From contig JAMLIN010000003.1 in NCBI GenBank assembly GCA_023954135.1, forward strand, positions 124,001-188,000: a DNA stretch of 64,000 bases, in the 5' to 3' direction. Position numbers and translations under genes: made by a program. The number at the start of each line of letters is the position of its first letter. Positions within the stretch are counted from its first letter, which is position 1. Positions 1-64,000 of this stretch are shown piece after piece. This DNA is from Burkholderiaceae bacterium. Its GTDB lineage: Bacteria; Pseudomonadota; Gammaproteobacteria; Burkholderiales; Burkholderiaceae_E. The notes beneath the pieces are model-generated. The model worked only from the letters and a program-made list of their open reading frames with translations. It was not told the DNA's origin and did not search any database.

Positions 1-483
1 CTGCTGCTCGAGGTCACCGAAGCCGTCGCCCGGGTGTGGCAGCCCGAGCGGGTCGGAATCCGGCTCTCGCCCTACGGCGTCGCGAACGGCAGCGGCGAGG
101 CCGACCCCATGCCGCTGTACACCCATGTCGTGAACGCGCTCGGCGCCATGGGCCTCGCCTATCTACATCTGATCGAACCACGCTCGAGCGGGGCCGGGCA
201 GCGCGAGGTCGATCATCAGGACGTGCCGTCGGCTGCCGGGCTCTTCCGCCCGATCTGGAACGGCGTGCTGATCGCCGCCGGCAACTTCCGCGCCGACTCC
301 GCCGCCGAGATGGTCGCGCGGGGCACCGCCGATGCGATCGCCTTCGGTCGCTTCTTCATCTCGAACCCCGACCTGCCCGAGCGCATCCGCAAGGGAGTGG
401 AATTCACGCCCTACAACCGGGCGACCTTCTACGGCGGCGGGCCGGAAGGATACGTCGACTACCCGGCGATGAGCGGGACCTGA
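1..483 (+). CDS. Alkene reductase / old yellow enzyme (NADH:flavin oxidoreductase), 3' part only
   Basis: The reading frame is already open at base 1, so only the last 160 residues are visible; the 5' part lies outside the window. They form the C-terminal half of an FMN-dependent TIM barrel of the old yellow enzyme family (NemA-like), which reduces activated C=C bonds with NAD(P)H. Visible marks are IRLSPYG near the beginning, LIAAGNF, and the FMN-phosphate segment ADAIAFGRFFISNPDLP typical of the last beta/alpha units, followed by the usual short aromatic tail. The gene ends normally with TGA. It is followed by decayed genes rather than by an intact operon, so its present partners cannot be read from this side. 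Confidence 0.9.
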   Translation: MLLEVTEAVARVWQPERVGIRLSPYGVANGSGEADPMPLYTHVVNALGAMGLAYLHLIEPRSSGAGQREVDHQDVPSAAGLFRPIWNGVLIAAGNFRADSAAEMVARGTADAIAFGRFFISNPDLPERIRKGVEFTPYNRATFYGGGPEGYVDYPAMSGT

Positions 484-602
484 AGCCGGCGAGGCATCGG
501 CACCGGGGCGACAGACGGACAGCGTCGCGGGCGTATCGCGGCACTGTTCGTCGCAGCGGATTGCACTACACTGCCCGGACGACGGGAGACAGACCGGCAC
601 CG

Positions 603-1523
603 ATGTTCCACATGGTGTCGATCGAGCATGGCCTGCATGTCCTGGGGCTTGGCGGAAAGGTCTTCATCGTCGACGGTGCCGACATCGAGCGCATCGTGGA
701 GCTCGTCGCCAGCGAGCCGCAATGGTGGCTGGTCCTGATTCCGGGAATGATCGAGCCGCTGGTCGCCGCGCTGCGCGACCGCAACGTTCGTCCACGCGGT
801 CTGAAGCTCATCGGAGCGCTCGCGGACCTTGTTCCCGCCCGGCTGATCGGAGAAGCGTCGCGACTGCTGCATGCGCCGCACTGGAATACCTTCGGCCCCA
901 CCGAGACCGGCATGCTGCCGGCAGCCGGCAGCCGGCACCCGATTCGCGATCGGCGAAGAGCCCGCCGATCTTTCCAAGGCGCACAACTCGCTCTATCTCT
1001 GGCGGCTGGTGGATTCCGAGGACCGCGATGTCGCCTCCGGCGAGCCGGGCGAGATCGCGGTGCGCGGACCGACCGTCTTCAGCGGCTACTGGCTCTGGCC
1101 GACGAAGTCAATGCGCGCGAGTTTCGCGGCGGCTGGTTCCACATGGGCGACATGTTCGTCGAGAACGCCAAGGGCCGGCTCGCCTTCGTCGATCGTGCGA
1201 AGTACCTGATCAAGTCCGGTGGCGAGAACATCTACCCGATCGAGATCGAGCGGGCGCTGATGGCCGAGCCACGCGTGGCCGAGGCGGTCGTGGTCAGGCG
1301 CCGGGATCCGAAATGGGGCGAGGTGCCGGTGGCCTTCGTTGCGCTCAAGGCGCCCGGGGTCGACGCCGCCGAGCTGGCTCGCGGCTGTCGCGAACGCCTT
1401 TCCTCGTACAAGCTGCCGAGGGAGATCCGCTTCGTGGCGTCGCAGGACGACTTTCCGCGCAGCACCAGCGGCAAGGTGCAGCGCCAGCAGGCCGAGCGCT
1501 GGCTCGGCGAGAATGCATCATGA
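603..1523 (+). pseudogene. Decayed AMP-dependent acyl-CoA ligase (C-terminal two thirds, two frameshifts)
   Basis: Translation pieces match the middle and end of an ANL-superfamily acyl-CoA synthetase. MFHMVSIEHGL opens the fragment, then FGPTETG (A5-type motif), then SGYW, GGWFHMGD (A7) and a complete C-terminal subdomain with KSGGENIYP (A8) and the catalytic-lysine region STSGKVQRQ. The N-terminal part with the AMP-binding P-loop is absent. Two frame changes break it. The first is at a triple 7-bp repeat (917-937); removing one copy would restore the frame. The second is near 1095-1100, where one base appears lost between SGYW and ADEVNAREF. I read it as a pseudogene, although a sequencing slip at the 7-bp repeat cannot be excluded for the first lesion. 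The ATG at 603 follows a stretch with no recognisable ligase sequence. Confidence 0.8.
917..937. repeat. Three perfect tandem copies of a 7-bp unit at a frameshift
   Basis: The unit gccggca occurs three times in a row with no interruption. The CoA-ligase frame is correct upstream and lies one register off downstream. A change of one 7-base unit shifts the frame by one, so replication slippage at this site explains the first lesion of the surrounding pseudogene. Confidence 0.85.
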
Positions 1524-2063
1524 GCGCCGACGCGCAGCGGGACGGCAGCCTGCCGATCCTGCATCACTATGATTTTTCGCCCTTCGCCGAGAAGATCCGG
1601 CTCGCACTCGGGATCAAGGGCCTGCGCTGGCATTCGGTGATCGCCCCTTCCGTGCTGCCCAAGCCGGACCTGGTCGCGCTGACCGGCGGCTATCGTCACA
1701 TTCCGTGTGCTGCAGTATGGCGCCGACATCTACTGCGATACGCGGACCATCGTTCGCGAGCTCGACCGCCGCCATCCCGAACCCGTCATCGATGACCCCG
1801 CACGACGCGCGCTGGCGACGCCGATCGAGGCCTGGGCCGAGCGCGACCTGTTCTGGCCGATCGCCCGCTTCGTCAGCGGCACCAATGCCGAAACGGTCGA
1901 TGGGGTGATCTCGGTAAACCTCGATGGCGTGTTCCTGGGCGTCAAGCGCGGGATCCGGGCGATGACCGGCCGCGGCGGCGCGATCGTCTACCTGGCGAGC
2001 GAGCAGTCCCGCTACATGACCGGCGCGAGCCTGGTGGTCGACGGCGGCTGGACCGCGCAGTAG
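1520..2063 (+). pseudogene. Chimeric remnant: glutathione S-transferase N-terminal part fused to pieces of a short-chain dehydrogenase
   Basis: The ATG at 1520 overlaps the end of the ligase remnant. It starts a GST thioredoxin-like domain (HHYDFSPFAEKIRLAL) that runs to GGYRHIP. One extra base near 1706 shifts the frame, after which GST sequence continues as LQYGADIYCDTRTIVREL and the start of the helical domain (ARRALATPIEAWAERDLFWP). Around 1885-1895 GST similarity stops and an SDR segment begins (VISVNLDGVFLGVKRG). Around 1980-1993 this jumps from GGAIV to YLASEQSRYMTGA and the SDR C-terminus VVDGGWTAQ, so the SDR active-site region (YxxxK) is missing. One insertion plus two deletion junctions mark this as non-functional debris of two former genes. 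A second start at 1707 (GTG) would give 118 residues of the fused frame; expression seems unlikely to yield an enzyme. Confidence 0.75.
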
Positions 2064-2069
2064 CCTGCT

Positions 2070-2711
2070 TCAATCCGCCCCGTAGTCGAGATGCGGCCGC
2101 AGGGCCCGCATCCTCCCGGCCAGGTGTCGCGCCGCGCTGTCGTCCGAGCGGGCGAGCTGTCTTGCCACCGCGACGTGGTCCGCGTCGATCTTGTGATGGT
2201 TCAGCTTGGACTGGCCCTCGATGCGATCGACCTCGATGTCGATCACCCGGATCATCGCGAGCATCGACTCGCGCTTGCTCGGCTCCATGGTCTCCATCGA
2301 CCAGGGCTGCTTCGGCAGCCGCGCCTCCGATACCGCAAGAAGCTCGTCGCCATGAGGCCTGTTCTCGCGCATCGGGCGCAGATGGCCGATGCCCGAGAGA
2401 TGAACCGCCTCGTAGAGCCAGGTCGAGACCTGGTCGGGCGACTCGTACCAGTCGTTCGATACATAGGCATCGGCGCCGGGGACGACGAGCAGGAAGCGGG
2501 TACGGCCGTCGGCCAGCCCGATGAGCGGATTCCTGGCCGTCAGGTGGAACTGGGCCACCAGGCGCCCGTCGCTCCGGTGGATCGTGAAGGGAACATGCGA
2601 GCCTCGCGGCCCGTCGGCATCGGCGGCGATGACGATGCCGAAGCCGCGCTTCGCGGCGAAGTCGACGGCCTCGTCCTCGGGCATCCGAAAGGGCGGGCGG
2701 ATGATGTGCAT
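2070..2711 (-). CDS. PaiB-type FMN-binding negative transcriptional regulator family protein
   Basis: 213 residues, the full length of the PaiB family (split-barrel FMN-binding fold). The opening MHIIRPPFRMPEDEAVDFAA, the segment SHVPFTIHR and the pair YVSNDWY...VSTWLYEAVH are hallmarks of the family. The best-known member is a Bacillus subtilis protein linked to repression of sporulation and protease genes; in proteobacteria the role is unproven and the flavin-binding fold also fits an oxidoreductase or heme-associated function. It lies 13 bases downstream of the HAD-UbiA gene on the same strand, so the two may be cotranscribed. No DNA-binding helix-turn-helix is evident, so the historical name should be read cautiously. 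Confidence 0.85.
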   Translation of the reverse strand: MHIIRPPFRMPEDEAVDFAAKRGFGIVIAADADGPRGSHVPFTIHRSDGRLVAQFHLTARNPLIGLADGRTRFLLVVPGADAYVSNDWYESPDQVSTWLYEAVHLSGIGHLRPMRENRPHGDELLAVSEARLPKQPWSMETMEPSKRESMLAMIRVIDIEVDRIEGQSKLNHHKIDADHVAVARQLARSDDSAARHLAGRMRALRPHLDYGAD

Positions 2712-2724
2712 CGGATACGTGCGC

Positions 2725-4212
2725 CTAATGCCAGAACTCGGGGATGCCGAAGGCCGCCAGCACGAAGACCGAGCCGATGAAGATCAGCAGCCACCGCCCG
2801 ATGGGATCGGTGAGCGCATGCACCAGGGGGTCGTCATGCATGTTGCCGCGGGTGGTGTCGATCCACAGCCGGCCCAGCCAGACCAGCAGGGCCACCATGG
2901 CCAGCCAGAGCAGCTTGGGCGTCGCATAGCGGATCTCGACATCGGGGGTGCTCACGTACAGGGCAAGAACCAGGACCGCCGCCACCGAGGCCGCCACTCC
3001 CATGGGCTGCAGGACATCGATGTCGCCCACCCGGTAGCCGCGTCCGGAACCGGTCTGCTCGCCCCGTTCACGCTCCGAGACGAGCTCGCCGCAGCGCTTG
3101 ATCAGCGCCAGGCTCAGGAAGACGAAGATGGTGAATGCCCGCAACCAGAAGGAAACCTCGATGCCCGTCGCAGCCGCACCGATCTCGACGCGCAGGGTAT
3201 AGAGACCGGCAAGAGTCACCACGTCGAACATCGGCAGGCGCTTGAGCCAGAACGAATACATGAGCGAGCTGCCCAGGTACAGGAGCAGCCAGAACAGCAC
3301 CTTCCCGTTGACCGAGAGCGCAAGCAGGCAGGCGGCCAGCAGGATCAGCGCCGCCCCGAAGAAACCATGCGATGGCGCCAGCGCACCCGAGGCGAAGGGG
3401 CGCTCGCGCTTGCGCGGATGACGCCGGTCGGGCTGCATGTCCAGCAGGTCGTTGACCAGGTAGCCGGCCGACGCGGCCAGGCACATCGCGAATGCGGCTT
3501 CGAAGGCGTACAGCCAGACCGTGGCGTCGTCGAGCGCGAAGGCGGTCATCATCGGCACGAACACCAGCAGGTTCTTCAGCCACTGATGCGGGCGCACCGC
3601 ACGGATCCAGGCCTTGAGGCCGCCCCCGCCGCCTTCACGGGCAAAGCGGGTATCCGCACCGTCGAGCCGGTTCGCATGGCGGATCACCGACTCCGGCGCT
3701 CCGACGACCACCGCCTGGCGCGAGCGCGCGAAGATCGGGATGTCCGATTCGTCGTTGCCGGCGTAGTCGAAAGGTCCGCCGGCGCTGGCCTCCTCGATCG
3801 CGGCAAGCTTCTCCCGCCCCTTCAGGTTGCGGTTGCCATCGGAGGCGAGCACCGAATCGAATACCCCGAGATGGTTCGCCACGGATTCCGCGACGGCCCG
3901 GTCAGCGGCGGTCGCCAGCACGATCCGGCGCCCGCTGGCCTTCTCCTCGCGAAGCCATTCCAGGAACGCCTCCCGGTAAGGCAGGGCCGCCGGGTCGATC
4001 GGCCCCAGATGGCCGAGACGCTCCTTGAGCGCCGCCCTGCCACGGGCAAGTGCGGTGACACCGATCGCCGTCCGCCACGGCCTGGCCCGCAACGCGATCG
4101 CGAAGCTCTCCCAGAGCGTGTCGGAACGGATCAGCGTCCCGTCGAGATCGACGAACAAGGGGGCACCGTCAATCGCCCGGCCCCCTCTCATGGAATGGGC
4201 ACCTGCGCTCAT
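2725..4212 (-). CDS. HAD-phosphatase / UbiA prenyltransferase fusion protein
   Basis: 495 residues with two domains. Residues ~18-190 form a HAD-like hydrolase: DLDGT nucleophile motif at 22-26, LATAADRAVA (motif II region), and GNDESDIPIF (Mg-binding motif IV). From ~200 onward follows an integral membrane UbiA-family prenyltransferase with VRPHQWLKN and the first Asp-rich motif NDLLDMQPDRRHPRKRERP (~246-264), then about eight hydrophobic segments. The RPxQWxKN start resembles the decaprenyl-phosphate phosphoribosyltransferase branch more than UbiA proper, so the acceptor may be a phosphosugar rather than 4-hydroxybenzoate; a fused phosphatase would fit dephosphorylation of the product. That is inference. 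The start is upstream of the first motif with a divergent promoter region (4213-4367) to the SDR gene. ATG at 4191 is an alternative. Confidence 0.88.
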   Translation of the reverse strand: MSAGAHSMRGGRAIDGAPLFVDLDGTLIRSDTLWESFAIALRARPWRTAIGVTALARGRAALKERLGHLGPIDPAALPYREAFLEWLREEKASGRRIVLATAADRAVAESVANHLGVFDSVLASDGNRNLKGREKLAAIEEASAGGPFDYAGNDESDIPIFARSRQAVVVGAPESVIRHANRLDGADTRFAREGGGGGLKAWIRAVRPHQWLKNLLVFVPMMTAFALDDATVWLYAFEAAFAMCLAASAGYLVNDLLDMQPDRRHPRKRERPFASGALAPSHGFFGAALILLAACLLALSVNGKVLFWLLLYLGSSLMYSFWLKRLPMFDVVTLAGLYTLRVEIGAAATGIEVSFWLRAFTIFVFLSLALIKRCGELVSERERGEQTGSGRGYRVGDIDVLQPMGVAASVAAVLVLALYVSTPDVEIRYATPKLLWLAMVALLVWLGRLWIDTTRGNMHDDPLVHALTDPIGRWLLIFIGSVFVLAAFGIPEFWH

Positions 4213-4367
4213 GGGCGGATTATAGGAGGGGTGGCCGGCTCGCGCCCTTCCGCCTTCATGACTGTCGGGTTTCGCCCAACAGGGCCGCCGAAGCCGCCAT
4301 CGGCTTGCCGGCGCCCGCCGGATTCGGCAACACTACCGGACGGCATTCGTCAGCGGAGACCTGCATC

Positions 4368-5267
4368 ATGGCAGAAGCTACCCAGCCGGCGCCCTATCGA
4401 TCGGTATTCCGCCCCGGCCTGTTCGAGGGCCGCGTGGTGATCGTCACCGGCGCGGGCTCCGGATTCGGCCGTTGCTGCGCCCATGAACTGGCCGCCCTGG
4501 GCGCCCGGGTCGCGCTCCTGGGACGCAATGTCGAGAAGCTCGACGCGGTCGCCGCCGAACTGGAGCCCACCGGGGCGCACTTCAGCACCCATTCGGTGGA
4601 CATCCGTGACGAAGCCGCGGTCGAGGCCACCGTCGCGGCGGTGCTTGCCGCCCACGGCCGGATCGACGGCCTCTTCAACAACGCGGGCGGCCAGTACCCT
4701 TCCCCGCTCGAGGACATCTCGCTACGAGGCTGGGAAGCCGTGATCAGGACGAACCTCACCGGCACCTTCCTGATGTCGCGCGCGGTCTATCGAAGCTGGA
4801 TGAAGGCAAACGGCGGCGCCATCGTGAACATGATCGCCGACATCTGGCACGGCATGCCGACCATGGGCCATTCGGGCGCGGCGCGCGCCGGCACGCTCAA
4901 CTTCACGGAGACCGCCGCCTGCGAGTGGGCCGCTTCGGGAGTCCGGGTCAACGCGGTGGCGCCCGGCTGGATCGCGTCGAGCGGCTTCGACACCTACGAT
5001 CCACCGATGCAGGCCGAACTGCGCCGGCTGAAGTCGGCCGTCCCGCTGCAGCGCTACGGCACCGTGGCCGAGCTCTCCGCCGCAACGGTATTCCTGCTCA
5101 GCGAGGCGGCGGCCTTCATCACCGGCACCTGCATACGGATCGATGGCGGCGTGCCGAATGCCCGTCACACCTGGCCGACACGCGCCCGTGACCATGAAAC
5201 CGACGCGACCCGCCCCTTCTACGCCTTTCCGCTGGAGCGCCCGCCGCGAATGCTCGACCAGGACTGA
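4368..5267 (+). CDS. SDR oxidoreductase resembling peroxisomal trans-2-enoyl-CoA reductase (PECR-like)
   Basis: 299 residues from ATG 4368 (an in-frame codon at 4305 is possible, but the extra residues have no family counterpart). Rossmann dinucleotide motif VTGAGSGFGR at 26-35, NNAGG near 105, RVNAVAPGW and ITGTCIRIDGG at the end identify a classical SDR. The usual catalytic YxxxK is replaced by GHSGAARAG, the same arrangement as in the PECR / 2,4-dienoyl-CoA reductase branch, whose members reduce enoyl-CoA esters with NADPH. An acyl-CoA substrate also fits the PaaG-like hydratase/isomerase 74 bases downstream on the same strand. A C-terminal extension (RHTWPTRARD...) lies beyond the core fold. 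Confidence 0.85.
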   Translation: MAEATQPAPYRSVFRPGLFEGRVVIVTGAGSGFGRCCAHELAALGARVALLGRNVEKLDAVAAELEPTGAHFSTHSVDIRDEAAVEATVAAVLAAHGRIDGLFNNAGGQYPSPLEDISLRGWEAVIRTNLTGTFLMSRAVYRSWMKANGGAIVNMIADIWHGMPTMGHSGAARAGTLNFTETAACEWAASGVRVNAVAPGWIASSGFDTYDPPMQAELRRLKSAVPLQRYGTVAELSAATVFLLSEAAAFITGTCIRIDGGVPNARHTWPTRARDHETDATRPFYAFPLERPPRMLDQD

Positions 5268-5341
5268 GTTCCAGCGCATTCGGGTATGCTCGCAACTTCG
5301 CCGACGATGCGATCGGACCAGAACCAGAACGGAGACCAGTC

Positions 5342-6124
5342 ATGAGCGAACCCATCCTCTACGAAGCCGTCGACGGCGTCGCCCGGATCACGCTGAACCG
5401 CCCCGACGTGCTCAATGCGATCAGCCCGGAGCTGATCACCGCCTACGGCGAGGCCATCCAGCGCGCCGGCAGCGACGAAACCATCCGCGCCGTGCTCGTC
5501 ACCGGTGCCGGCCGCGGTTTCTGCGCCGGCGCCGACCTCAATTCCTCCGGATCCCCGCAGCGCAAGATGAGCTCCGGCCAGCTGCTGCGGACCCTCTATC
5601 ACCCGGCGATCGTCGGCATGCGCACGATGCCCAAGCCCGTCATCACCGCGGTCAATGGCGTGGCTGCCGGCGCCGGCATGAGTATCGCGCTGGCGGGCGA
5701 CATCGTCCTTGCTGCCCAGTCGGCCAGCTTCCTGCAGGCCTTCTCGAAGATCGGCCTGGTCCCGGATGCGGGCAGCACCTGGTTCCTGCCCCGTCTGGTC
5801 GGCGATGTCCGCGCCCGGGCGCTGGCCCTGCTGGCCGACAAGATCCCGGCCGAGGATGCACGGCAGATGGGCATGATCTGGAAGGTCTATCCGGACGACC
5901 AGCTCGCCGCGGAGGCTCAGGCGCTCGCTGCCAGGCTCGCGAAGATGCCGACCAGGGCCTACTCGCTCATCAAGGTGGCGCTCAATGCGAGCGGCGACAA
6001 CAGCCTGGCCGACCAGCTCGAGCTCGAAGCCGATTCGCAGGACATCGCGAGCAAGACCGAGGATTTCCGCGAGGGCGTGCAGGCCTTCCTGCAGAAGCGC
6101 CAGCCGGATTTCAAGGGGCGCTGA
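5342..6124 (+). CDS. Enoyl-CoA hydratase/isomerase, PaaG-like
   Basis: 260 residues, a full-length crotonase. GAGRGFCAGADL and VNGVAAGAGMS form the oxyanion hole, and IGLVPDAGSTWFLPRLVG is characteristic of PaaG (2-(1,2-epoxy-1,2-dihydrophenyl)acetyl-CoA isomerase) and close relatives. Substrate cannot be fixed from sequence: no other paa ring-oxidation genes are visible, so a general acyl-CoA isomerase/hydratase role is equally possible. It follows the PECR-like SDR and is likely cotranscribed with it; the convergent patatin gene ends at its stop codon. Confidence 0.9.
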   Translation: MSEPILYEAVDGVARITLNRPDVLNAISPELITAYGEAIQRAGSDETIRAVLVTGAGRGFCAGADLNSSGSPQRKMSSGQLLRTLYHPAIVGMRTMPKPVITAVNGVAAGAGMSIALAGDIVLAAQSASFLQAFSKIGLVPDAGSTWFLPRLVGDVRARALALLADKIPAEDARQMGMIWKVYPDDQLAAEAQALAARLAKMPTRAYSLIKVALNASGDNSLADQLELEADSQDIASKTEDFREGVQAFLQKRQPDFKGR

Positions 6125-7114
6125 TCAGCCTTCGAGGAAGGTCCGCCGGATATCTATCGATGAGCGCCGGCCGACGTGGCGCAGGTTCTTCTTCAGCCAG
6201 TCGTCGGCCGCGGTACGGCCGCGCTCGTGCAGATCGAGCAGAAAGGACAGCGAGGTCTGGTACTTGCTGTCCGAGCCCAGGCCGGTCAGCACGCCATCGG
6301 CCCGGACCAGGTGCACGAGGACGTTGCGCAGCTTCGACTCGTACTGCTTCTTGAGCCAACCCTCGTCGAGCAGCTTGTGCACGAAGGCGATGGCACGCAT
6401 CTCGGCGATGAGCGACGCGTTGAAGGATATCTCGTTGATCCGGTCGAGGATGTCGCCCGGCTGGTTCGGGGTTGCAACGCGTTCCAGCGGGTTGATCATC
6501 ACGACCAGCAGGTCCCGCGTCGAGCACTCGTAGAAGAACGGATATAGCGGCGGATCGGCGAGATAGCCGCCATCCCAGTAGGCTTCGCCGTCGATCTCCA
6601 CGGCCTGGAACACCATCGGCAGGCAGGCCGAGGCCATCACCGCATCGACCCCGATCTCCTCGCCGCGAAAGATCCGGACATGGTTGGTGCGGACGTTGGT
6701 GGCCGACACGAACAGGCGCAGCTCGGCAGACGAACGCAGCCGCTCGAAATCGATCTGACTCGCCAGCAGCGAGCGCAGCGGATTGAGGTTAGCGGGATTG
6801 AACTGGTAGGGCGACAGCGCGCGAGTGAAGAACGCCACCCAGGGACCGGGAGGCGCACTTCCGAAGATGCCGGAAACGCCGCCGACCGCATGCCAGAAGC
6901 GCGAAAGCGCGGCGCGGGCGCCATCGCGACCGTCCTCGAGCCAGCCATGGACGAACAGTGCCGCATTCACGGCGCCGGCACTGGCGCCGGACAGACCTTC
7001 GAACTCGAGCCTGCCGTCCTCCAGCAGGCGATCGAGCACTCCCCAGGTGAAGGCCCCGTGTGATCCGCCCCCTTGCAGCGCGACGTTGACCCTTGGCGAT
7101 GAGCGGTCATTCAT
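6125..7114 (-). CDS. Patatin-like phospholipase
   Basis: 329 residues from ATG 7114. All patatin signatures are present: glycine-rich oxyanion loop GGGSHG (15-20), nucleophile elbow GASAG (43-47) and the DGG of the Ser-Asp dyad (181-183, WDGGYL). It therefore should be an active lipid acyl hydrolase. There is no signal peptide or membrane segment, suggesting a cytoplasmic enzyme. It is divergent from acnA with 87 bases between the starts, and convergent with the PaaG-like gene. The open frame continues much further upstream, antisense to acnA, but that part has no family similarity and was excluded. Confidence 0.9.
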   Translation of the reverse strand: MNDRSSPRVNVALQGGGSHGAFTWGVLDRLLEDGRLEFEGLSGASAGAVNAALFVHGWLEDGRDGARAALSRFWHAVGGVSGIFGSAPPGPWVAFFTRALSPYQFNPANLNPLRSLLASQIDFERLRSSAELRLFVSATNVRTNHVRIFRGEEIGVDAVMASACLPMVFQAVEIDGEAYWDGGYLADPPLYPFFYECSTRDLLVVMINPLERVATPNQPGDILDRINEISFNASLIAEMRAIAFVHKLLDEGWLKKQYESKLRNVLVHLVRADGVLTGLGSDSKYQTSLSFLLDLHERGRTAADDWLKKNLRHVGRRSSIDIRRTFLEG

Positions 7115-7201
7115 GCAGAGAGATGCTACCACCGTGCAACGGGAGGATTCAGTCCTACAATCGGACGAGGGGTTTACTGCGCCCGCCGCGGAGGTATCGC
7201 G

Positions 7202-10027
7202 ATGAACAGCTTCGACGCCCGCTCCACGCTGAGTGTCGGCCCGCGTGAATACGAGATCTTCCGCCTCGACGCGCTCGCCCGCGCCGGTGCGGACATCTCC
7301 CGCCTGCCCTACTCCCTGCGCATCCTGCTCGAGAACCTGCTGCGTACGGAAGACGGCGTTTCGGTCACGCGCGAGGACATCCTCGCGCTTGCCAACTGGC
7401 GCGGCGATACGGTGCCGCAGCGCGAGATCTCCTTCTCGCCGGCACGCGTCCTGCTGCAGGATTTCACCGGCGTGCCCGCGGTCGTCGACCTGGCCGCCAT
7501 GCGCGACGCGATGGCCGAGCTCGGCGGCGATCCCACGAAGATCGATCCGCTGCAACCCGTCGAGCTGGTCATCGATCACTCGGTGCAGATCGACGCATTC
7601 GGAGCGCCCGAAGCCTTCCAGATCAACGAGCGGCTCGACTACGAGCGCAACCGCGAGCGCTACGGCTTCCTGAAGTGGGGCCAGAGGGCGTTCCGGAACT
7701 TCAAGGTTGTGCCGCCGAACACCGGCATCTGCCACCAGGTGAACCTCGAGCATCTTGCGAGAGTGGTCTTCGGCGCCGCCGAGCGGACCGCGATCGGCGC
7801 GAGCGGCCTGCCGATGGCCTATCCCGACAGCGTCGTGGGAACCGACAGCCACACCCCCATGATCAACGGCCTGGGCGTTCTCGGCTGGGGTGTGGGCGGC
7901 ATCGAGGCGGAGGCGACGATGCTCGGCCAGCCGATCAGCATGCTGATCCCGCAGGTCATCGGCGTGCGCCTCGAAGGCCGTCTCGCGCCGGGTGCAACCG
8001 CCACCGATCTCGTGCTCACGGTAGCGGAGATGCTGCGCAGGAAGGGCGTGGTCGGCACCTTCGTGGAGTTCTACGGCCCCGGTGTCGGCAGCCTTGCGCT
8101 TGCCGACAGGGCCACGATCGGCAACATGACCCCGGAGTACGGCGCGACGGCGACCATGTTCCCGGTCGACCAGGTCACCCTGGATTACCTGCGCTTCACT
8201 GGGCGCCCCGAAGAGCGGGTCGCACTGGTCGAGGCCTACATGAAAACCCAGGGACTGTTCCATGACGCGAACAGTCCGGAGCCCGAGTTCAGCGCCGCCC
8301 TTCACCTCGATCTCGGAAGCATCGAACCCTCGATTGCCGGTCCGCGCCGCCCACAGGACCGTATCGCCCTGTCGCGCGCGCGTGAATCCTTCGAGATAGA
8401 GCTTCCCGCGCTGCTGCCGGCGGGAAGCCCGGCCGAAACGGCCTTGACCGGCGCGGCCGAGCTGACGCACGGCTCGGTGGTGATCGCAGCGATCACAAGC
8501 TGCACCAACACATCCAACCCCGCGGTGATGATCGCCGCCGGGCTGCTCGCGAAGAAGGCGCGCGAGCGCGGGCTCGCACGCAAGCCCTGGGTCAAGACAT
8601 CTCTTGCGCCGGGCTCCCGGGTCGTCGCCGACTACTACGAACGCTCGGGGCTTCAGGAATCCCTCGATGCCCTGGGCTTCAACATCGTCGGCTACGGCTG
8701 CACCACCTGCATAGGCAATTCGGGGCCGCTGCCGCCGGACGTCTCGGAAGCCGTTCGCGACGGCGGGCTGGTGGTGGCCTCCGTCCTCTCGGGTAATCGC
8801 AACTTTGAAGGACGAATCCATTCGGAGGTTCGCGCCAACTACCTGATGTCCCCGCCGCTGGTCGTCGCCTTCGCGCTGGTCGGTCGCATCGACATCGACC
8901 TGCGGGCCGAACCGCTGGGGATCGATCGCGACGGCAGGCCGGTGATGCTCACCGACATCTGGCCGACCCGCGAAGAGATCGAGGCCATCGTTCAGGACTC
9001 GATCGGATCGCAGATGTATCGCGACGCATACGGCAAGGTCTATGACGGCGATACGCGCTGGCGCGAGCTCGATGTGACCGGCGGCGAGCGCTATGCCTGG
9101 GACGATGCCTCCACCTATGTCCGGAGGCCTCCCTACTTCGAAGGCATGTCGCGCGATGCGCCCGATCATGTCGACGATATCCGCGGCGCTCGCGCCATCG
9201 CGGTGCTCGGCGACAGCATCACGACCGACCATATCTCGCCAGCCGGCGGCATCGGCAAGGATACGCCTGCCGGGCGCTACCTTGTCGGCAGAGGAGTCTC
9301 GCCGAGCGACTTCAACAGCTACGGGTCGCGTCGTGGCAACCACGACGTCATGGTGCCGGGCACCTTCGCGAACGTCCGCATACGCAACCGGTTGGCGCCT
9401 GGCACCGAAGGCGGCTTCACCACTTACCTGCCGACCGGCGAAGTGATGTCGATATTCGACGCGGCCGAGCGGTACCGGGCAGACGGCACGCCCCTGGTCG
9501 TGCTGGCAGGCGCCGAGTACGGCAGCGGATCGAGTCGCGACTGGGCGGCCAAGGGGCCGCGCCTGCAGGGCATCCGCATGGTGATCGCGCAGAGCTACGA
9601 GCGGATCCACCGCAGCAACCTGGTCGGCATGGGTGTCCTGCCGTTGCAGTTCGCCGGCGGCGCCAGCGTCGACTCGCTCGGGCTCGACGGCACCGAGACC
9701 TACGAGGTCATCGGCCTTGCCAGCGCGATCGCGGATGGCTTCGCGCGGGGCCGCGACGTCGCCGTGCGGGCCACCCGAGGCGATGGCACGGTAGTCGAGT
9801 TCCCGGTGCTGATCCGGATCGACACTCCGCAGGAGATCCACTACTACCGCCACGGCGGGATCCTGCAGTACGTGCTGCGCAATCTCCTCGATGGCGGCCA
9901 GGCGAGGCCGACGGACAAGGGCAGGTTCGAGGCTAATCCCGAACCGGCGGTCTCGCGCTTCGATACCGCACGCGTCGACGAGAGTTCCGACGAATCGTTC
10001 CCGGCGAGCGACCCGCCTGCCCGCTGA
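7202..10027 (+). CDS. acnA: Aconitate hydratase A with an appended acidic ESFPASDPP tail
   Basis: 941 residues; interconverts citrate and isocitrate in the TCA and glyoxylate cycles. The [4Fe-4S] ligands lie in TSCTNTSNP and GYGCTTCIGN, and the swivel domain carries GSGSSRDWAAKGP. It starts at ATG 7202 after a good Shine-Dalgarno sequence (ggaggt, 6 bases upstream). The core ends near residue 900 (HYYRHGGILQYVLRNLL, the usual AcnA terminus). After it about 40 residues are added, ending VDESSDESFPASDPPAR. This tail is the short motif seen at the end of many unrelated small proteobacterial proteins and is not part of aconitase. Confidence 0.95.
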   Translation: MNSFDARSTLSVGPREYEIFRLDALARAGADISRLPYSLRILLENLLRTEDGVSVTREDILALANWRGDTVPQREISFSPARVLLQDFTGVPAVVDLAAMRDAMAELGGDPTKIDPLQPVELVIDHSVQIDAFGAPEAFQINERLDYERNRERYGFLKWGQRAFRNFKVVPPNTGICHQVNLEHLARVVFGAAERTAIGASGLPMAYPDSVVGTDSHTPMINGLGVLGWGVGGIEAEATMLGQPISMLIPQVIGVRLEGRLAPGATATDLVLTVAEMLRRKGVVGTFVEFYGPGVGSLALADRATIGNMTPEYGATATMFPVDQVTLDYLRFTGRPEERVALVEAYMKTQGLFHDANSPEPEFSAALHLDLGSIEPSIAGPRRPQDRIALSRARESFEIELPALLPAGSPAETALTGAAELTHGSVVIAAITSCTNTSNPAVMIAAGLLAKKARERGLARKPWVKTSLAPGSRVVADYYERSGLQESLDALGFNIVGYGCTTCIGNSGPLPPDVSEAVRDGGLVVASVLSGNRNFEGRIHSEVRANYLMSPPLVVAFALVGRIDIDLRAEPLGIDRDGRPVMLTDIWPTREEIEAIVQDSIGSQMYRDAYGKVYDGDTRWRELDVTGGERYAWDDASTYVRRPPYFEGMSRDAPDHVDDIRGARAIAVLGDSITTDHISPAGGIGKDTPAGRYLVGRGVSPSDFNSYGSRRGNHDVMVPGTFANVRIRNRLAPGTEGGFTTYLPTGEVMSIFDAAERYRADGTPLVVLAGAEYGSGSSRDWAAKGPRLQGIRMVIAQSYERIHRSNLVGMGVLPLQFAGGASVDSLGLDGTETYEVIGLASAIADGFARGRDVAVRATRGDGTVVEFPVLIRIDTPQEIHYYRHGGILQYVLRNLLDGGQARPTDKGRFEANPEPAVSRFDTARVDESSDESFPASDPPAR

Positions 10028-10078
10028 TGCAGGACAGCCGTCCCTGTCCCTGATACGGGCCGGAGCGGCTGTCTTGCT

Positions 10079-11563
10079 TCAAGACCTGCAATGCGCGCCG
10101 GGAAGCACGCGAACCCGGCGGAACTTTCCGCTGACCGGATTGCATTCGGGAGGCAAGGGATCGAGCTCGATTCGTACCGGCGCGGCTCCCTGTTGCTGCA
10201 GGAAGCGCGAGAGCGCCGCCTTCACTCGACGAAACGCCGATGCCCTCGCATGCTCGCCATCCGCATCGAGCCGCAGGCACAGGATGTCCGGCGCGGTCTG
10301 GGTCAGCTGGAAGAGATGGATATCCGTCTCCTCCTCGATGACGGTCTCGACCGCCAGGGGCAGGATCCGCACGACGGCGTCGCGACCTCCGCCACGCGCA
10401 CCGCGTGCCGCGTGCACCGGCTCGAGCACGAGCATGTCGTCGCCCCGTCCTTCCACCCGCAGCGACGGCCGGCTGCAACCGCAGGGACACATGGTCGTGT
10501 CCAGGCTCACGCTATCGCCCAGATCGTAGCGAATCAGCGGCTGGACCCGGTTCGCCAGGTTCGTCACCAGCACCGTCGCCGAAGGCTCGCCTGCCGGGAC
10601 CGGCCGATGGTTCTCGTCGACCGGCTCGAGCACCACCCAGTCATCGTTGAGGTGCAACCGGCCGTGTCCGCAACCGAAAGCCATGTTCATGCATTCGGAA
10701 GCACCGTAGTCCTCGACGATCCGGCATCCGAACGCTTCCTCGATATCGGCTCGATCGGACGGGGCAAGGCCTTCGCCGCCGCACCAGAGACCATGCGGCG
10801 ACACGGCCAGGCGCCCAGCCCGACGTTCCCCTGCGAGCAGCGTCATCATCGTCGGATACGACGAGATGAAGTCGGGCTGCCATTCATTGAGCTGGGCCAC
10901 GAGATCCGGCAGCGGCTGCAGGATCGAGAAGGCTCTGGCGGCCAGGGCGATCGGGGGATAGAGGCGGCGCTGCCGTTCCCAGGACACGATCCCCGCGAAA
11001 TGCCCGTCGATCGCCGCGACGAAGGCGAGCCGGCCGGATCCGGAACCCGGGAGCGCAGCGGTATCGCCACCGAGCTCGAAGCGGCTCGTCACCAGCGCGG
11101 TGTAGACCGCGATCGCATCCGGATCCTGCACGTAGACACCCGGAACGCCCGTGGTACCCGAGCTGGTCCAGACCGTGTACTTGCCGAGCCAGGGATCGGC
11201 GATACGCGCCGGATCGGCGACGAAGCTCAGCAGCTCGGCCTTCTTCAGCCGGGTGTCGGTGACCCAGTCGTCGAACCGGGCCATCAGCATCTTGCGTGTC
11301 ACCGGCGGATACGCCGCAAGCTCGATGCTTCCCGGCGCCACTTGCCGATAGTGCTCGCGATAGAACGCCGACGCCGACCGGGCGTGCTCGATCATCGACG
11401 CCACACGGCGCTGCCGGATCGCGGCACGCGTCGCCTCGTCGGCCCTGTCGTACGCCCGGATCTCATGGGCGTACGCGCCCCAGCGCCAGAGGTCGTCTGC
11501 CGCCCGCAGCCACTCCCAGGGGCTGGCAGCCCCGAGGAATGCGGACAAGGGATTCGTCTCCAT
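10079..11563 (-). CDS. PaaK-like phenylacetate-CoA ligase family protein
   Basis: 494 residues, ANL superfamily, PaaK branch. The P-loop is WTSSGTTGVPGVYV near residue 130, followed by SYPTMM, EDYGASE and IRYDLGD. A cysteine cluster (CPCGCSRP) before the hinge GRGDDML is common in this branch, where it may bind a metal. Such enzymes adenylate an aromatic or other carboxylate and transfer it to CoA; the substrate here is not determined, and no ring-oxidation (paaABCDE) genes are near. The gene is convergent with acnA, 51 bases away. Confidence 0.85.
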   Translation of the reverse strand: METNPLSAFLGAASPWEWLRAADDLWRWGAYAHEIRAYDRADEATRAAIRQRRVASMIEHARSASAFYREHYRQVAPGSIELAAYPPVTRKMLMARFDDWVTDTRLKKAELLSFVADPARIADPWLGKYTVWTSSGTTGVPGVYVQDPDAIAVYTALVTSRFELGGDTAALPGSGSGRLAFVAAIDGHFAGIVSWERQRRLYPPIALAARAFSILQPLPDLVAQLNEWQPDFISSYPTMMTLLAGERRAGRLAVSPHGLWCGGEGLAPSDRADIEEAFGCRIVEDYGASECMNMAFGCGHGRLHLNDDWVVLEPVDENHRPVPAGEPSATVLVTNLANRVQPLIRYDLGDSVSLDTTMCPCGCSRPSLRVEGRGDDMLVLEPVHAARGARGGGRDAVVRILPLAVETVIEEETDIHLFQLTQTAPDILCLRLDADGEHARASAFRRVKAALSRFLQQQGAAPVRIELDPLPPECNPVSGKFRRVRVLPGAHCRS

Positions 11564-11643
11564 CGCGACAATCTAGCCCCGCCGCGCCGAAGCTTGCTGA
11601 TTCAGGTCAACCGCCGCCGCCATGGGCGGCGGATCCCCGCGGT

Positions 11644-13014
11644 TCAGGAGGTTTCCGGAACGCTCGGCAGCCCCGCCAGCGCCATCGCCAGCTCTTCCTC
11701 GCTGTAGGACTGGTTGGTCAGCTCACCGGCAGAGTAGGACATGTATGCCGCCATGTCGAAATGGCCGTGGCCGCACAGATTGAACAGGATCGTCTCCGAG
11801 CGGCCCTCGCGCTTGCAGCGCAAGGCTTCCTCGATCGCCCCCTTGACCGCGTGATTGGCCTCGGGCGCCGGGAGGATGCCCTCGGTGCGCGCGAACTGGA
11901 TCCCGGCGTCGAAGCATTCGACCTGCTGGTAGGCAACCGCATCGATCAGCCCGAGATCGAGCAGATGCGATACCAGCGGCGCCATCCCGTGATATCGCAG
12001 GCCCCCTGCATGAAAGCCCGGTGGCGTGAAGGTGGAACCGAGCGTATGCATCTTGGTGAGCGGCGTCATGTGCGCGGTATCGCCGAAATCGTAGGCGAAC
12101 CGCCCGCGGGTGAGCGACGGACAGGCCGCCGGCTCGACCGCCACCACCCTGGGCTTCGCGCCGCCCCGCAGCCCCTCACCGATGAAGGGAAAGGCGATGC
12201 CCGCGAAGTTGGAGCCGCCGCCGGTGCAGCCGACGATGACGTCGGGCCATGTATCGGCCATCTTCATCTGCTCCATCGCCTCGAGACCGACGATGGTCTG
12301 GTGCAGCAGGACGTGGTTGAGCACCGAGCCAAGCGCGTACTTGGTGTCGTCGCGCTTGACCGCCACTTCGACGGCCTCGGAGATCGCGATGCCGAGGCTC
12401 CCCGGGTGATCCGGTCGCTTCTCGAGCACCGCCCGCCCGTATTCCGTCTCGGTCGAGGGCGACGGCAGGCAGCGCGCCCCGTAGGACTCCATCAGGGCGC
12501 GGCGATACGGCTTCTGGTCGTAGGACACCCGGACCTGGAAGACGGTGACGTCGATGCCGAACAACGCTCCGGCATAGGCGAGCGACGAGCCCCACTGCCC
12601 CGCTCCGGTCTCGGTCGCCAGGCGCTTGATGCCGGCTTCCCGGTTGTAGAAGGCCTGTGCCACCGCGGTGTTCGGCTTGTGGCTGCCGGCGGGGCTGACA
12701 CCCTCGTACTTGTAGAAGATCTTCGCCGGCGTGCCCAGGGCCTTCTCGAGCCGATGCGCCCGGAACAGCGGGCTCGGCCGCCACAGGCGATAGATGTCGC
12801 GCACCGGCTCTGGAATCTCGACCTCGCGCTCGGTCGTGACCTCCTGCATGATGAGTTCCATCGGGAACAGCGGCGCCAGATCGTCCGGGCCCACCGGCTG
12901 CATGGTTCCCGGATGGAGCACCGGCGCCATCGGCCGGGGAAGGTCGGCCTGGATGTTGTACCAACGCTTCGGGATACGGCTCTCGTCAAGCAGATACTTG
13001 GTTTGCGACCCCAT
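11644..13014 (-). CDS. TrpB2-type tryptophan synthase beta chain-like PLP enzyme
   Basis: 456 residues, longer than TrpB1 and with the N-terminal extension typical of TrpB2 (YNIQADLP). The PLP lysine lies in AGSHKPNTA, and GCTGGGSNFAG is the phosphate-binding glycine loop. Family members convert indole plus serine to tryptophan without needing a TrpA partner, or act in salvage. No trpA or other trp gene is in the window. It sits between the PaaK-like ligase and an acyl-CoA dehydrogenase on the same strand with gaps of 80-140 bases, so separate transcripts are possible. Confidence 0.92.
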   Translation of the reverse strand: MGSQTKYLLDESRIPKRWYNIQADLPRPMAPVLHPGTMQPVGPDDLAPLFPMELIMQEVTTEREVEIPEPVRDIYRLWRPSPLFRAHRLEKALGTPAKIFYKYEGVSPAGSHKPNTAVAQAFYNREAGIKRLATETGAGQWGSSLAYAGALFGIDVTVFQVRVSYDQKPYRRALMESYGARCLPSPSTETEYGRAVLEKRPDHPGSLGIAISEAVEVAVKRDDTKYALGSVLNHVLLHQTIVGLEAMEQMKMADTWPDVIVGCTGGGSNFAGIAFPFIGEGLRGGAKPRVVAVEPAACPSLTRGRFAYDFGDTAHMTPLTKMHTLGSTFTPPGFHAGGLRYHGMAPLVSHLLDLGLIDAVAYQQVECFDAGIQFARTEGILPAPEANHAVKGAIEEALRCKREGRSETILFNLCGHGHFDMAAYMSYSAGELTNQSYSEEELAMALAGLPSVPETS

Positions 13015-13151
13015 CGATTCCTCCGTTTGGCGCCAGTCGGGAGCCGGCGTCCGTGATCAAAGCATAGCCGAGCCGCACGCAGCGGCGATACGTTACAGAC
13101 CCCCGGGGGAACGATGGGCCGCCTTGGTTCGCGGCCCCGCCCCCTGCATCC

Positions 13152-14306
13152 CTACTTGGCGGCGCCGAGACCCATCGACCGTGTGATCACCTCTTTCATG
13201 ATCTCGTTGGTGCCACCGTATATCCGCTGAACCCGCGCGTCGGCGTAAGCACGGGCGATCGGATACTCCCACATGAAGCCGTAGCCGCCATGCAGCTGGA
13301 CGCATTCGTCCATCACCTTGCACTGCAGGTCGCTGCACCAGTACTTCGCCATCGACGCCGTCGCCGTATCCAGCTTGCCCACAAGCAGCAGCTCCAGGCA
13401 GCGATCGACGAACACCCGTCCGATCTGCACCTCGGTCTGCAACTCGGCAAGCTTGAACCGGGTGTTCTGGTAGGCCGACACCGTGGTGCCGAAAACCTTG
13501 CGCTCCTTGACGTAGGTGGAAGTCCAGTCGATGGCCGCCTGGGCGGACTCGATCGCACCGATCGCAATCTGCATGCGCTCCCAGGGCAACTCCTGCATGA
13601 GATAGATGAAGCCCCGATTCTCATCGCCGAGCAGGTTTTCGACAGGAACCTTGACGTCGTTGAAGAAGAGCTCCGACGTATCCTGAGCCTTGAGACCGAC
13701 CTTCTTCAGGCGCTTGCCTTTCTCGAAGCCGGGCATTCCGCGTTCGACCAGGATCAGGCTGGTTCCCTTGGCGCCCTCGCTCGGATTGGTCTTGGCGACG
13801 ACGATCACCACATCGGCGTGCCAGCCGTTGGTGATGAAGGTCTTCGAGCCGTTCACCACATAGTGGTCGCCCTTGCGGATCGCCGTCGTGCGCACGCCCT
13901 GAAGATCCGAGCCAGCGGCAGGCTCGCTCATCGCGATGGCTCCGACCAGCTCACCGGCAGCCATCTTCGGCAGAAAACGCTTCTTCTGTTCGTCCGAGCC
14001 GTAGTTGAAGATGTAAGGCGCAACGATCTCGGAGTGCAGGCTGAAGCCGAGGCCCGTCGCATTGACGCGCGCCGTCTCCTCCATCAGAACCACCGAGTAG
14101 AGCTTGTCGACACCGGCTCCGCCGAAAGCCTCCGGCATGGAAGGACACAGAAAGCCGTTCTCCCCCGCCTTCGTCCAGATCTCCCGATCCACGTAGCCCT
14201 GCTCCTCCCAACGCTCGTGGTGTGGAGCGACTTCGTTCTCCATGAACCGACGAACCGAGTCGCGGAACATCTGGTGTTCGTCATTGAAGATGGTGCGCTC
14301 GATCAT
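13152..14306 (-). CDS. Acyl-CoA dehydrogenase (LCAD/IVD-type active site)
   Basis: 384 residues, FAD-dependent alpha,beta-dehydrogenation of an acyl-CoA. Signatures are AMSEPAAGSDLQG, FITNGWHADV and RIYGGTNEIMKEVI. The MCAD-type catalytic glutamate position (YEGT) is YGGT here, whereas LMQELPWERMQIA matches the helix-G segment that supplies the base in long-chain and isovaleryl-CoA dehydrogenases, so the enzyme should still be active. It is the last host-like gene before the low-GC block; composition changes within its upstream region. Confidence 0.92.
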   Translation of the reverse strand: MIERTIFNDEHQMFRDSVRRFMENEVAPHHERWEEQGYVDREIWTKAGENGFLCPSMPEAFGGAGVDKLYSVVLMEETARVNATGLGFSLHSEIVAPYIFNYGSDEQKKRFLPKMAAGELVGAIAMSEPAAGSDLQGVRTTAIRKGDHYVVNGSKTFITNGWHADVVIVVAKTNPSEGAKGTSLILVERGMPGFEKGKRLKKVGLKAQDTSELFFNDVKVPVENLLGDENRGFIYLMQELPWERMQIAIGAIESAQAAIDWTSTYVKERKVFGTTVSAYQNTRFKLAELQTEVQIGRVFVDRCLELLLVGKLDTATASMAKYWCSDLQCKVMDECVQLHGGYGFMWEYPIARAYADARVQRIYGGTNEIMKEVITRSMGLGAAK

Positions 14307-14654
14307 CGGTCTGGCTCCTGGCGTGTGTTCGATCAGTCGGAAACCCCTGATGGTTGTGAGTCATGGGGAAGAAGTCAATGGGTGTGGAGGCACTTATCCA
14401 TCCGCCCAAGTAATCAGCCTGGATCTGCTGAGATCCGCACGTCCTGTCACTTACACGGGTGCCGTCACTTATCAGTCGCTAGGACATTCGCCATAGGACG
14501 AAACCACGCGATCTCTGGCAGTATCAAACAACGAAGAACAACATAGCCCAATCAACCCCCTTTGACTACGTAACGACGGAGGTAGTTGACAAGGGCACCG
14601 TCGACAGCATCAACGACGGACCTCAATGCTCATTCCTATAGCGACGGTTTGAAT
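14307..14654. other. 348-base gene-free stretch at the left edge of the low-GC block
   Basis: No convincing gene. GC falls to about 50% from ~14340. The sequence CACTTA occurs at 14391, 14448 and 14466. The last two belong to GTCACTTA copies whose starts are 18 bases apart. A purine-rich ggaggt lies at 14578, just 2 bases before a possible TTG start (14586) of the kinase. It probably holds the kinase promoter and perhaps operator sites. Confidence 0.5.
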
Positions 14655-16052
14655 ATGAAAAACCTGTTTCCGCCGCATTTTCAGTCGGACGAAATCGAGG
14701 TTGCGTTTCGGCGCCAGTATGCCAGAACAGGACATCGACAATCCGTGATCGGCCTGTCAATCGGACTCGTTCTCGCGCTTGTTGCGATCACACTATCGAT
14801 CATCCTCGATCACCAAAATGACAACCCTCGAGCCGAGCTAATTCTATTCACAATTCGAAGTGTGATCGCCATTATTCTTGGGATTGGGCTGATAAATCTT
14901 CCACAGCAGGAAAAAGCGGAACCGGATGACTACTACCGATGGGTCGTCAGACCAGCGGCACTCGCTATCCTGGCACTCGTACTGAACTATTGGGTCGCGG
15001 CCTATTACGCTGAAACACCGCCTCCAGCGGCACGCATCTTTTTAGTATCCTCTCTCGCTCTTTGGCTGTTCTGTGCATTCGCCCGGCCAAGTAGTCAACT
15101 AGCCGCCGTCATCGCCTCCATCTCCTCGATAGGCGCAATAGCTGCCGGCTACATCTCGGAGGCCAGTGGAATTCTGGACACGGTGGCGTATTTATTGATC
15201 GCAAATTTTTCAGCAATGAGTGTAACGATACAATCTGAAAAACGAGCTCGCACACTATATCAGCGCACTCTTGAACTCGAAGAATCCCAACGTCAGTTAA
15301 GCGAAAAATCGGAACGCGCCATACGATCGCGAGACTTCAAGTCTCGTGTCTTGACAACGGTGTCGCATGATCTTCGGCAACCGCTACTCGGTGCAGATCT
15401 AGTTCTCTCCAATCAACTAATAAGTAAGAGTGGACCTGATCTTGCAAAGCTGCGCTTGGTCTCCAACGCGTTACGTCAGATACAAGCGGGACTAGAGGAG
15501 ATCCTTCGCGCAGCCGTGGCGGATGAGGTCGATCCCGAAAGCTCTGTAGAACCAATCGAGCTCTCCGCCATCGTTGTACAAGCGCTTACCGATATCCAGC
15601 CTATTGCTCACCAAGCTGGCATTGAGGTTCACTGGAGAAATCACCTACCGCCAAGTACGCGAGTGTCGACCTCGCCAGCGGTCGTTCGGACCGCTTTGCT
15701 GAATCTGCTGGGCAACGCCCTGAAGTTTCAACGTAGGGTGTCGAACCCGTGGGTGCTCGTGCGATGCTTCGTCGCCCCATCTCGACAGAACAGTGTGTAC
15801 CTTGAAGTCATCGACAACGGTCCAGGAGTTGATCCGGAGTCAGCGACAGAGATCTTCACGACCGGCTACAGACTCCCACGTGACAGCGATGTGCCAGGCT
15901 TTGGAATCGGACTCGCCTCTGTGGCCGAACAGGTGCGCGAACTACCACACCATGACGTAATGTTGGTTCGCAGGTATCGCAGAGGAGCCCGCTTTCGGCT
16001 AACCTTGCCAGTCGCATCTTCGATCACGCGTTTACGTGACATCGGGGCTTGA
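14655..16052 (+). CDS. Six-TM membrane sensor histidine kinase (CqsS/LqsS/PhcS-like architecture)
   Basis: 465 residues from ATG 14655; a TTG at 14586 would add 23 unstructured residues, and its Shine-Dalgarno is too close. Six hydrophobic segments fill residues ~31-190 with very short loops and no periplasmic sensor domain. A short coiled coil (RTLYQRTLELEESQRQL) leads to the H-box TVSHDLRQPL and an HATPase domain (NLLGNALKF, DNGPGVD, GFGIGLAS). No receiver domain is attached and no response regulator lies nearby. Compact six-TM sensors of this layout detect small lipophilic signals in CqsS, LqsS and PhcS; detailed similarity cannot be tested here. GC and codon use are clearly lower than in the flanks. 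It precedes the FeeM-like synthase on the same strand, which suggests a signal-receptor pair. Confidence 0.85.
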   Translation: MKNLFPPHFQSDEIEVAFRRQYARTGHRQSVIGLSIGLVLALVAITLSIILDHQNDNPRAELILFTIRSVIAIILGIGLINLPQQEKAEPDDYYRWVVRPAALAILALVLNYWVAAYYAETPPPAARIFLVSSLALWLFCAFARPSSQLAAVIASISSIGAIAAGYISEASGILDTVAYLLIANFSAMSVTIQSEKRARTLYQRTLELEESQRQLSEKSERAIRSRDFKSRVLTTVSHDLRQPLLGADLVLSNQLISKSGPDLAKLRLVSNALRQIQAGLEEILRAAVADEVDPESSVEPIELSAIVVQALTDIQPIAHQAGIEVHWRNHLPPSTRVSTSPAVVRTALLNLLGNALKFQRRVSNPWVLVRCFVAPSRQNSVYLEVIDNGPGVDPESATEIFTTGYRLPRDSDVPGFGIGLASVAEQVRELPHHDVMLVRRYRRGARFRLTLPVASSITRLRDIGA

Positions 16053-16221
16053 GGGAAGTTACACGTCCTCATAGTTGCAAGCGACGCCAGTGCCTCGAAT
16101 GCGAGTGGCACGCTCGCTCGCGGTTCGCGTGTGACCGATCTCGATGCATCCCGAGCGCATAGGCGGGCTGTTCGGATCAAGCAACATACGACTGATCTTC
16201 AGAACCTGTGGCGCCTGCTTC

Positions 16222-17010
16222 ATGACGTTTTCCGCTCAGACCGTAGTATCAATCGACTCGAGTGTTGTCACAGACCTCGATCCACCTCTCCAGCGCACCC
16301 CAAAGCAGGTCGGGCTCCCGTTTCGGGTTCGTATTGCCCGAACGGAGGAGCAGCTTCAGAAAGCCATCGAAATTCGGGCAGAGGCCTATACGCGACACTT
16401 GCCTGCTCTTGGTGAAACCCTGCGAACTACCGAGCACGTCGATCTGACACCAGATTGCCTAGTCATATTGGCAGAATCGAAGTCCGATGAACTTCCTGTC
16501 GGAACGATGCGAATTCAAACAAACTTCCATGCTCCACTGGCCATGGAGACATCGATCCATTTACCTACGAACTTCCGTGAACGTCCGCTGGCCGCCGTTT
16601 CTCGGTTAGCCGTGAAAGCCGGGCCTCGAGGGAAAATGGTGAAATTAGCATTATTTAAAGCAATGCATCGATATTGCATTGCAAAACAAGTGGAATGGGT
16701 GCTAATCGGAGCGCGTCCGCCGCTCGAGGAAACTTATTTAGGACTCGACTTTATAGATGTCTTCCCAGACAAAAACCCGAGACCATTAGCTACGGCCAAA
16801 AATCTACCTCACCGCATCCTAGCATTTGAGATCGCAACAGCCGAGCGGCGCTGGCATGAAATTGATCACCCTTTGTATAACTTCATGATCAATCGCTTTC
16901 ATCCGGATATCGAGATATTCAACTCGGTAAGCAATCGCTGGCTTCAGCCACGCGCAAGAAGGGCAGTCCCTGGATGGGACGGCCCACCACTCGACTCCCC
17001 ACTCGTCTAG
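16222..17010 (+). CDS. FeeM-like N-acyl amino acid synthase (GNAT/autoinducer-synthase fold)
   Basis: 262 residues from ATG 16222; ATG 16144 would add 26 residues. Neither start has a clear ribosome site. Visible landmarks of the FeeM branch are AIEIRAEAY near the start, PVGTMRIQTN (beta strand 4), AAVSRLAVKAGPRGKM (pantetheine/acyl-binding beta-bulge region) and LGLDFIDVF. FeeM makes long-chain N-acyl tyrosines from acyl-ACP and is structurally between GNAT acetyltransferases and LuxI-type acyl-homoserine lactone synthases. The LuxI signature residues are not evident, so I do not call it LuxI. It follows the kinase on the same strand and faces the methyltransferase gene (12 bases between stops). 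GC is low throughout. Product and donor are unknown. Confidence 0.72.
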   Translation: MTFSAQTVVSIDSSVVTDLDPPLQRTPKQVGLPFRVRIARTEEQLQKAIEIRAEAYTRHLPALGETLRTTEHVDLTPDCLVILAESKSDELPVGTMRIQTNFHAPLAMETSIHLPTNFRERPLAAVSRLAVKAGPRGKMVKLALFKAMHRYCIAKQVEWVLIGARPPLEETYLGLDFIDVFPDKNPRPLATAKNLPHRILAFEIATAERRWHEIDHPLYNFMINRFHPDIEIFNSVSNRWLQPRARRAVPGWDGPPLDSPLV

Positions 17011-17022
17011 GGCGAGTTAACG

Positions 17023-17592
17023 TCATCGCGGCCAACGAAAGAACATGCCGACGCGACTTCGATATTTTTTGTAATCACTCCCCAGTGGTGACAATATAAT
17101 ATCCATCTCTTCTTGTCTTCCCGTCCGAAAATAAAGAACCCCCATTACAGTCAAAATAGGCAATCCCAAAAAAAAGGGGGCAACAACAGCCACGCCAGCC
17201 CAAAACAGCAGGTACGACAGATAGAAGGGATGCCGTGCAACCTGATATGCGCCACTCGTTACTAAAGCCTCGGGGGCCCCATGCGTAAATGCTATACCCG
17301 GTCGTCGCTGATTGTGGCTTCGCGTCGTCCAATAAAACAAAAGCAATGACAGCAAGTATAAAACCACCACAACGCCGACCAGCAGATCATTCGAATACAC
17401 TCCTCCAAGCCAAACCAATGGCAATTGCACAATAGCGAACGCCGTTCCAAGCGGGCCCAGACCCCCTCTAATTCGATCCTCGTTCGGTCGTCTAAAATAA
17501 CACCTTCTGCCCCACTGAAAAGCAGCTAAGCAGCCGATATTCAGGACGATCATCGAAACAAACAACAAATCCACGCGACATTCTCCAGGCAT
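17023..17592 (-). CDS. Isoprenylcysteine carboxyl methyltransferase-family integral membrane methyltransferase
   Basis: 189 residues if it starts at ATG 17592; ATG 17640 and 17748 extend it with a Cys-rich stretch that has no family counterpart. It has about five hydrophobic segments and the ICMT/PEMT signature GAYQVARHPFYLSYLLFW, followed by the C-terminal SAM-binding part with RTGRQEEMDIILSPLG and YKKYRSRVGMFFRWPR (glutamate and YxxY-type residues). Enzymes of this family methylate lipophilic carboxylates (prenylcysteine) or lipid amines inside the membrane. It is convergent with the FeeM-like gene and divergent from the GGDEF-EAL gene. Composition is AT-rich like its neighbours. Methylation of the N-acyl amino acid carboxyl is an attractive but untested role. 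Confidence 0.78.
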   Translation of the reverse strand: MPGECRVDLLFVSMIVLNIGCLAAFQWGRRCYFRRPNEDRIRGGLGPLGTAFAIVQLPLVWLGGVYSNDLLVGVVVVLYLLSLLLFYWTTRSHNQRRPGIAFTHGAPEALVTSGAYQVARHPFYLSYLLFWAGVAVVAPFFLGLPILTVMGVLYFRTGRQEEMDIILSPLGSDYKKYRSRVGMFFRWPR

Positions 17593-17778
17593 CTCGCAAG
17601 CAAAGCACTGTACATCATTCGACAAGCTTGCCGCGACCATCTCACACAATGGAGCGCACCGCTGAGATCGCACACACAGAGATGGGCGACGCAACACGTG
17701 CGATACCTCTTCTCCGACCGATGATCTGACACGTATCGACCGTTCCAACTGGATCGCTGACCGCTTGTCGCCAGCACG

Positions 17779-20700
17779 GTGCTGCGGACTTCAGTGCTGC
17801 GTACGCTTGCCGCACGGTCCGTAAACACCTGGCATCAGGTAATTAACTTGAGCGACGTCCGGCGCATTGGTGCTCAATTTCTGTCCCTAGTCGATGTATT
17901 GGCTAAGGGACTGGCTGCTCTTGCGATCCTCGGCGGCATCCTGTTCGCCGTAGCCCTGTTGGCGTTAGACCACAAGCTTGAGCCTCTGCAGCAACTCACG
18001 TTCCGGGCCACGAGTGACGTCGACGGAACTCTATCGGTAGCTAACGCCCGAACTCTTCTTGAATCGGAGAGGGCCGGCGAACGATCTGAGCTCGACACAC
18101 GGAGAAAAGAACACGCGTTTTGGCTATACACGGAGAGCTTTCAATTTGCCAATGAAGAAGGAATTACATTCGAAATAAGCTCCAGGCACATCATCTCCGC
18201 CGACCTGTGGTTAATCGACGATCATGGAGATGTCGTATCCTATTCAAGCACCGCCTCAACAGGCGCCCTGGCGCTCACGCGAGGGCGAGCCGGATTTTCT
18301 CTAACCATTCCCCCATTCGACGGAGATTTACGCGCCCTTATAAAAGTCAACGCAAGCGGCCCAGCGAAGATCGGCATACAGCTATGGAATTCCGCCGAGT
18401 TCACCGAAGCCACGAACCGTTACAACGCGCACGGCGGTGTACTCTTTGGCTGCCTGCTGATGCTCGCTGGGTTCGGCGCTCTGGTGTCATTACTGGCACG
18501 CGACTGGGCTTTCTTTATTTTTGCAGGCTGGGTCCTTGCAAGCCTGAGAATCTCGTCCTATATGGCTGGATGGGACATGTCCTGGATGGGGCTTCCCTTT
18601 CTCGAAGAATATCCAGTCATATCACGCAACATCCCACTAGCGGCGTACGCGATCCTGATGATCGCCTTGTTCCGATCGCTATTTCAAAGTGAAATTACAA
18701 AAGAGACAGATCGACGCCTAGTAACCGCACTAGTCGGCATATCTCCATTTCTATTAGTCACCGCAATTCTATTGCCACATGACAAATACTTGCCGGTTCT
18801 TTGGGCCATCGCAGCGCCGAGCCTAGTGTTACTCATGTGGCTCACGGGTCGCATCTTCTGCTCTACAGGGTCTTCCGTTGCGCTTTGGTATGGCGGTTCA
18901 TGGATCGTCACACTCGCGGGCGCAGCAACGGAAATCGGATATGCGTCCGGAATTCTTGGCATCAAACCGCCGCTTTTGAATGGCGTATCAGGGTCGGTTA
19001 TATCCGCAGCACTAGCAGGAGTTGCGCTGGCTGAAAGAATAAAAATCGAGCGCTCACAACGACTGGCTGCTCAAAGGGAATCATACGCGCTACTGGAAAG
19101 GTTCCGAGAAAACTATAACTCGATGCCAATCGGGCTCTTCAGCGCGAAGCCCGATGGAGCCGTCGTACTGCACAACCCGGAATTCTCGAAGATCTTTCAA
19201 CTGAACGACACGGGCGCGAAAATCAAGCTCTCGGATCTGATCGGCGAAGGGCCGGCCCGAACCGTACTTCGGGCGGTGGAGCACACCCCTGTGGCCGACT
19301 GCGAGGTCCTGTCCGAAAAGGGGGATGGAGAGCCGCGCTGGTTCCTTGCCCGCATCAAGCGCTCTGCGGAAGGTATCGAGGGATCGATCCAGGACATCTC
19401 GGCTCGCAAACAGGCCGAAGGCAAACTCAAGCGACTGGTCACCCATGACTCGCTTACCGGGCTACTCAATCGCCGCGGCCTCGATATCGCGCTCGAACGG
19501 CTGCTCGATAGCGCTCGCATGGGCAATGCCTGCGCTGTGGCGTACGTCGATCTCGACCGCTTCAAGGTGATCAACGACCTCCACGGTCACGCAACCGGGG
19601 ATGCGGTGCTGCGAGTCGTCGCTCAGCGCCTGCAGGAGTCCGTGCGGATCCAGGATTCGGTGGCGCGAATCGCGGATTCGTTCCTCGTCGTGTTCAACGA
19701 CTGTCCCGACTACGCGGTATCCGGGCTCAGCGAGCGGATCCGCGAGGCCATCAGCGGACATCCTTTCGAGGCCAACGGCAAGGTTCTCAGCGTGACCGTC
19801 AGCGTTGGCGTGGTCCAGGTCGACCCCGTCATGCAGGCGGTGGACGTGATCGCCACGGCGGACCGCGCCTGCATGGAAGCCAAGTCTCAGGGCCGCAACC
19901 GGGTCGTCTTCCTCAACGACAAGGACAATTCGCTGCGCAACCATCTCGACGAGATGAAGCTCGTCGCCGACATGCACGGCAATGCGCTGACGGAGCGCTA
20001 CTTCATGGAGTTCCAGCCGATCGTCGCATTGGCCAGCGCCCAGCTCTCCCTGAACTACGAGGTTCTGATCCGCATGCGCGGCCTTGACGGCGAGGTCATC
20101 CCGCCGGGACGATTCATCGGGGCGGCCGAGAGGAACGGCCTGATGTCCCATATCGATCGGTGGGTCCTGAAGTCCACACTCGAGTGGCTCGATAGCCACC
20201 CCATCCATCGGGACCGGCTGAATTTCGCGACGATCAACATCAGCGGCGCTTCGCTGAACGATGCTCGCTTCGTCGAGGATGCGTTCGCGATGATCGCCGA
20301 CCATCCTCTGGCGGTCAGCAAGCTTTGCTTCGAGATCACGGAGAGCGTCGCCCTGCATGACATCGGGTCGACCCGCAATTTCGTGGACCGACTGCGCCGC
20401 TGCGGAGCCAAGCTGGCGCTCGATGATTTCGGTGCGGGGTATACGTCCTTCAACTATCTGAAGGAGATCCCCGCCGACCTGATCAAGATCGACGGCAGCT
20501 TCGTTCGCGACATCAACCGCAATCCGGCCAACTACGCGATCACTCGAATGATCGTCGACCTCACCCACGAACTCGGCATGGAGAGCATTGCCGAGTGGGC
20601 GGAAACCCCCGACACCGTCAAGGCGCTGATCGGCCTCGGGGTCGACTACGGACAGGGCTTCGGGCTGGCCCGTCCGATGGACAAGGGCATCGTCACCGCA

Positions 20701-20787
20701 GCGAAATCGGGACTGGAGCTGGTCAAGGATCAGCGGGTCGCCGAGATGATCTCCCGGGCACGCGAAGTCCGCATCCACATGGTCTGA
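17779..20787 (+). CDS. 7TM-sensor PAS-GGDEF(degenerate)-EAL c-di-GMP protein
   Basis: 1002 residues from GTG 17779. An N-terminal TM helix (~40-65) precedes a periplasmic beta-rich domain (~70-205, 7TMR-DISM-like), then seven TM segments (~210-400), a PAS-like domain (~430-540), GGDEF (~545-710) and EAL (~720-980). The GGDEF signature is lost: ARIADSF stands where RxGGDEF is expected, so cyclase activity is unlikely. The EAL domain keeps YEVLIR, NISGASL, EITES, LDDFGAGYTSF and IKIDGSF, so c-di-GMP phosphodiesterase activity is likely. GC is ~50-55% up to about 19,150 and ~63-65% afterwards, meaning the sensor half looks acquired and the output half looks native. It is divergent from the methyltransferase gene. 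Confidence 0.88.
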   Translation: MLRTSVLRTLAARSVNTWHQVINLSDVRRIGAQFLSLVDVLAKGLAALAILGGILFAVALLALDHKLEPLQQLTFRATSDVDGTLSVANARTLLESERAGERSELDTRRKEHAFWLYTESFQFANEEGITFEISSRHIISADLWLIDDHGDVVSYSSTASTGALALTRGRAGFSLTIPPFDGDLRALIKVNASGPAKIGIQLWNSAEFTEATNRYNAHGGVLFGCLLMLAGFGALVSLLARDWAFFIFAGWVLASLRISSYMAGWDMSWMGLPFLEEYPVISRNIPLAAYAILMIALFRSLFQSEITKETDRRLVTALVGISPFLLVTAILLPHDKYLPVLWAIAAPSLVLLMWLTGRIFCSTGSSVALWYGGSWIVTLAGAATEIGYASGILGIKPPLLNGVSGSVISAALAGVALAERIKIERSQRLAAQRESYALLERFRENYNSMPIGLFSAKPDGAVVLHNPEFSKIFQLNDTGAKIKLSDLIGEGPARTVLRAVEHTPVADCEVLSEKGDGEPRWFLARIKRSAEGIEGSIQDISARKQAEGKLKRLVTHDSLTGLLNRRGLDIALERLLDSARMGNACAVAYVDLDRFKVINDLHGHATGDAVLRVVAQRLQESVRIQDSVARIADSFLVVFNDCPDYAVSGLSERIREAISGHPFEANGKVLSVTVSVGVVQVDPVMQAVDVIATADRACMEAKSQGRNRVVFLNDKDNSLRNHLDEMKLVADMHGNALTERYFMEFQPIVALASAQLSLNYEVLIRMRGLDGEVIPPGRFIGAAERNGLMSHIDRWVLKSTLEWLDSHPIHRDRLNFATINISGASLNDARFVEDAFAMIADHPLAVSKLCFEITESVALHDIGSTRNFVDRLRRCGAKLALDDFGAGYTSFNYLKEIPADLIKIDGSFVRDINRNPANYAITRMIVDLTHELGMESIAEWAETPDTVKALIGLGVDYGQGFGLARPMDKGIVTAAKSGLELVKDQRVAEMISRAREVRIHMV

Positions 20788-20856
20788 ACTGAAACGGCCC
20801 CCACGCTCGCTACTGTCCGCTTCGGCCGCGCTCACAGGCGCGGCCGGTCTCGCCGG

Positions 20857-20875
20857 CGCGAAGCAATGCTTCGCG
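20857..20875. repeat. Perfect 8-bp inverted repeat, 3-base loop
   Basis: cgcgaagc and gcttcgcg flank aat, 70 bases after the GGDEF-EAL stop codon. No T-run follows, so it is not a classical intrinsic terminator; it could be part of a hairpin cluster closing that transcript. Confidence 0.6.
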
Positions 20876-20905
20876 AAACCCCGACTCGACCCCGCCCGAG
20901 GGGGC

Positions 20906-20940
20906 TATCAGTGGCTTCGGGCGGCCGGGCGCCACTGATA
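20906..20940. repeat. Perfect 10-bp inverted repeat, 15-base GC-rich loop
   Basis: tatcagtggc (20906-20915) and gccactgata (20931-20940) are exact reverse complements. It lies midway between the GGDEF-EAL gene and the His-rich FadJ-like gene, and could be a terminator-like hairpin or a protein-binding palindrome for the downstream gene. Confidence 0.6.
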
Positions 20941-21015
20941 CGACCCTGCGTCCCGCGGCGCAGCAATTCCCCTGCCGGTTTATGATTGGTCGCTCGCAGC
21001 AGACCTCCGGCGCCC

Positions 21016-22830
<1,815 letters not shown>

Positions 22831-22852
22831 ACGACCTACTCGATACAGAGCC

Positions 22853-24502
22853 ATGGCACGAGAGAGCAAGAGAGCCCATCCCTATCGCGAACCCGTCACG
22901 CCGCGCCCGGCGGCGACCGTCCTGCTGATGCGCGACGCGGGGGCCGATTTCGAGATCCTCATGACGAGGCGTTCCGAGACAGCCAGCTTCGTCCCCGGGG
23001 TCTTCGTGTTCCCCGGCGGCGCGCTCGATGCGGCCGATCGCTCGACCCGGGCGCAAGCCCTCGCGCGCTTCCGCCCGAGCCAGGATGACGACCTGCGCGC
23101 CTTCTCGATCGCCGCGATCCGCGAGGCCTACGAAGAGCTGGGGATCCTCCTGGCCTACGGCACCGACGGCCGCCTCATCTCGCAGGATGTCGTCGAGCGG
23201 CTCGACCGCAGTGACCAGGCGTTCTTCGACCAGATCGAGCGCGAATCCCTCACCCTCGCCGCCGACAGCATGCGCTGGTACTGCCGCTGGGTGACGGACC
23301 CGGACATGCCCAAGCGCTTCGACGTCCGCTTCCTTGTCGCCCGCATCCCCGACGGGCAGTCGCCGGTCGCCGACGAGTCCGAGCAGTTCGAGCCGATCTG
23401 GATCTCCCCGCGCGAGGCCCTGGATGGTCATGAGACCGGCCGGATCCCGATGATCTTCCCGACCGTCCGGACCTTGCGCCGGCTCGCCGAAGTCCGGTCG
23501 GTCGACGAGGTGCTGGCGCAGTGCCGCGACGATGCGCCGGTGTTCCACTCTTTCCCCCGCGGAGGCTACCGCAAGGGGGAGATCGAACGCTTCTCGGAAC
23601 ACGAGTCTCCCTACGGTGAGCTCGAGCTCGTCTGCCCCGACGGGCAAATCCTCCATCACCTCGACTGGCAGCACGAACGACCGGTCCGGCTCACGCGCGA
23701 CATCCAGCGCCTGACCGCCCCGAATCCCGGAGTCATGACCGGCCCCGGCACCAATACCTACATCGTCGGCGACGCGGATGCCGGCTACGCCGTCATCGAC
23801 CCGGGGCCGGACGACGACCCGGGCCACATCGAGCGGATCGCCGCGATCGTGGGCGACAGGCTGCGCTACATCATCTGCACCCATTCGCACCCGGACCATT
23901 CCCCGGGAGCAGCGCCGCTCAAGGCGCTCGCCGGGGGCACGATCATGGGTCGCCCCACCGCGGAGGCGGTGCGCGAGCTCTGGCCCTTCGAGCCGGAACA
24001 TGTCCTCGAGGACGGCGAGCGCATCGTCGTCGGCGATTCCACCCTGCGCGTCCTGCACACGCCGGGCCACCAGTCCAACCATGTCTGCCTGCTGCTCGAG
24101 GAAGACAGGCTGCTGTTCACGGGCGACCACATCATGAACGGCTCGACCGTGGTCATCAGCCCGCCCGATGGCGACATGCACGCGTACATGTTGGCGCTGG
24201 AACGACTACGCGAGGAACCGGTCGACTACATCCTGCCGGCGCATGGGCATGTGCTGGGCTCGCCCGTGCAGGCGATCGATGCGCTCATCCGCCACCGGCT
24301 CGGCCGCGAGCGCAAGGTGGTCGCCGGGCTGGAGAAGGTGGGCCCGGACGCCACCATCGAAAAGCTGCTGCCGGTGGTCTACGACGACGTCCCGCCCACG
24401 CTCCATCCGGTAGCGGCCCGGTCGCTGCGGGCGCATCTCGACAAGCTGGTGGTCGACGGGCGCGCCAGCGTCGTCAACGAGGCCTGGACGATGGTCGCCT
24501 GA
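22853..24502 (+). CDS. Nudix hydrolase / metallo-beta-lactamase fold fusion protein
   Basis: 549 residues. Residues ~15-230 are a Nudix domain with an enlarged loop; the helix AIREAYEELGIL is the REUxEExGU half of the Nudix box. Residues ~280-480 are an MBL hydrolase with THSHPDH as zinc motif, TPGHQSNH, TGDHIM and AHGH, followed by a winged-helix-like C-terminal segment as in LACTB2-type proteins. Nudix proteins hydrolyse nucleoside-diphosphate-linked compounds including CoA derivatives, and MBL proteins hydrolyse thioesters or phosphoesters. A joint role in CoA or acyl-CoA turnover would fit the neighbouring FadJ-like gene but is unproven. Confidence 0.88.
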   Translation: MARESKRAHPYREPVTPRPAATVLLMRDAGADFEILMTRRSETASFVPGVFVFPGGALDAADRSTRAQALARFRPSQDDDLRAFSIAAIREAYEELGILLAYGTDGRLISQDVVERLDRSDQAFFDQIERESLTLAADSMRWYCRWVTDPDMPKRFDVRFLVARIPDGQSPVADESEQFEPIWISPREALDGHETGRIPMIFPTVRTLRRLAEVRSVDEVLAQCRDDAPVFHSFPRGGYRKGEIERFSEHESPYGELELVCPDGQILHHLDWQHERPVRLTRDIQRLTAPNPGVMTGPGTNTYIVGDADAGYAVIDPGPDDDPGHIERIAAIVGDRLRYIICTHSHPDHSPGAAPLKALAGGTIMGRPTAEAVRELWPFEPEHVLEDGERIVVGDSTLRVLHTPGHQSNHVCLLLEEDRLLFTGDHIMNGSTVVISPPDGDMHAYMLALERLREEPVDYILPAHGHVLGSPVQAIDALIRHRLGRERKVVAGLEKVGPDATIEKLLPVVYDDVPPTLHPVAARSLRAHLDKLVVDGRASVVNEAWTMVA

Positions 24503-24503
24503 C

Positions 24504-25226
24504 CTACTCTTGCGTCTGCCTGCTCGCCTCGTAGCGAGCCTTGTTGTCGGCATTCGGGGGATACAGACCGGGCAGTGCCGCGCCCTGCTGCACCTGCTCC
24601 ATGATCCAGCCCTCCAGGCGCTCCTGCTCGGCGGCCAGCCCCGCGATCTCCCCCACCAGGCTGGCGGGGATCAGAACGGCGCCGTCCTGGTCGGCCACGA
24701 TGACGTCATCGGGAAAGACCGCCACGCCGCCGCAACCGATGGGCTGCTGCCAATCCACGAAGGTCAGTCCGGCCACGGATGGCGGCGCGGCCGTGCCGCC
24801 GGCCCAAACCGCGAGGCCAGTGGAAACCACCCCGGCAAGATCGCGCACCACGCCGTCGCTCACCAGTGCGGCCACGCCTCGCCTGGCCATGCGCGCGCAC
24901 AGGATGTCGCCCCAGAAGCCGGCGTCCCTGGCGCCATTGGCATCGACGACGGCTATGCAGCCCTCGGGCATCTGCTCGATCGCGGCTCGCGTGGACTTCG
25001 GTGAGCTCCAGGACTCCGGTGTCGCCAGATCCTCGCGAGCGGGAACGAAGCGCAGGGTGAAGGCGCGACCCACGATGCGCTGGCCGCCAGCGCTCGGAGT
25101 GATCGGGAACGCACCGCGAATCCAGACGTTGCGCAGCCCCTTCTTGAGCAGGACGGTCGTCAGGGTGGCGGTGGTCACGCCGGACAGGACCTTGAAGGTC
25201 TCGGCATCATCAGGAGTCATATCCAC
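24504..25226 (-). CDS. RraA-like / HMG aldolase-family protein
   Basis: 240 residues. FWGDILCARMARRG and SDGVVRDLAGV form the conserved core of the RraA/4-hydroxy-4-methyl-2-oxoglutarate aldolase family, with the Arg-Asp pair (VRD) that binds pyruvate and Mg2+ in the aldolases. True RraA proteins inhibiting RNase E are ~160 residues; the longer N- and C-terminal parts favour an aldolase or decarboxylase-like enzyme. A second start three codons in (ATG 25220) is possible. It lies 18 bases downstream of an acyl-CoA dehydrogenase on the same strand, so an operon is likely. Confidence 0.82.
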   Translation of the reverse strand: MDMTPDDAETFKVLSGVTTATLTTVLLKKGLRNVWIRGAFPITPSAGGQRIVGRAFTLRFVPAREDLATPESWSSPKSTRAAIEQMPEGCIAVVDANGARDAGFWGDILCARMARRGVAALVSDGVVRDLAGVVSTGLAVWAGGTAAPPSVAGLTFVDWQQPIGCGGVAVFPDDVIVADQDGAVLIPASLVGEIAGLAAEQERLEGWIMEQVQQGAALPGLYPPNADNKARYEASRQTQE

Positions 25227-25244
25227 CTCTTCCTTTTTGTCGGG

Positions 25245-26405
25245 TTACAGGCCGCGCGCGATCACCTCGCGCATGATTTCCGATGAACCGCCGTAGATCC
25301 GGTTCGGACGCACGTCCGCATACGCGCGGGCTATGGGGTATTCGCGCATGTAGCCATAGCCGCCGAAGAACTGCATCAGGTCGTCGATGGAGCGCGTCGC
25401 CTCGCTGGCCCACAGCTTGGCCATGGCGGCGCCATCGGCGGTGAGCGTGCCCTGCAGATACTGCGCAAGGCAACTGTCCACGAACGCGCGGGTGGCGCAG
25501 GCCTGGGTCTTGATGTCGGCCAGCCGAAAGCGGATGAACTGGTTGTCGATCAGGGCGTGGCCGAAGGCCTGGCGCTGCTTGACGTAATCGACGGTCCAGT
25601 CCAGCGCCACTTCCAGCGCGACAGCGCAACGCAGCGCGATCAGCAGGCGCTCGCGGATCAGCCCGCTCATGGCGTAGCCGAAACCCGCATCGAGATCGCC
25701 GATCACCATGTCGGCCGGTACGAAGACCTTGTCCAGGAACAGCTCCGCCGTGTCCTGCGCCAGTTGTCCGATCTTGTCGAGCACCCTGCCACGCGAGAAG
25801 CCGGGGCTGCGCGTATCGACCCAGAACAGGCTGATCCCCCGCGCGCCGGCCTCGGGCCTGGTCTTGGCGAAGACGATCACGCGGTCCGCATGCTGACCGT
25901 TGGTGATGAAGGTCTTCTGGCCCGTCAGCTCGAACCCGCCCTCCACCGCCCTCGCCGCGGTGCGGATGGCCTTGAGGTCGCTGCCCGCGCCCGGCTCCGT
26001 CATCGCGATGGAGCCCACGACCTCGCCGCTGGCCATCCCCGGCAGGAACTCGCGCTTCTGCGCCTCGCTGCCGAACTCCAGCAGATAGGGAGCGACGTTC
26101 TCCGAATGCGTGGTGAAGCCCGTCACGCCTGTCGCCAGTGCGCGGGCGATCTCCTCGACCACGATGGCGCTGAACAGGAAGTCGCCGCCTCCGCCGCCGT
26201 ACTCCTCGGGAATTCCCGGCAGCAGCAGTCCCGCGCTGCCGGCGTCGCGCCAGAGCTGGCGGGGCACCAGTCCCTCGCGCTCCCATTGCGCATGTGACGG
26301 GGTGATCCTGTCGGCGATGAAGCGCGCGACGCTGCTGCGATAGAGCTCGTGATCCGCGTCGAACATGGGGCGGGTCCCGCCACTATGCGATTGGGTCGAA
26401 GTCAT
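25245..26405 (-). CDS. Acyl-CoA dehydrogenase (second copy, LCAD/IVD-type active site)
   Basis: 386 residues from ATG 26405, chosen because AGGGA lies 8 bases upstream; ATG 26366 (MFDADHEL) is the start of family similarity and the main alternative. Signatures are AMTEPGAGSDLKA, FITNGQHADRV and RIYGGSSEIMREVI. As in the gene at 13152-14306 the C-terminal glutamate is replaced by Gly, and the helix-G segment SGLIRERLLIAL supplies the likely base. The two proteins are clearly paralogous. It forms a probable operon with the RraA-like gene and ends the minus-strand cluster downstream of the pnp terminator. Confidence 0.92.
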   Translation of the reverse strand: MTSTQSHSGGTRPMFDADHELYRSSVARFIADRITPSHAQWEREGLVPRQLWRDAGSAGLLLPGIPEEYGGGGGDFLFSAIVVEEIARALATGVTGFTTHSENVAPYLLEFGSEAQKREFLPGMASGEVVGSIAMTEPGAGSDLKAIRTAARAVEGGFELTGQKTFITNGQHADRVIVFAKTRPEAGARGISLFWVDTRSPGFSRGRVLDKIGQLAQDTAELFLDKVFVPADMVIGDLDAGFGYAMSGLIRERLLIALRCAVALEVALDWTVDYVKQRQAFGHALIDNQFIRFRLADIKTQACATRAFVDSCLAQYLQGTLTADGAAMAKLWASEATRSIDDLMQFFGGYGYMREYPIARAYADVRPNRIYGGSSEIMREVIARGL

Positions 26406-26450
26406 GCTTGCGGTCCCTGGAAATCCTCTGCAATACATGGATGGTCCTCG

Positions 26451-26480
26451 AAAAAAAACCGCCCCGACAAGGGGCGGTTT
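26451..26480 (-). terminator. Intrinsic terminator of pnp
   Basis: Read on the minus strand, a 10-bp perfect stem (aaaccgcccc / ggggcggttt) with loop ttgtc is followed by a run of eight T. It starts 21 bases after the pnp stop codon. Confidence 0.92.
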
Positions 26481-26501
26481 CTCGAGGCGATCCGTCCCAG
26501 C

Positions 26502-28640
26502 CTACTCGCCGGGCGCGCCCGCCGCTGCAGCTGCCGCATCGTCGGCGGCGGCCGCCTTCATCGACAGGCGCAGCCGGCCCTTGTCGTCGGCCTCGATCAC
26601 CTTCACGCGCACGACCTGTCCCTCCGACACGTAGTCGGAGACCTGGTTGACCCGCTCGTTGGCGATCTGGGAAACATGGAGCAGGCCGTCGCGACCCGGC
26701 ATCACCTGGACGATGGCGCCGAAATCCAGGATCTTGAGGACATTGCCCTCGTAGATCCGGCCGATCTCGACTTCGGCGGTCAGGTCCTCGATCATCTTCT
26801 GGGCGCGCTTGGCGGCGTTGCCGTCCACCGCGGCTATGGTGATCGAGCCGTCGTCCTGGATGTCGACCTGCGTTCCGGTGGTTTCGGTGATCTGGCGGAT
26901 CGTGGCGCCGCCCTTGCCGATCACGTCGCGGATGCGCTCCGGGTTGATCTTCATCTTGTACATGCGCGGCGCGAAATCCGAGAGCTCTTCGCGGGCGCCG
27001 CCGATGGCGCGGGTCATCTCGCCGAGGATGTGCATCCGCGCCTCGCGAGCCTGCGAGAGGGCGACCTGCATGATCTCCTTGGTGATGCCCTGGATCTTGA
27101 TGTCCATCTGCAGGGCGGTCACGCCCTGCTCCGTACCGGCCACCTTGAAGTCCATGTCGCCGAGGTGATCCTCGTCGCCGAGGATGTCGGTCAGGACGGC
27201 GAACTTGTTGTCGTCCTTGATCAGGCCCATGGCGATGCCCGCCACGTGGCGCTTGACCGGCACGCCGGCATCCATCAGTGCAAGGCAGCCGCCGCAGACC
27301 GAGGCCATCGACGAGGAACCGTTCGACTCGGTGATCTCCGAGACAAGCCGGATCGAATAGCCGAAATCTTCGCCGGAGGGCAGCAGGGGCGTCAGCGCCC
27401 GCTTGGCGAGCCGGCCATGGCCGACCTCGCGGCGCTTGGGCGAGCCCATGCGGCCCGTCTCGCCGGTGGCGAAAGGCGGCATGTTGTACTGCATCATGAA
27501 GCGTTCGCGGTACTCGCCGTTGATCGCGTCGATGAGCTGCTCGTCGCGCGATGTGCCCAGCGTGGCCACCACCACCGCCTGGGTTTCACCCCGGGTGAAG
27601 AGCGCCGAGCCATGCGCGCGCGGCAGCACGCCGGTGCGGATCGAGATCGGGCGCACGGTGCGGGTGTCGCGGCCGTCGATGCGGGCCTCGCCCGCGAGGA
27701 TCTGGTCGCGGACGATCCGCGACTGCAGGTCGAACAGCATGTTGCCGACGGTCGTGCGGTCGGGCTCGGCCGCACCGGCGGCCTTCGCTTCTTCGACGAG
27801 CGTCGCCAGGGTGCCGGCCTCGACATCCCGGATCTTGCCGGTGCGCTCCTGCTTGTTGCGGCTGCGATAGGCATCGCGCATCGGGCCTTCGGCCAGCGCG
27901 GCCACGCGGGCCTGCAGCGTCTCGTCGGTCCTGGGCGCCTCCCATTCCCATTCGGGCTTGCCGGCGACCTCGACCAGCTCGTTGATCGCGTTGATCACGA
28001 TCTGCATCTGCTCGTGCCCGTAGACGACCGCGCCGAGCATGACCTCCTCGGAGAGCTCGTTCGCCTCGGACTCGACCATGAGCACGGCGCCTTCGGTACC
28101 GGCCACGACGAGGTCGAGCTTGCTGTCGGCCATGCGCGAGGTCGCGGGATTGAGCACATAGCTGCCGTCGATGTAGCCGACACGGGCCGCGCCGATCGGA
28201 CCATCGAACGGAATGCCCGAGATCGCCAGCGCCGCCGAGGCGCCGATCATGGCCGGAATGTCGCTGTCGACCTCGGGATTGCTCGAGAGCACCTGCAGGA
28301 CGATCTGGACTTCGTTGTAGAAGCCTTCGGGAAACAGCGGACGGATCGGCCGGTCGGTCAGCCGGCAGACGAGGATCTCACGCTCGGTGGGACGCCCTTC
28401 GCGCTTGAAGAAGCCGCCCGGGATCCGGCCCGCGGCGTAGAACTTCTCGACATAGTCGACCGTCAGCGGGAAGAAATCCTGTCCCGGCTTGGCCTCCTTG
28501 CGGGCGACGACGGTCGCCAGCACCACGGTGTCGTCCATGGTCACGACCACCGCGCCGGTGGCCTGGCGGGCGATCTCGCCCGTTTCGAGGGTGACCGTGT
28601 TGCCACCCCATGTGAAGGTTTTCTTTGCTATTTCGAACAC
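26502..28640 (-). CDS. pnp: Polynucleotide phosphorylase
   Basis: 712 residues, the usual length. It degrades RNA 3' to 5' with phosphate and is part of the degradosome. Two RNase PH domains (the first with [14 protein letters not shown] and RPLFPEG; the second with [10 protein letters not shown]) flank an alpha-helical region, followed by KH ([11 protein letters not shown], ~555) and S1 ([17 protein letters not shown], ~625) domains; a short Ala-rich tail ends the protein. It is directly downstream of rpsO, the classical bacterial arrangement, with a terminator-like hairpin between them that may allow partial read-through. Confidence 0.97.
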
Positions 28641-28718
28641 TCTCGTTCCTCTCGTTTGCCCGCGCGGTCGGCCCGGCGGCGCGGTTCGCTCTCAGTTACC
28701 GGGCGCTGGCCTCCAAGC

Positions 28719-28749
28719 AAAAAGCCCGCAAGCGTGACTTGCGGGCTTT
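28719..28749 (-). terminator. Intrinsic terminator between rpsO and pnp
   Basis: On the minus strand a 12-bp perfect stem (aaagcccgcaag / cttgcgggcttt) with a 5-base loop is followed by TTTTT. It starts 33 bases after the rpsO stop codon and lies in front of pnp. Confidence 0.88.
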
Positions 28750-28782
28750 GCATGCAGACTCATCGACCCGGTACGGGGCACA

Positions 28783-29052
28783 TCAGTTGCGCAGTCCGAG
28801 ACGCTGGATCAGCGCCTTGTATGCCTCGAGATCCTTCGATTTCAGGTAATCGAGCAGCTTGCGGCGACGGCTGACCATCTTCAGCAGACCGCGGCGCGAA
28901 TGATGATCCTTGGCGTGCGTCTTGAAGTGCCCGGTCAGCTCCACGATACGTGCGGTCAGCAGCGCCACCTGCACTTCCGGCGAGCCGGTGTCGTTGTCGG
29001 AGCGTCGGTAGTCGGCGACGATCTTCGCCTTGTCGATATTTGCAACGGACAT
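28783..29052 (-). CDS. rpsO: 30S ribosomal protein S15
   Basis: 89 residues, the standard size. It starts [15 protein letters not shown] and contains [31 protein letters not shown] and the basic [11 protein letters not shown] that binds the three-way junction of 16S rRNA. ATG 29052 was chosen on family length; the longer open frame upstream has no similarity. The 248-base stretch up to the leuA stop holds its promoter and leader, in which S15 autoregulation is known in other bacteria; I did not identify a defined structure here. Confidence 0.97.
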
Positions 29053-29300
29053 TGGAATCCCCAAAATGACTTGCGGCCGGGCTGGGTGACCGGGCCGTGC
29101 CTGAAACCTGGATGCAGCGCGATCTCCACGACTCGCCGGACGATTTCTCGTCCCGCTTGACCGGACTCGACGACCGGTCGGACTGGATGCATCGCACCGA
29201 TGAAAATTGCCCTGCACGCCTGGCGACGCGAAGGGCAGGCGGGATATTACCGCATAACGCGGCCGCTGGCGAGCCGCCGATGCGCCCGCGCCACCCTGCG

Positions 29301-30848
29301 CTACGGCGTGGTGATCTGCGGGTTCAGGCGCTCGACGGGCGACTGCAGGCGATTGATCGCGTTGACGTAGGCCTTCGCCGACGCGACGACGATATCGGGA
29401 TCGGCCCCGACGCCGTTGACCACCCGCCCGGACTTCTGCAGCCGGACCGTCACCTCGCCCTGGGCTTCCGTGCCGCCGCTGATCGCATTGACCGAGTACA
29501 GGGTCATGTCAGCCCCCGATCCGGCCAGCGACTCGATCGCCCGCAGGGTCGCGTCCACCGGCCCGTTGCCGGTCGACTCGGCGCTCATCTCCTTGCCGTC
29601 GATCGTCAGGATCACCTGGGCCTTGGGCTGCTCGCCGATCGCCGACGATTGCGACATCGCGACCAGGCCGATGCGTTCCTCCGACCGCTGGCCGGTGACC
29701 TGCTCCGACACGAGGGCGTGGATGTCCTCGTCGAAGATGTCCGCCTTGCGGTCGGCGAGATCCTTGAAGCGCTGGAACGCGGCATTGACCTCGGTCTCGG
29801 ATTCGAGCTCGATGCCGAGCTCCTGGAGCCGCTGCTTGAAGGCGGTGCGGCCGGAGAGTTTGCCGAGGACGATCTTGTTGGCCGCCCAGCCGACATCCTC
29901 GGCCCGCATGATCTCGTAGGTGTCGCGCTGCTTGAGCACCCCGTCCTGGTGGATCCCGGAGGCATGCGCGAAGGCGTTGGCCCCCACCACCGCCTTGTTC
30001 GGCTGGACCACGAAGCCCGTGATCCCCGCCACCAGGCGGCTGGTGGGCACGATCTGGGTCGTGTCGACGCCGACCTCGAGGCCGAAGTAGTCCCGCCGGG
30101 TCTTCACCGCCATCACGATTTCCTCGAGGGAGGTATTGCCGGCCCGTTCCCCGAGTCCATTAATCGTGCACTCCACCTGACGAGCGCCATTCATGACACC
30201 TGCTAATGAATTGGCGACCGCCATGCCCAGGTCGTTGTGGCAATGCACCGACCAGACCGCCTTGTCGGAGTTCGGTATCCGCTCGCGCAGGTCGCGGATC
30301 AGCTTGCCGTAGAGCTCAGGGATGCCGTAGCCGACGGTATCGGCGATGTTGATGGTGGTGGCGCCCTCGTCGATCACCGCTTCGATCACGCGGCAGAGGA
30401 AATCCGGGTCGGAGCGACTGCCGTCCTCGGGCGAGAACTCGACGTTGTCGGTGAACTGCCGGGCAAAGCGCACCGACAGCCGGGCCTGGTCGTAGACCTC
30501 CTCGGGCGACATCCGCAACTTCTTCTCCATGTGGAGCACCGAGGTCGCGATGAAGGTGTGGATGCGGCTGGACTTCGCATTGGCCAGCGCCTCCGCGGCG
30601 CGGGAGATGTCGCGGTCGTTGGCCCGCGAGAGCGAGCACACGGTGGAATCCTTGATGGTGTCGGCAATCGCCTTGACCGCCTCGAAATCGCCGTTGGAGG
30701 ACGCCGCGAAGCCGGCCTCGATCACGTCCACCCGCAATTTCTCGAGTTGCCTGGCGATGCGCAGCTTCTCTTCCTTCGTCATGGAAGCGCCGGGGCTCTG
30801 CTCGCCGTCGCGCAGGGTGGTGTCGAAGATGATCAGTCTGTCTGTCAT
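29301..30848 (-). CDS. leuA: 2-isopropylmalate synthase
   Basis: 515 residues. It condenses acetyl-CoA and 2-oxoisovalerate in the first committed step of leucine synthesis. [15 protein letters not shown] near the N-terminus, HCHNDLG (metal-binding) and [13 protein letters not shown] are the classical motifs of the TIM barrel; the C-terminal ~130 residues form the leucine-binding regulatory domain. It lies 51 bases downstream of dcd on the same strand; no leader peptide with Leu codons or attenuator was seen. Confidence 0.97.
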
Positions 30849-30899
30849 GCTGGCTCTCCTCGGCCGGCGCGATGCCGGGCGGGTGTGGCTGGCTCTACT

Positions 30900-31466
30900 T
30901 CAGGTTCGTGGCAGGGTGACGCCGGTCTGCCCCTGGTACTTGCCGGCCCGATCGGCGTAGGACGTCCCGCAAACCTCGTCGGACTCGAGGAAGATCATCT
31001 GGGCGCAACCCTCCCCGGCGTAGATCCGGGCCGGCAGGGGCGTCGAGTTCGAGAATTCCAGCGTGACGTGCCCTTCCCATTCCGGTTCGAGCGGCGTCAC
31101 GTTGACGATGATGCCGCAGCGCGCATAGGTGGACTTGCCGAGGCAGACCGTCAGCACATTGCGGGGAATCCGGAAGTACTCAACGGTGCGCGCGAGCGCG
31201 AACGAATTCGGCGGGATGATGCAGACCGGTCCCTGGAAGCTCACGAAGTTCTTCTCGTCGAAGGCCTTCGGGTCGACGATGGTCGAATTGATGTTCGTGA
31301 AGATCCGGAATTCGTCGGCGCAGCGCACGTCGTATCCATAGCTCGACGTGCCGTAGGAGACGATCCGCTCGCCGCCGCGCGAACGCACCTGGCCGGCCTC
31401 GAAGGGCTCGATCATCCGGTGCGCCTGCGCCATGCGGCGGATCCAGTGGTCCGATTTGATGCTCAT
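30900..31466 (-). CDS. dcd: dCTP deaminase
   Basis: 188 residues; converts dCTP to dUTP for thymidylate synthesis. Start at ATG 31466 ([13 protein letters not shown]), the standard start. [19 protein letters not shown] contains the catalytic Glu region and Arg/Ser residues of the trimeric dUTPase-like fold; the C-terminus [13 protein letters not shown] covers the active site. It is divergent from the cox cluster, with 173 bases between the starts. Confidence 0.96.
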
Positions 31467-31639
31467 GGGCGCGATTCTAGCGCCGAATCGGGCGCCCGGG
31501 CCCGGGGCCGCCCGGCTCCGGACGCCACCCCTGCCTGCCCGCTCCGAGCCCATCGACCCGCGGGCCGGACTATCCCGAATCGCCGCAGCGGTGCATGATT
31601 CCGGAACAACGGTTCGACAACAACCTGAGGAGGCCACCC

Positions 31640-32110
31640 ATGGACGAGAAGACCGTCACCCTGACCGTCAACGGCAAGCAGTCGACCCTGAGAATCGATC
31701 CGCGGACCCTGCTGCTGCAGGCGCTGCGCGAGAAGCTCGGCCTGACCGGATCCCACCAGGGCTGCGATACCGCCCAGTGCGGCGCGTGCACGGTCCATGT
31801 CGACGGCCGCGCGGTCAAGTCCTGCTCGATCCTCGCCCTCCAGGTCGACGGCCGCTCGATCACCACGATCGAGGGTCTCGCCACGGGTGACGAGCTGCAT
31901 CCGGTCCAGGCCGCGTTTCGGGAGTGCCACGGCCTGCAGTGCGGCTTCTGCACCCCCGGCATGGTGATGTCGGCGGTTGCCCTGCTCGCCGACAACCCGA
32001 AGCCCACCGAGGCGGAGATCCGGGAGCACCTCGACGGCAACATCTGCCGCTGCACCGGCTACCAGAACATCGTCAAGGCGGTCCAGCACGCCGCCGCCAC
32101 CACGGCCTGA
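31640..32110 (+). CDS. coxS: Form II CO dehydrogenase-type small subunit, 2x[2Fe-2S]
   Basis: 156 residues from ATG 31640, preceded by gaggagg. Both iron-sulfur domains are complete: the plant-ferredoxin-type [13 protein letters not shown] and the helical domain with GFCTPGM and CRCTGY. It transfers electrons from the molybdenum cofactor in CoxL to the FAD in CoxM. The order S-L-M and the active-site loop of the next gene identify the form II group, whose physiological substrate is often not CO. Confidence 0.93.
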
Positions 32111-32136
32111 GCCCGTCAATCCAAAGGGAGATCGAG

Positions 32137-34494
<2,358 letters not shown>

Positions 34495-34520
34495 AGCCAG
34501 GAACAGGAGGAGATTCGACC

Positions 34521-35315
34521 ATGTACGAATTCGACTACGCCAAGCCCGCCAGCACCGCCGAGGCCGTTCGCGCCGCGGGCGAGGACACCCGCTACCTCGC
34601 CGGAGGCCAGAGCCTGGTGCAATCGATGCGACTGCGCCTTGCCTCGGCCAGCACGCTCATCGACCTCGGGGCGATCCCGGATCTGGCCGGCATCACGGTC
34701 GACGCCGGCTCGGTGCGCATCGGCGCCATGACCACCCATGCCACCGTCGCCGCGTCGGCCGAGGTGCGCCGCGCGATCCCGGCGCTGGCGGAACTCGCCG
34801 GCGGCATCGGCGACCCGATGGTGCGCAACATGGGCACCATCGGCGGCTCGCTCGCCAACGCCGATCCGGCCGCCTGCTATCCCGCCGGCGTCCTCGGCCT
34901 GGGAGCGACCATCCAGACCGATCGCCGCGAGATCGCCGCCGACGACTTCTTCCTCGGCCTGTACGAGACCGCGCTCGAGCCGGGTGAACTGGTCACGGGG
35001 GTGAGATTCCCAGTGCCGGAGCGCGCCGCCTACATCAAGTTCAGGCAACCGGCCTCGCGCTTCGCCCTGGTCGGGGTGATGGTCTCGAAGGGTCCCGCCG
35101 GCGTGCGGGCGGCGGTCACCGGGGCCAAGGCCTGCGCCTATCGCTGCGCCGAGGTCGAGGCGGCGCTGGCGCGGGATTTCTCGGCAGCCGCGCTCGACAA
35201 GGTCACGGTTCCCGCCACCGACATCAACGGCGACCTGCACGCGAGCAGCGAGTACCGGGCCGCCATGATCGTAGTCATGGCAAGGCGCGCCGTGGCCGCA
35301 GCGCTGGCACGCTAG
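34521..35315 (+). CDS. coxM: Form II CO dehydrogenase-type FAD subunit
   Basis: 264 residues from ATG 34521 with caggagga upstream. AGGQSLVQSM and TIGGSLANADPA are the two FAD-binding loops of the vanillyl-alcohol-oxidase-like domain; a C-terminal CO-dehydrogenase flavoprotein domain completes it. It accepts electrons from CoxS and passes them to quinone or another acceptor. The coxS-coxL-coxM gene order is the form II order. Confidence 0.93.
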   Translation: MYEFDYAKPASTAEAVRAAGEDTRYLAGGQSLVQSMRLRLASASTLIDLGAIPDLAGITVDAGSVRIGAMTTHATVAASAEVRRAIPALAELAGGIGDPMVRNMGTIGGSLANADPAACYPAGVLGLGATIQTDRREIAADDFFLGLYETALEPGELVTGVRFPVPERAAYIKFRQPASRFALVGVMVSKGPAGVRAAVTGAKACAYRCAEVEAALARDFSAAALDKVTVPATDINGDLHASSEYRAAMIVVMARRAVAAALAR

Positions 35316-35402
35316 GGCCTTGCCCCGCCCGCGGGCGCGCATCCCGGTACGGATGCGCGCCCTTTTCTCGACAACCCTCCCCACCCGCTTCCCCGACGAC
35401 CC

Positions 35403-36329
35403 ATGGCAGCAGACGATCCGATCATCTCGGTCGACGACGCGACGACCCGCCTTGCCGCGCACGGCTATCTCGCCGGCCGCGAACTCGCTACCGCGGTGTT
35501 CCTCGCCGCCCGTCTGCGGCGCCCCCTGTTCCTCGAAGGCGAGGCGGGCGTCGGCAAGACGGAGCTCGCCAAGGCGCTGGCCCTGGTGCTCGATACCGAG
35601 CTGCTGCGGCTGCAGTGCTACGAAGGCCTCGACATCGCCCAGAGCGCCTACGAATGGAACGTCGCCCGGCAGATGCTCGAGATCCGGCTCGCCGAAGCGA
35701 CCGGCCGAGCCGCCGAGCCGGGGTTCGCGGCCACCCTCTATCGGCGCGAGATGCTGATCGATCGCCCGCTGCTGCGATCGCTCACCGCGCCGCGGCCGCC
35801 GGTGCTGCTGATCGACGAGATCGACCGCGCCGACGAACCCTTCGAAGCCTTCCTGCTCGAGATCCTCTCGGATTACCAGATATCGATCCCCGAGTTCGGC
35901 CCGATCCGGGCGCTGGAGCCGCCGCTCGTGATCCTTACCTCGAATCGCACGCGCGAGATCCACGATGCGCTCAAGCGCCGCTGCCTGTACGCCTGGGTCG
36001 ACTATCCGGATGCCGAACGCGAGCTCGAGATCGTCCGGCTCAAGGCGCCGGGCGCCGCCGAGCGCCTCGCGCGCGAGGTCGTCGAGTTCGTCCAGCGCGC
36101 CCGCAGGATGGATCTGTTCAAGCTGCCCGGTGTGGCCGAGACCATCGACTGGACCAACGCGCTGATCGCCCTCGACGCGATGGCACTCGATCCGGACACG
36201 GTGAGCGACACCATCGGCGTGCTGCTGAAGTACCAGGAGGACGTCGAACGGATGCGCGCCGGCGACATCGGCGCGATGCTCGACGAGTTGCGCGCGCTCT
36301 CGCCGGACATCCCGGCCGCCAGCCCGTGA
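35403..36329 (+). CDS. coxD: MoxR-family AAA+ ATPase (CoxD-like)
   Basis: 308 residues. Walker A GEAGVGKTE near residue 45, Walker B LLIDEIDRAD, sensor LTSNRTREIHDALKRR. In the aerobic CO dehydrogenase of Oligotropha the homologous CoxD is needed to sulfurate/copper-load the active site; in a form II cluster it probably matures the molybdenum site. Its stop overlaps the GTG start of the VWA gene by GTGA, so the two proteins are translationally coupled, as in other MoxR-VWA pairs. Confidence 0.9.
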   Translation: MAADDPIISVDDATTRLAAHGYLAGRELATAVFLAARLRRPLFLEGEAGVGKTELAKALALVLDTELLRLQCYEGLDIAQSAYEWNVARQMLEIRLAEATGRAAEPGFAATLYRREMLIDRPLLRSLTAPRPPVLLIDEIDRADEPFEAFLLEILSDYQISIPEFGPIRALEPPLVILTSNRTREIHDALKRRCLYAWVDYPDAERELEIVRLKAPGAAERLAREVVEFVQRARRMDLFKLPGVAETIDWTNALIALDAMALDPDTVSDTIGVLLKYQEDVERMRAGDIGAMLDELRALSPDIPAASP

Positions 36330-37603
36330 GCGACGCCGTCGGCGAGCCCCGATCGATGCAGCACCGGATCCTCGACAACATCACCCATTTCGTGCGGATC
36401 CTGCGACGGGCGGGACTCCCGGTGGGGACCGACCGCGCCCTGCGGGCGGTGCAGGCACTCGAGGCGGTCGGAATCGAGCGCCGCGACGATGTCCGGGCGG
36501 CCCTGATGTCTGCGCTGCTCACCCGGCGCGAGCAGCGTGAGATCTTCGATGCCGCCTTCGAGGCGTTCTGGCGCGACCCGAAGCTGCTCGAGCGCATGAT
36601 GATGATGGCGCTACCCACGGTCCGGGGCCGTGGTCCGGAGCCGGAGGGCCCGAAGCGTCCTCGCCGGGTCGAGGAGGCCCTGCGGGCGAGCGCCCCGCCG
36701 GGCCGGGAGCGTCCTGCCAGGGACGAGGAGATCCGGCTCGAAGCCCTGCTCGGCCATTCCGAGCGCGAACGGCTGCGCAAGGCCGACTTCGAAGCCATGA
36801 GCGCCGATGAATACCGGGCGGCGTTGCGCCTGGCTGCGACGATCGAGCTGCCGCTGGCCCCGGTCCGCGTGAGGCGGCTTGCCGGCTCGTCACGCGGGCG
36901 GGTCGACCTGCGCCGTACGCTGCGGCGCATGTCCCGCCACCCCGATACCGTCGTACCCGCTCTCTCCGCGCATCGGCGCCGCCCCCCGCCGCTGGTGATC
37001 CTGATCGACATCAGCGGCTCGATGGAACGCTACGCCCGCATGTTCCTGCATTTCGCCCATGGGCTCACCCGTCGCGATCCGCGCATCCGTACCCTGGTAT
37101 TCGGGACCCGGCTCACCCCGCTCAGCCGGACGCTGCGCCATCGCGACCCCGACGCCGCGCTGCAGGCGGCCGCCGGGCTGATCGCCGACTGGAGCGGCGG
37201 CACCCGCATCGCGACCAGCCTCCGGGAGTTCAACCGGAAGTGGGCACGACGCCTGCTGACCGGCAACGCCGCGATGCTGCTGGTGACCGACGGCCTCGAT
37301 CGCGACGAAGGCGGCGACCTCGGGCGTCAGGCCGCCCTGCTCTCGCGCTTCGCGCATGAGCTCGTCTGGCTCAATCCCCTGCTGCGCTTCGACGGATTCG
37401 AGCCCCGGGCGACCGGCGTGCGCGCTCTCCTGCCGCACGTCGACCGCTTCCTGCCGATGCACAATCTCGACAGCCTGCAGACCCTCGGCCAGGCCCTGGC
37501 CGCGACAGCGGGTCGCGGTATCCTCGATACCGCGCACGGGGCTCGCCGCCCTGCCAGCCGACACCACTCCCCGCCGCCCTCGCGGGGATCCGCGGAGCGA
37601 TAG
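36326..37603 (+). CDS. coxE: VWA-domain protein (CoxE-like)
   Basis: 425 residues from GTG 36326, which overlaps the CoxD stop. An all-helical, Arg-rich N-terminal part leads to a von Willebrand A domain with MIDAS motif DISGSMERYARM and the later TDGLDRDEGG. CoxE works with the CoxD ATPase in cofactor maturation. It ends 3 bases before the CoxG start codon. Confidence 0.9.
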   Translation: MSDAVGEPRSMQHRILDNITHFVRILRRAGLPVGTDRALRAVQALEAVGIERRDDVRAALMSALLTRREQREIFDAAFEAFWRDPKLLERMMMMALPTVRGRGPEPEGPKRPRRVEEALRASAPPGRERPARDEEIRLEALLGHSERERLRKADFEAMSADEYRAALRLAATIELPLAPVRVRRLAGSSRGRVDLRRTLRRMSRHPDTVVPALSAHRRRPPPLVILIDISGSMERYARMFLHFAHGLTRRDPRIRTLVFGTRLTPLSRTLRHRDPDAALQAAAGLIADWSGGTRIATSLREFNRKWARRLLTGNAAMLLVTDGLDRDEGGDLGRQAALLSRFAHELVWLNPLLRFDGFEPRATGVRALLPHVDRFLPMHNLDSLQTLGQALAATAGRGILDTAHGARRPASRHHSPPPSRGSAER

Positions 37604-37606
37604 AAC

Positions 37607-38242
37607 ATGAAACTCGAAGGACAGAAAACGATCCCCGCCCCGATCGAACGGACATGGGCCGCCCTCAACGACCCCGAGATGCTGCGCGCCTCGATCGCGG
37701 GCTGCGAATCGCTCGAGCAGACGGCCGAGGATGAATACGCGGCGGCCATGAAGGTCCGGATCGGCCCGGTGAATGCCCGCTTCAAGGGCAAGCTGAAGCT
37801 CTCGGATATCGTCGCGCCCAGCTCCTACCGGATCGCCTTCGAAGGCCAGGGCGGTGCCGCCGGATTCGGCAAGGGCAACGCCGATGTGCGACTCGAACCC
37901 GCCGAGGGGGGCGCCACGCTGCTCAGCTACGTCGCCGAGGCCCAGGTGGGCGGCAAGATCGCGCAGATCGGCTCCCGGCTCGTCGACGCCGCGGCCGCCA
38001 AGATCGCCGAGGACTTCTTCACCGCCTTCGAGGCCCGGCTCGCCGCCGACACGGCCGCTGCCGTCGATGCCGCCGAAGGCGCCGACGCGTCCGCCGCGGG
38101 CGAGGCGCAGCGCCCTCCGACCGCCGTGCGCACCGATGCGGCGCCGGCAGGCACCGGCAGCAACCCGGGCTCCGGCAAAGTGCTATGGTGGGTGATCGCG
38201 GCAGCGGTGATCGCAATGCTCGTCTACACGATGTCCGGCTGA
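37607..38242 (+). CDS. coxG: CoxG-like SRPBCC protein with C-terminal membrane anchor
   Basis: 211 residues. The N-terminal ~150 residues are an SRPBCC (START-like) domain opening with MKLEGQKTIPAPIERTWAAL, as in CO dehydrogenase subunit G; an Ala/Pro-rich linker leads to a terminal hydrophobic helix (LWWVIAAAVIAMLVYTM). In Oligotropha CoxG is thought to recruit the dehydrogenase to the membrane, and more recently CoxG proteins were linked to menaquinone binding. Both fit this layout. Confidence 0.9.
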   Translation: MKLEGQKTIPAPIERTWAALNDPEMLRASIAGCESLEQTAEDEYAAAMKVRIGPVNARFKGKLKLSDIVAPSSYRIAFEGQGGAAGFGKGNADVRLEPAEGGATLLSYVAEAQVGGKIAQIGSRLVDAAAAKIAEDFFTAFEARLAADTAAAVDAAEGADASAAGEAQRPPTAVRTDAAPAGTGSNPGSGKVLWWVIAAAVIAMLVYTMSG

Positions 38243-38284
38243 TCGAAGCCCTGCCCGAATCGTGATGCGAGCTGGAGATTCCCG

Positions 38285-39265
38285 ATGGACAGCCTCGATC
38301 GACAAGTCCTGAAGCAGGCCCGCCAATGGCGCGCCGCCGGCCACGACACATGGCTGGTCACGGTCATCGAGACCTGGGGCTCGGCGCCGCGCCCGCCCGG
38401 CGCCCTGCTGGCGCTTCGGGGCGACGGCCTGGTGGTGGGGTCGGTCTCGGGCGGTTGCGTGGAGGACGACCTCATCGAGCGGGTCCGCACCGGCGAGCGG
38501 GTCACCCGCCCCTCGCTCGTGCTCTATGGCGTCAGCAAGGAAGAGGCGGCCCGCTTCGGCCTGCCCTGCGGCGGCACGCTGCGCCTGGTGCAGGAGCCGC
38601 TTCTCGATACCGCCTGGATCGACGAGCTGCTCGAGCGCACCAGCCGCCATGAACTGCTGCGCCGCAGCCTCGACATCGAGACCGGCGAGATCCGCCTCGA
38701 GAGCGTCGGGCGCGAGCAGTCGTTCGAGTTCGACGGCCGCTTCGTGCGCACGATGTTCGGCCCGCGCTGGCGAATGCTGGTGATCGGCGCCGGGCAGCTG
38801 TCGCGCGCACTCGCCCAGATGGCGCTCGCGCTCGACTTCGAGGTCATCTGCTGCGACCCCCGCGAGGAGTACAACCTCACCTGGGACATCCCCGGCACCG
38901 AGTTCACCGCCGGCATGCCCGACGATGTCGTCCTGACGATGAAGCCCGATGCGCATACGGCGGTCGTCGCCGTGACGCACGACCCCAAGCTCGACGACAT
39001 GGCGCTGCTGGAGGCACTGAAATCGGACGCATTCTATGTCGGGGCGCTCGGCTCGCGGCGCAACACGGCGGCACGCAAGGAGCGCATGGCGATGTTCGAT
39101 CTCGCACCCGGGGAGATCGATCGCCTGCACGGCCCGATCGGCCTGGACATCGGCAGCCGCACGCCGGCCGAGATCGCCGTCTCGATCCTGGCCGAGGTGA
39201 TCGCGGTGCGCAACGGCGTCACCCTGCGGCAGAAGAAGCCCGCCGAAGCCGGAATCGAAGCCTGA
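38285..39265 (+). CDS. XdhC/CoxF-family molybdenum cofactor maturation protein
   Basis: 326 residues. GSVSGGCVEDDL is the XdhC/CoxI N-terminal domain, and VIGAGQLSRALA opens the C-terminal Rossmann domain. XdhC-like proteins bind Moco and promote sulfuration and insertion into xanthine-oxidase-type enzymes. Position 42 bases after coxG on the same strand supports a role for CoxSLM. It closes the cox cluster in front of a long palindrome and the convergent apbC. Confidence 0.88.
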   Translation: MDSLDRQVLKQARQWRAAGHDTWLVTVIETWGSAPRPPGALLALRGDGLVVGSVSGGCVEDDLIERVRTGERVTRPSLVLYGVSKEEAARFGLPCGGTLRLVQEPLLDTAWIDELLERTSRHELLRRSLDIETGEIRLESVGREQSFEFDGRFVRTMFGPRWRMLVIGAGQLSRALAQMALALDFEVICCDPREEYNLTWDIPGTEFTAGMPDDVVLTMKPDAHTAVVAVTHDPKLDDMALLEALKSDAFYVGALGSRRNTAARKERMAMFDLAPGEIDRLHGPIGLDIGSRTPAEIAVSILAEVIAVRNGVTLRQKKPAEAGIEA

Positions 39266-39268
39266 TAC

Positions 39269-39365
39269 GGCTTCGGATTCGGGCGCAGGGCAAGGCGGGG
39301 CGACGCAGACAGTACGGTTGTACGGCAAGGCGCCCCAACGCAGTCATGCGCCCGAATACGAAGCC
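39269..39365. repeat. Long imperfect palindrome between converging genes (REP-like element)
   Basis: Arms 39269-39287 and 39347-39365 are 19 bases each with one mismatch. The ~59-base interior contains further partial symmetry (caaggcgggg / ggcgcccc) and a cagacagtacggttgtacgg segment. It fills the whole space between the XdhC-like gene and apbC. Elements of this appearance are dispersed between genes in many Burkholderiales genomes; it may also act as a bidirectional terminator. Confidence 0.7.
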
Positions 39366-39367
39366 GG

Positions 39368-40459
39368 TCAGCTCTTCTGGAAGACGATGGTGGGAAACTT
39401 CGGACCAGCGCTGTCCTGGCTCTTCTCGCCGAGCCGCACCGCCATGCGCCGGGCGATCCGGCGGTAGGTTTCGGCGATCTCGCCGTCGGGCTCGGCCACC
39501 ACGGTCGGCCGGCCGCCGTCGGCCTGCTCCCGGATCCGGATGTCCAGCGGCAGCCCGCCGAGATAGTCGACCCCGTATTCGGCCGCCATCCGTTCGCCGC
39601 CGCCGGCGCCGAAGATGTGCTCGGCATGGCCGCAGTTCGAGCAGACGTGGATCGCCATGTTCTCGACGATGCCGAGGATCGGGATGCCGACCTTCTCGAA
39701 CATCTTCAGGCCCTTGCGCGCATCGAGCAGCGCGATGTCCTGGGGCGTCGTGACGATGATCGCGCCGGTCACCGGTATCTTCTGGGCAAGGGTCAGGTGG
39801 ATGTCGCCCGTTCCCGGAGGCATGTCGACGATCAGGTAGTCGAGGTCGCGCCAGTTCGTCTCGCGCAGCAGCTGCTCGAGCGCCTGGGTGACCATCGGGC
39901 CGCGCCAGACCATCGGGGTGTCGGGATCGATCAGGAAACCGATCGAGGATGCCTGGACACCATGGCCGACCATCGGCTCGAGGCTCTTGCCGTCGCGCGA
40001 CTCGGGCTTGCCCGAGATGCCCAGCATGGTCGGCTGCGAGGGACCATAGATGTCGGCATCGAGCACCCCGACGCTCGCGCCTTCGGCGGCCAGCGCGAGG
40101 GCGATGTTCACCGCGGTCGTGCTCTTGCCCACGCCGCCCTTGCCCGACGCGACGGCGATGATGTTGCGCACGTTCGGCAGGATGCGCATGCCGCGCTGGA
40201 CCCCGTGCGCCTCGATCTTCTGGTAGACGTTGGCCGCCACCCGACCTACGCCCGGCAGCGCCTGCACGGCGGCCGTGGCGGCGCGCCGGATCGGATCGAC
40301 CTGGCTCGCGGCGGGATAGCCGAGCACCACGTCGAACGAGACCAGCTCGCCTTCGACACGCACGTTGCGCACGGCCTCGGCGGCCACGAGATCCTTGTCC
40401 GTATTGGGGTCGACGACACCCGACAGTGCTTCGTTGACCTGCTCGACGGTAGGTGGCAT
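39368..40459 (-). CDS. apbC: Mrp/ApbC-family Fe-S cluster carrier ATPase
   Basis: 363 residues from ATG 40459. The N-terminal MIP18/DUF59 domain (~1-85) precedes a P-loop ATPase with deviant Walker A GKGGVGKST, and CSNCGHAEHIF supplies the CxxC that bridges a [4Fe-4S] cluster between two subunits. It loads Fe-S clusters onto apoproteins. Divergent from metG, an arrangement common in betaproteobacteria. Confidence 0.95.
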   Translation of the reverse strand: MPPTVEQVNEALSGVVDPNTDKDLVAAEAVRNVRVEGELVSFDVVLGYPAASQVDPIRRAATAAVQALPGVGRVAANVYQKIEAHGVQRGMRILPNVRNIIAVASGKGGVGKSTTAVNIALALAAEGASVGVLDADIYGPSQPTMLGISGKPESRDGKSLEPMVGHGVQASSIGFLIDPDTPMVWRGPMVTQALEQLLRETNWRDLDYLIVDMPPGTGDIHLTLAQKIPVTGAIIVTTPQDIALLDARKGLKMFEKVGIPILGIVENMAIHVCSNCGHAEHIFGAGGGERMAAEYGVDYLGGLPLDIRIREQADGGRPTVVAEPDGEIAETYRRIARRMAVRLGEKSQDSAGPKFPTIVFQKS

Positions 40460-40635
40460 CTCGGTGCTTTCTCCAGCTGGACGGCTTGGCACGGGGCTCG
40501 CGCAGGCCAAGTCTAATTGAATTGGCGGCCGATCGCCCGGTGACCCTAACCCCCTGATATGATTAAAGGTTTCGCGACCCTCCTGTAGCCGGGTCGCCTT
40601 CGCAGCCGACTGCGCATCTCCGAGAAGAACCCACG

Positions 40636-42762
40636 ATGGCCCGACCCCGCACCCTCTTCGTGACCACCGCGCTGCCCTATGCGAACGGGGCCTTCCATGT
40701 GGGCCACATCATGGAGTACATCCAGGCTGACATCTGGGTGCGGTTCCAGCGCATGCGGGGCAACACCGTCCATTTCGTGGGCGCCGACGATGCCCACGGC
40801 GCGCCGATCATGATCGCGGCCGAGAAGGCCGGCTGCACGCCGCAGGAATTCGTCGCCGGGATCGCGGGCAACCGCAAGACCTACTTCGACGGCTTCCACA
40901 TCGCCTTCGACCACTGGCACAGCACCGACTCGCCCGAGAACGTCGAGCTCTCGCAAGGTATCTACCTGGCGCTGAAGGGGGCCGGCCTGATCGATCGCCG
41001 CGAGATCGAGCAGTTCTACGACCCGGTCAAGGGCATGTTCCTGGCCGATCGCTACATCAAGGGCAAGTGCCCGAAATGCGGCGCGCCCGACCAGTACGGC
41101 GACTCCTGCGAGGTCTGCGGCGCCGTCTACGCCCCGACCGACCTGATCGAGCCCTTCTCGGCGCTGTCGGGCGCAACGCCCGAGCTGCGTCGCTCCGAGC
41201 ACTTCTTCTTCCGGCTGTCGGATCCGCGCTGCGTGGCCTTCCTGCGCGAATGGACCCGCAGCAACGGTCGTCATGGCGGGCCCCGGCTGCAGCCCGAGGT
41301 GCTCGCCAAGGCGCGCGAATGGCTCGGCGGCGAGGATCCGCAGGGCCGGCTCGCCGACTGGGACATCTCGCGCGACGCGCCCTACTTCGGCATCGAGATC
41401 CCGGGCGAGCCCGGCAAGTACTTCTACGTCTGGCTCGACGCGCCGATCGGCTACCTGGCCTCGCTCAAGGCCTACTGCGGCCGCGCCGACATCGATTTCG
41501 ATGCCCTGATGAACGACGACACGGTCGAGCAGGTGCACTTCATCGGCAAGGACATCATCTACTTCCACGTCCTGTTCTGGCCGGCGATGCTGCATTTCGC
41601 CGGACGCAAGACGCCCGACCAGGTGAACGTGCACGGCTTCATCACCGCGAGCGGCGAAAAGATGAGCAAGAGCCGCGGCACCGGGATCTCGCCGCTGCGC
41701 TACCTCGAGCTCGGCCTGAATCCCGACTGGCTGCGCTACTACATCGCCGCGAAGCTCAACAGTCACGTCGAGGACGTCGACTTCAATCCCGACGACTTCG
41801 TCGCCCGGGTCAACAGCGATCTCGTCGGCAAGCTGGTCAACATCGCGAGCCGGTGCAGCAATTTCCTGGTGCGACGCTTCGGGGGCCGCCTCGGCGAGCC
41901 GGACCCGCAGGCGATCGCCGGCTTCGCCGCCGCCTGGGCGGGGCCCGAAGCGGTGGCCCGCCTCTACGAGCAGCGCGACTACGGCAAGGCGATCCGCGAG
42001 ATCATGCAGTACGCCGATGCGATCAATCAGTACGTCGACACCGCCAGGCCCTGGGACGTCGCCAAGGATCCCGCCGCCGGCGAGGCGCTGCAACGGATCT
42101 GCTCGACGGCGATCAACGGCTTCCGCGACCTGGTCCTGTTGCTGGCGCCGGTCATGCCGGCGACGACCGGGCGCGCGCTCGAGCAGCTCTCGCTCACCCT
42201 GCCCGGCTGGTCCGCGATCGGTACGCCGTTGCCCGCCGGCCACGTCATCGGCCCCTACGCCCATCTCATGACCCGGATCGACGGCAAGGCGGTCGATCGC
42301 CTGCTCGGCATCGCCGAGGATGCGCCCGCGCCCGCCGCCGGCGGACAGGGTGGCGGCAAGGCAGCGGGATCCGATGCGGCGACCCGCAAGGACAAGGACA
42401 AGGCCGCCGTGCCGGGCGAAGGCTTCGTGGGCATCGAGGATTTCGCGAAGCTGGACCTGCGCATCGCCCGGATCGTCTCGGCCGCCCGGGTCGAAGGCTC
42501 GAAGAAGCTGCTCCAGCTTTCGCTCGACATCGGCGAGGAACGTCCGCGCCAGGTGTTCTCCGGCATCCAGTCCGCCTACGCGCCCGAGGACATCGTCGGG
42601 CGTCTGACGGTCATGATCGCCAATCTCGCCCCGCGCAAGATGAAGTTCGGCATCTCCGAGGGCATGGTCCTGTCCGCCGGCCATGAAGATCCGGAACGCG
42701 GCACGGGGATCTACCTGCTCTCGGCCGACAGCGGCGCCGAGCCGGGCATGCGGATCGGCTAG
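40636..42762 (+). CDS. metG: Methionyl-tRNA synthetase
   Basis: 708 residues. Class I synthetase with [15 protein letters not shown] (HIGH-type motif), the zinc knuckle [18 protein letters not shown] and KMSKSRG; the C-terminal ~105 residues are a Trbp111/EMAPII tRNA-binding domain ([22 protein letters not shown]). It charges initiator and elongator tRNA-Met. No T-box or riboswitch was seen in the 176 bases between it and apbC. Confidence 0.97.
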
Positions 42763-42794
42763 AATCCCATGACGTCATAGGGGGCGACCCGGGA

Positions 42795-44528
42795 ATGTTC
42801 CGCCTGCGGTTTCGACCGGCACTGGTCGATGCCTTGAAAGCCTATCGCCGCGACGATCTCGTCGCGGATCTCTCGGCCGGAATCACGGTCGGCTTCGTGG
42901 CGCTTCCGCTGGCGATGGCCTTCGGGATCGCCAGCGGGGTGAAGCCCGAGCAGGGCCTCGTCACCGCCATCGTCGGCGGCATGCTGATCTCCCTGCTGGG
43001 CGGCTCGCGGGTGCAGATCGGCGGGCCGGCCGGCGCCTTCGTCGCCCTGCTCTACGCGATCGCGGCCCGCTACGGCATCGCGAACCTCCTGCTGGCGACG
43101 ATGATGGCCGGCATCCTGCTCTTCGCGATGGGCGCGCTGCGCCTGGGCAACCTGATCCGTTTCATCCCGGTCGCCGTGGTGGTGGGCTTCACCAACGGCA
43201 TCGCCGTCATCATCGCCCTGCAGCAGGTGCGCGACTTCCTCGGCCTGCAGGTCGAGACGATGCCCGCCAATTTCTTCTCGATGGTCAGCACCTTCGCCGG
43301 AGCGATCGACACGATCCACTGGCCGGCCATCGCCGTCGGCCTGGTGTCCCTGGCGCTGGTGGCGTTCTGGCCCAAGTCGGCCGCGCCGGGCAATGCGCCA
43401 TGGTCCCGGTGGCTGTCGCGCATGCCTGGCACGATCGCCGCCCTGGTGCTCGGCATCGCGGCGGTGGCGCTCTTCGACGTGCCGGTAGAGACCATCGGCA
43501 GCCGCTTCGGCTCGATCCCCCAGGGACTGCCGATGCCCGCCCTGCCGGAATTCGAATGGTCGAGCGCGCAGAATCTCGCCGGACCCGCCATCTCGATCGC
43601 GCTGCTGTGCGCCATCGAATCCCTGCTCTGCGCGCGGGTCGCCGACAAGATCACCGGGCAGCGCCATGACTCGAACCAGGAGCTGATGGGCCAGGGGGTG
43701 GCGAACTTCGTCGCGCCGCTCTTCGGGGGCATCGCCGCCACCGGAACGATCGCGCGCACCGTCACCAATGTGCGCACCGGCGGCAGGACGCCCATGGCGG
43801 GCGTGTTCCACGCCCTGACCCTGCTGCTGATCATGCTGGTCTTCGCGCCTTATGCCGGCGATGTGCCGATGGCCACGCTGGCCGCGATCCTGCTTCATGT
43901 CGCCTGGAACATGGGCGACTGGGCGGCCTTTCCGCGGCTGCGCAAGTTCTCGATGAACCACCGCGCGCTGATGCTCACGACCTTCGCGCTGACGGTGGTC
44001 TTCGACCTCACGGTCGCGGTCCAGGTCGGCCTGGTGCTGGCAAGCCTCTTCTTCATCTATCGCGTCTCGGCGCTGACCCGGATCGAGCGGATCGAGATCG
44101 ACCCGGAAATCGCGCAGCGCGGCGGCCAGACCATCAGGGCGTATCGCCTGTTCGGCTCGCTCTTCTTCGGCTCGGTCGGCAAGATCGACGCCCTGCAGAC
44201 CACCTCGCGCGACCCGGATCCCGGCGTGATGATCCTGGAGATGCACCAGGTGATCAATCTCGACACCAGCGGACTGGAGGCGCTCGAGGAACTTCACCAC
44301 TCCATCCGAAGCGGCAAGGGTCGGATCCTGATCGTGGCGCCGAACGAGCAGCCGCGTTCGCTGATGCAGCGCAGCGGCTTCTTCGACCAGCTCGGGCCCG
44401 ACAGCGTCTTCGCCAGCCTCGAGGAGGCGCTCGCCTCGATCCGGCGAAGCGCCGCCGACACCGGCGAGACGCCGGGCGGAAACGGCGCGCCCACCGTACC
44501 GGGACCCGGGCCGGCTACTGCGAGTTGA
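42795..44528 (+). CDS. SulP-family anion transporter with STAS domain
   Basis: 577 residues. About twelve TM segments with the SulP signature near the N-terminus (AGITVGFVALPLAMAFGIASG) and GGPAGAFV; the C-terminal ~110 residues are a STAS domain (VMILEMHQVINLDTSGLEAL). Bacterial members carry sulfate, bicarbonate or dicarboxylates; substrate is not readable here. Its last 14 bases overlap the 3' end of the convergent BamE-like gene. Confidence 0.92.
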   Translation: MFRLRFRPALVDALKAYRRDDLVADLSAGITVGFVALPLAMAFGIASGVKPEQGLVTAIVGGMLISLLGGSRVQIGGPAGAFVALLYAIAARYGIANLLLATMMAGILLFAMGALRLGNLIRFIPVAVVVGFTNGIAVIIALQQVRDFLGLQVETMPANFFSMVSTFAGAIDTIHWPAIAVGLVSLALVAFWPKSAAPGNAPWSRWLSRMPGTIAALVLGIAAVALFDVPVETIGSRFGSIPQGLPMPALPEFEWSSAQNLAGPAISIALLCAIESLLCARVADKITGQRHDSNQELMGQGVANFVAPLFGGIAATGTIARTVTNVRTGGRTPMAGVFHALTLLLIMLVFAPYAGDVPMATLAAILLHVAWNMGDWAAFPRLRKFSMNHRALMLTTFALTVVFDLTVAVQVGLVLASLFFIYRVSALTRIERIEIDPEIAQRGGQTIRAYRLFGSLFFGSVGKIDALQTTSRDPDPGVMILEMHQVINLDTSGLEALEELHHSIRSGKGRILIVAPNEQPRSLMQRSGFFDQLGPDSVFASLEEALASIRRSAADTGETPGGNGAPTVPGPGPATAS

Positions 44529-45009
44529 TCGACTCCGGGTCGGGGGTCCGGCTGACGTTGGCCAGGCGACCGGTCTCGTCGAAATGGGCGTTGAAATGCT
44601 CGAGCCGCCCGCCGTCGGCGCGGTATCTCCAGCTGAGAACCCGCCCTCCCCGGCGCCGGAATTCGGCCGACGAGGTCGGTCGGCCGAGCAGGCGACGCAC
44701 GTCGGCCATGCTCGCGCCCCGTTCGACCTGCCTGAAGCAGTCATCGACGAGCACGTTGCGCATGCCGCGGTACCGATCGTCGGGGCCGATCTCGACCATC
44801 CAGGTCTCGGTTCCGGCTGGGCCGCGCGGATACTCCCAGGTCCGGGCGCCGCCCCCGCCCTCGTGGACTTCCTCCGGCTCGCCCAGCAGGCGGCGGACCT
44901 CCGCCGCGGTCGACTCGCCAGGCCGCAGCGCGCCGCGGGCGAGATCCGGGGAAGGCCTCAGCCCCAGGCGGACGAGCCCCGCCGCGATCCAGCCGCCGAT
45001 CATGCCCAT
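44515..45009 (-). CDS. Protein with two BamE/SmpA-like repeats
   Basis: 164 residues from ATG 45009 (ATG 45003 also possible). A short hydrophobic N-terminus is followed by two similar units, each with the AEVRRLLGEP / ADVRRLLGRP motif and a terminal WxY beta strand, the pattern of BamE/SmpA outer-membrane lipoproteins. No lipobox cysteine is present, so it is not BamE itself. It is probably periplasmic or membrane-anchored; function unknown. It overlaps the SulP gene tail to tail. Confidence 0.75.
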   Translation of the reverse strand: MGMIGGWIAAGLVRLGLRPSPDLARGALRPGESTAAEVRRLLGEPEEVHEGGGGARTWEYPRGPAGTETWMVEIGPDDRYRGMRNVLVDDCFRQVERGASMADVRRLLGRPTSSAEFRRRGGRVLSWRYRADGGRLEHFNAHFDETGRLANVSRTPDPESINSQ

Positions 45010-45063
45010 TGCCGCGCTCCGTTCCCGTTTCGATAGAATATGCGGGACCACCCACAGGCGATC

Positions 45064-45255
45064 ATGTACGAATCCGACATCACCAGGTTCCTGCGCGAGC
45101 TCAAGGAAGAGCGCCCCCACCTCGAAGCCGAGCAGCAGCGCGGTCGCGCCATCTGGTGGGACCATCCGCAGGATCTCGAGACCCAGAAGCGCAATCGCGA
45201 ATCGCGCCTGCGCCAGCCGTCCTACGTCTTCTACCAGATCAATCCGGACCGGTGA
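45064..45255 (+). CDS. Small DUF3460 protein
   Basis: 63 residues, MYESDITRFLRELKEERPH... with IWWDHPQDLE and a C-terminal SYVFYQ. This is the DUF3460 family, restricted to Burkholderiales and nearby groups, which supports the taxonomic call. Its stop overlaps the scpA GTG start (GTGA), so the two are translationally coupled. Function unknown. Confidence 0.9.
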   Translation: MYESDITRFLRELKEERPHLEAEQQRGRAIWWDHPQDLETQKRNRESRLRQPSYVFYQINPDR

Positions 45256-46121
45256 ATAGCGCCGAGCGCGTCGACGCCACTGCGCCGACCGAGGACGAGG
45301 CCGGTGCCGCGCCGGTCGCGATGCCGGGCGAGCAGCTCGAGCTCAAGGTCTTCGCCCGGCTCTACGGAGAACCGGTCGTCCAGCTGCCGCAGGATCTCTA
45401 CATCCCGCCCGATGCGCTGGAGATCTTCCTCGACTCCTTCGAGGGACCGCTAGACCTGCTGCTCTACCTGATCCGCAAGCAGAACTTCAACGTCCTCGAC
45501 ATCCCGATGGCCGAGGTCACCCGCCAGTACCTCGCCTACATCGAGGAGATCCGCCAGAGCAACCTCGAGCTCGCGGCGGAATATCTTCTCATGGCGGCCC
45601 TGCTGATCGACATCAAGTCGCGCATGCTGCTGCCCGTGCGCAAGGCCGACACCGGCGAGGAAGCGGAAGATCCGCGCGCCGAGCTGGCGCGGCGCCTGCT
45701 CGAGTACGAGCGGATCAAGTACGGGGCCCAGATGCTCGATGCCATGCCGGTGGTGGGCCGGGATTTCCTCGCGGTCCAGGCGCACATCGAGCACGCCATC
45801 GAAGCCAGCCTGCCCGGCGTCGACCCGGACGACCTGCGCAGCGCCTGGGCCGACATCCTCAAGCGCGCCCGGCTCGTCCAGCACCACCGGATCACGCGCG
45901 AGCAGCTCTCGGTGCGCGAGCACATGACGATCGTGCTGCGCCGGCTCCAGGACCGGCGCTTCGCCGAGTTCCAGGAGCTGTTCGACACGAGCCAGGGAAT
46001 GGCGGTGCTCATCGTCACCTTCATCGCATTGCTCGAGCTCGCCCGCGAATCGCTCGTCGAAGTGACCCAGGCCGAAGCGTTCGCGCCGATCTACGTGCGC
46101 CTCGCCTACCAGCCGAGCTAG
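45252..46121 (+). CDS. scpA: Segregation and condensation protein A
   Basis: 289 residues from GTG 45252. The kleisin of the SMC-ScpAB condensin: LDSFEGPLDLLLYLIRKQNFNVLDIP is the conserved N-terminal part that contacts SMC, and the winged-helix C-terminus ends ...EAFAPIYVRLAYQPS. The ~70-residue N-terminal extension before this is common in betaproteobacterial ScpA. scpB is not adjacent. Confidence 0.93.
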   Translation: MNSAERVDATAPTEDEAGAAPVAMPGEQLELKVFARLYGEPVVQLPQDLYIPPDALEIFLDSFEGPLDLLLYLIRKQNFNVLDIPMAEVTRQYLAYIEEIRQSNLELAAEYLLMAALLIDIKSRMLLPVRKADTGEEAEDPRAELARRLLEYERIKYGAQMLDAMPVVGRDFLAVQAHIEHAIEASLPGVDPDDLRSAWADILKRARLVQHHRITREQLSVREHMTIVLRRLQDRRFAEFQELFDTSQGMAVLIVTFIALLELARESLVEVTQAEAFAPIYVRLAYQPS

Positions 46122-46144
46122 CGGCGCGCCACGCCGGGCGGAGC

Positions 46145-47170
46145 ATGGCAGTGCAGCCGACCATCGAATCCGATGTCCCGCTGGCCGGGTTCAACAGCTT
46201 TGGCGTCGCCGCCGTGGCCGGACAGCTCGCAACGCTGGGCGACGAGCGGGAGATCCCCGCCCTTCTCGACTGGTGCCGCTCTGACCACCCGGCCCATGTC
46301 CTGGGAGCCGGCTGCAATACCCTGCTCGCGACCGGACGCGTCGAGCGGATCCTGCGCGTCGCCCTCGCCGGCCGGCGCATCGTGGCCGGGGACGGCGAGC
46401 GGGTGCTGGTCGAGGCGGCCGCGGGCGAGGACTGGCCGGCCCTGGTCGAGTGGACGCTGGCGCAGGGGCTGTGCGGGCTGGAGAACCTGTCGCTGATCCC
46501 GGGCAGCGTCGGCGCAGCGCCGATCCAGAACATCGGCGCCTACGGCGTCGAGCTCGCCGAACGCTTCGATTCCCTCGAGGCGGTGAGGCTCGACACCGGC
46601 GAGCGCCGGCGCTTCTCGCGCGCGGACTGCCGCTTCGGCTATCGCGACAGCGTGTTCAAGTCCCCCGATCACCGCGGCTGGCTGATCCTGTCGCTGCGCC
46701 TTGCCCTGTCGCGCCGCTTCGAGGCGAGGCTCGACTACGGCGACATCCGCCGGATGCTCGCCGATACCGGCGAGCCGCCCACCGCACGGGCGGTCGCCGA
46801 CGCGGTCATCGCCCTGCGCCGCGCCCGCCTGCCCGACCCGGCCATCCTCGGCAACGCCGGCAGCTTCTTCAAGAATCCGATCGTCGACGGCGCGACCCGC
46901 GAGCGCTTGCGCGAACGGCATCCGGATCTGCCCACGTGGCCCGCGGGCGAGGGACGGGTCAAGCTGCCGGCAGCCTGGCTGATCGAGCGGGCAGGCTGGA
47001 AGGGACATCGCGATGGCGACGCCGGCGTCCATGATAGGCATGCGCTGGTGCTCGTCAACCATGGGCATGCAAGCGGAACCGAGCTGCTGGCGCTGGCCAA
47101 CCGTATCCGGGAATCGGTGCTCGAGCGCTTCGGCGTGCGACTCGAGCCGGAGCCGGTCATCCTGCGCTAG
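46145..47170 (+). CDS. murB: UDP-N-acetylenolpyruvoylglucosamine reductase
   Basis: 341 residues, type I MurB. It reduces enolpyruvyl-UDP-GlcNAc with NADPH to UDP-MurNAc in peptidoglycan synthesis. FNSFGVAA at the start, VLGAGCNTLL and IPGSVGAAPIQNIGAYG bind FAD, and NAGSFFKNP contains the catalytic serine. Its stop overlaps the 3' end of the convergent yaaA by 4 bases. Confidence 0.95.
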   Translation: MAVQPTIESDVPLAGFNSFGVAAVAGQLATLGDEREIPALLDWCRSDHPAHVLGAGCNTLLATGRVERILRVALAGRRIVAGDGERVLVEAAAGEDWPALVEWTLAQGLCGLENLSLIPGSVGAAPIQNIGAYGVELAERFDSLEAVRLDTGERRRFSRADCRFGYRDSVFKSPDHRGWLILSLRLALSRRFEARLDYGDIRRMLADTGEPPTARAVADAVIALRRARLPDPAILGNAGSFFKNPIVDGATRERLRERHPDLPTWPAGEGRVKLPAAWLIERAGWKGHRDGDAGVHDRHALVLVNHGHASGTELLALANRIRESVLERFGVRLEPEPVILR

Positions 47171-47934
47171 CGACGCCGGAACACCCAGCGCCGGTCGTCG
47201 GATGCGGCCGGCTCGAACGCATAGCCGTCGTGGTCGAAGTCCTTGAGGCCTTGCGCATCGTCGAGCCGTCGGTCGATCGCGAACCGGGTCATCGAGCCGC
47301 GGGCCCGCTTGGCGTCGAAGGAGATCACTTTCCACTTGCCGCCGTGCCACTGCTCGAAGACCGGCTGCACGATCGGCGCGCGCCAGCCGGCAAGATCGAC
47401 GCTGCGGAAGTATTCCTGCGAGGCCAGGTTGACCAGCGCCTTCGCGCCGGCGTCGGCCATCGCCCGGCGCAGCGCCTTCGCGATGCGCTGGCCCCAGAAG
47501 CTGTAGAGGTCGGGACCCCGCTCGTTGGGCAGGCGGGTACCCATCTCGAGCCGGTAGGCCTGGATCAGGTCCAGCGGACGCAGCACCCCGTAGAGGCCCG
47601 ATAGAATCCGCACATGGTCCTGGGCCCAGTCGAGGCCGGCATCGTCGAGCGAATCCGCCTGCAGCCCGTCGTAGACGTCGCCGGCGAAGGCGAGCACGGC
47701 GGGCTTCGCATTGGCGGGCGTGAACGGCGTCTTCCATTCCTGGTAGCGGGCGGCGTTGAGGCTGGCGAGCGAGTCGCTGATGCCCATCAGCCCGGCCAGG
47801 TCGGCGGGCGTCAAGCCGCGCAGCTGCCTGACCAGGCGCCGCGACTCGGCGATCATCGCCGGCCGTCCATCCGCCTCGCGTGTGGAAGGGCTTTCGAAGT
47901 CCAGGCGCTTGGCCGGGGAAAGAACGATCAGCAT
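47167..47934 (-). CDS. yaaA: YaaA-family peroxide-stress/DNA-binding protein
   Basis: 255 residues from ATG 47934. MLIVLSPAKRLDFE, FAGDVYDGL, RILSGLYGVLRPLD and NLASQEYF are the family motifs. YaaA lowers intracellular iron under peroxide stress in Escherichia coli and has a DNA-binding fold. Divergent from the PIN gene with only 39 bases between the starts. Confidence 0.95.
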   Translation of the reverse strand: MLIVLSPAKRLDFESPSTREADGRPAMIAESRRLVRQLRGLTPADLAGLMGISDSLASLNAARYQEWKTPFTPANAKPAVLAFAGDVYDGLQADSLDDAGLDWAQDHVRILSGLYGVLRPLDLIQAYRLEMGTRLPNERGPDLYSFWGQRIAKALRRAMADAGAKALVNLASQEYFRSVDLAGWRAPIVQPVFEQWHGGKWKVISFDAKRARGSMTRFAIDRRLDDAQGLKDFDHDGYAFEPAASDDRRWVFRRR

Positions 47935-47973
47935 CGGTAGTGGGAGGACGTCGGGCGAAGCCGCGATGATGGC

Positions 47974-48393
47974 ATGGAAGCGATTCTGGATACCAATGTC
48001 TGGCTGGCCTGGCTCGTCTACGACGACCCCGTGACGCGCCGCCTCGGCGAGGCGGTCGAGGCCGGCGAAGTCGTCCTGCCGGCGCTGCCGCGCATCCGGG
48101 ACGAGTTGGAGCGGGTCCTCGCCTATCCGCGCCTGCGCCTCGAGCCGGCGCAGCGAGACGATGCCCTGCGCCGCTTCGACCGCCATGCGCGGATGGGCCC
48201 GCCGGTTCCGGCCGCGGACCTGACCTGCCGGGACCCCGACGACCAGGTGTTCCTCGATCTCGCCCTGCACCGGGGCGTCGGCTGGCTGCTCAGCCGCGAC
48301 CGCCAGCTCCTGGCGCTGCGACGGCGCGCGCTCGCCCGCGGCCTGCGGATCTCGCGCCCCGAGGACAAGGCATGGCAGGCCGCGATCCTATAA
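47974..48393 (+). CDS. PIN-domain ribonuclease-type protein (possible orphan toxin)
   Basis: 139 residues, PIN fold of the putative-toxin family. The acidic active site is intact: ILDTNVW, RDELERVL, CRDPDDQVF and LLSRDRQ. Such proteins are usually encoded with a small antitoxin, but none is found upstream (39 bases to yaaA) or downstream (aminotransferase). It may be a stand-alone nuclease or have lost its partner. Confidence 0.85.
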   Translation: MEAILDTNVWLAWLVYDDPVTRRLGEAVEAGEVVLPALPRIRDELERVLAYPRLRLEPAQRDDALRRFDRHARMGPPVPAADLTCRDPDDQVFLDLALHRGVGWLLSRDRQLLALRRRALARGLRISRPEDKAWQAAIL

Positions 48394-48427
48394 TCGGCGC
48401 TTTCGCTGCGCGGCGGCGCATCCCGTC

Positions 48428-49594
48428 ATGGCAGGCAAGGCAATGAAGATCGAAAGCAAGCTTCCCTCGGTCGGCACGACCATCTTCACGGTGATGTCGG
48501 CGCTCGCCGAAGCGCATGGTGCGATCAATCTCGGCCAGGGCTTCCCCGACTTCGACTGCGACCGCAGGCTCGTCGATGCCGTCACCGAGGCGATGACCGC
48601 CGGCCACAACCAGTACCCCCCGATGGCCGGTGTCGCAGCACTGCGCGAGGCGATCGCCCGCAAGATCCATGCGATCCACACCGTGTCCTACGATCCGGCG
48701 ACCGAGGTCACCGTGACCGCCGGGGCCACCCAGGCCCTGTTGACCGCCCTGCTCGCGGTCGTCCGCGCCGGCGACGAGGTCATCGTGATCGAGCCGGTCT
48801 ACGACAGCTACATACCGGGCATAGAGCTGGCCGGGGGCCGCGCGGTGACGGTGCCGATGACGGCGGACTACCGGATCGACTGGGACCGGGTCGAGGCGGC
48901 CGCCAGTCCTGCCACCCGCGCCATCATGATCAACTCGCCGCACAACCCGACCGGTACGGTGATCGACGCCGCCGACGTCGAGCGGCTCGCCGCCCTGGCC
49001 GAGCGCCACGACCTCGTCGTGATCTCCGACGAGGTGTACGAGCACATGGTGTTCGACGGTGTCGCGCACCGGTCGCTTGCCGCTCATCCGGCGCTGCGCG
49101 AGCGCAGCTTCGTGATCTCGTCCTTCGGGAAGACCTTCCATGTCACCGGGTGGAAGGTCGGCTACTGCGTGGCTCCGGCCGCGTTGATGACGGAGTTCCG
49201 CAAGGTCCACCAGTTCAACGTGTTCACCGTCAACACGCCGATGCAGGTGGGGCTGGCGAGCTATCTCGAGGATCCCGGGCCCTACCTCGGCCTGGCGGAC
49301 TTCTACCAGGCCAGGCGCGACCGCTTCCTCGCCGGCCTGGCCGCCACGGCGCTGCGGGCCCGCCCCTGCGAGGGGACCTATTTCGTGGTCTGCGACTATT
49401 CGGCGATCAGCGATCTCGGCGACGCCGACTTCTGCCGCTGGCTGACGGAGACCATCGGGGTCGCGGCAGTGCCGGTATCGGCATTCCGCAGCGATAGCCG
49501 TGACGAGCGCCGCATCAGGTTCTGCTTCGCCAAGCGCGAGGAAACGCTCGATGCCGCCTTGGCCCGCCTGGCTCGCCTCGGCGATACGGGCTGA
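48428..49594 (+). CDS. Class I/II PLP aminotransferase (YbdL/methionine aminotransferase-like)
   Basis: 388 residues, fold type I. INLGQGFPDFD, NSPHNPTG, SDEVYEHM and the PLP lysine in SSFGKTFHVTGWK, with RIRFCFAK near the end. The QGFPDFD start and GKTFHVTGWK are typical of YbdL and kynurenine aminotransferase relatives, which act on methionine, aromatic or kynurenine substrates. The closest EAL gene converges on it 5 bases away. Confidence 0.9.
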   Translation: MAGKAMKIESKLPSVGTTIFTVMSALAEAHGAINLGQGFPDFDCDRRLVDAVTEAMTAGHNQYPPMAGVAALREAIARKIHAIHTVSYDPATEVTVTAGATQALLTALLAVVRAGDEVIVIEPVYDSYIPGIELAGGRAVTVPMTADYRIDWDRVEAAASPATRAIMINSPHNPTGTVIDAADVERLAALAERHDLVVISDEVYEHMVFDGVAHRSLAAHPALRERSFVISSFGKTFHVTGWKVGYCVAPAALMTEFRKVHQFNVFTVNTPMQVGLASYLEDPGPYLGLADFYQARRDRFLAGLAATALRARPCEGTYFVVCDYSAISDLGDADFCRWLTETIGVAAVPVSAFRSDSRDERRIRFCFAKREETLDAALARLARLGDTG

Positions 49595-49599
49595 AAGGC

Positions 49600-52173
49600 T
49601 CAGCCCTCGAGGTCGTCCTGCGCCGCGGAGGCCGCGTCGTCCGTCGGCGGGCTGTCGGTGAAGCCGACCATGTCGCCGACCACCAGCGCTGCGCCCGGTA
49701 TCGACCTCGAATCCGCGTCGCGATCCGGCGGGATACCCACCACGATGGTTTCGGCCGCATCGAGCTCGGCCAGGGCATCAGCCATCCGGGGACGCAGGCG
49801 ACGATCCGCGCCCTGCACGCCGTACTTGCCGGCCTGATGGCGGACCCAGGTCTCGAAATCGTCGCGGGTCAGGGGGCGCCCGACGTAGTAGCCCTGCGCC
49901 TGGTCGCAGCCCATCTCGCGAAGCATCGCGAGCTGCTCGGCGGTTTCGACGCCTTCGGCGACCGACTGCAGGCCCATGGACCGGGCAAGCTCGATCACCG
50001 CGCGAACGATGATCGCGGCACGCGGGTCCTCGCACATCACGCTGACGTAGCGCCGGTCTATCTTCAGGCTGTGCAGCGGCAGCTTCTGGAGCTCGTCGAG
50101 CGAGCCGAAGCCGCTGCCGAAGTCGTCCACGGCGAACATGGCGCCGGCACGGGACAGCAGCTCCATGTTCCGGGTCACGATCGCCGGCGCGCCGAGCAAC
50201 ACTCCGTCAGGGATATCGAAGCACAGGGTCCGGCCCGGCAATCCATGCTGGCGCAACGCTGCCACCACCTGGGCGGGGAACTCCGGATTCATCAGGTCGC
50301 GTCGCGAGAGATTCACCGAGATGGTCATCGGCAGGCCGCTGCTGCTCCACTCGGCGGCGTGCTCCAGGGCACCGTCGATCGCCCAGGCGGTGAGCTTGCT
50401 GATGAAGCCCGTCTTCTCGGCGAAGTCAACGAACTCGGCCGGATTCTGCGGGCCGCGCTCCGGATGGACCCAGCGCATCAGCGCCTCGGCCATCAGCTCC
50501 GAACCGTTGCCTAGCGAGATCTTCGGCTGGAACACCATGTGGAGCTCGCGCCGCTCGAGAGCCATGCGCAGGTCGGCCTGCACCGCCAGCTGGCGCTCCC
50601 TCTCGGTTTCGAACGCGGGATCGAAGATCGCCACCCCACCGAGCTCGGCGGCCGCGCCCACGAGCGCGTAGTCCGCCGACTGCAGCAGGTCCAGAATCGT
50701 CGCGCCATGCATGGGGTAGCCGGCAACCCCGACCCGCAGCGCGATGCCCAGCGTCTGGCCCTCGTAGCGAAACGGCCGGCTGGCGATGTCGGACAGGCGC
50801 CTGCCCACGTTGCGGGCAGTCACCGGATCGCAGTCGCGCAACATCACCGCGAACTCGTATGGGCCGGTGCGCGCAAGAATCGAGAGCTCCTGAGCCTCCG
50901 CCTTCCCGTCCTCTCCCGCCAGCATCCGGGTACCGCGCAGCACCCCGCGAAAGCGCTCCGCGAGCTCGGCCAGGACCTGCTCGGCGGCCTGCCGTCCGAG
51001 CGTATCGTTGATCTCGCGAAGCTGGTCGACATGGAGCAGCATCAGGCTCACCTTGCGCTCCTTGGCGCGCACCCAGGCGAGCATCGCCACGCCGCGCTCG
51101 TCGAACAGCACCCGGGTGGGCAAGCGGGTCACCGGATCCCGGTAAGCGGCCAGGCGGATCCGCTGCTCGCGCTGATGAACCGCCTCGTGCATGGTATTGA
51201 AGGTGCTCGACAACCTGGCGAGCTCATCGCGACCGGTACGGACCACCGGCTGGTACTCCCCCTTCCCGGCGATGAGCTCGCGAGCAGCCCGATCGAGCGC
51301 CAGGATGCCCTTGCGGATCGATCCGGCGGCTGCACCGACCGAGAGAACTCCGCCCAGGGCGATGCCTCCCAGGGCGAGCGCCATGATCAGCCGGTACTCC
51401 TCGAGCAGAGCGGCTGCGCCGGTATCGGCGGCGGCGATCGCACCGACAAGGGCCATGTCCTCGAGCGACTCGAGCCGGACCAGGCGAACCGAGTCCGCCG
51501 CGTCGCCCGTATCCATGGCGCGGCGCCGGACATCGGCCGAGCTCATCCCGTCGAAGAGCCGCCCCTGCTGGTTCGCCGCCGCATCCGAGCCCAGCCTCAG
51601 GATGCCGCCGCCGCTCGCGGGCACCCCCGCCAGCGCGACCTCCACACCCGCCGATTCGGCAAGCCGTCGTGCCAGCCTCGAGTCGATCGACAGCTCGAGG
51701 GCGCCGATCACGTCGGTACCGGGCTTGGCGACCATCTCGACCCAGGCCGCGCGCTGCCCGTCGAAGACGAGCCCGGCTGCCCGCCCGGCGTTGCGCGCGG
51801 TCGTGGCCAGCGGCGCGAGATCGGACGCACCGCGGAAGTTCATGTTCTCGCCCCGCTCCACCACCGGACCGCGGCCGAGGCGGACCCAGCCCCGCGAGGC
51901 ACCCGCAGCCGTGATGGCTCGTTCCAGCCGCTGGGCCGCGACCGCCGTACCCGGCGCATCGAGGGCTTCCTCCAGCATCGGGCCCGTCACCGCGAGGTCG
52001 CGGACCATGCGCGCCCACTCGCGCCGCAGGCCGGCTTCAGCGCTTTCGCGCCGTTCCTTCCACACGACGGCCCCGGCCGACTCCAGAGCAAGGCTCGGCA
52101 ACAGGAACGCGACGGCCGTCATCGCGACCGCGAGGACGGTGACCAGCGCAACCAGGCGAATACGCAGGGACAT
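49600..52173 (-). CDS. Membrane GGDEF-EAL protein with degenerate motifs
   Basis: 857 residues from ATG 52173; an ATG at 52212 is less likely. TM helices near 10-35 and 260-285 flank a periplasmic sensor region, followed by a HAMP-like segment, GGDEF, EAL and a ~70-residue C-terminal tail. The GGDEF signature is TGPYEF, so cyclase activity is doubtful. In EAL the opening EALMRW, DDFGSGFGSL and AEGVET are kept, but the EITES-type metal-binding motif is FDIPDG, so phosphodiesterase activity may be reduced or absent. It may be a c-di-GMP binding sensor. Divergent from a LysR gene. Confidence 0.85.
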   Translation of the reverse strand: MSLRIRLVALVTVLAVAMTAVAFLLPSLALESAGAVVWKERRESAEAGLRREWARMVRDLAVTGPMLEEALDAPGTAVAAQRLERAITAAGASRGWVRLGRGPVVERGENMNFRGASDLAPLATTARNAGRAAGLVFDGQRAAWVEMVAKPGTDVIGALELSIDSRLARRLAESAGVEVALAGVPASGGGILRLGSDAAANQQGRLFDGMSSADVRRRAMDTGDAADSVRLVRLESLEDMALVGAIAAADTGAAALLEEYRLIMALALGGIALGGVLSVGAAAGSIRKGILALDRAARELIAGKGEYQPVVRTGRDELARLSSTFNTMHEAVHQREQRIRLAAYRDPVTRLPTRVLFDERGVAMLAWVRAKERKVSLMLLHVDQLREINDTLGRQAAEQVLAELAERFRGVLRGTRMLAGEDGKAEAQELSILARTGPYEFAVMLRDCDPVTARNVGRRLSDIASRPFRYEGQTLGIALRVGVAGYPMHGATILDLLQSADYALVGAAAELGGVAIFDPAFETERERQLAVQADLRMALERRELHMVFQPKISLGNGSELMAEALMRWVHPERGPQNPAEFVDFAEKTGFISKLTAWAIDGALEHAAEWSSSGLPMTISVNLSRRDLMNPEFPAQVVAALRQHGLPGRTLCFDIPDGVLLGAPAIVTRNMELLSRAGAMFAVDDFGSGFGSLDELQKLPLHSLKIDRRYVSVMCEDPRAAIIVRAVIELARSMGLQSVAEGVETAEQLAMLREMGCDQAQGYYVGRPLTRDDFETWVRHQAGKYGVQGADRRLRPRMADALAELDAAETIVVGIPPDRDADSRSIPGAALVVGDMVGFTDSPPTDDAASAAQDDLEG

Positions 52174-52378
52174 TACGGGACTCGACCTCCGCAGGCGGGC
52201 CGGAGTCATCACCCGACCCCGACGTCATGCATTTGGGTGATGATGCCCGCATGCCCAGCGTCCGAAGGCCCGCAACGGACGGACGGCAGTTGCCGAAACA
52301 CTGGCGGCGCCGGCGCATGGCCGCCGGTCGACAGGCGGCGGTAAGCTTGAATCTCCTGCCCCACGGGATCCGACGCCG

Positions 52379-53287
52379 ATGGATCGTTTCAAGCAGATCG
52401 CCACCTTTGCCGCCGTAGCCGCGCGCGGCAGCCTGAGCGCGGCGGCGCGCGCCGAGGGCGTTTCGCCGGCCGTGGTCTCCCGGCGCCTCGATGCTCTCGA
52501 GGAGCGGCTCGGCGTCAAGCTGATCGCACGGACCACCCGACGGGTCACGCTCACCTTCGAGGGCAGCGCCTTTCTCGAAGACTGCCAGCGGATCCTGCGC
52601 GAGATGCACGATGCCGAGGCTTCGGTCACGCTCGGCGGCGTCAAGGCGAGCGGCCACCTGCGCATCACCGCTCCCGCCGGCTTCGGCCGCCAGCATGTGG
52701 CGCCGCTCATTCCCGCCTTCATCGCCAGTCACCCGGAGGTCAGCGTCACCCTGCTGCTCTCGGACCGGATCGTCGACATCGTGAACGAAGGTGTGGACCT
52801 CGCGATCCGGATCGGCAGCCTCGAGGACTCGAACCTGGTCGCCGTCAAGCTGGCCGACAACAGCCGAGTGGTGGTGGCCAGTCCCGCTTACCTGGAGCGG
52901 AACGGCCGGCCGAAGCACCCCGACGAGCTCGCCGGGCATCGCTGCCTGATGCTCGGGCCCGAAGCCAACCAGTCGCGCGGATGGCAGTTCATCGTCGACG
53001 GCGAGCCCTACGCGGTGCGCGGCAGCGGCCCGTTCGAGTGCAATGACGGAGCCGTCCTGCACGACTGGGCGCTGGCCGGCGCGGGCCTTGCCTGGCGCTC
53101 GCTCTGGGAGGTCGGCGACGACCTGCGCCAGGGGCGCCTGGTCACCGTGCTCGACGAGTTCGCCGCCCCCGGCACGGCCATCCACGCGGTGTTCGCCGAA
53201 CGCCGCCGGCTGCCGCTGCGGGTTCGCATGTTCATCGACATGCTCAAGAACACTTACGCGAACCCGGCCTACTGGCAACGAACATAG
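52379..53287 (+). CDS. LysR-family transcriptional regulator
   Basis: 302 residues. The N-terminal winged helix opens MDRFKQIATFAAVAARGSLSAAARA with SPAVVSRRLDALEERLG as recognition helix; the rest is the periplasmic-binding-like effector domain (SGHLRITAPAGFGRQHV). The sequence is closest to the CrgA/AaeR-like branch. It is divergent from the GGDEF-EAL gene with ~205 bases in between, which probably holds its promoter. Target unknown. It is the last host-composition gene before the copper island. Confidence 0.9.
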   Translation: MDRFKQIATFAAVAARGSLSAAARAEGVSPAVVSRRLDALEERLGVKLIARTTRRVTLTFEGSAFLEDCQRILREMHDAEASVTLGGVKASGHLRITAPAGFGRQHVAPLIPAFIASHPEVSVTLLLSDRIVDIVNEGVDLAIRIGSLEDSNLVAVKLADNSRVVVASPAYLERNGRPKHPDELAGHRCLMLGPEANQSRGWQFIVDGEPYAVRGSGPFECNDGAVLHDWALAGAGLAWRSLWEVGDDLRQGRLVTVLDEFAAPGTAIHAVFAERRRLPLRVRMFIDMLKNTYANPAYWQRT

Positions 53288-53418
53288 AGAAGGACACCCC
53301 CTCGCTTCGCGGCATCGCTTCGACCGTGCTGAGCCGGCTTTCCCTCTCGCCGCTCCTATGCGGATCCCGGAAGCGGGTCTTTCCGAGGAACCATCATGGT
53401 AGCTCGATGAGATTGTTG
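53288..53418. other. Left junction of the copper island
   Basis: 131 bases between the LysR stop and the sensor-kinase stop. No gene, tRNA, terminal inverted repeat or direct repeat was recognised. Composition drops from ~70% to ~63% GC across it. Confidence 0.5.
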
Positions 53419-54828
53419 TCAGGTCGACGACCGCATGGCGCGCTGGGGAAAAACCAGGGTAAAGCAGGTGCGCCCCTGGCCCGAGCTTGCCGTGACGCTG
53501 CCGCCGTGGGCCTGGGCGATAGCGCGCGTGATGGCCAGGCCCAGGCCCGAGCCGTCGGAGTCCGGGTGGGCCCGGGACGGGTCCGCGCGGTAGAAGCGGT
53601 CGAACAGGCGGGGCAGAACCTTGGGGTCAATGTCGGCGCCGGTGTTTTCCACGGCCACCGTGGCGGCTTGCCCCGCAGAGGTGATGCGTATGGTGACGGT
53701 GCCGGCCTCGGGTGTGTGGCGCACGGCATTGGACAGCAGGTTGCTCAGCGCGCGGCGGAACATCAGACGATCCCCCTCGATGTCGCCATCGCCCTCCAGA
53801 TGGAGCCGGACATGCTTTTCGTCGGCCACGGCTTCGTAGAACTCCAGCAGGGCCTGAGCCTCCCGGCGTGCGGAAAACCGTTCCACGCCCTGCAGATCCG
53901 CGTCGCGCTCGGTCTTCGCCAGGAACAGCATGTCCGACGCCATGCGCGCCAGGCGCTCGAACTCCTCGGCATTGGACGCCAGGATGTCGCGGTAGGTTGC
54001 GGCGTCGCGCTTGGTTGCCAGCGCCACCTGGGTCTGCGTGAGCAGGTTGCTTATGGGCGTGCGCAACTCATGCGCCAGGTCCGAAGCAAAGTCGGTCAGA
54101 CGCTGGAAGTCCTCCTGCAGGCGGTCCAGCATGCGGTTCAACTCCTGCGCCAGGTCGGCCATCTCCACCGGCACGGCCTGAACGGGCATGCGCTCGGCCA
54201 GCTTCTGGCCCGTCACCCTGGCGGCCCGTGACTTCATGTCGCGCATCGGCGCCAGCCCCTGGCGCGCCGTGACCCATGAGAGCAGGCCGCAGGCGGCGAT
54301 GGCAGCCAGCACATACAGCGCCAGGCTACGCCGCAGCCCGTTCAGGAACTGCATGTGGTGATCCGTGTCCGCAGCGATCCAGACCGACAAGGGGGGGCCT
54401 GCATAGGCCGGGTCGGCGTTGAAGGCCACGGTGTGGAACCTTGCATTGTCGCGCCGCCATAGCCCGAACACCGGATTCCCACCGGCGTGCGATGGCTTGT
54501 CGCTACGCATTTCGGGAATGAATTCCGAGGATTGAAAGACCACGGTCCCCTGGTCATCGCGCACGTCAACGTAGAGGTCCTGGTGGTAGCTCAGTGCGTC
54601 ACCCAGTCGCTGACCTGCATCCTCTGCCGAGCCGGCATTGCGCAGAATCTCCTCGATCAGGTGCTGCTTGTCCTGCAGCACCATCCGATCGAGCTCGACA
54701 AAATGCCTCTCGGTTTCCACCAGGAACAAGACACCGAGGCCCAGCACCACCGAGGCCGCGACCGCAGTGAAGAGCAGGGCCAGGCGCTGCGTCAGAGATA
54801 ACCTGCGCCAGCATACCCGGGCCACCAC
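53419..54828 (-). CDS. Heavy-metal sensor histidine kinase (CusS/CopS-type)
   Basis: 469 residues from GTG 54828, directly abutting the regulator stop, with gagga just upstream for translation. Two TM helices (~15-35, ~165-185) flank a periplasmic metal sensor; HAMP and the H-box SDLAHELRTPISNLL follow, and HATPase motifs SNLLSNAVRH, DRFYRADPSR and GSGLGLAI. DFASDLAHELRTPI is typical of the heavy-metal sensor family (CusS, CopS, IrlS). With the response regulator upstream it should switch on the divergent copper genes. Confidence 0.93.
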   Translation of the reverse strand: MVARVCWRRLSLTQRLALLFTAVAASVVLGLGVLFLVETERHFVELDRMVLQDKQHLIEEILRNAGSAEDAGQRLGDALSYHQDLYVDVRDDQGTVVFQSSEFIPEMRSDKPSHAGGNPVFGLWRRDNARFHTVAFNADPAYAGPPLSVWIAADTDHHMQFLNGLRRSLALYVLAAIAACGLLSWVTARQGLAPMRDMKSRAARVTGQKLAERMPVQAVPVEMADLAQELNRMLDRLQEDFQRLTDFASDLAHELRTPISNLLTQTQVALATKRDAATYRDILASNAEEFERLARMASDMLFLAKTERDADLQGVERFSARREAQALLEFYEAVADEKHVRLHLEGDGDIEGDRLMFRRALSNLLSNAVRHTPEAGTVTIRITSAGQAATVAVENTGADIDPKVLPRLFDRFYRADPSRAHPDSDGSGLGLAITRAIAQAHGGSVTASSGQGRTCFTLVFPQRAMRSST

Positions 54829-55512
54829 CTATTCCTCCTGCGGTACGTCGAGCACATAGCCCATGCCGCGCACGGTCTGGATCAGCTTGACTGATTGGCC
54901 TTCGTCGATCTTCACGCGCAGGCGGCGCATCGCCACTTCGATGACATTGGTGTCGCTATCGAAGTTCATGTCCCACACCTGCGAGGCGATCAGCGAGCGC
55001 GGCAGCACCTCGCCGTGGCGGCGCATCAGGAGCTCCAGCAGGCCGAACTCCTTGGCCGTCAGGTCCACGCGCTTGCCATTTCGCAAGACACGGCGGCGCA
55101 GCAGGTCAAGCTCCAGGTCGGCGACGCGCAACATGGTGCTTTCGTTGCCCACCGGACCGCGACGCAGGATGATGCGCACGCGGGCCAGCAGCTCCGCAAA
55201 CGAGAACGGTTTGACCAGATAGTCGTCGGCGCCCAGCTCCAGCCCCTTGACACGGTCTTCCACCTGGTCGCGTGCGGTCAGAAACAGCACCGGCATTTTC
55301 AGGCCGCGCTCGCGCAGCGCTTGCAACACCTGCCAGCCATTCAGGCCTGGCAGCATGACGTCCAGGATCACCAGGTCGTAAGCACCGTGCAAGGCCATGT
55401 GCAGCCCATCGGTGCCATGGGGCACGAGGTCCGCCACGTACCCGGCTTCGCTCAGGCCCAGGCGCAGATATTCGCCGGTCTTGAGCTCGTCTTCGACGAT
55501 CAATATCTTCAT
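54829..55512 (-). CDS. Heavy-metal response regulator (CusR/CopR-type)
   Basis: 227 residues from ATG 55512. Receiver domain with phospho-acceptor Asp in [14 protein letters not shown] and the K of DDYLVKPF; OmpR/PhoB winged helix with [18 protein letters not shown] and the terminal [10 protein letters not shown]. It is translationally coupled to the kinase (stop and start adjacent). Divergent promoter region 55513-55666 to the island genes contains candidate operator repeats. Confidence 0.94.
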
Positions 55513-55574
55513 CGGTTCGGCTCCTTTGCCGTACTGGCGCAAGTGTGCCGGGTGCAAGGCACGCCAGCATGAAA

Positions 55575-55613
55575 CTGACAGGAATGTAATGTTGCGAACA
55601 TCCTGCTGACAGG
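55575..55613. promoter_or_regulatory. Candidate copper-regulator operator in the divergent promoter
   Basis: Two direct copies of ctgacagg (55575-55582, 55606-55613), 31 bases apart, flank aatgtaat and the perfect palindrome atgttgcgaacat (55589-55601). TGACA...TGTAAT patterns resemble the cop boxes of CopR/CusR regulators. Location between the regulator and the resistance genes supports this. Confidence 0.55.
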
Positions 55614-55666
55614 GCGGACTGTCCAGAATCACCAGCCTGAGATCAGCGATGCTTTCAGAGGAGACC

Positions 55667-56002
55667 ATGGCCCATTTCCATCACCCATCATCCTCCAGGG
55701 CACTGTTGCCCTGGATACTGGCGTTGTTCACAGGGGCGGCTTTCGCACAGGCACCAGCAGATACCGAAGCCTCCCCGCCTTCACTGCCGACGAAGCTGTC
55801 GTATTCGCCCGCCATCAGTGCGTACCAGACCTATGAGGATCAACAGGGGCAATCCTGGCGCGAAGCCAATGATCGCGTGGGCCAGATCGGCGGTTGGCGC
55901 GCCTACGCCAAGGAAATCAAGACGGGCAAGCCCGCATCCGTCAAGGATGTCGCCCCCGCCAGTGACCAGCGTGTGGGCGATCACGGCGGAGGTACGCCAT
56001 GA
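55667..56002 (+). CDS. Small exported protein of unknown function, first gene of the copper operon
   Basis: 111 residues from ATG 55667 (six codons earlier an alternative start exists). A signal peptide ([21 protein letters not shown]) is followed by a ~75-residue mature part with [19 protein letters not shown] and an [14 protein letters not shown] segment. No metal-binding motif is obvious. Its stop overlaps the ATG of the outer-membrane factor gene (ATGA). Proteins like this occur next to TolC-type genes in copper clusters; role unknown. Confidence 0.75.
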
Positions 56003-57429
56003 TCCGTGTGCGCGCCTCGGACGCCAGGATCGCCCTGTCTGCAATCGGGCTGGCGGTACTGACCGGATGTGCCAGCATCAGCCTCGAACAGAACATCGGC
56101 CGCGTCAACGACGAAGCGGGCAATTTCACCGAAGGCAAACTGACACTGGCACGTACCCGGGAAGAGCGCGACCGGCGTACGCAAGCCGCCCAAGCCCTGC
56201 TGTCGCAGCCTTTGAGACAAAAGGAGGCCGTCCAACTGGCCTTGACCAACAGCCCATCCCTGCAGGCTCTGCTGGCGCAAGGCTGGGCCGAGGCGGCCGA
56301 CGCGGCCCAGACGGGTCGGATCGCCAATCCCATTTTCGATTTCGAGCGCATGACGGCAGGTCCGGAGTTGGACCTCAGCCGTGCGCTGTCCTTTGGTCTG
56401 CTGGATCTGCTGACTCTGCCAACCCGGTATGGCATAGCCACCCGGCGCGTCGAGCAATCTCAATTGCGCCTGACCGGCAACGTGGTGGACCAGGTCACCG
56501 AAGTGCGGCAGGCCTGGGTGCGGGCCGTGGCTGCACGACAGGCGCTGCAATACGCCAAACAGGTCTACGACAGCGCCGAAGCGGGTGCCGAGCTGGCCCG
56601 GCGCATGCAGGGCGTGGGCAATTTCAACCGCATCACCCGTGCACGCGAGCAGGCCTTTTACGCCGATGCGGCAACCCGGCTGAGCACGGCCCAGCATCAG
56701 GCCACTGCCAGCCGGGAAGAGCTGGTGCGCATGCTGGGGCTGGATGAGAACCAGGCTCAAGCCCTGAAGCTTCCCGAGCGTCTGCCCGACCTGCCAAAGC
56801 AGGCGCTGGATCCGCAGGCAGTCGGCGCGCTGGCCACCCGGGCGCGCCTGGACATCCGCCTTGCGCAGACCGCGCTGGATGCCGCGGCCCGAGCCCAGGG
56901 CTTGAACACGGTGACCAGCCTCACCGATATCGAACTAACCGGTCGCCGCAGTACCACCTTCGACAACGCGGCGGGAACCCGCAGCACCGCAAGCGGCTGG
57001 GAGATCGCGGTGCGCCTGCCCGTCTTTGACTGGGGTGGCATGCAGCGTGATGCGATGAACGCCCGAACGCTGGCGGCCGCAAACCAGCTCGAAGCGACGG
57101 TGCGTGCCGCGGGATCCAGCCTGCGTGAAAGCTATTCGGCCTATCGGACGGCCTACGACGTGGCGCGGCATTATCGCGACGAAGTGGTTCCGGTGCGCAA
57201 GGTGATCGCGGAGGAGAACCAGCTGCGCTACAACGGCATGCTGATCAGCGTGTTCGAGTTGCTGGCCGATGCGCGCGACCAGGTCGATGCCGTCACTGCC
57301 GCCCTGAATGCACAGCAGCAGTTCTGGCTGGCCGATGCCGCCTTGCATGCCTCCGTGATCGGGCGCCCGGCGAACTTCACGCTGTCCACCACATCCAGCG
57401 CGCCCAGCGACGCAGACGCCGGTCATTGA
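55999..57429 (+). CDS. TolC/CusC-family outer-membrane factor lipoprotein
   Basis: 476 residues. Lipoprotein signal with lipobox LTGCAS, then the duplicated coiled-coil/beta-strand architecture of an outer-membrane factor (e.g. AVQLALTNSPSLQALLAQG). CusC partners with the CusBA RND pump, but no membrane-fusion protein or RND gene is in the remaining island sequence. It may use a pump encoded elsewhere or serve a different exporter. Confidence 0.88.
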   Translation: MIRVRASDARIALSAIGLAVLTGCASISLEQNIGRVNDEAGNFTEGKLTLARTREERDRRTQAAQALLSQPLRQKEAVQLALTNSPSLQALLAQGWAEAADAAQTGRIANPIFDFERMTAGPELDLSRALSFGLLDLLTLPTRYGIATRRVEQSQLRLTGNVVDQVTEVRQAWVRAVAARQALQYAKQVYDSAEAGAELARRMQGVGNFNRITRAREQAFYADAATRLSTAQHQATASREELVRMLGLDENQAQALKLPERLPDLPKQALDPQAVGALATRARLDIRLAQTALDAAARAQGLNTVTSLTDIELTGRRSTTFDNAAGTRSTASGWEIAVRLPVFDWGGMQRDAMNARTLAAANQLEATVRAAGSSLRESYSAYRTAYDVARHYRDEVVPVRKVIAEENQLRYNGMLISVFELLADARDQVDAVTAALNAQQQFWLADAALHASVIGRPANFTLSTTSSAPSDADAGH

Positions 57430-57445
57430 TGCAGAGACGATTCTC

Positions 57446-58858
57446 ATGACATCCAGAAGAGATTTCTTCAAGTTCGCGGGTATTGCGGGCGGCGCCGTCG
57501 CGGCCGGCACGGTCAACCGTGCCGTCATGGCGGCCTTGCCCGAACCCGTCATTCAGACCAGCCCGAATACCATGGCTCCACTGATGCCCGATTCGGGCCG
57601 GCCGTACAACCCCGTGGTCACGCTCAACGGATGGACGCTGCCCTGGCGCATGAACCAGGGCGTCAAGGAGTTTCATCTGGTGGCCGAGCCCGTGGTGCGC
57701 GAGATGGCTCCGGGCATGAAGGCCCACCTGTGGGGCTACAACGGCCAGAGCCCAGGCCCCACCATAGAAGTGGTAGAAGGCGACCGCGTGCGCATCTTCG
57801 TCACCAACCGGTTGCCCGAGCACACCGCCGTGCATTGGCACGGCCAGCGCCTGCCCAACGGCATGGACGGCGTGACCGGTCTGACGCAGCCGGCCATTCC
57901 GTCCGGCAAGACCTTCGTCTACGAGTTCGTCGCGCGCCGCCCAGGCACCTTCATGTACCACCCGCATGCCGACGAGATGGTGCAGATGGCCATGGGCATG
58001 ATGGGCTTCTGGGTCACGCACCCGAAAGCCAAACACCCTCTGATTGACCAGGTGCAGCGAGACTTCTGCTTCCTGCTCAGTGCATACGACATCGAGCCCG
58101 GAGCCGCGACACCCAAGGTCGCGGAGATGACGGAATTCAATCTGTGGACATGGAACAGCCGCGTCTTTCCCGGCATCGACTCGCTGAACGTGCGCCTGAA
58201 CGACAAGGTGCGCATTCGCATCGGCAATCTCACCATGACCAACCATCCGATGCACCTGCATGGCCATGAGTTCGTGGTCACGGGCACCGATGGCGGCCCT
58301 ACACCCAGGAGTGCACGCTGGCCCGAGGTGACCGCCGACGTAGCGGTGGGCCAGATGCGCCAGATCGAATTCGTCGCCGACGCGGAGGGTGACTGGGCCT
58401 TTCACTGCCACAAGAGCCACCACACCATGAACGCCATGGGGCACGACGTGCCCACGCTCATCGGCGTGGACCACAGTGGCCTGGCCATGAAGATCAACAG
58501 GCTCATTCCTGACTACATGACCATGGGCGAGCGCGGCATGGCCGACATGACCGAGATGGAGATGCCGATTCCCGACAACACCCTCCCGATGATGACCGGA
58601 GAAGGGCCGTTCGGATCGGTGGAGATGGGCGGCATGTTCAGCGTGCTCAAGGTACGTCGCGACCAGAAGCCGGGCGACTACAGGAACCCGGGTTGGTTCG
58701 AGCATCCAGCCGGCACAGTGGCGCATGAATACACCGGCCCCATGGCCGAGCCGGCACGCTTCAGCGCCGAGGGCGGCCAATCCATGCCGCGCGAGCGCAA
58801 ACCGGCAAAGCCCACGGAAGCCAAGGTGCGCAAGCCCACTTCGCATGGCGGGCATTGA
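57446..58858 (+). CDS. Tat-exported multicopper oxidase
   Basis: 470 residues. Twin-arginine signal peptide (TSRRDFFKFAGIAGG). Copper sites are all visible: AVHWHGQ, MYHPHADE, HPMHLHGHEF and FHCHKSHHTMNAMGH, giving a type-1 Cys-His-Met site plus the trinuclear cluster. It should oxidise Cu+ to less toxic Cu2+ in the periplasm, as CopA (Pseudomonas) and CueO do. A Met-rich stretch near 350-385 (MTMGERGMADMTEMEMP) could bind Cu+. Shorter than the classical ~600-residue CopA. Confidence 0.93.
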   Translation: MTSRRDFFKFAGIAGGAVAAGTVNRAVMAALPEPVIQTSPNTMAPLMPDSGRPYNPVVTLNGWTLPWRMNQGVKEFHLVAEPVVREMAPGMKAHLWGYNGQSPGPTIEVVEGDRVRIFVTNRLPEHTAVHWHGQRLPNGMDGVTGLTQPAIPSGKTFVYEFVARRPGTFMYHPHADEMVQMAMGMMGFWVTHPKAKHPLIDQVQRDFCFLLSAYDIEPGAATPKVAEMTEFNLWTWNSRVFPGIDSLNVRLNDKVRIRIGNLTMTNHPMHLHGHEFVVTGTDGGPTPRSARWPEVTADVAVGQMRQIEFVADAEGDWAFHCHKSHHTMNAMGHDVPTLIGVDHSGLAMKINRLIPDYMTMGERGMADMTEMEMPIPDNTLPMMTGEGPFGSVEMGGMFSVLKVRRDQKPGDYRNPGWFEHPAGTVAHEYTGPMAEPARFSAEGGQSMPRERKPAKPTEAKVRKPTSHGGH

Positions 58859-58891
58859 ATCTCTCCTTCGATCTTCAACCTGAGAACACTC

Positions 58892-59389
58892 ATGAAGTTC
58901 ACACGATCCATGACCTCCCGACTCTTCGCCATGCTTGCATTGGCCACATCAGGGGCGGCCTTTGCCAGCGGCAACCATGCGAGCGGCCACGGTCATGACG
59001 AGGATGGCGAGACGGCCATCGGCAAGCCCGGCGTCGTCGCCAAGGCGAGCCGCATCATTACTATCGAAATGAGCGACAAGATGCGCTTCACGCCTTCCGA
59101 TCTGACGGTCGAAAAGGACGAAACCGTGCACTTCGTTGTCAGGAACACCGGGCAGGTCAAGCACGAACTCAGCCTCGGCACTCAGAAGGAATTGCTGGAA
59201 CACCTGGAGCAGATGAGAAAATTTCCCGACATGGAGCACGACGAGCCCGGCAAGATCACCCTGGAGCCGGGCAAGCAGGGCGAGATCGTCTGGCAGTTCA
59301 CCCAAGCGGGTGTCGTCGATTTCGCCTGCCTGATACCAGGCCACTACGAAGCCGGCATGAAGGGCACCATCAAGGTCGGACGCAAGTGA
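58892..59389 (+). CDS. Periplasmic cupredoxin
   Basis: 165 residues. Signal peptide, His-rich start of the mature protein (NHASGHGHDEDG), then a cupredoxin fold with a type-1 copper site: His in GQVKHELSLG and Cys-His-Met spaced C-x4-H-x4-M in ACLIPGHYEAGM. It resembles CopI/azurin-like proteins of copper-resistance clusters and could pass electrons from, or store, copper handled by the multicopper oxidase. Confidence 0.9.
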   Translation: MKFTRSMTSRLFAMLALATSGAAFASGNHASGHGHDEDGETAIGKPGVVAKASRIITIEMSDKMRFTPSDLTVEKDETVHFVVRNTGQVKHELSLGTQKELLEHLEQMRKFPDMEHDEPGKITLEPGKQGEIVWQFTQAGVVDFACLIPGHYEAGMKGTIKVGRK

Positions 59390-59462
59390 TGACCTGAGCG
59401 CAGCGCATCCCGTCACGGCTCCAACCCGATCTGTCGATCCACCCGTTCACCCAGAGGTCACC

Positions 59463-59804
59463 ATGAACACCATTCAACGCCTGCGTGCCACTTCCACCCT
59501 GGCCATGGGCCTTGCCCTGTCGATGGCGGTCCATGCTCAGGTCAGCCCCGGCCCGGATCAGGTGGCGGCGACGGCATCCGATTCCGTAACCGATGGCGAG
59601 GTCAGGAAGATCGATCCGGACAACGGCAAGATCACCCTGAGGCATGGAGAAATCAAGAACCTGGACATGCCCGGCATGACCATGGTCTTTACTGTTCGCG
59701 ACAAGGGCCAGCTCGCCAAGCTCAAGCCCGGCGACAAGGTGCAATTCATGGTCGTCCAGGAAGGCGGAAAGATGGTTATCACCGATATCCAGCCCGCGCG
59801 CTGA
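59463..59804 (+). CDS. CusF-like periplasmic copper chaperone
   Basis: 113 residues. Signal peptide followed by the CusF OB-fold with RHGEIKNLDMPGMTMVF, which contains the His and two Met Cu+ ligands (the usual cation-pi Trp position reads Met/Val here). It would ferry Cu+ in the periplasm to the oxidase or an exporter. Confidence 0.9.
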   Translation: MNTIQRLRATSTLAMGLALSMAVHAQVSPGPDQVAATASDSVTDGEVRKIDPDNGKITLRHGEIKNLDMPGMTMVFTVRDKGQLAKLKPGDKVQFMVVQEGGKMVITDIQPAR

Positions 59805-59878
59805 GCAAAGCCACAACCGTGCCGTGCCGCCGGGCGCGGCAGCCCTGGCCACACTCGCAACTGCAAGAAGGAAGCATC

Positions 59879-60349
59879 ATGACTCACGTTCGCCATGCCC
59901 TGATCGGTCTCTGTGTCGCCGCCGCCTCCGTGGGCGCGCTGGCGCAAGGCTCTGACGAGCACAAGGACCACCACCCGAAGAAAACGACTGCCCCTGCGGC
60001 GGCAGATCCGGTATCGAGTGCTGCGCCGTCATCGCAGCAAGCCATGAACCCGGACAGAATGGCTTCGATGGAACAACGCATGAGGGCGATGCACGAGAAG
60101 ATGGTCGCCGCCAAGACACCCCAGGAACGCCAGGCATTGATGCCCGAGCACATGAAGACCATGCAGGACGGCATGCGCATGATGGAGTCGATCCACGGTA
60201 TGGCATCGGGCAACCCGCCCGCCGGCATGACCGGCATGCAGCACGATCCGCAGATGATGGAAACGCGCATGGCCATGATGGAGTCGATGATGCAGATGAT
60301 GATGGACCGAATGTCCATGCCGCAAACCCCCACTCCCGGAACAAAGTGA
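59879..60349 (+). CDS. Met-rich periplasmic protein
   Basis: 156 residues from ATG 59879. Signal peptide ending ...VGALAQG, a His/Lys patch (DEHKDHHPKK), then a long region with about a quarter Met: MEQRMRAMHEKM, MRMMESIHGM, MMESMMQMMMDRMSM. Methionine-rich stretches bind Cu+ or Ag+; no catalytic motif. It is presumably a copper sponge. Not a recognised named family. Confidence 0.82.
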   Translation: MTHVRHALIGLCVAAASVGALAQGSDEHKDHHPKKTTAPAAADPVSSAAPSSQQAMNPDRMASMEQRMRAMHEKMVAAKTPQERQALMPEHMKTMQDGMRMMESIHGMASGNPPAGMTGMQHDPQMMETRMAMMESMMQMMMDRMSMPQTPTPGTK

Positions 60350-60359
60350 GGACGCCATC

Positions 60360-60629
60360 ATGACCCACGACCATGCATCCCATCCACAGAGTGTGCAAAG
60401 CGGCGGGTTCAGGCGCTCGCACTATGCCATCGGCCTGCTCGTCCTCGGCACCGTCGCCGGGTACTTTCTGTGGGTCGAACACCGTGCCCACTTGACGCAA
60501 TGGTGGCCCTATGCCCTCGTGCTGGCCTGCCCGCTGATGCATGTCTTCATGCACAAGGGCCATGGCGGGCACAGCAGTGGCCCCGGAGTTCACGACAAGG
60601 GCACCGGACAAGACTTCGACAGGAGTTGA
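60360..60629 (+). CDS. DUF2933 membrane protein
   Basis: 89 residues. Two TM segments (AIGLLVLGTVAGYFLWVE and WPYALVLACPLMHVFMH) followed by a His-rich tail (HKGHGGHSSG); DUF2933 proteins are small and repeatedly found in copper and other heavy-metal clusters. Function unknown; the His tail suggests metal contact. It begins 10 bases after the Met-rich gene. The 173 bases that follow hold no gene. Confidence 0.88.
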   Translation: MTHDHASHPQSVQSGGFRRSHYAIGLLVLGTVAGYFLWVEHRAHLTQWWPYALVLACPLMHVFMHKGHGGHSSGPGVHDKGTGQDFDRS

Positions 60630-60802
60630 GGTCATAGAGAACACGGCATCGCCGTCCGGGACCTCTGGAGATCCGGGTGGGACCAGGGAACACGCGCACC
60701 ATGTGTCGCGCTGTTTTTCGTGGTGAAGCGGCACGGCGCAGCCTCGAGCGCTGCCTCCGGTGAACCTAACGTGGCCGCAGGAACGAGAACAGGGGCCATG
60801 CC

Positions 60803-61306
60803 ATGGCATTGAAACCGGCGGTTCTGAGAACTGCAGTATTGCTGGCCTTGCTGCTGGTCGCAGGGACGGGTTACTTTTTCCTGCGCGCCGGTAACCGGCA
60901 GGCGGCGCCGCCGCTGCACGGCCTGCGCGCCGACGACCCCCAGGTCCTGCGCGTCGGCGCCCGCATTTACGCACAGCAGTGTGCGACCTGCCACGGCGCC
61001 AGAGGCGAGGGTCAGCCCGACTGGCGGAATCGCGGGTCCGACGGCCTGCTGCCTGCACCGCCGCACGACGCGAGCGGCCACACCTGGCACCATTCCGACG
61101 AACAGCTGTTTGCTATCACCAAGCAGGGACTGGCCAGGCTAATCGATCAACCCGGCTACCGCACAGCCATGCCCGTGTATGACGGCGTGCTGAGCGACGA
61201 CGAGATCGTGGCCGTGCTGTCATGGATCAAGGCGCAATGGCCGCCCGAAATACGCCGCCGTCACGATGAAATCAATACCCGGTATCGCCAGTCCTTGTCC
61301 CGCTAG
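60803..61306 (+). CDS. Membrane-anchored class I cytochrome c
   Basis: 167 residues. An uncleaved or signal N-terminal helix, then one heme c site CATCH (QQCATCHGARGEG) and the distal Met region (RTAMPVYDGVLSDDEI). A soluble-domain electron carrier in the periplasm; in this setting it may accept electrons from or feed the multicopper oxidase or respiratory chain. Position between DUF2933 and the P-type ATPase gene. Confidence 0.9.
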   Translation: MALKPAVLRTAVLLALLLVAGTGYFFLRAGNRQAAPPLHGLRADDPQVLRVGARIYAQQCATCHGARGEGQPDWRNRGSDGLLPAPPHDASGHTWHHSDEQLFAITKQGLARLIDQPGYRTAMPVYDGVLSDDEIVAVLSWIKAQWPPEIRRRHDEINTRYRQSLSR

Positions 61307-61415
61307 CCATCAGGGCAGTGGGCGGTGCGGACTGGATGCACCTGCCGTGCGAAGAACTTGACCTTTCCACGATGGCAAGGTTGAGAATCGAATCAACTTC
61401 AACAAGGGAAAGGGT

Positions 61416-63632
61416 ATGGATCATCATCGGCATCACCACGGCCATGCCCCTGGCGAACAGACCCCGGCACCTTCTGTCGCGACGCCCATGGAGACCCCGA
61501 CGGGCACCATCTACACCTGCCCCATGCACCCCGAGGTGCGCCAAGGCCATCCGGGCGCTTGCCCCAAATGCGGCATGGCGCTGGAGCCCCTGATTCCACT
61601 GGACGAGGAAGACAACAGCGAGCTCGTCGATTTCCAGCGCCGCTTCTGGTGGACGCTGCCGCTGACCATCGTCGTCACCGTCCTGGCCATGTTTGGCCAT
61701 CGCCTGGGCTGGTTCGCGATGGCGGCCCAGAGCTCGATCGAACTGGTGCTGTCCCTGCCCGTGGTGCTGTGGACCGGCGCGCCCTTCTTCGTGCGCGGCT
61801 GGCAGTCCGTAGTGCAGCGCAGTCCCAACATGTGGACGCTGATCGGCCTGGGCACGGCAGCGGCCTTTGTCTACAGCGTCGTTGCGACCGTGGCGCCGGG
61901 GGTGTTCCCCGAAACGTTCGTCGCCATGGGCCGCGTGGCCGTGTACTTCGAGGCGGCCGTGGTCATCATCTCCCTGACCATGCTGGGCCAGATTCTGGAG
62001 TTGAAGGCGCGTTCGCAGACCTCGGCGGCCATCAAGTCCCTGCTGGGCCTGGCGCCGAAGACGGCACGGCGCATCAACCTTGACGGCACCGAAGAGGACG
62101 TGTCATTGAGCCACGTGCATGTCGGCGATGTGCTGCGTGTGCGCCCCGGCGAGAAAGTGCCCGTTGACGGCGTGGTGACCGAGGGCCGCAGCGCGATCGA
62201 TGAGTCCATGCTCACCGGTGAGCCCATGCCCGTGACCAAGCACGTGGGCGACAAGCTGATCGGCGCCACGCTCAACACCAGCGGCACGCTGGTGATGCGC
62301 GCCGACAAGGTCGGCGCGGCGACGATGCTGGCGCAGATCGTGCAGATGGTGGCGACTGCCCAGCGCTCCAAGGCGCCGATGCAGCGCATGGCCGACGTGG
62401 TGGCGGGCAAGTTCGTCCTCGTCGTCGTAGCGATCACCATCGCCACTTTCTTCGTCTGGGGACTGTTCGGCCCCGAGCCGAGCTGGGTGTTCGGTCTGAT
62501 CAACGCGGTGGCAGTGCTGATCATCGCCTGCCCCTGCGCACTGGGGCTGGCCACGCCCATGTCGGTGATGGTGGCCACGGGTCGCGCGGCCACGCAGGGT
62601 GTGCTGTTCCGCGATGCCGGTGCGATCGAGAAAATGCGCGCGGTGGACACGCTGATCGTGGACAAGACCGGCACGCTGACGGAAGGCCGGCCCGCGTTCG
62701 GCACGGCCATTGCAGCCCCGGGCTTCGAGCCTGACGAGGTGCTGCGCCTGGCGGCCAGCCTGGATCAGGGCAGCGAGCACCCGTTGGCCGACGCCATCGT
62801 CAGCGCTGCGCGCGCGAAGGGCCTCGATCTTGTCAAGCCGACCGACTTCGAATCGGGCAGCGGCATCGGTGTGCGCGGCATCGTCGACGGTCGGCACCTG
62901 GCGCTGGGTAATGCCGCACTTATGGAACAGGAGGGCATCGACGTGGCCTCCCTGGAGGCCGATGGCGAACGTCTGCGCGGCGAAGGTGCCAGCATCATGC
63001 ACTTGGCCGTGGGCGATGTGTTCGCGGGCATCCTGGCGGTGACCGACCCCATCAAATCCAGCACGCCCGATGCCATCCGCACGCTGCATGCCAGTGGCCT
63101 GCGCATTGTCATGGCCACGGGCGATGGCCTCACCACCGCGCGCGCCGTGGGCGCGAAGCTGGGCATCGATGAGGTGCACGGCGAGGTCAAGCCCGCCGAC
63201 AAGCTGGCCCTGGTCGAGAAGCTGCAGCGCGAGGGCCATGTGGTGGCCATGGCCGGCGACGGCATCAACGACGCACCAGCGCTGGCCTGCGCCGACGTGG
63301 GCATAGCCATGGGCACGGGCACCGACGTGGCGATGAACAGCGGCCAGGTGACGCTCATCAATGGCGACCTGCGCGGCATCGCGGCGGCACGCGAGATCTC
63401 CATCAGCACGGTACGCAACATGCGCCAGAACCTGCTGTTCGCCTTCGTCTACAACGGCATCGGCGTGCCGATCGCCGCCGGCGTGCTTTATCCCGTCACG
63501 GGCTGGTTGCTGTCCCCATTGATCGCAGCCCTGGCCATGAGTCTGAGTTCGGCCTCCGTCATCTTCAACGCCCTGCGGTTGCGGGGTGAGCCGCGGACCG
63601 AAAAATTTCCAAGCAGGGAGGACGCATCATGA
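61416..63632 (+). CDS. copA: Cu+-exporting P1B-1-type ATPase
   Basis: 738 residues. A His-rich N-terminus ([11 protein letters not shown]) and a heavy-metal-binding domain with [20 protein letters not shown] replace the usual CxxC HMA domain. Then the P1B core: [11 protein letters not shown] (CPC metal site, TM6), [11 protein letters not shown] (phosphorylation), [16 protein letters not shown]7 [11 protein letters not shown] and TM8 [11 protein letters not shown], which match the Cu+ selective class. It pumps Cu+ from cytoplasm to periplasm. Its stop overlaps the next start (ATGA). Confidence 0.95.
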
Positions 63633-63868
63633 TGTATGGAGCCGGGTGGAACGGATGGTTTGGCCTGCATTGGCTGACGATGCTGCTGGGCGCGGTGCTG
63701 ATCGTGCTGCCGTTCTGGAAGATCTTTGCCAAGGCGGGCTTCTCGGGCTGGCTCAGCCTGTTGATGATCGTGCCCATGGTGAACCTGATCGCGCTGTACG
63801 TGCTGGCGTTCTCGGATTGGTCAGGGTCCAGGCGCGCTGCCGCCGAAGCGCAGCCGGGCCCTCGGTAA
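63629..63868 (+). CDS. Small two-TM membrane protein behind the copper ATPase
   Basis: 79 residues starting [12 protein letters not shown], translationally coupled to the ATPase (ATGA). Two TM helices ([34 protein letters not shown]) and an Arg/Ala tail. The WFGLHW start is seen in small proteins of several metal and stress operons. Function unknown. From 63869 to the end of the window (132 bases) no gene is seen. Confidence 0.8.
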
Positions 63869-64000
63869 ACGCAGCGCACAGCCTTCGTGGCGCAGCATAC
63901 GGATACGCCGATTTCCGCAGCCCTGCAGGCGCAGGCGCCACAAGCACCCAGCAGGCCCCAGGCTGAGATCTCATGGCGTTGCCGATGACCACAGACCTTG

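Follow-up and report, generated by a model that had tools for sequence, protein, structure and literature searches.

Across one Burkholderiales family, a single chromosomal slot holds the genes for an acyltransferase of FeeM fold, a histidine kinase with six TM helices and a 7TMR-DISM/PAS/GGDEF/EAL protein. The cassette is probably a self-contained acyl-signal system, consisting of a synthase and its cognate receptors, with pherotype-like, group-specific diversification. In relatives, the acyltransferase, the kinase transmembrane domain and the sensor of the c-di-GMP protein diverge jointly as a low-GC block, whereas the catalytic half of the kinase, the GGDEF-EAL half of the c-di-GMP protein and the genes on either side track the species.

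The window, which is the whole 64,000-nucleotide stretch of DNA that was analysed, contains four cassette genes, for the kinase, the acyltransferase, a membrane methyltransferase and the c-di-GMP protein. The preliminary description had placed these genes at 14340-19150, with low GC throughout, and open reading frames together with profile matches confirmed all four. GC was 0.53-0.54 across 14-19 kb compared to 0.65-0.70 in the surrounding DNA, and the low GC stopped where the sensor part of the c-di-GMP gene meets the output part, GC3 changing from about 0.55 in the sensor to 0.81 in the output half. The proposed end at 19150 does correspond to the change in GC, but falls inside the c-di-GMP gene, which runs to 20787; similarly, low GC is common to the genes as far as the c-di-GMP sensor, but the output half is genome-typical. 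Median GC3 along the locus was 0.92 in one flank, 0.78 in the kinase catalytic half, 0.58 in the kinase transmembrane domain, 0.57 in the enzyme, 0.58 in the c-di-GMP sensor, 0.81 in the output half and 0.89 in the other flank. Low GC3 of the block was common to all kinase-bearing cassettes sampled. It therefore characterises the block in many genomes, and recent horizontal import was ruled out as its source.

The slot is bounded on the left by an acyl-CoA dehydrogenase gene (13152..14306, minus strand), which serves as a conserved anchor, with about 80% identity between relatives. On the right lie an enoyl-CoA hydratase / 3HCDH-like gene (20986..22830, plus strand), which is outside the exchanged block, and the gene for a Nudix and metallo-beta-lactamase-fold protein, LacB (22853..24502, plus strand). 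LacB was used as the slot marker and right anchor, and through it the slot could be located in 52 of the 74 genomes of the family; the enoyl-CoA hydratase was dropped as an anchor because it is too divergent. Beta-oxidation genes are present on the slot flanks. An empty-site example of the slot was found, and in a congener the slot held a kinase of the same type, a different GNAT-fold enzyme and a PAS-GGDEF-EAL protein. Where loci were rearranged, the gene set was still together. Rfam and tRNA scans of the 64-kb window gave no matches, and no operator common to kinase and acyltransferase was detected when 24 divergent intergenic regions were compared by simple 9-mers, a weak method.

The predicted signal synthase is encoded at 16144..17010 (plus strand; core 16300-16968). 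It matched Pfam PF21926 with 35.0 bits (curated cut-off 27), as did 15 of 16 acyltransferase relatives. The closest solved structure to its AF2 model (pLDDT 89.8) was FeeM (2G0B), in both Foldseek and VIA-align (Z 18.7, rmsd 2.6, 172 aligned). AHL synthases were among the next GNAT-fold entries in structure alignment of the model (Z 14-15), and ordinary GNATs aligned at Z 13-15. The original FeeM-like assignment was thus upheld by profile and by fold, and the enzyme did not group with ordinary GNAT protein acetylases, FeeM being the best match by 3 Z units. No match to the LuxI profile Autoind_synth (PF00765) was found in Pfam scans of the window acyltransferase or its relatives, and a LuxI search of the organism's own genome found none, but is uninformative because its control likewise matched nowhere. 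In a class-wide sample the subfamily was not detected outside Burkholderiales at E 1e-10.

Characterised FeeM relatives produce N-acyltyrosine surfactants and use a catalytic glutamate, Glu95 in FeeM and Glu103 in Nas354, and the alanine mutant of Nas354 is dead (PMC4897644). By numbering derived from an alignment offset, the residue equivalent to Glu95 is Ala151 (codon 16594..16596, plus strand). No kinase-bearing cassette of the family had Glu at this position; of 65 homologues 25 did, almost all of them outside such cassettes. With the position never Glu in these cassettes, the cassette enzyme may be altered relative to FeeM, and the N-acyl amino acid product proposed in the preliminary description is unproven and found no support. 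The quorum-sensing-like unit proposed there retains its unity and its FeeM fold, but not this product. The enzyme shares its Pfam family (above cut-off), fold and catalytic-core architecture with FeeM and Nas343/Nas354 (PMC4897644), but is only about 17% identical to FeeM, has Ala in place of the glutamate and sits between two receptor genes. No FeeM signalling module of this kind was described in the papers searched.

Downstream, on the minus strand, lies the membrane methyltransferase gene (17023..17748; core 17026-17565), whose start codon is probably downstream of the listed TTG. Its scores against PEMT (23.7), ICMT PF04140 (15.7, cut-off 24) and NCBIfam NF040696 isopcys_mtase (41.6, cut-off 160) were all under the curated cut-offs. 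The original ICMT-family assignment is therefore a superfamily-level call (ICMT/PEMT). The gene lies within the exchanged block, but is confined to the window's own allele type (4 loci), so that it belongs to the unit only as a tailoring gene of that type.

The kinase gene (14586..16052, plus strand) starts at TTG 14586 or, more likely, ATG 14655, and matched HATPase_c at 6.6e-15. As previously described, the kinase lacks a periplasmic domain: in its AF2 model (pLDDT 83.5) six transmembrane helices are fused directly to the kinase. A search of this fold against the PDB matched kinase cores only. The transmembrane sensor domain (HKtm; 14679..15320, plus strand) co-diverges with the acyltransferase in relatives, and the DHp/ATPase half (15321..16025, plus strand) has an HDLRQP H-box and intact N and G boxes. 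The kinases of most relatives carry a fused receiver domain, which the window kinase has lost. The window kinase is perhaps an atypical member or one in decay, because its orientation is the inverse of the canonical divergent one, it lacks the receiver and it is just 20-28% identical to other cassette kinases.

The c-di-GMP protein (17779..20787, plus strand) matched 7TMR-DISM_7TM (below cut-off), a weak PAS, GGDEF and EAL. The GGDEF domain is degenerate (RIADSF), the EAL catalytic residues are retained, and the protein is predicted to be a phosphodiesterase. EAL catalytic residues were retained in 42 proteins. Its sensor domain (17821..19068, plus strand) is part of the low-GC exchangeable block and shows the tightest co-divergence with the acyltransferase; its PAS-GGDEF-EAL output half (19066..20778, plus strand) tracks the species tree in relatives.

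Among 81 genomes, enzyme and c-di-GMP sensor occurred together in 18, the enzyme alone in 3, the sensor alone in 1 and neither in 59 (Fisher p = 5e-14). Strong matches to the kinase transmembrane domain were restricted to genomes with both. In the order-wide sample, the c-di-GMP gene adjoined the enzyme gene in all 18 loci whose flanks were intact and whose enzyme had not diverged, and it is the partner most widely retained with the acyltransferase; acyltransferase, kinase and c-di-GMP genes were adjacent in most related genomes that carry the acyltransferase. A reading of presence in genus g3 as all-or-none was dropped, since G034 has a c-di-GMP fragment at a contig end. For these three genes, conservation together in other genomes is borne out by co-occurrence and the shared slot, and these results, together with joint block exchange, agree with the earlier claim that the genes form one unit.

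In one example of exchange, the acyltransferase, kinase transmembrane domain and c-di-GMP sensor were 48, 49 and 28% identical, compared to 81, 92 and 88-96% for the kinase catalytic half, GGDEF-EAL half and flanks. We compared 37 pairs with LacB at least 75% identical, which split into groups of 21 and 16. Identity of the enzyme was 27-52% in the first group and 67-87% in the second, that of the c-di-GMP sensor was 22-29% and 51-73%, in complete concordance with the enzyme, and that of the kinase transmembrane domain was 34-58% and 52-80%. Median identities were 79% in both groups for the output half, and 81 and 78% for LacB. Steps in identity were located at residue ~424-438 of the c-di-GMP protein and residue ~205 of the kinase, placing the breakpoints at the sensor/output junctions within both receptor genes. 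Same-type pairs at equal species distance had no identity step.

In AU tests, the c-di-GMP output half rejected the type clades (p 3e-5 to 4e-10), and enzyme and sensor rejected the species pairs (p 0.005 to 4e-10). Within closely related pairs, enzyme type and sensor type always agreed. When all 17 loci were used, including three long-branch loci, enzyme distance also correlated with the output half (partial r 0.80); with these three removed, the correlation was 0.87 for the sensor and 0.31 for the output half. In G002, an enzyme like that of one type and a sensor of a different type lie on separate contigs, which is either an assembly effect or a true recombinant. No block exchange was seen in kinase-less enzyme/c-di-GMP pairs of other families. 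In relatives, synthase and sensors are polymorphic as a block and outputs and flanks are conserved, as at a pherotype locus.

Joint transfer alone is no proof of cognate recognition because a single recombination tract is contiguous; the argument for recognition is that the tracts recur with the same junctions. Sensor domains are generally fast-evolving, and a tract spanning both sensors in the canonical order includes the enzyme, which could then hitch-hike in a mere recombination or variability hotspot, driven for example by diversifying selection on membrane proteins. Such a hotspot is quite improbable: it does not explain the lack of a step in same-type pairs at equal species distance, the cohesion of the set in rearranged loci, or why the enzyme, predicted to be soluble, falls to 27-52% while genes 2 kb away hold 75-96%. 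A surface lipid or biosurfactant locus is unlikely; here the product would be an N-acyl amino acid surfactant that neither sensor detects, and kinase and c-di-GMP protein would only regulate it along with surface behaviour. FeeM relatives do make such surfactants, and a metagenomic pair has a C-terminal domain resembling a c-di-GMP-binding protein, a precedent for a c-di-GMP link without signalling (PMC4897644); beta-oxidation genes flanking the slot also fit. This reading gives no account, however, of the joint swapping of enzyme and both sensors while the outputs stay, or of a different GNAT with a same-type kinase in the same slot.

We also give little weight to acylation of a macromolecule (protein, polyamine or lipid) that would directly modulate the kinase or c-di-GMP protein with no diffusible signal. 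The unconserved catalytic-Glu position and the alignment of ordinary GNATs at Z 13-15 would allow it, but FeeM is the top structural match by 3 Z units, Pfam FeeM is found in 15 of 16 members, and a dedicated methyltransferase in one type better suits a small product. An exosortase/PEP-CTERM-linked N-acyl amino acid synthase is extremely improbable and already contradicted for the window's genome, which is 98% complete and lacks PF09721. PF09721 is present in 30 of 81 relatives and exosortase in 12 of 21 acyltransferase genomes, and the literature ties some synthases to exosortase loci, but no exosortase-related gene was among the flanking genes scanned.

Joint divergence with breakpoints at sensor/output junctions, as in ComQXP-like pherotypes, argues for an enzyme whose product is a signal to both sensors, one output being the hydrolysis of c-di-GMP. 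The number of receptors is probably two, the c-di-GMP protein sensor and the kinase transmembrane domain, because the latter co-diverges with the enzyme too. The FeeM-fold enzyme would couple an acyl chain to a small acceptor, and in the window's allele type the membrane methyltransferase would then modify the acyl product. At the membrane, the 7TMR-DISM-like domain of the phosphodiesterase would sense the lipophilic product and, in this Burkholderiales family, so would the six-TM kinase. The output would be altered c-di-GMP hydrolysis and kinase signalling, through the fused receiver in most relatives.

In ComQXPA of Bacillus, the receptor kinase half and ComA stay conserved. That locus, like the cassette, is a highly polymorphic synthase/signal/receptor locus setting communication groups (PMC4408185). 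Its signal is a peptide, in contrast to the cassette, with an acyltransferase product and probably two receptors, a c-di-GMP phosphodiesterase among them. CqsA/CqsS, LqsA/LqsS and PhcB/PhcS resemble the cassette in architecture, with a compact six-TM kinase without periplasmic domain beside a lipophilic-signal synthase, but their synthases are of another family and the cassette has the extra c-di-GMP receptor; no CqsA/LqsA or PhcB synthase is linked to the cassette, where the linked synthase is FeeM-fold. The Xanthomonas DSF system has a membrane hybrid kinase, RpfC. The cassette contains the synthase and PAS-GGDEF-EAL pairing of Rpf/DSF systems, in which an acyl synthase, RpfF, lies beside a receptor, RpfR, that hydrolyses c-di-GMP (PMC6361424). 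RpfF, however, is a crotonase-fold dehydratase/thioesterase and RpfR is soluble, whereas the cassette pairs a FeeM-fold enzyme with a receptor that is 7TM-anchored. Neither an HD-GYP regulator nor an Hpt was seen in the cassette. The unit also has no synthase of crotonase fold; the gene at 20986, for an enoyl-CoA hydratase, lies in the flank.

The chances appear about even that the cassette represents a new class of quorum or kin recognition by acyl signals among Burkholderiales, in which an exchangeable low-GC block of synthase and sensor halves of a kinase and a membrane c-di-GMP phosphodiesterase exists as many ancient alleles at one slot, one with an unrelated GNAT enzyme, forming pherotypes with direct c-di-GMP output and a product other than classical N-acyl amino acids. 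Literature searches found no publication describing such a module. What FeeM-type acyltransferases do physiologically has been stated to be unclear (PMC4897644); genome evolution here ties such an enzyme to cognate sensors, yielding a signal-receptor pair that is directly open to test. Culturable hosts with the canonical cassette are Quisquiliibacterium transsilvanicum DSM 29781, which has the window's type, and Zeimonas arvi CC-CFT501. If correct, this would add a signal class, establish a membrane-anchored c-di-GMP phosphodiesterase as an additional type of pherotype receptor, and provide a Gram-negative counterpart to ComQXP-style communication groups.

The window carries a histidine kinase gene (14586-16052, + strand), a FeeM-like acyltransferase gene (16144-17010, +), a membrane methyltransferase gene (17023-17748, −) and a gene for a large c-di-GMP protein (17779-20787, +), bounded by acyl-CoA dehydrogenase and enoyl-CoA hydratase genes. 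Domain scans backed the kinase, acyltransferase (Pfam FeeM) and c-di-GMP protein claimed in the preliminary description. The methyltransferase, assigned there to the ICMT family, is present, but its domain match is at superfamily level only. The low GC content reported for this high-GC genome was confirmed, at 0.53-0.54 over the cassette versus 0.65-0.70 in its surroundings.

The acyltransferase exceeds the curated Pfam FeeM cut-off, as do 15 of 16 relatives, some more weakly and some more strongly. For an AlphaFold2 model (39 sequences, pLDDT 89.8), both Foldseek and VIA-align ranked FeeM (2G0B) first among solved structures (Z 18.7, rmsd 2.6 over 172 residues; next rows ≤15.4); among many GNATs, the acyl-homoserine-lactone synthases RpaI, BjaI, LasI and TofI also align. 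Positions R, E, D, R, N, R, K and C are near-invariant among 66 homologues. The fold and family assignment is therefore secure. By numbering, FeeM Glu95 corresponds to the position three residues ahead of the S/T-R-L motif's conserved R, where 25 homologues have Glu. Kinase-bearing cassettes of the window's family instead have Tyr, His, Gly, Gln, Phe, Asn or Trp there, and the window has Ala. Since the equivalent Glu to Ala substitution abolishes activity of a related synthase (PMC4897644), the N-acyl amino acid product previously proposed for this enzyme is not secure. L070, a rearranged locus whose contig was placed in an archaeal bin, has Glu.

The c-di-GMP protein comprises a 7TMR-DISM-type sensor, a weak PAS domain, GGDEF and EAL. 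EAL catalytic residues are preserved across 42 homologues, most of which have VGDEF or IGDEF as GGDEF signature; in the window it is a degenerate RIADSF. Hydrolysis of c-di-GMP is the predicted constant activity of these proteins. The window kinase was modelled as six TM helices running straight into the phosphoacceptor helix. It is an outlier, with 20-28% identity to its relatives, co-directional with the acyltransferase gene where theirs is divergent, and lacking the fused receiver usual in relatives (Response_reg in 7/12). Claims on kinase sensing therefore depend on the relatives.

Of 81 related genomes, 21 have the acyltransferase, 19 the c-di-GMP sensor (E < 1e-80) and 16 the kinase TM domain (E < 1e-50). 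Enzyme and sensor occurred together in 18, enzyme only in 3, sensor only in 1 and neither in 59 (Fisher p 5e-14, only approximate because of species relatedness and contig breaks). In an order-wide sample the acyltransferase was present in 19 of 399 genomes; wherever the flanks were intact and the enzyme non-diverged (18 loci), the c-di-GMP gene adjoined it without exception. The proposal of one conserved unit is supported, with the kinase belonging to it mainly within the window's family. Among the named hosts are Quisquiliibacterium transsilvanicum, Zeimonas arvi, Aquabacterium and Rhodoferax. A class-wide sample of 369 genomes yielded no member of the subfamily beyond the order. Many loci come from metagenome assemblies, and several contigs stop within the cassette. 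Gene order differs in L040, L070, L042 and L078-L080, which retain the full set or the acyltransferase/c-di-GMP core. The Burkholderiales cassette also turned up on contigs assigned to bins of Deltaproteobacteria, Actinomycetes and Methanoregulaceae (L058, L061, L070), contigs that are probably mis-binned. Other FeeM-like genes have different neighbours: a different hybrid kinase without a 7TMR c-di-GMP gene in Aquabacterium (L072, L074, L075, L077); an rpoH-like sigma factor gene for a second, diverged subfamily that has neither a kinase nor a c-di-GMP gene beside it (L107, L108, L043, L024; ftsY also in L107 and L043); and two flanking membrane GGDEF proteins around a diverged gene in L038 (G004:C56), another acyltransferase/c-di-GMP pairing.

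The chromosomal slot was located through a Nudix/beta-lactamase-fold anchor gene, found in 52 of 74 family genomes. Its canonical order is acyl-CoA dehydrogenase, an optional 401-aa gene, kinase, acyltransferase, c-di-GMP gene, enoyl-CoA hydratase and anchor. The slot is empty in G008 (L139) and holds only the c-di-GMP gene in G003 (L134). In G023 (L116; partly G044 and G812) it is occupied by a kinase whose six-TM domain is related, a GNAT of another kind (PF13302, 1.4e-13) and a PAS-GGDEF-EAL protein that is soluble, so the architecture is retained with another enzyme. The G005 slot (L103) lacks an acyltransferase; it has a distant kinase and a 7TMR c-di-GMP gene of high GC, with two ORFs (10469-11794 and 12041-12883) between them.

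Between relatives, the kinase TM domain, acyltransferase and c-di-GMP sensor form a block that diverges apart from its surroundings. Loci L124 and L125 share 96% identity in the dehydrogenase, 81% in the kinase catalytic half, 92% in the c-di-GMP output half and 88% in the anchor, versus 48, 49 and 28% respectively inside the block. For L027-L036 the block values are 34, 45 and 28%, with output 91% and anchor 86%; the kinase catalytic half is only 40% identical, so here the block extends further. L026-L030 behaves similarly, and the step is absent from same-type controls (L124-L132, L033-L125, L130-L131). It lies near residue 205 of the kinase, past TM6, and at residues 424-438 of the c-di-GMP protein, downstream of the 7TM. 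Across all 37 locus pairs with anchor identity of at least 75%, 21 had acyltransferase identities of 27-52% and sensor identities of 22-29%, and 16 had 67-87% and 51-73%; the two splits match exactly, with output-half medians of 79 and 79.

Phylogenies gave the same picture. The window clusters with L025, L026 and L045 in the acyltransferase tree (99/95) and with L025, L026 and L105 in the sensor tree (94/96), groups spanning at least three genera, whereas output-half and anchor trees mostly track genera. In AU tests, with groups chosen after inspecting trees of other segments, the output half rejected type clades, and acyltransferase and sensor rejected species pairs. With three long-branch loci removed, acyltransferase and sensor distances had a partial r of 0.87 given the anchor, versus 0.31 for acyltransferase with output half and 0.48 with kinase TM; with all 17 loci, acyltransferase distance correlated with the output half too (0.80). 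GC3 is about 0.58 in the block, 0.78-0.81 in both output halves and about 0.9 in the flanks, with boundaries coinciding with the identity steps; in the window, the catalytic half of the kinase likewise has a low value (0.55). Sensor-bearing loci without acyltransferase (L103, L129) have a GC3 of 0.9. Kinase-less acyltransferase/c-di-GMP pairs of other families retain the Glu and diverge smoothly. Polymorphism, kinase, low GC and Glu loss therefore go together.

In genome G002 the acyltransferase (L041) resembles the L029 type and the c-di-GMP sensor, on another contig (L105), is of the window's type, reflecting either mis-binned strains or a true recombinant. Assemblers break contigs where alleles within one population fork. 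Several metagenome contigs stop at the sensor/output junction or close to it, in the c-di-GMP gene for L118 (aa 431) and L127 (aa 439) and in the kinase gene for L033 (aa ~245), L031 (aa ~267) and L137 (aa ~285). As L123, L141 and L105 end elsewhere, these ends are only suggestive of coexisting alleles.

Joint exchange of an enzyme and two sensor domains, with the outputs staying, is what would be expected of a signal synthase with cognate receptors, as at the polymorphic comQXP locus (PMC4408185). RpfR is a precedent for a c-di-GMP protein as receptor of an acyl signal: binding of the RpfF-made signal to its PAS domain turns on c-di-GMP hydrolysis (PMC6361424). Only loci of the window's type have the methyltransferase, which sits between the acyltransferase and the sensor and is therefore likely to tailor the signal there. 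The methyl ester envisaged in the preliminary description would be one possible product; N-acyl amino acid methyl esters occur naturally (PMC11580390). The FeeM-fold enzyme would make a signal that the kinase TM domain and the c-di-GMP sensor would both read.
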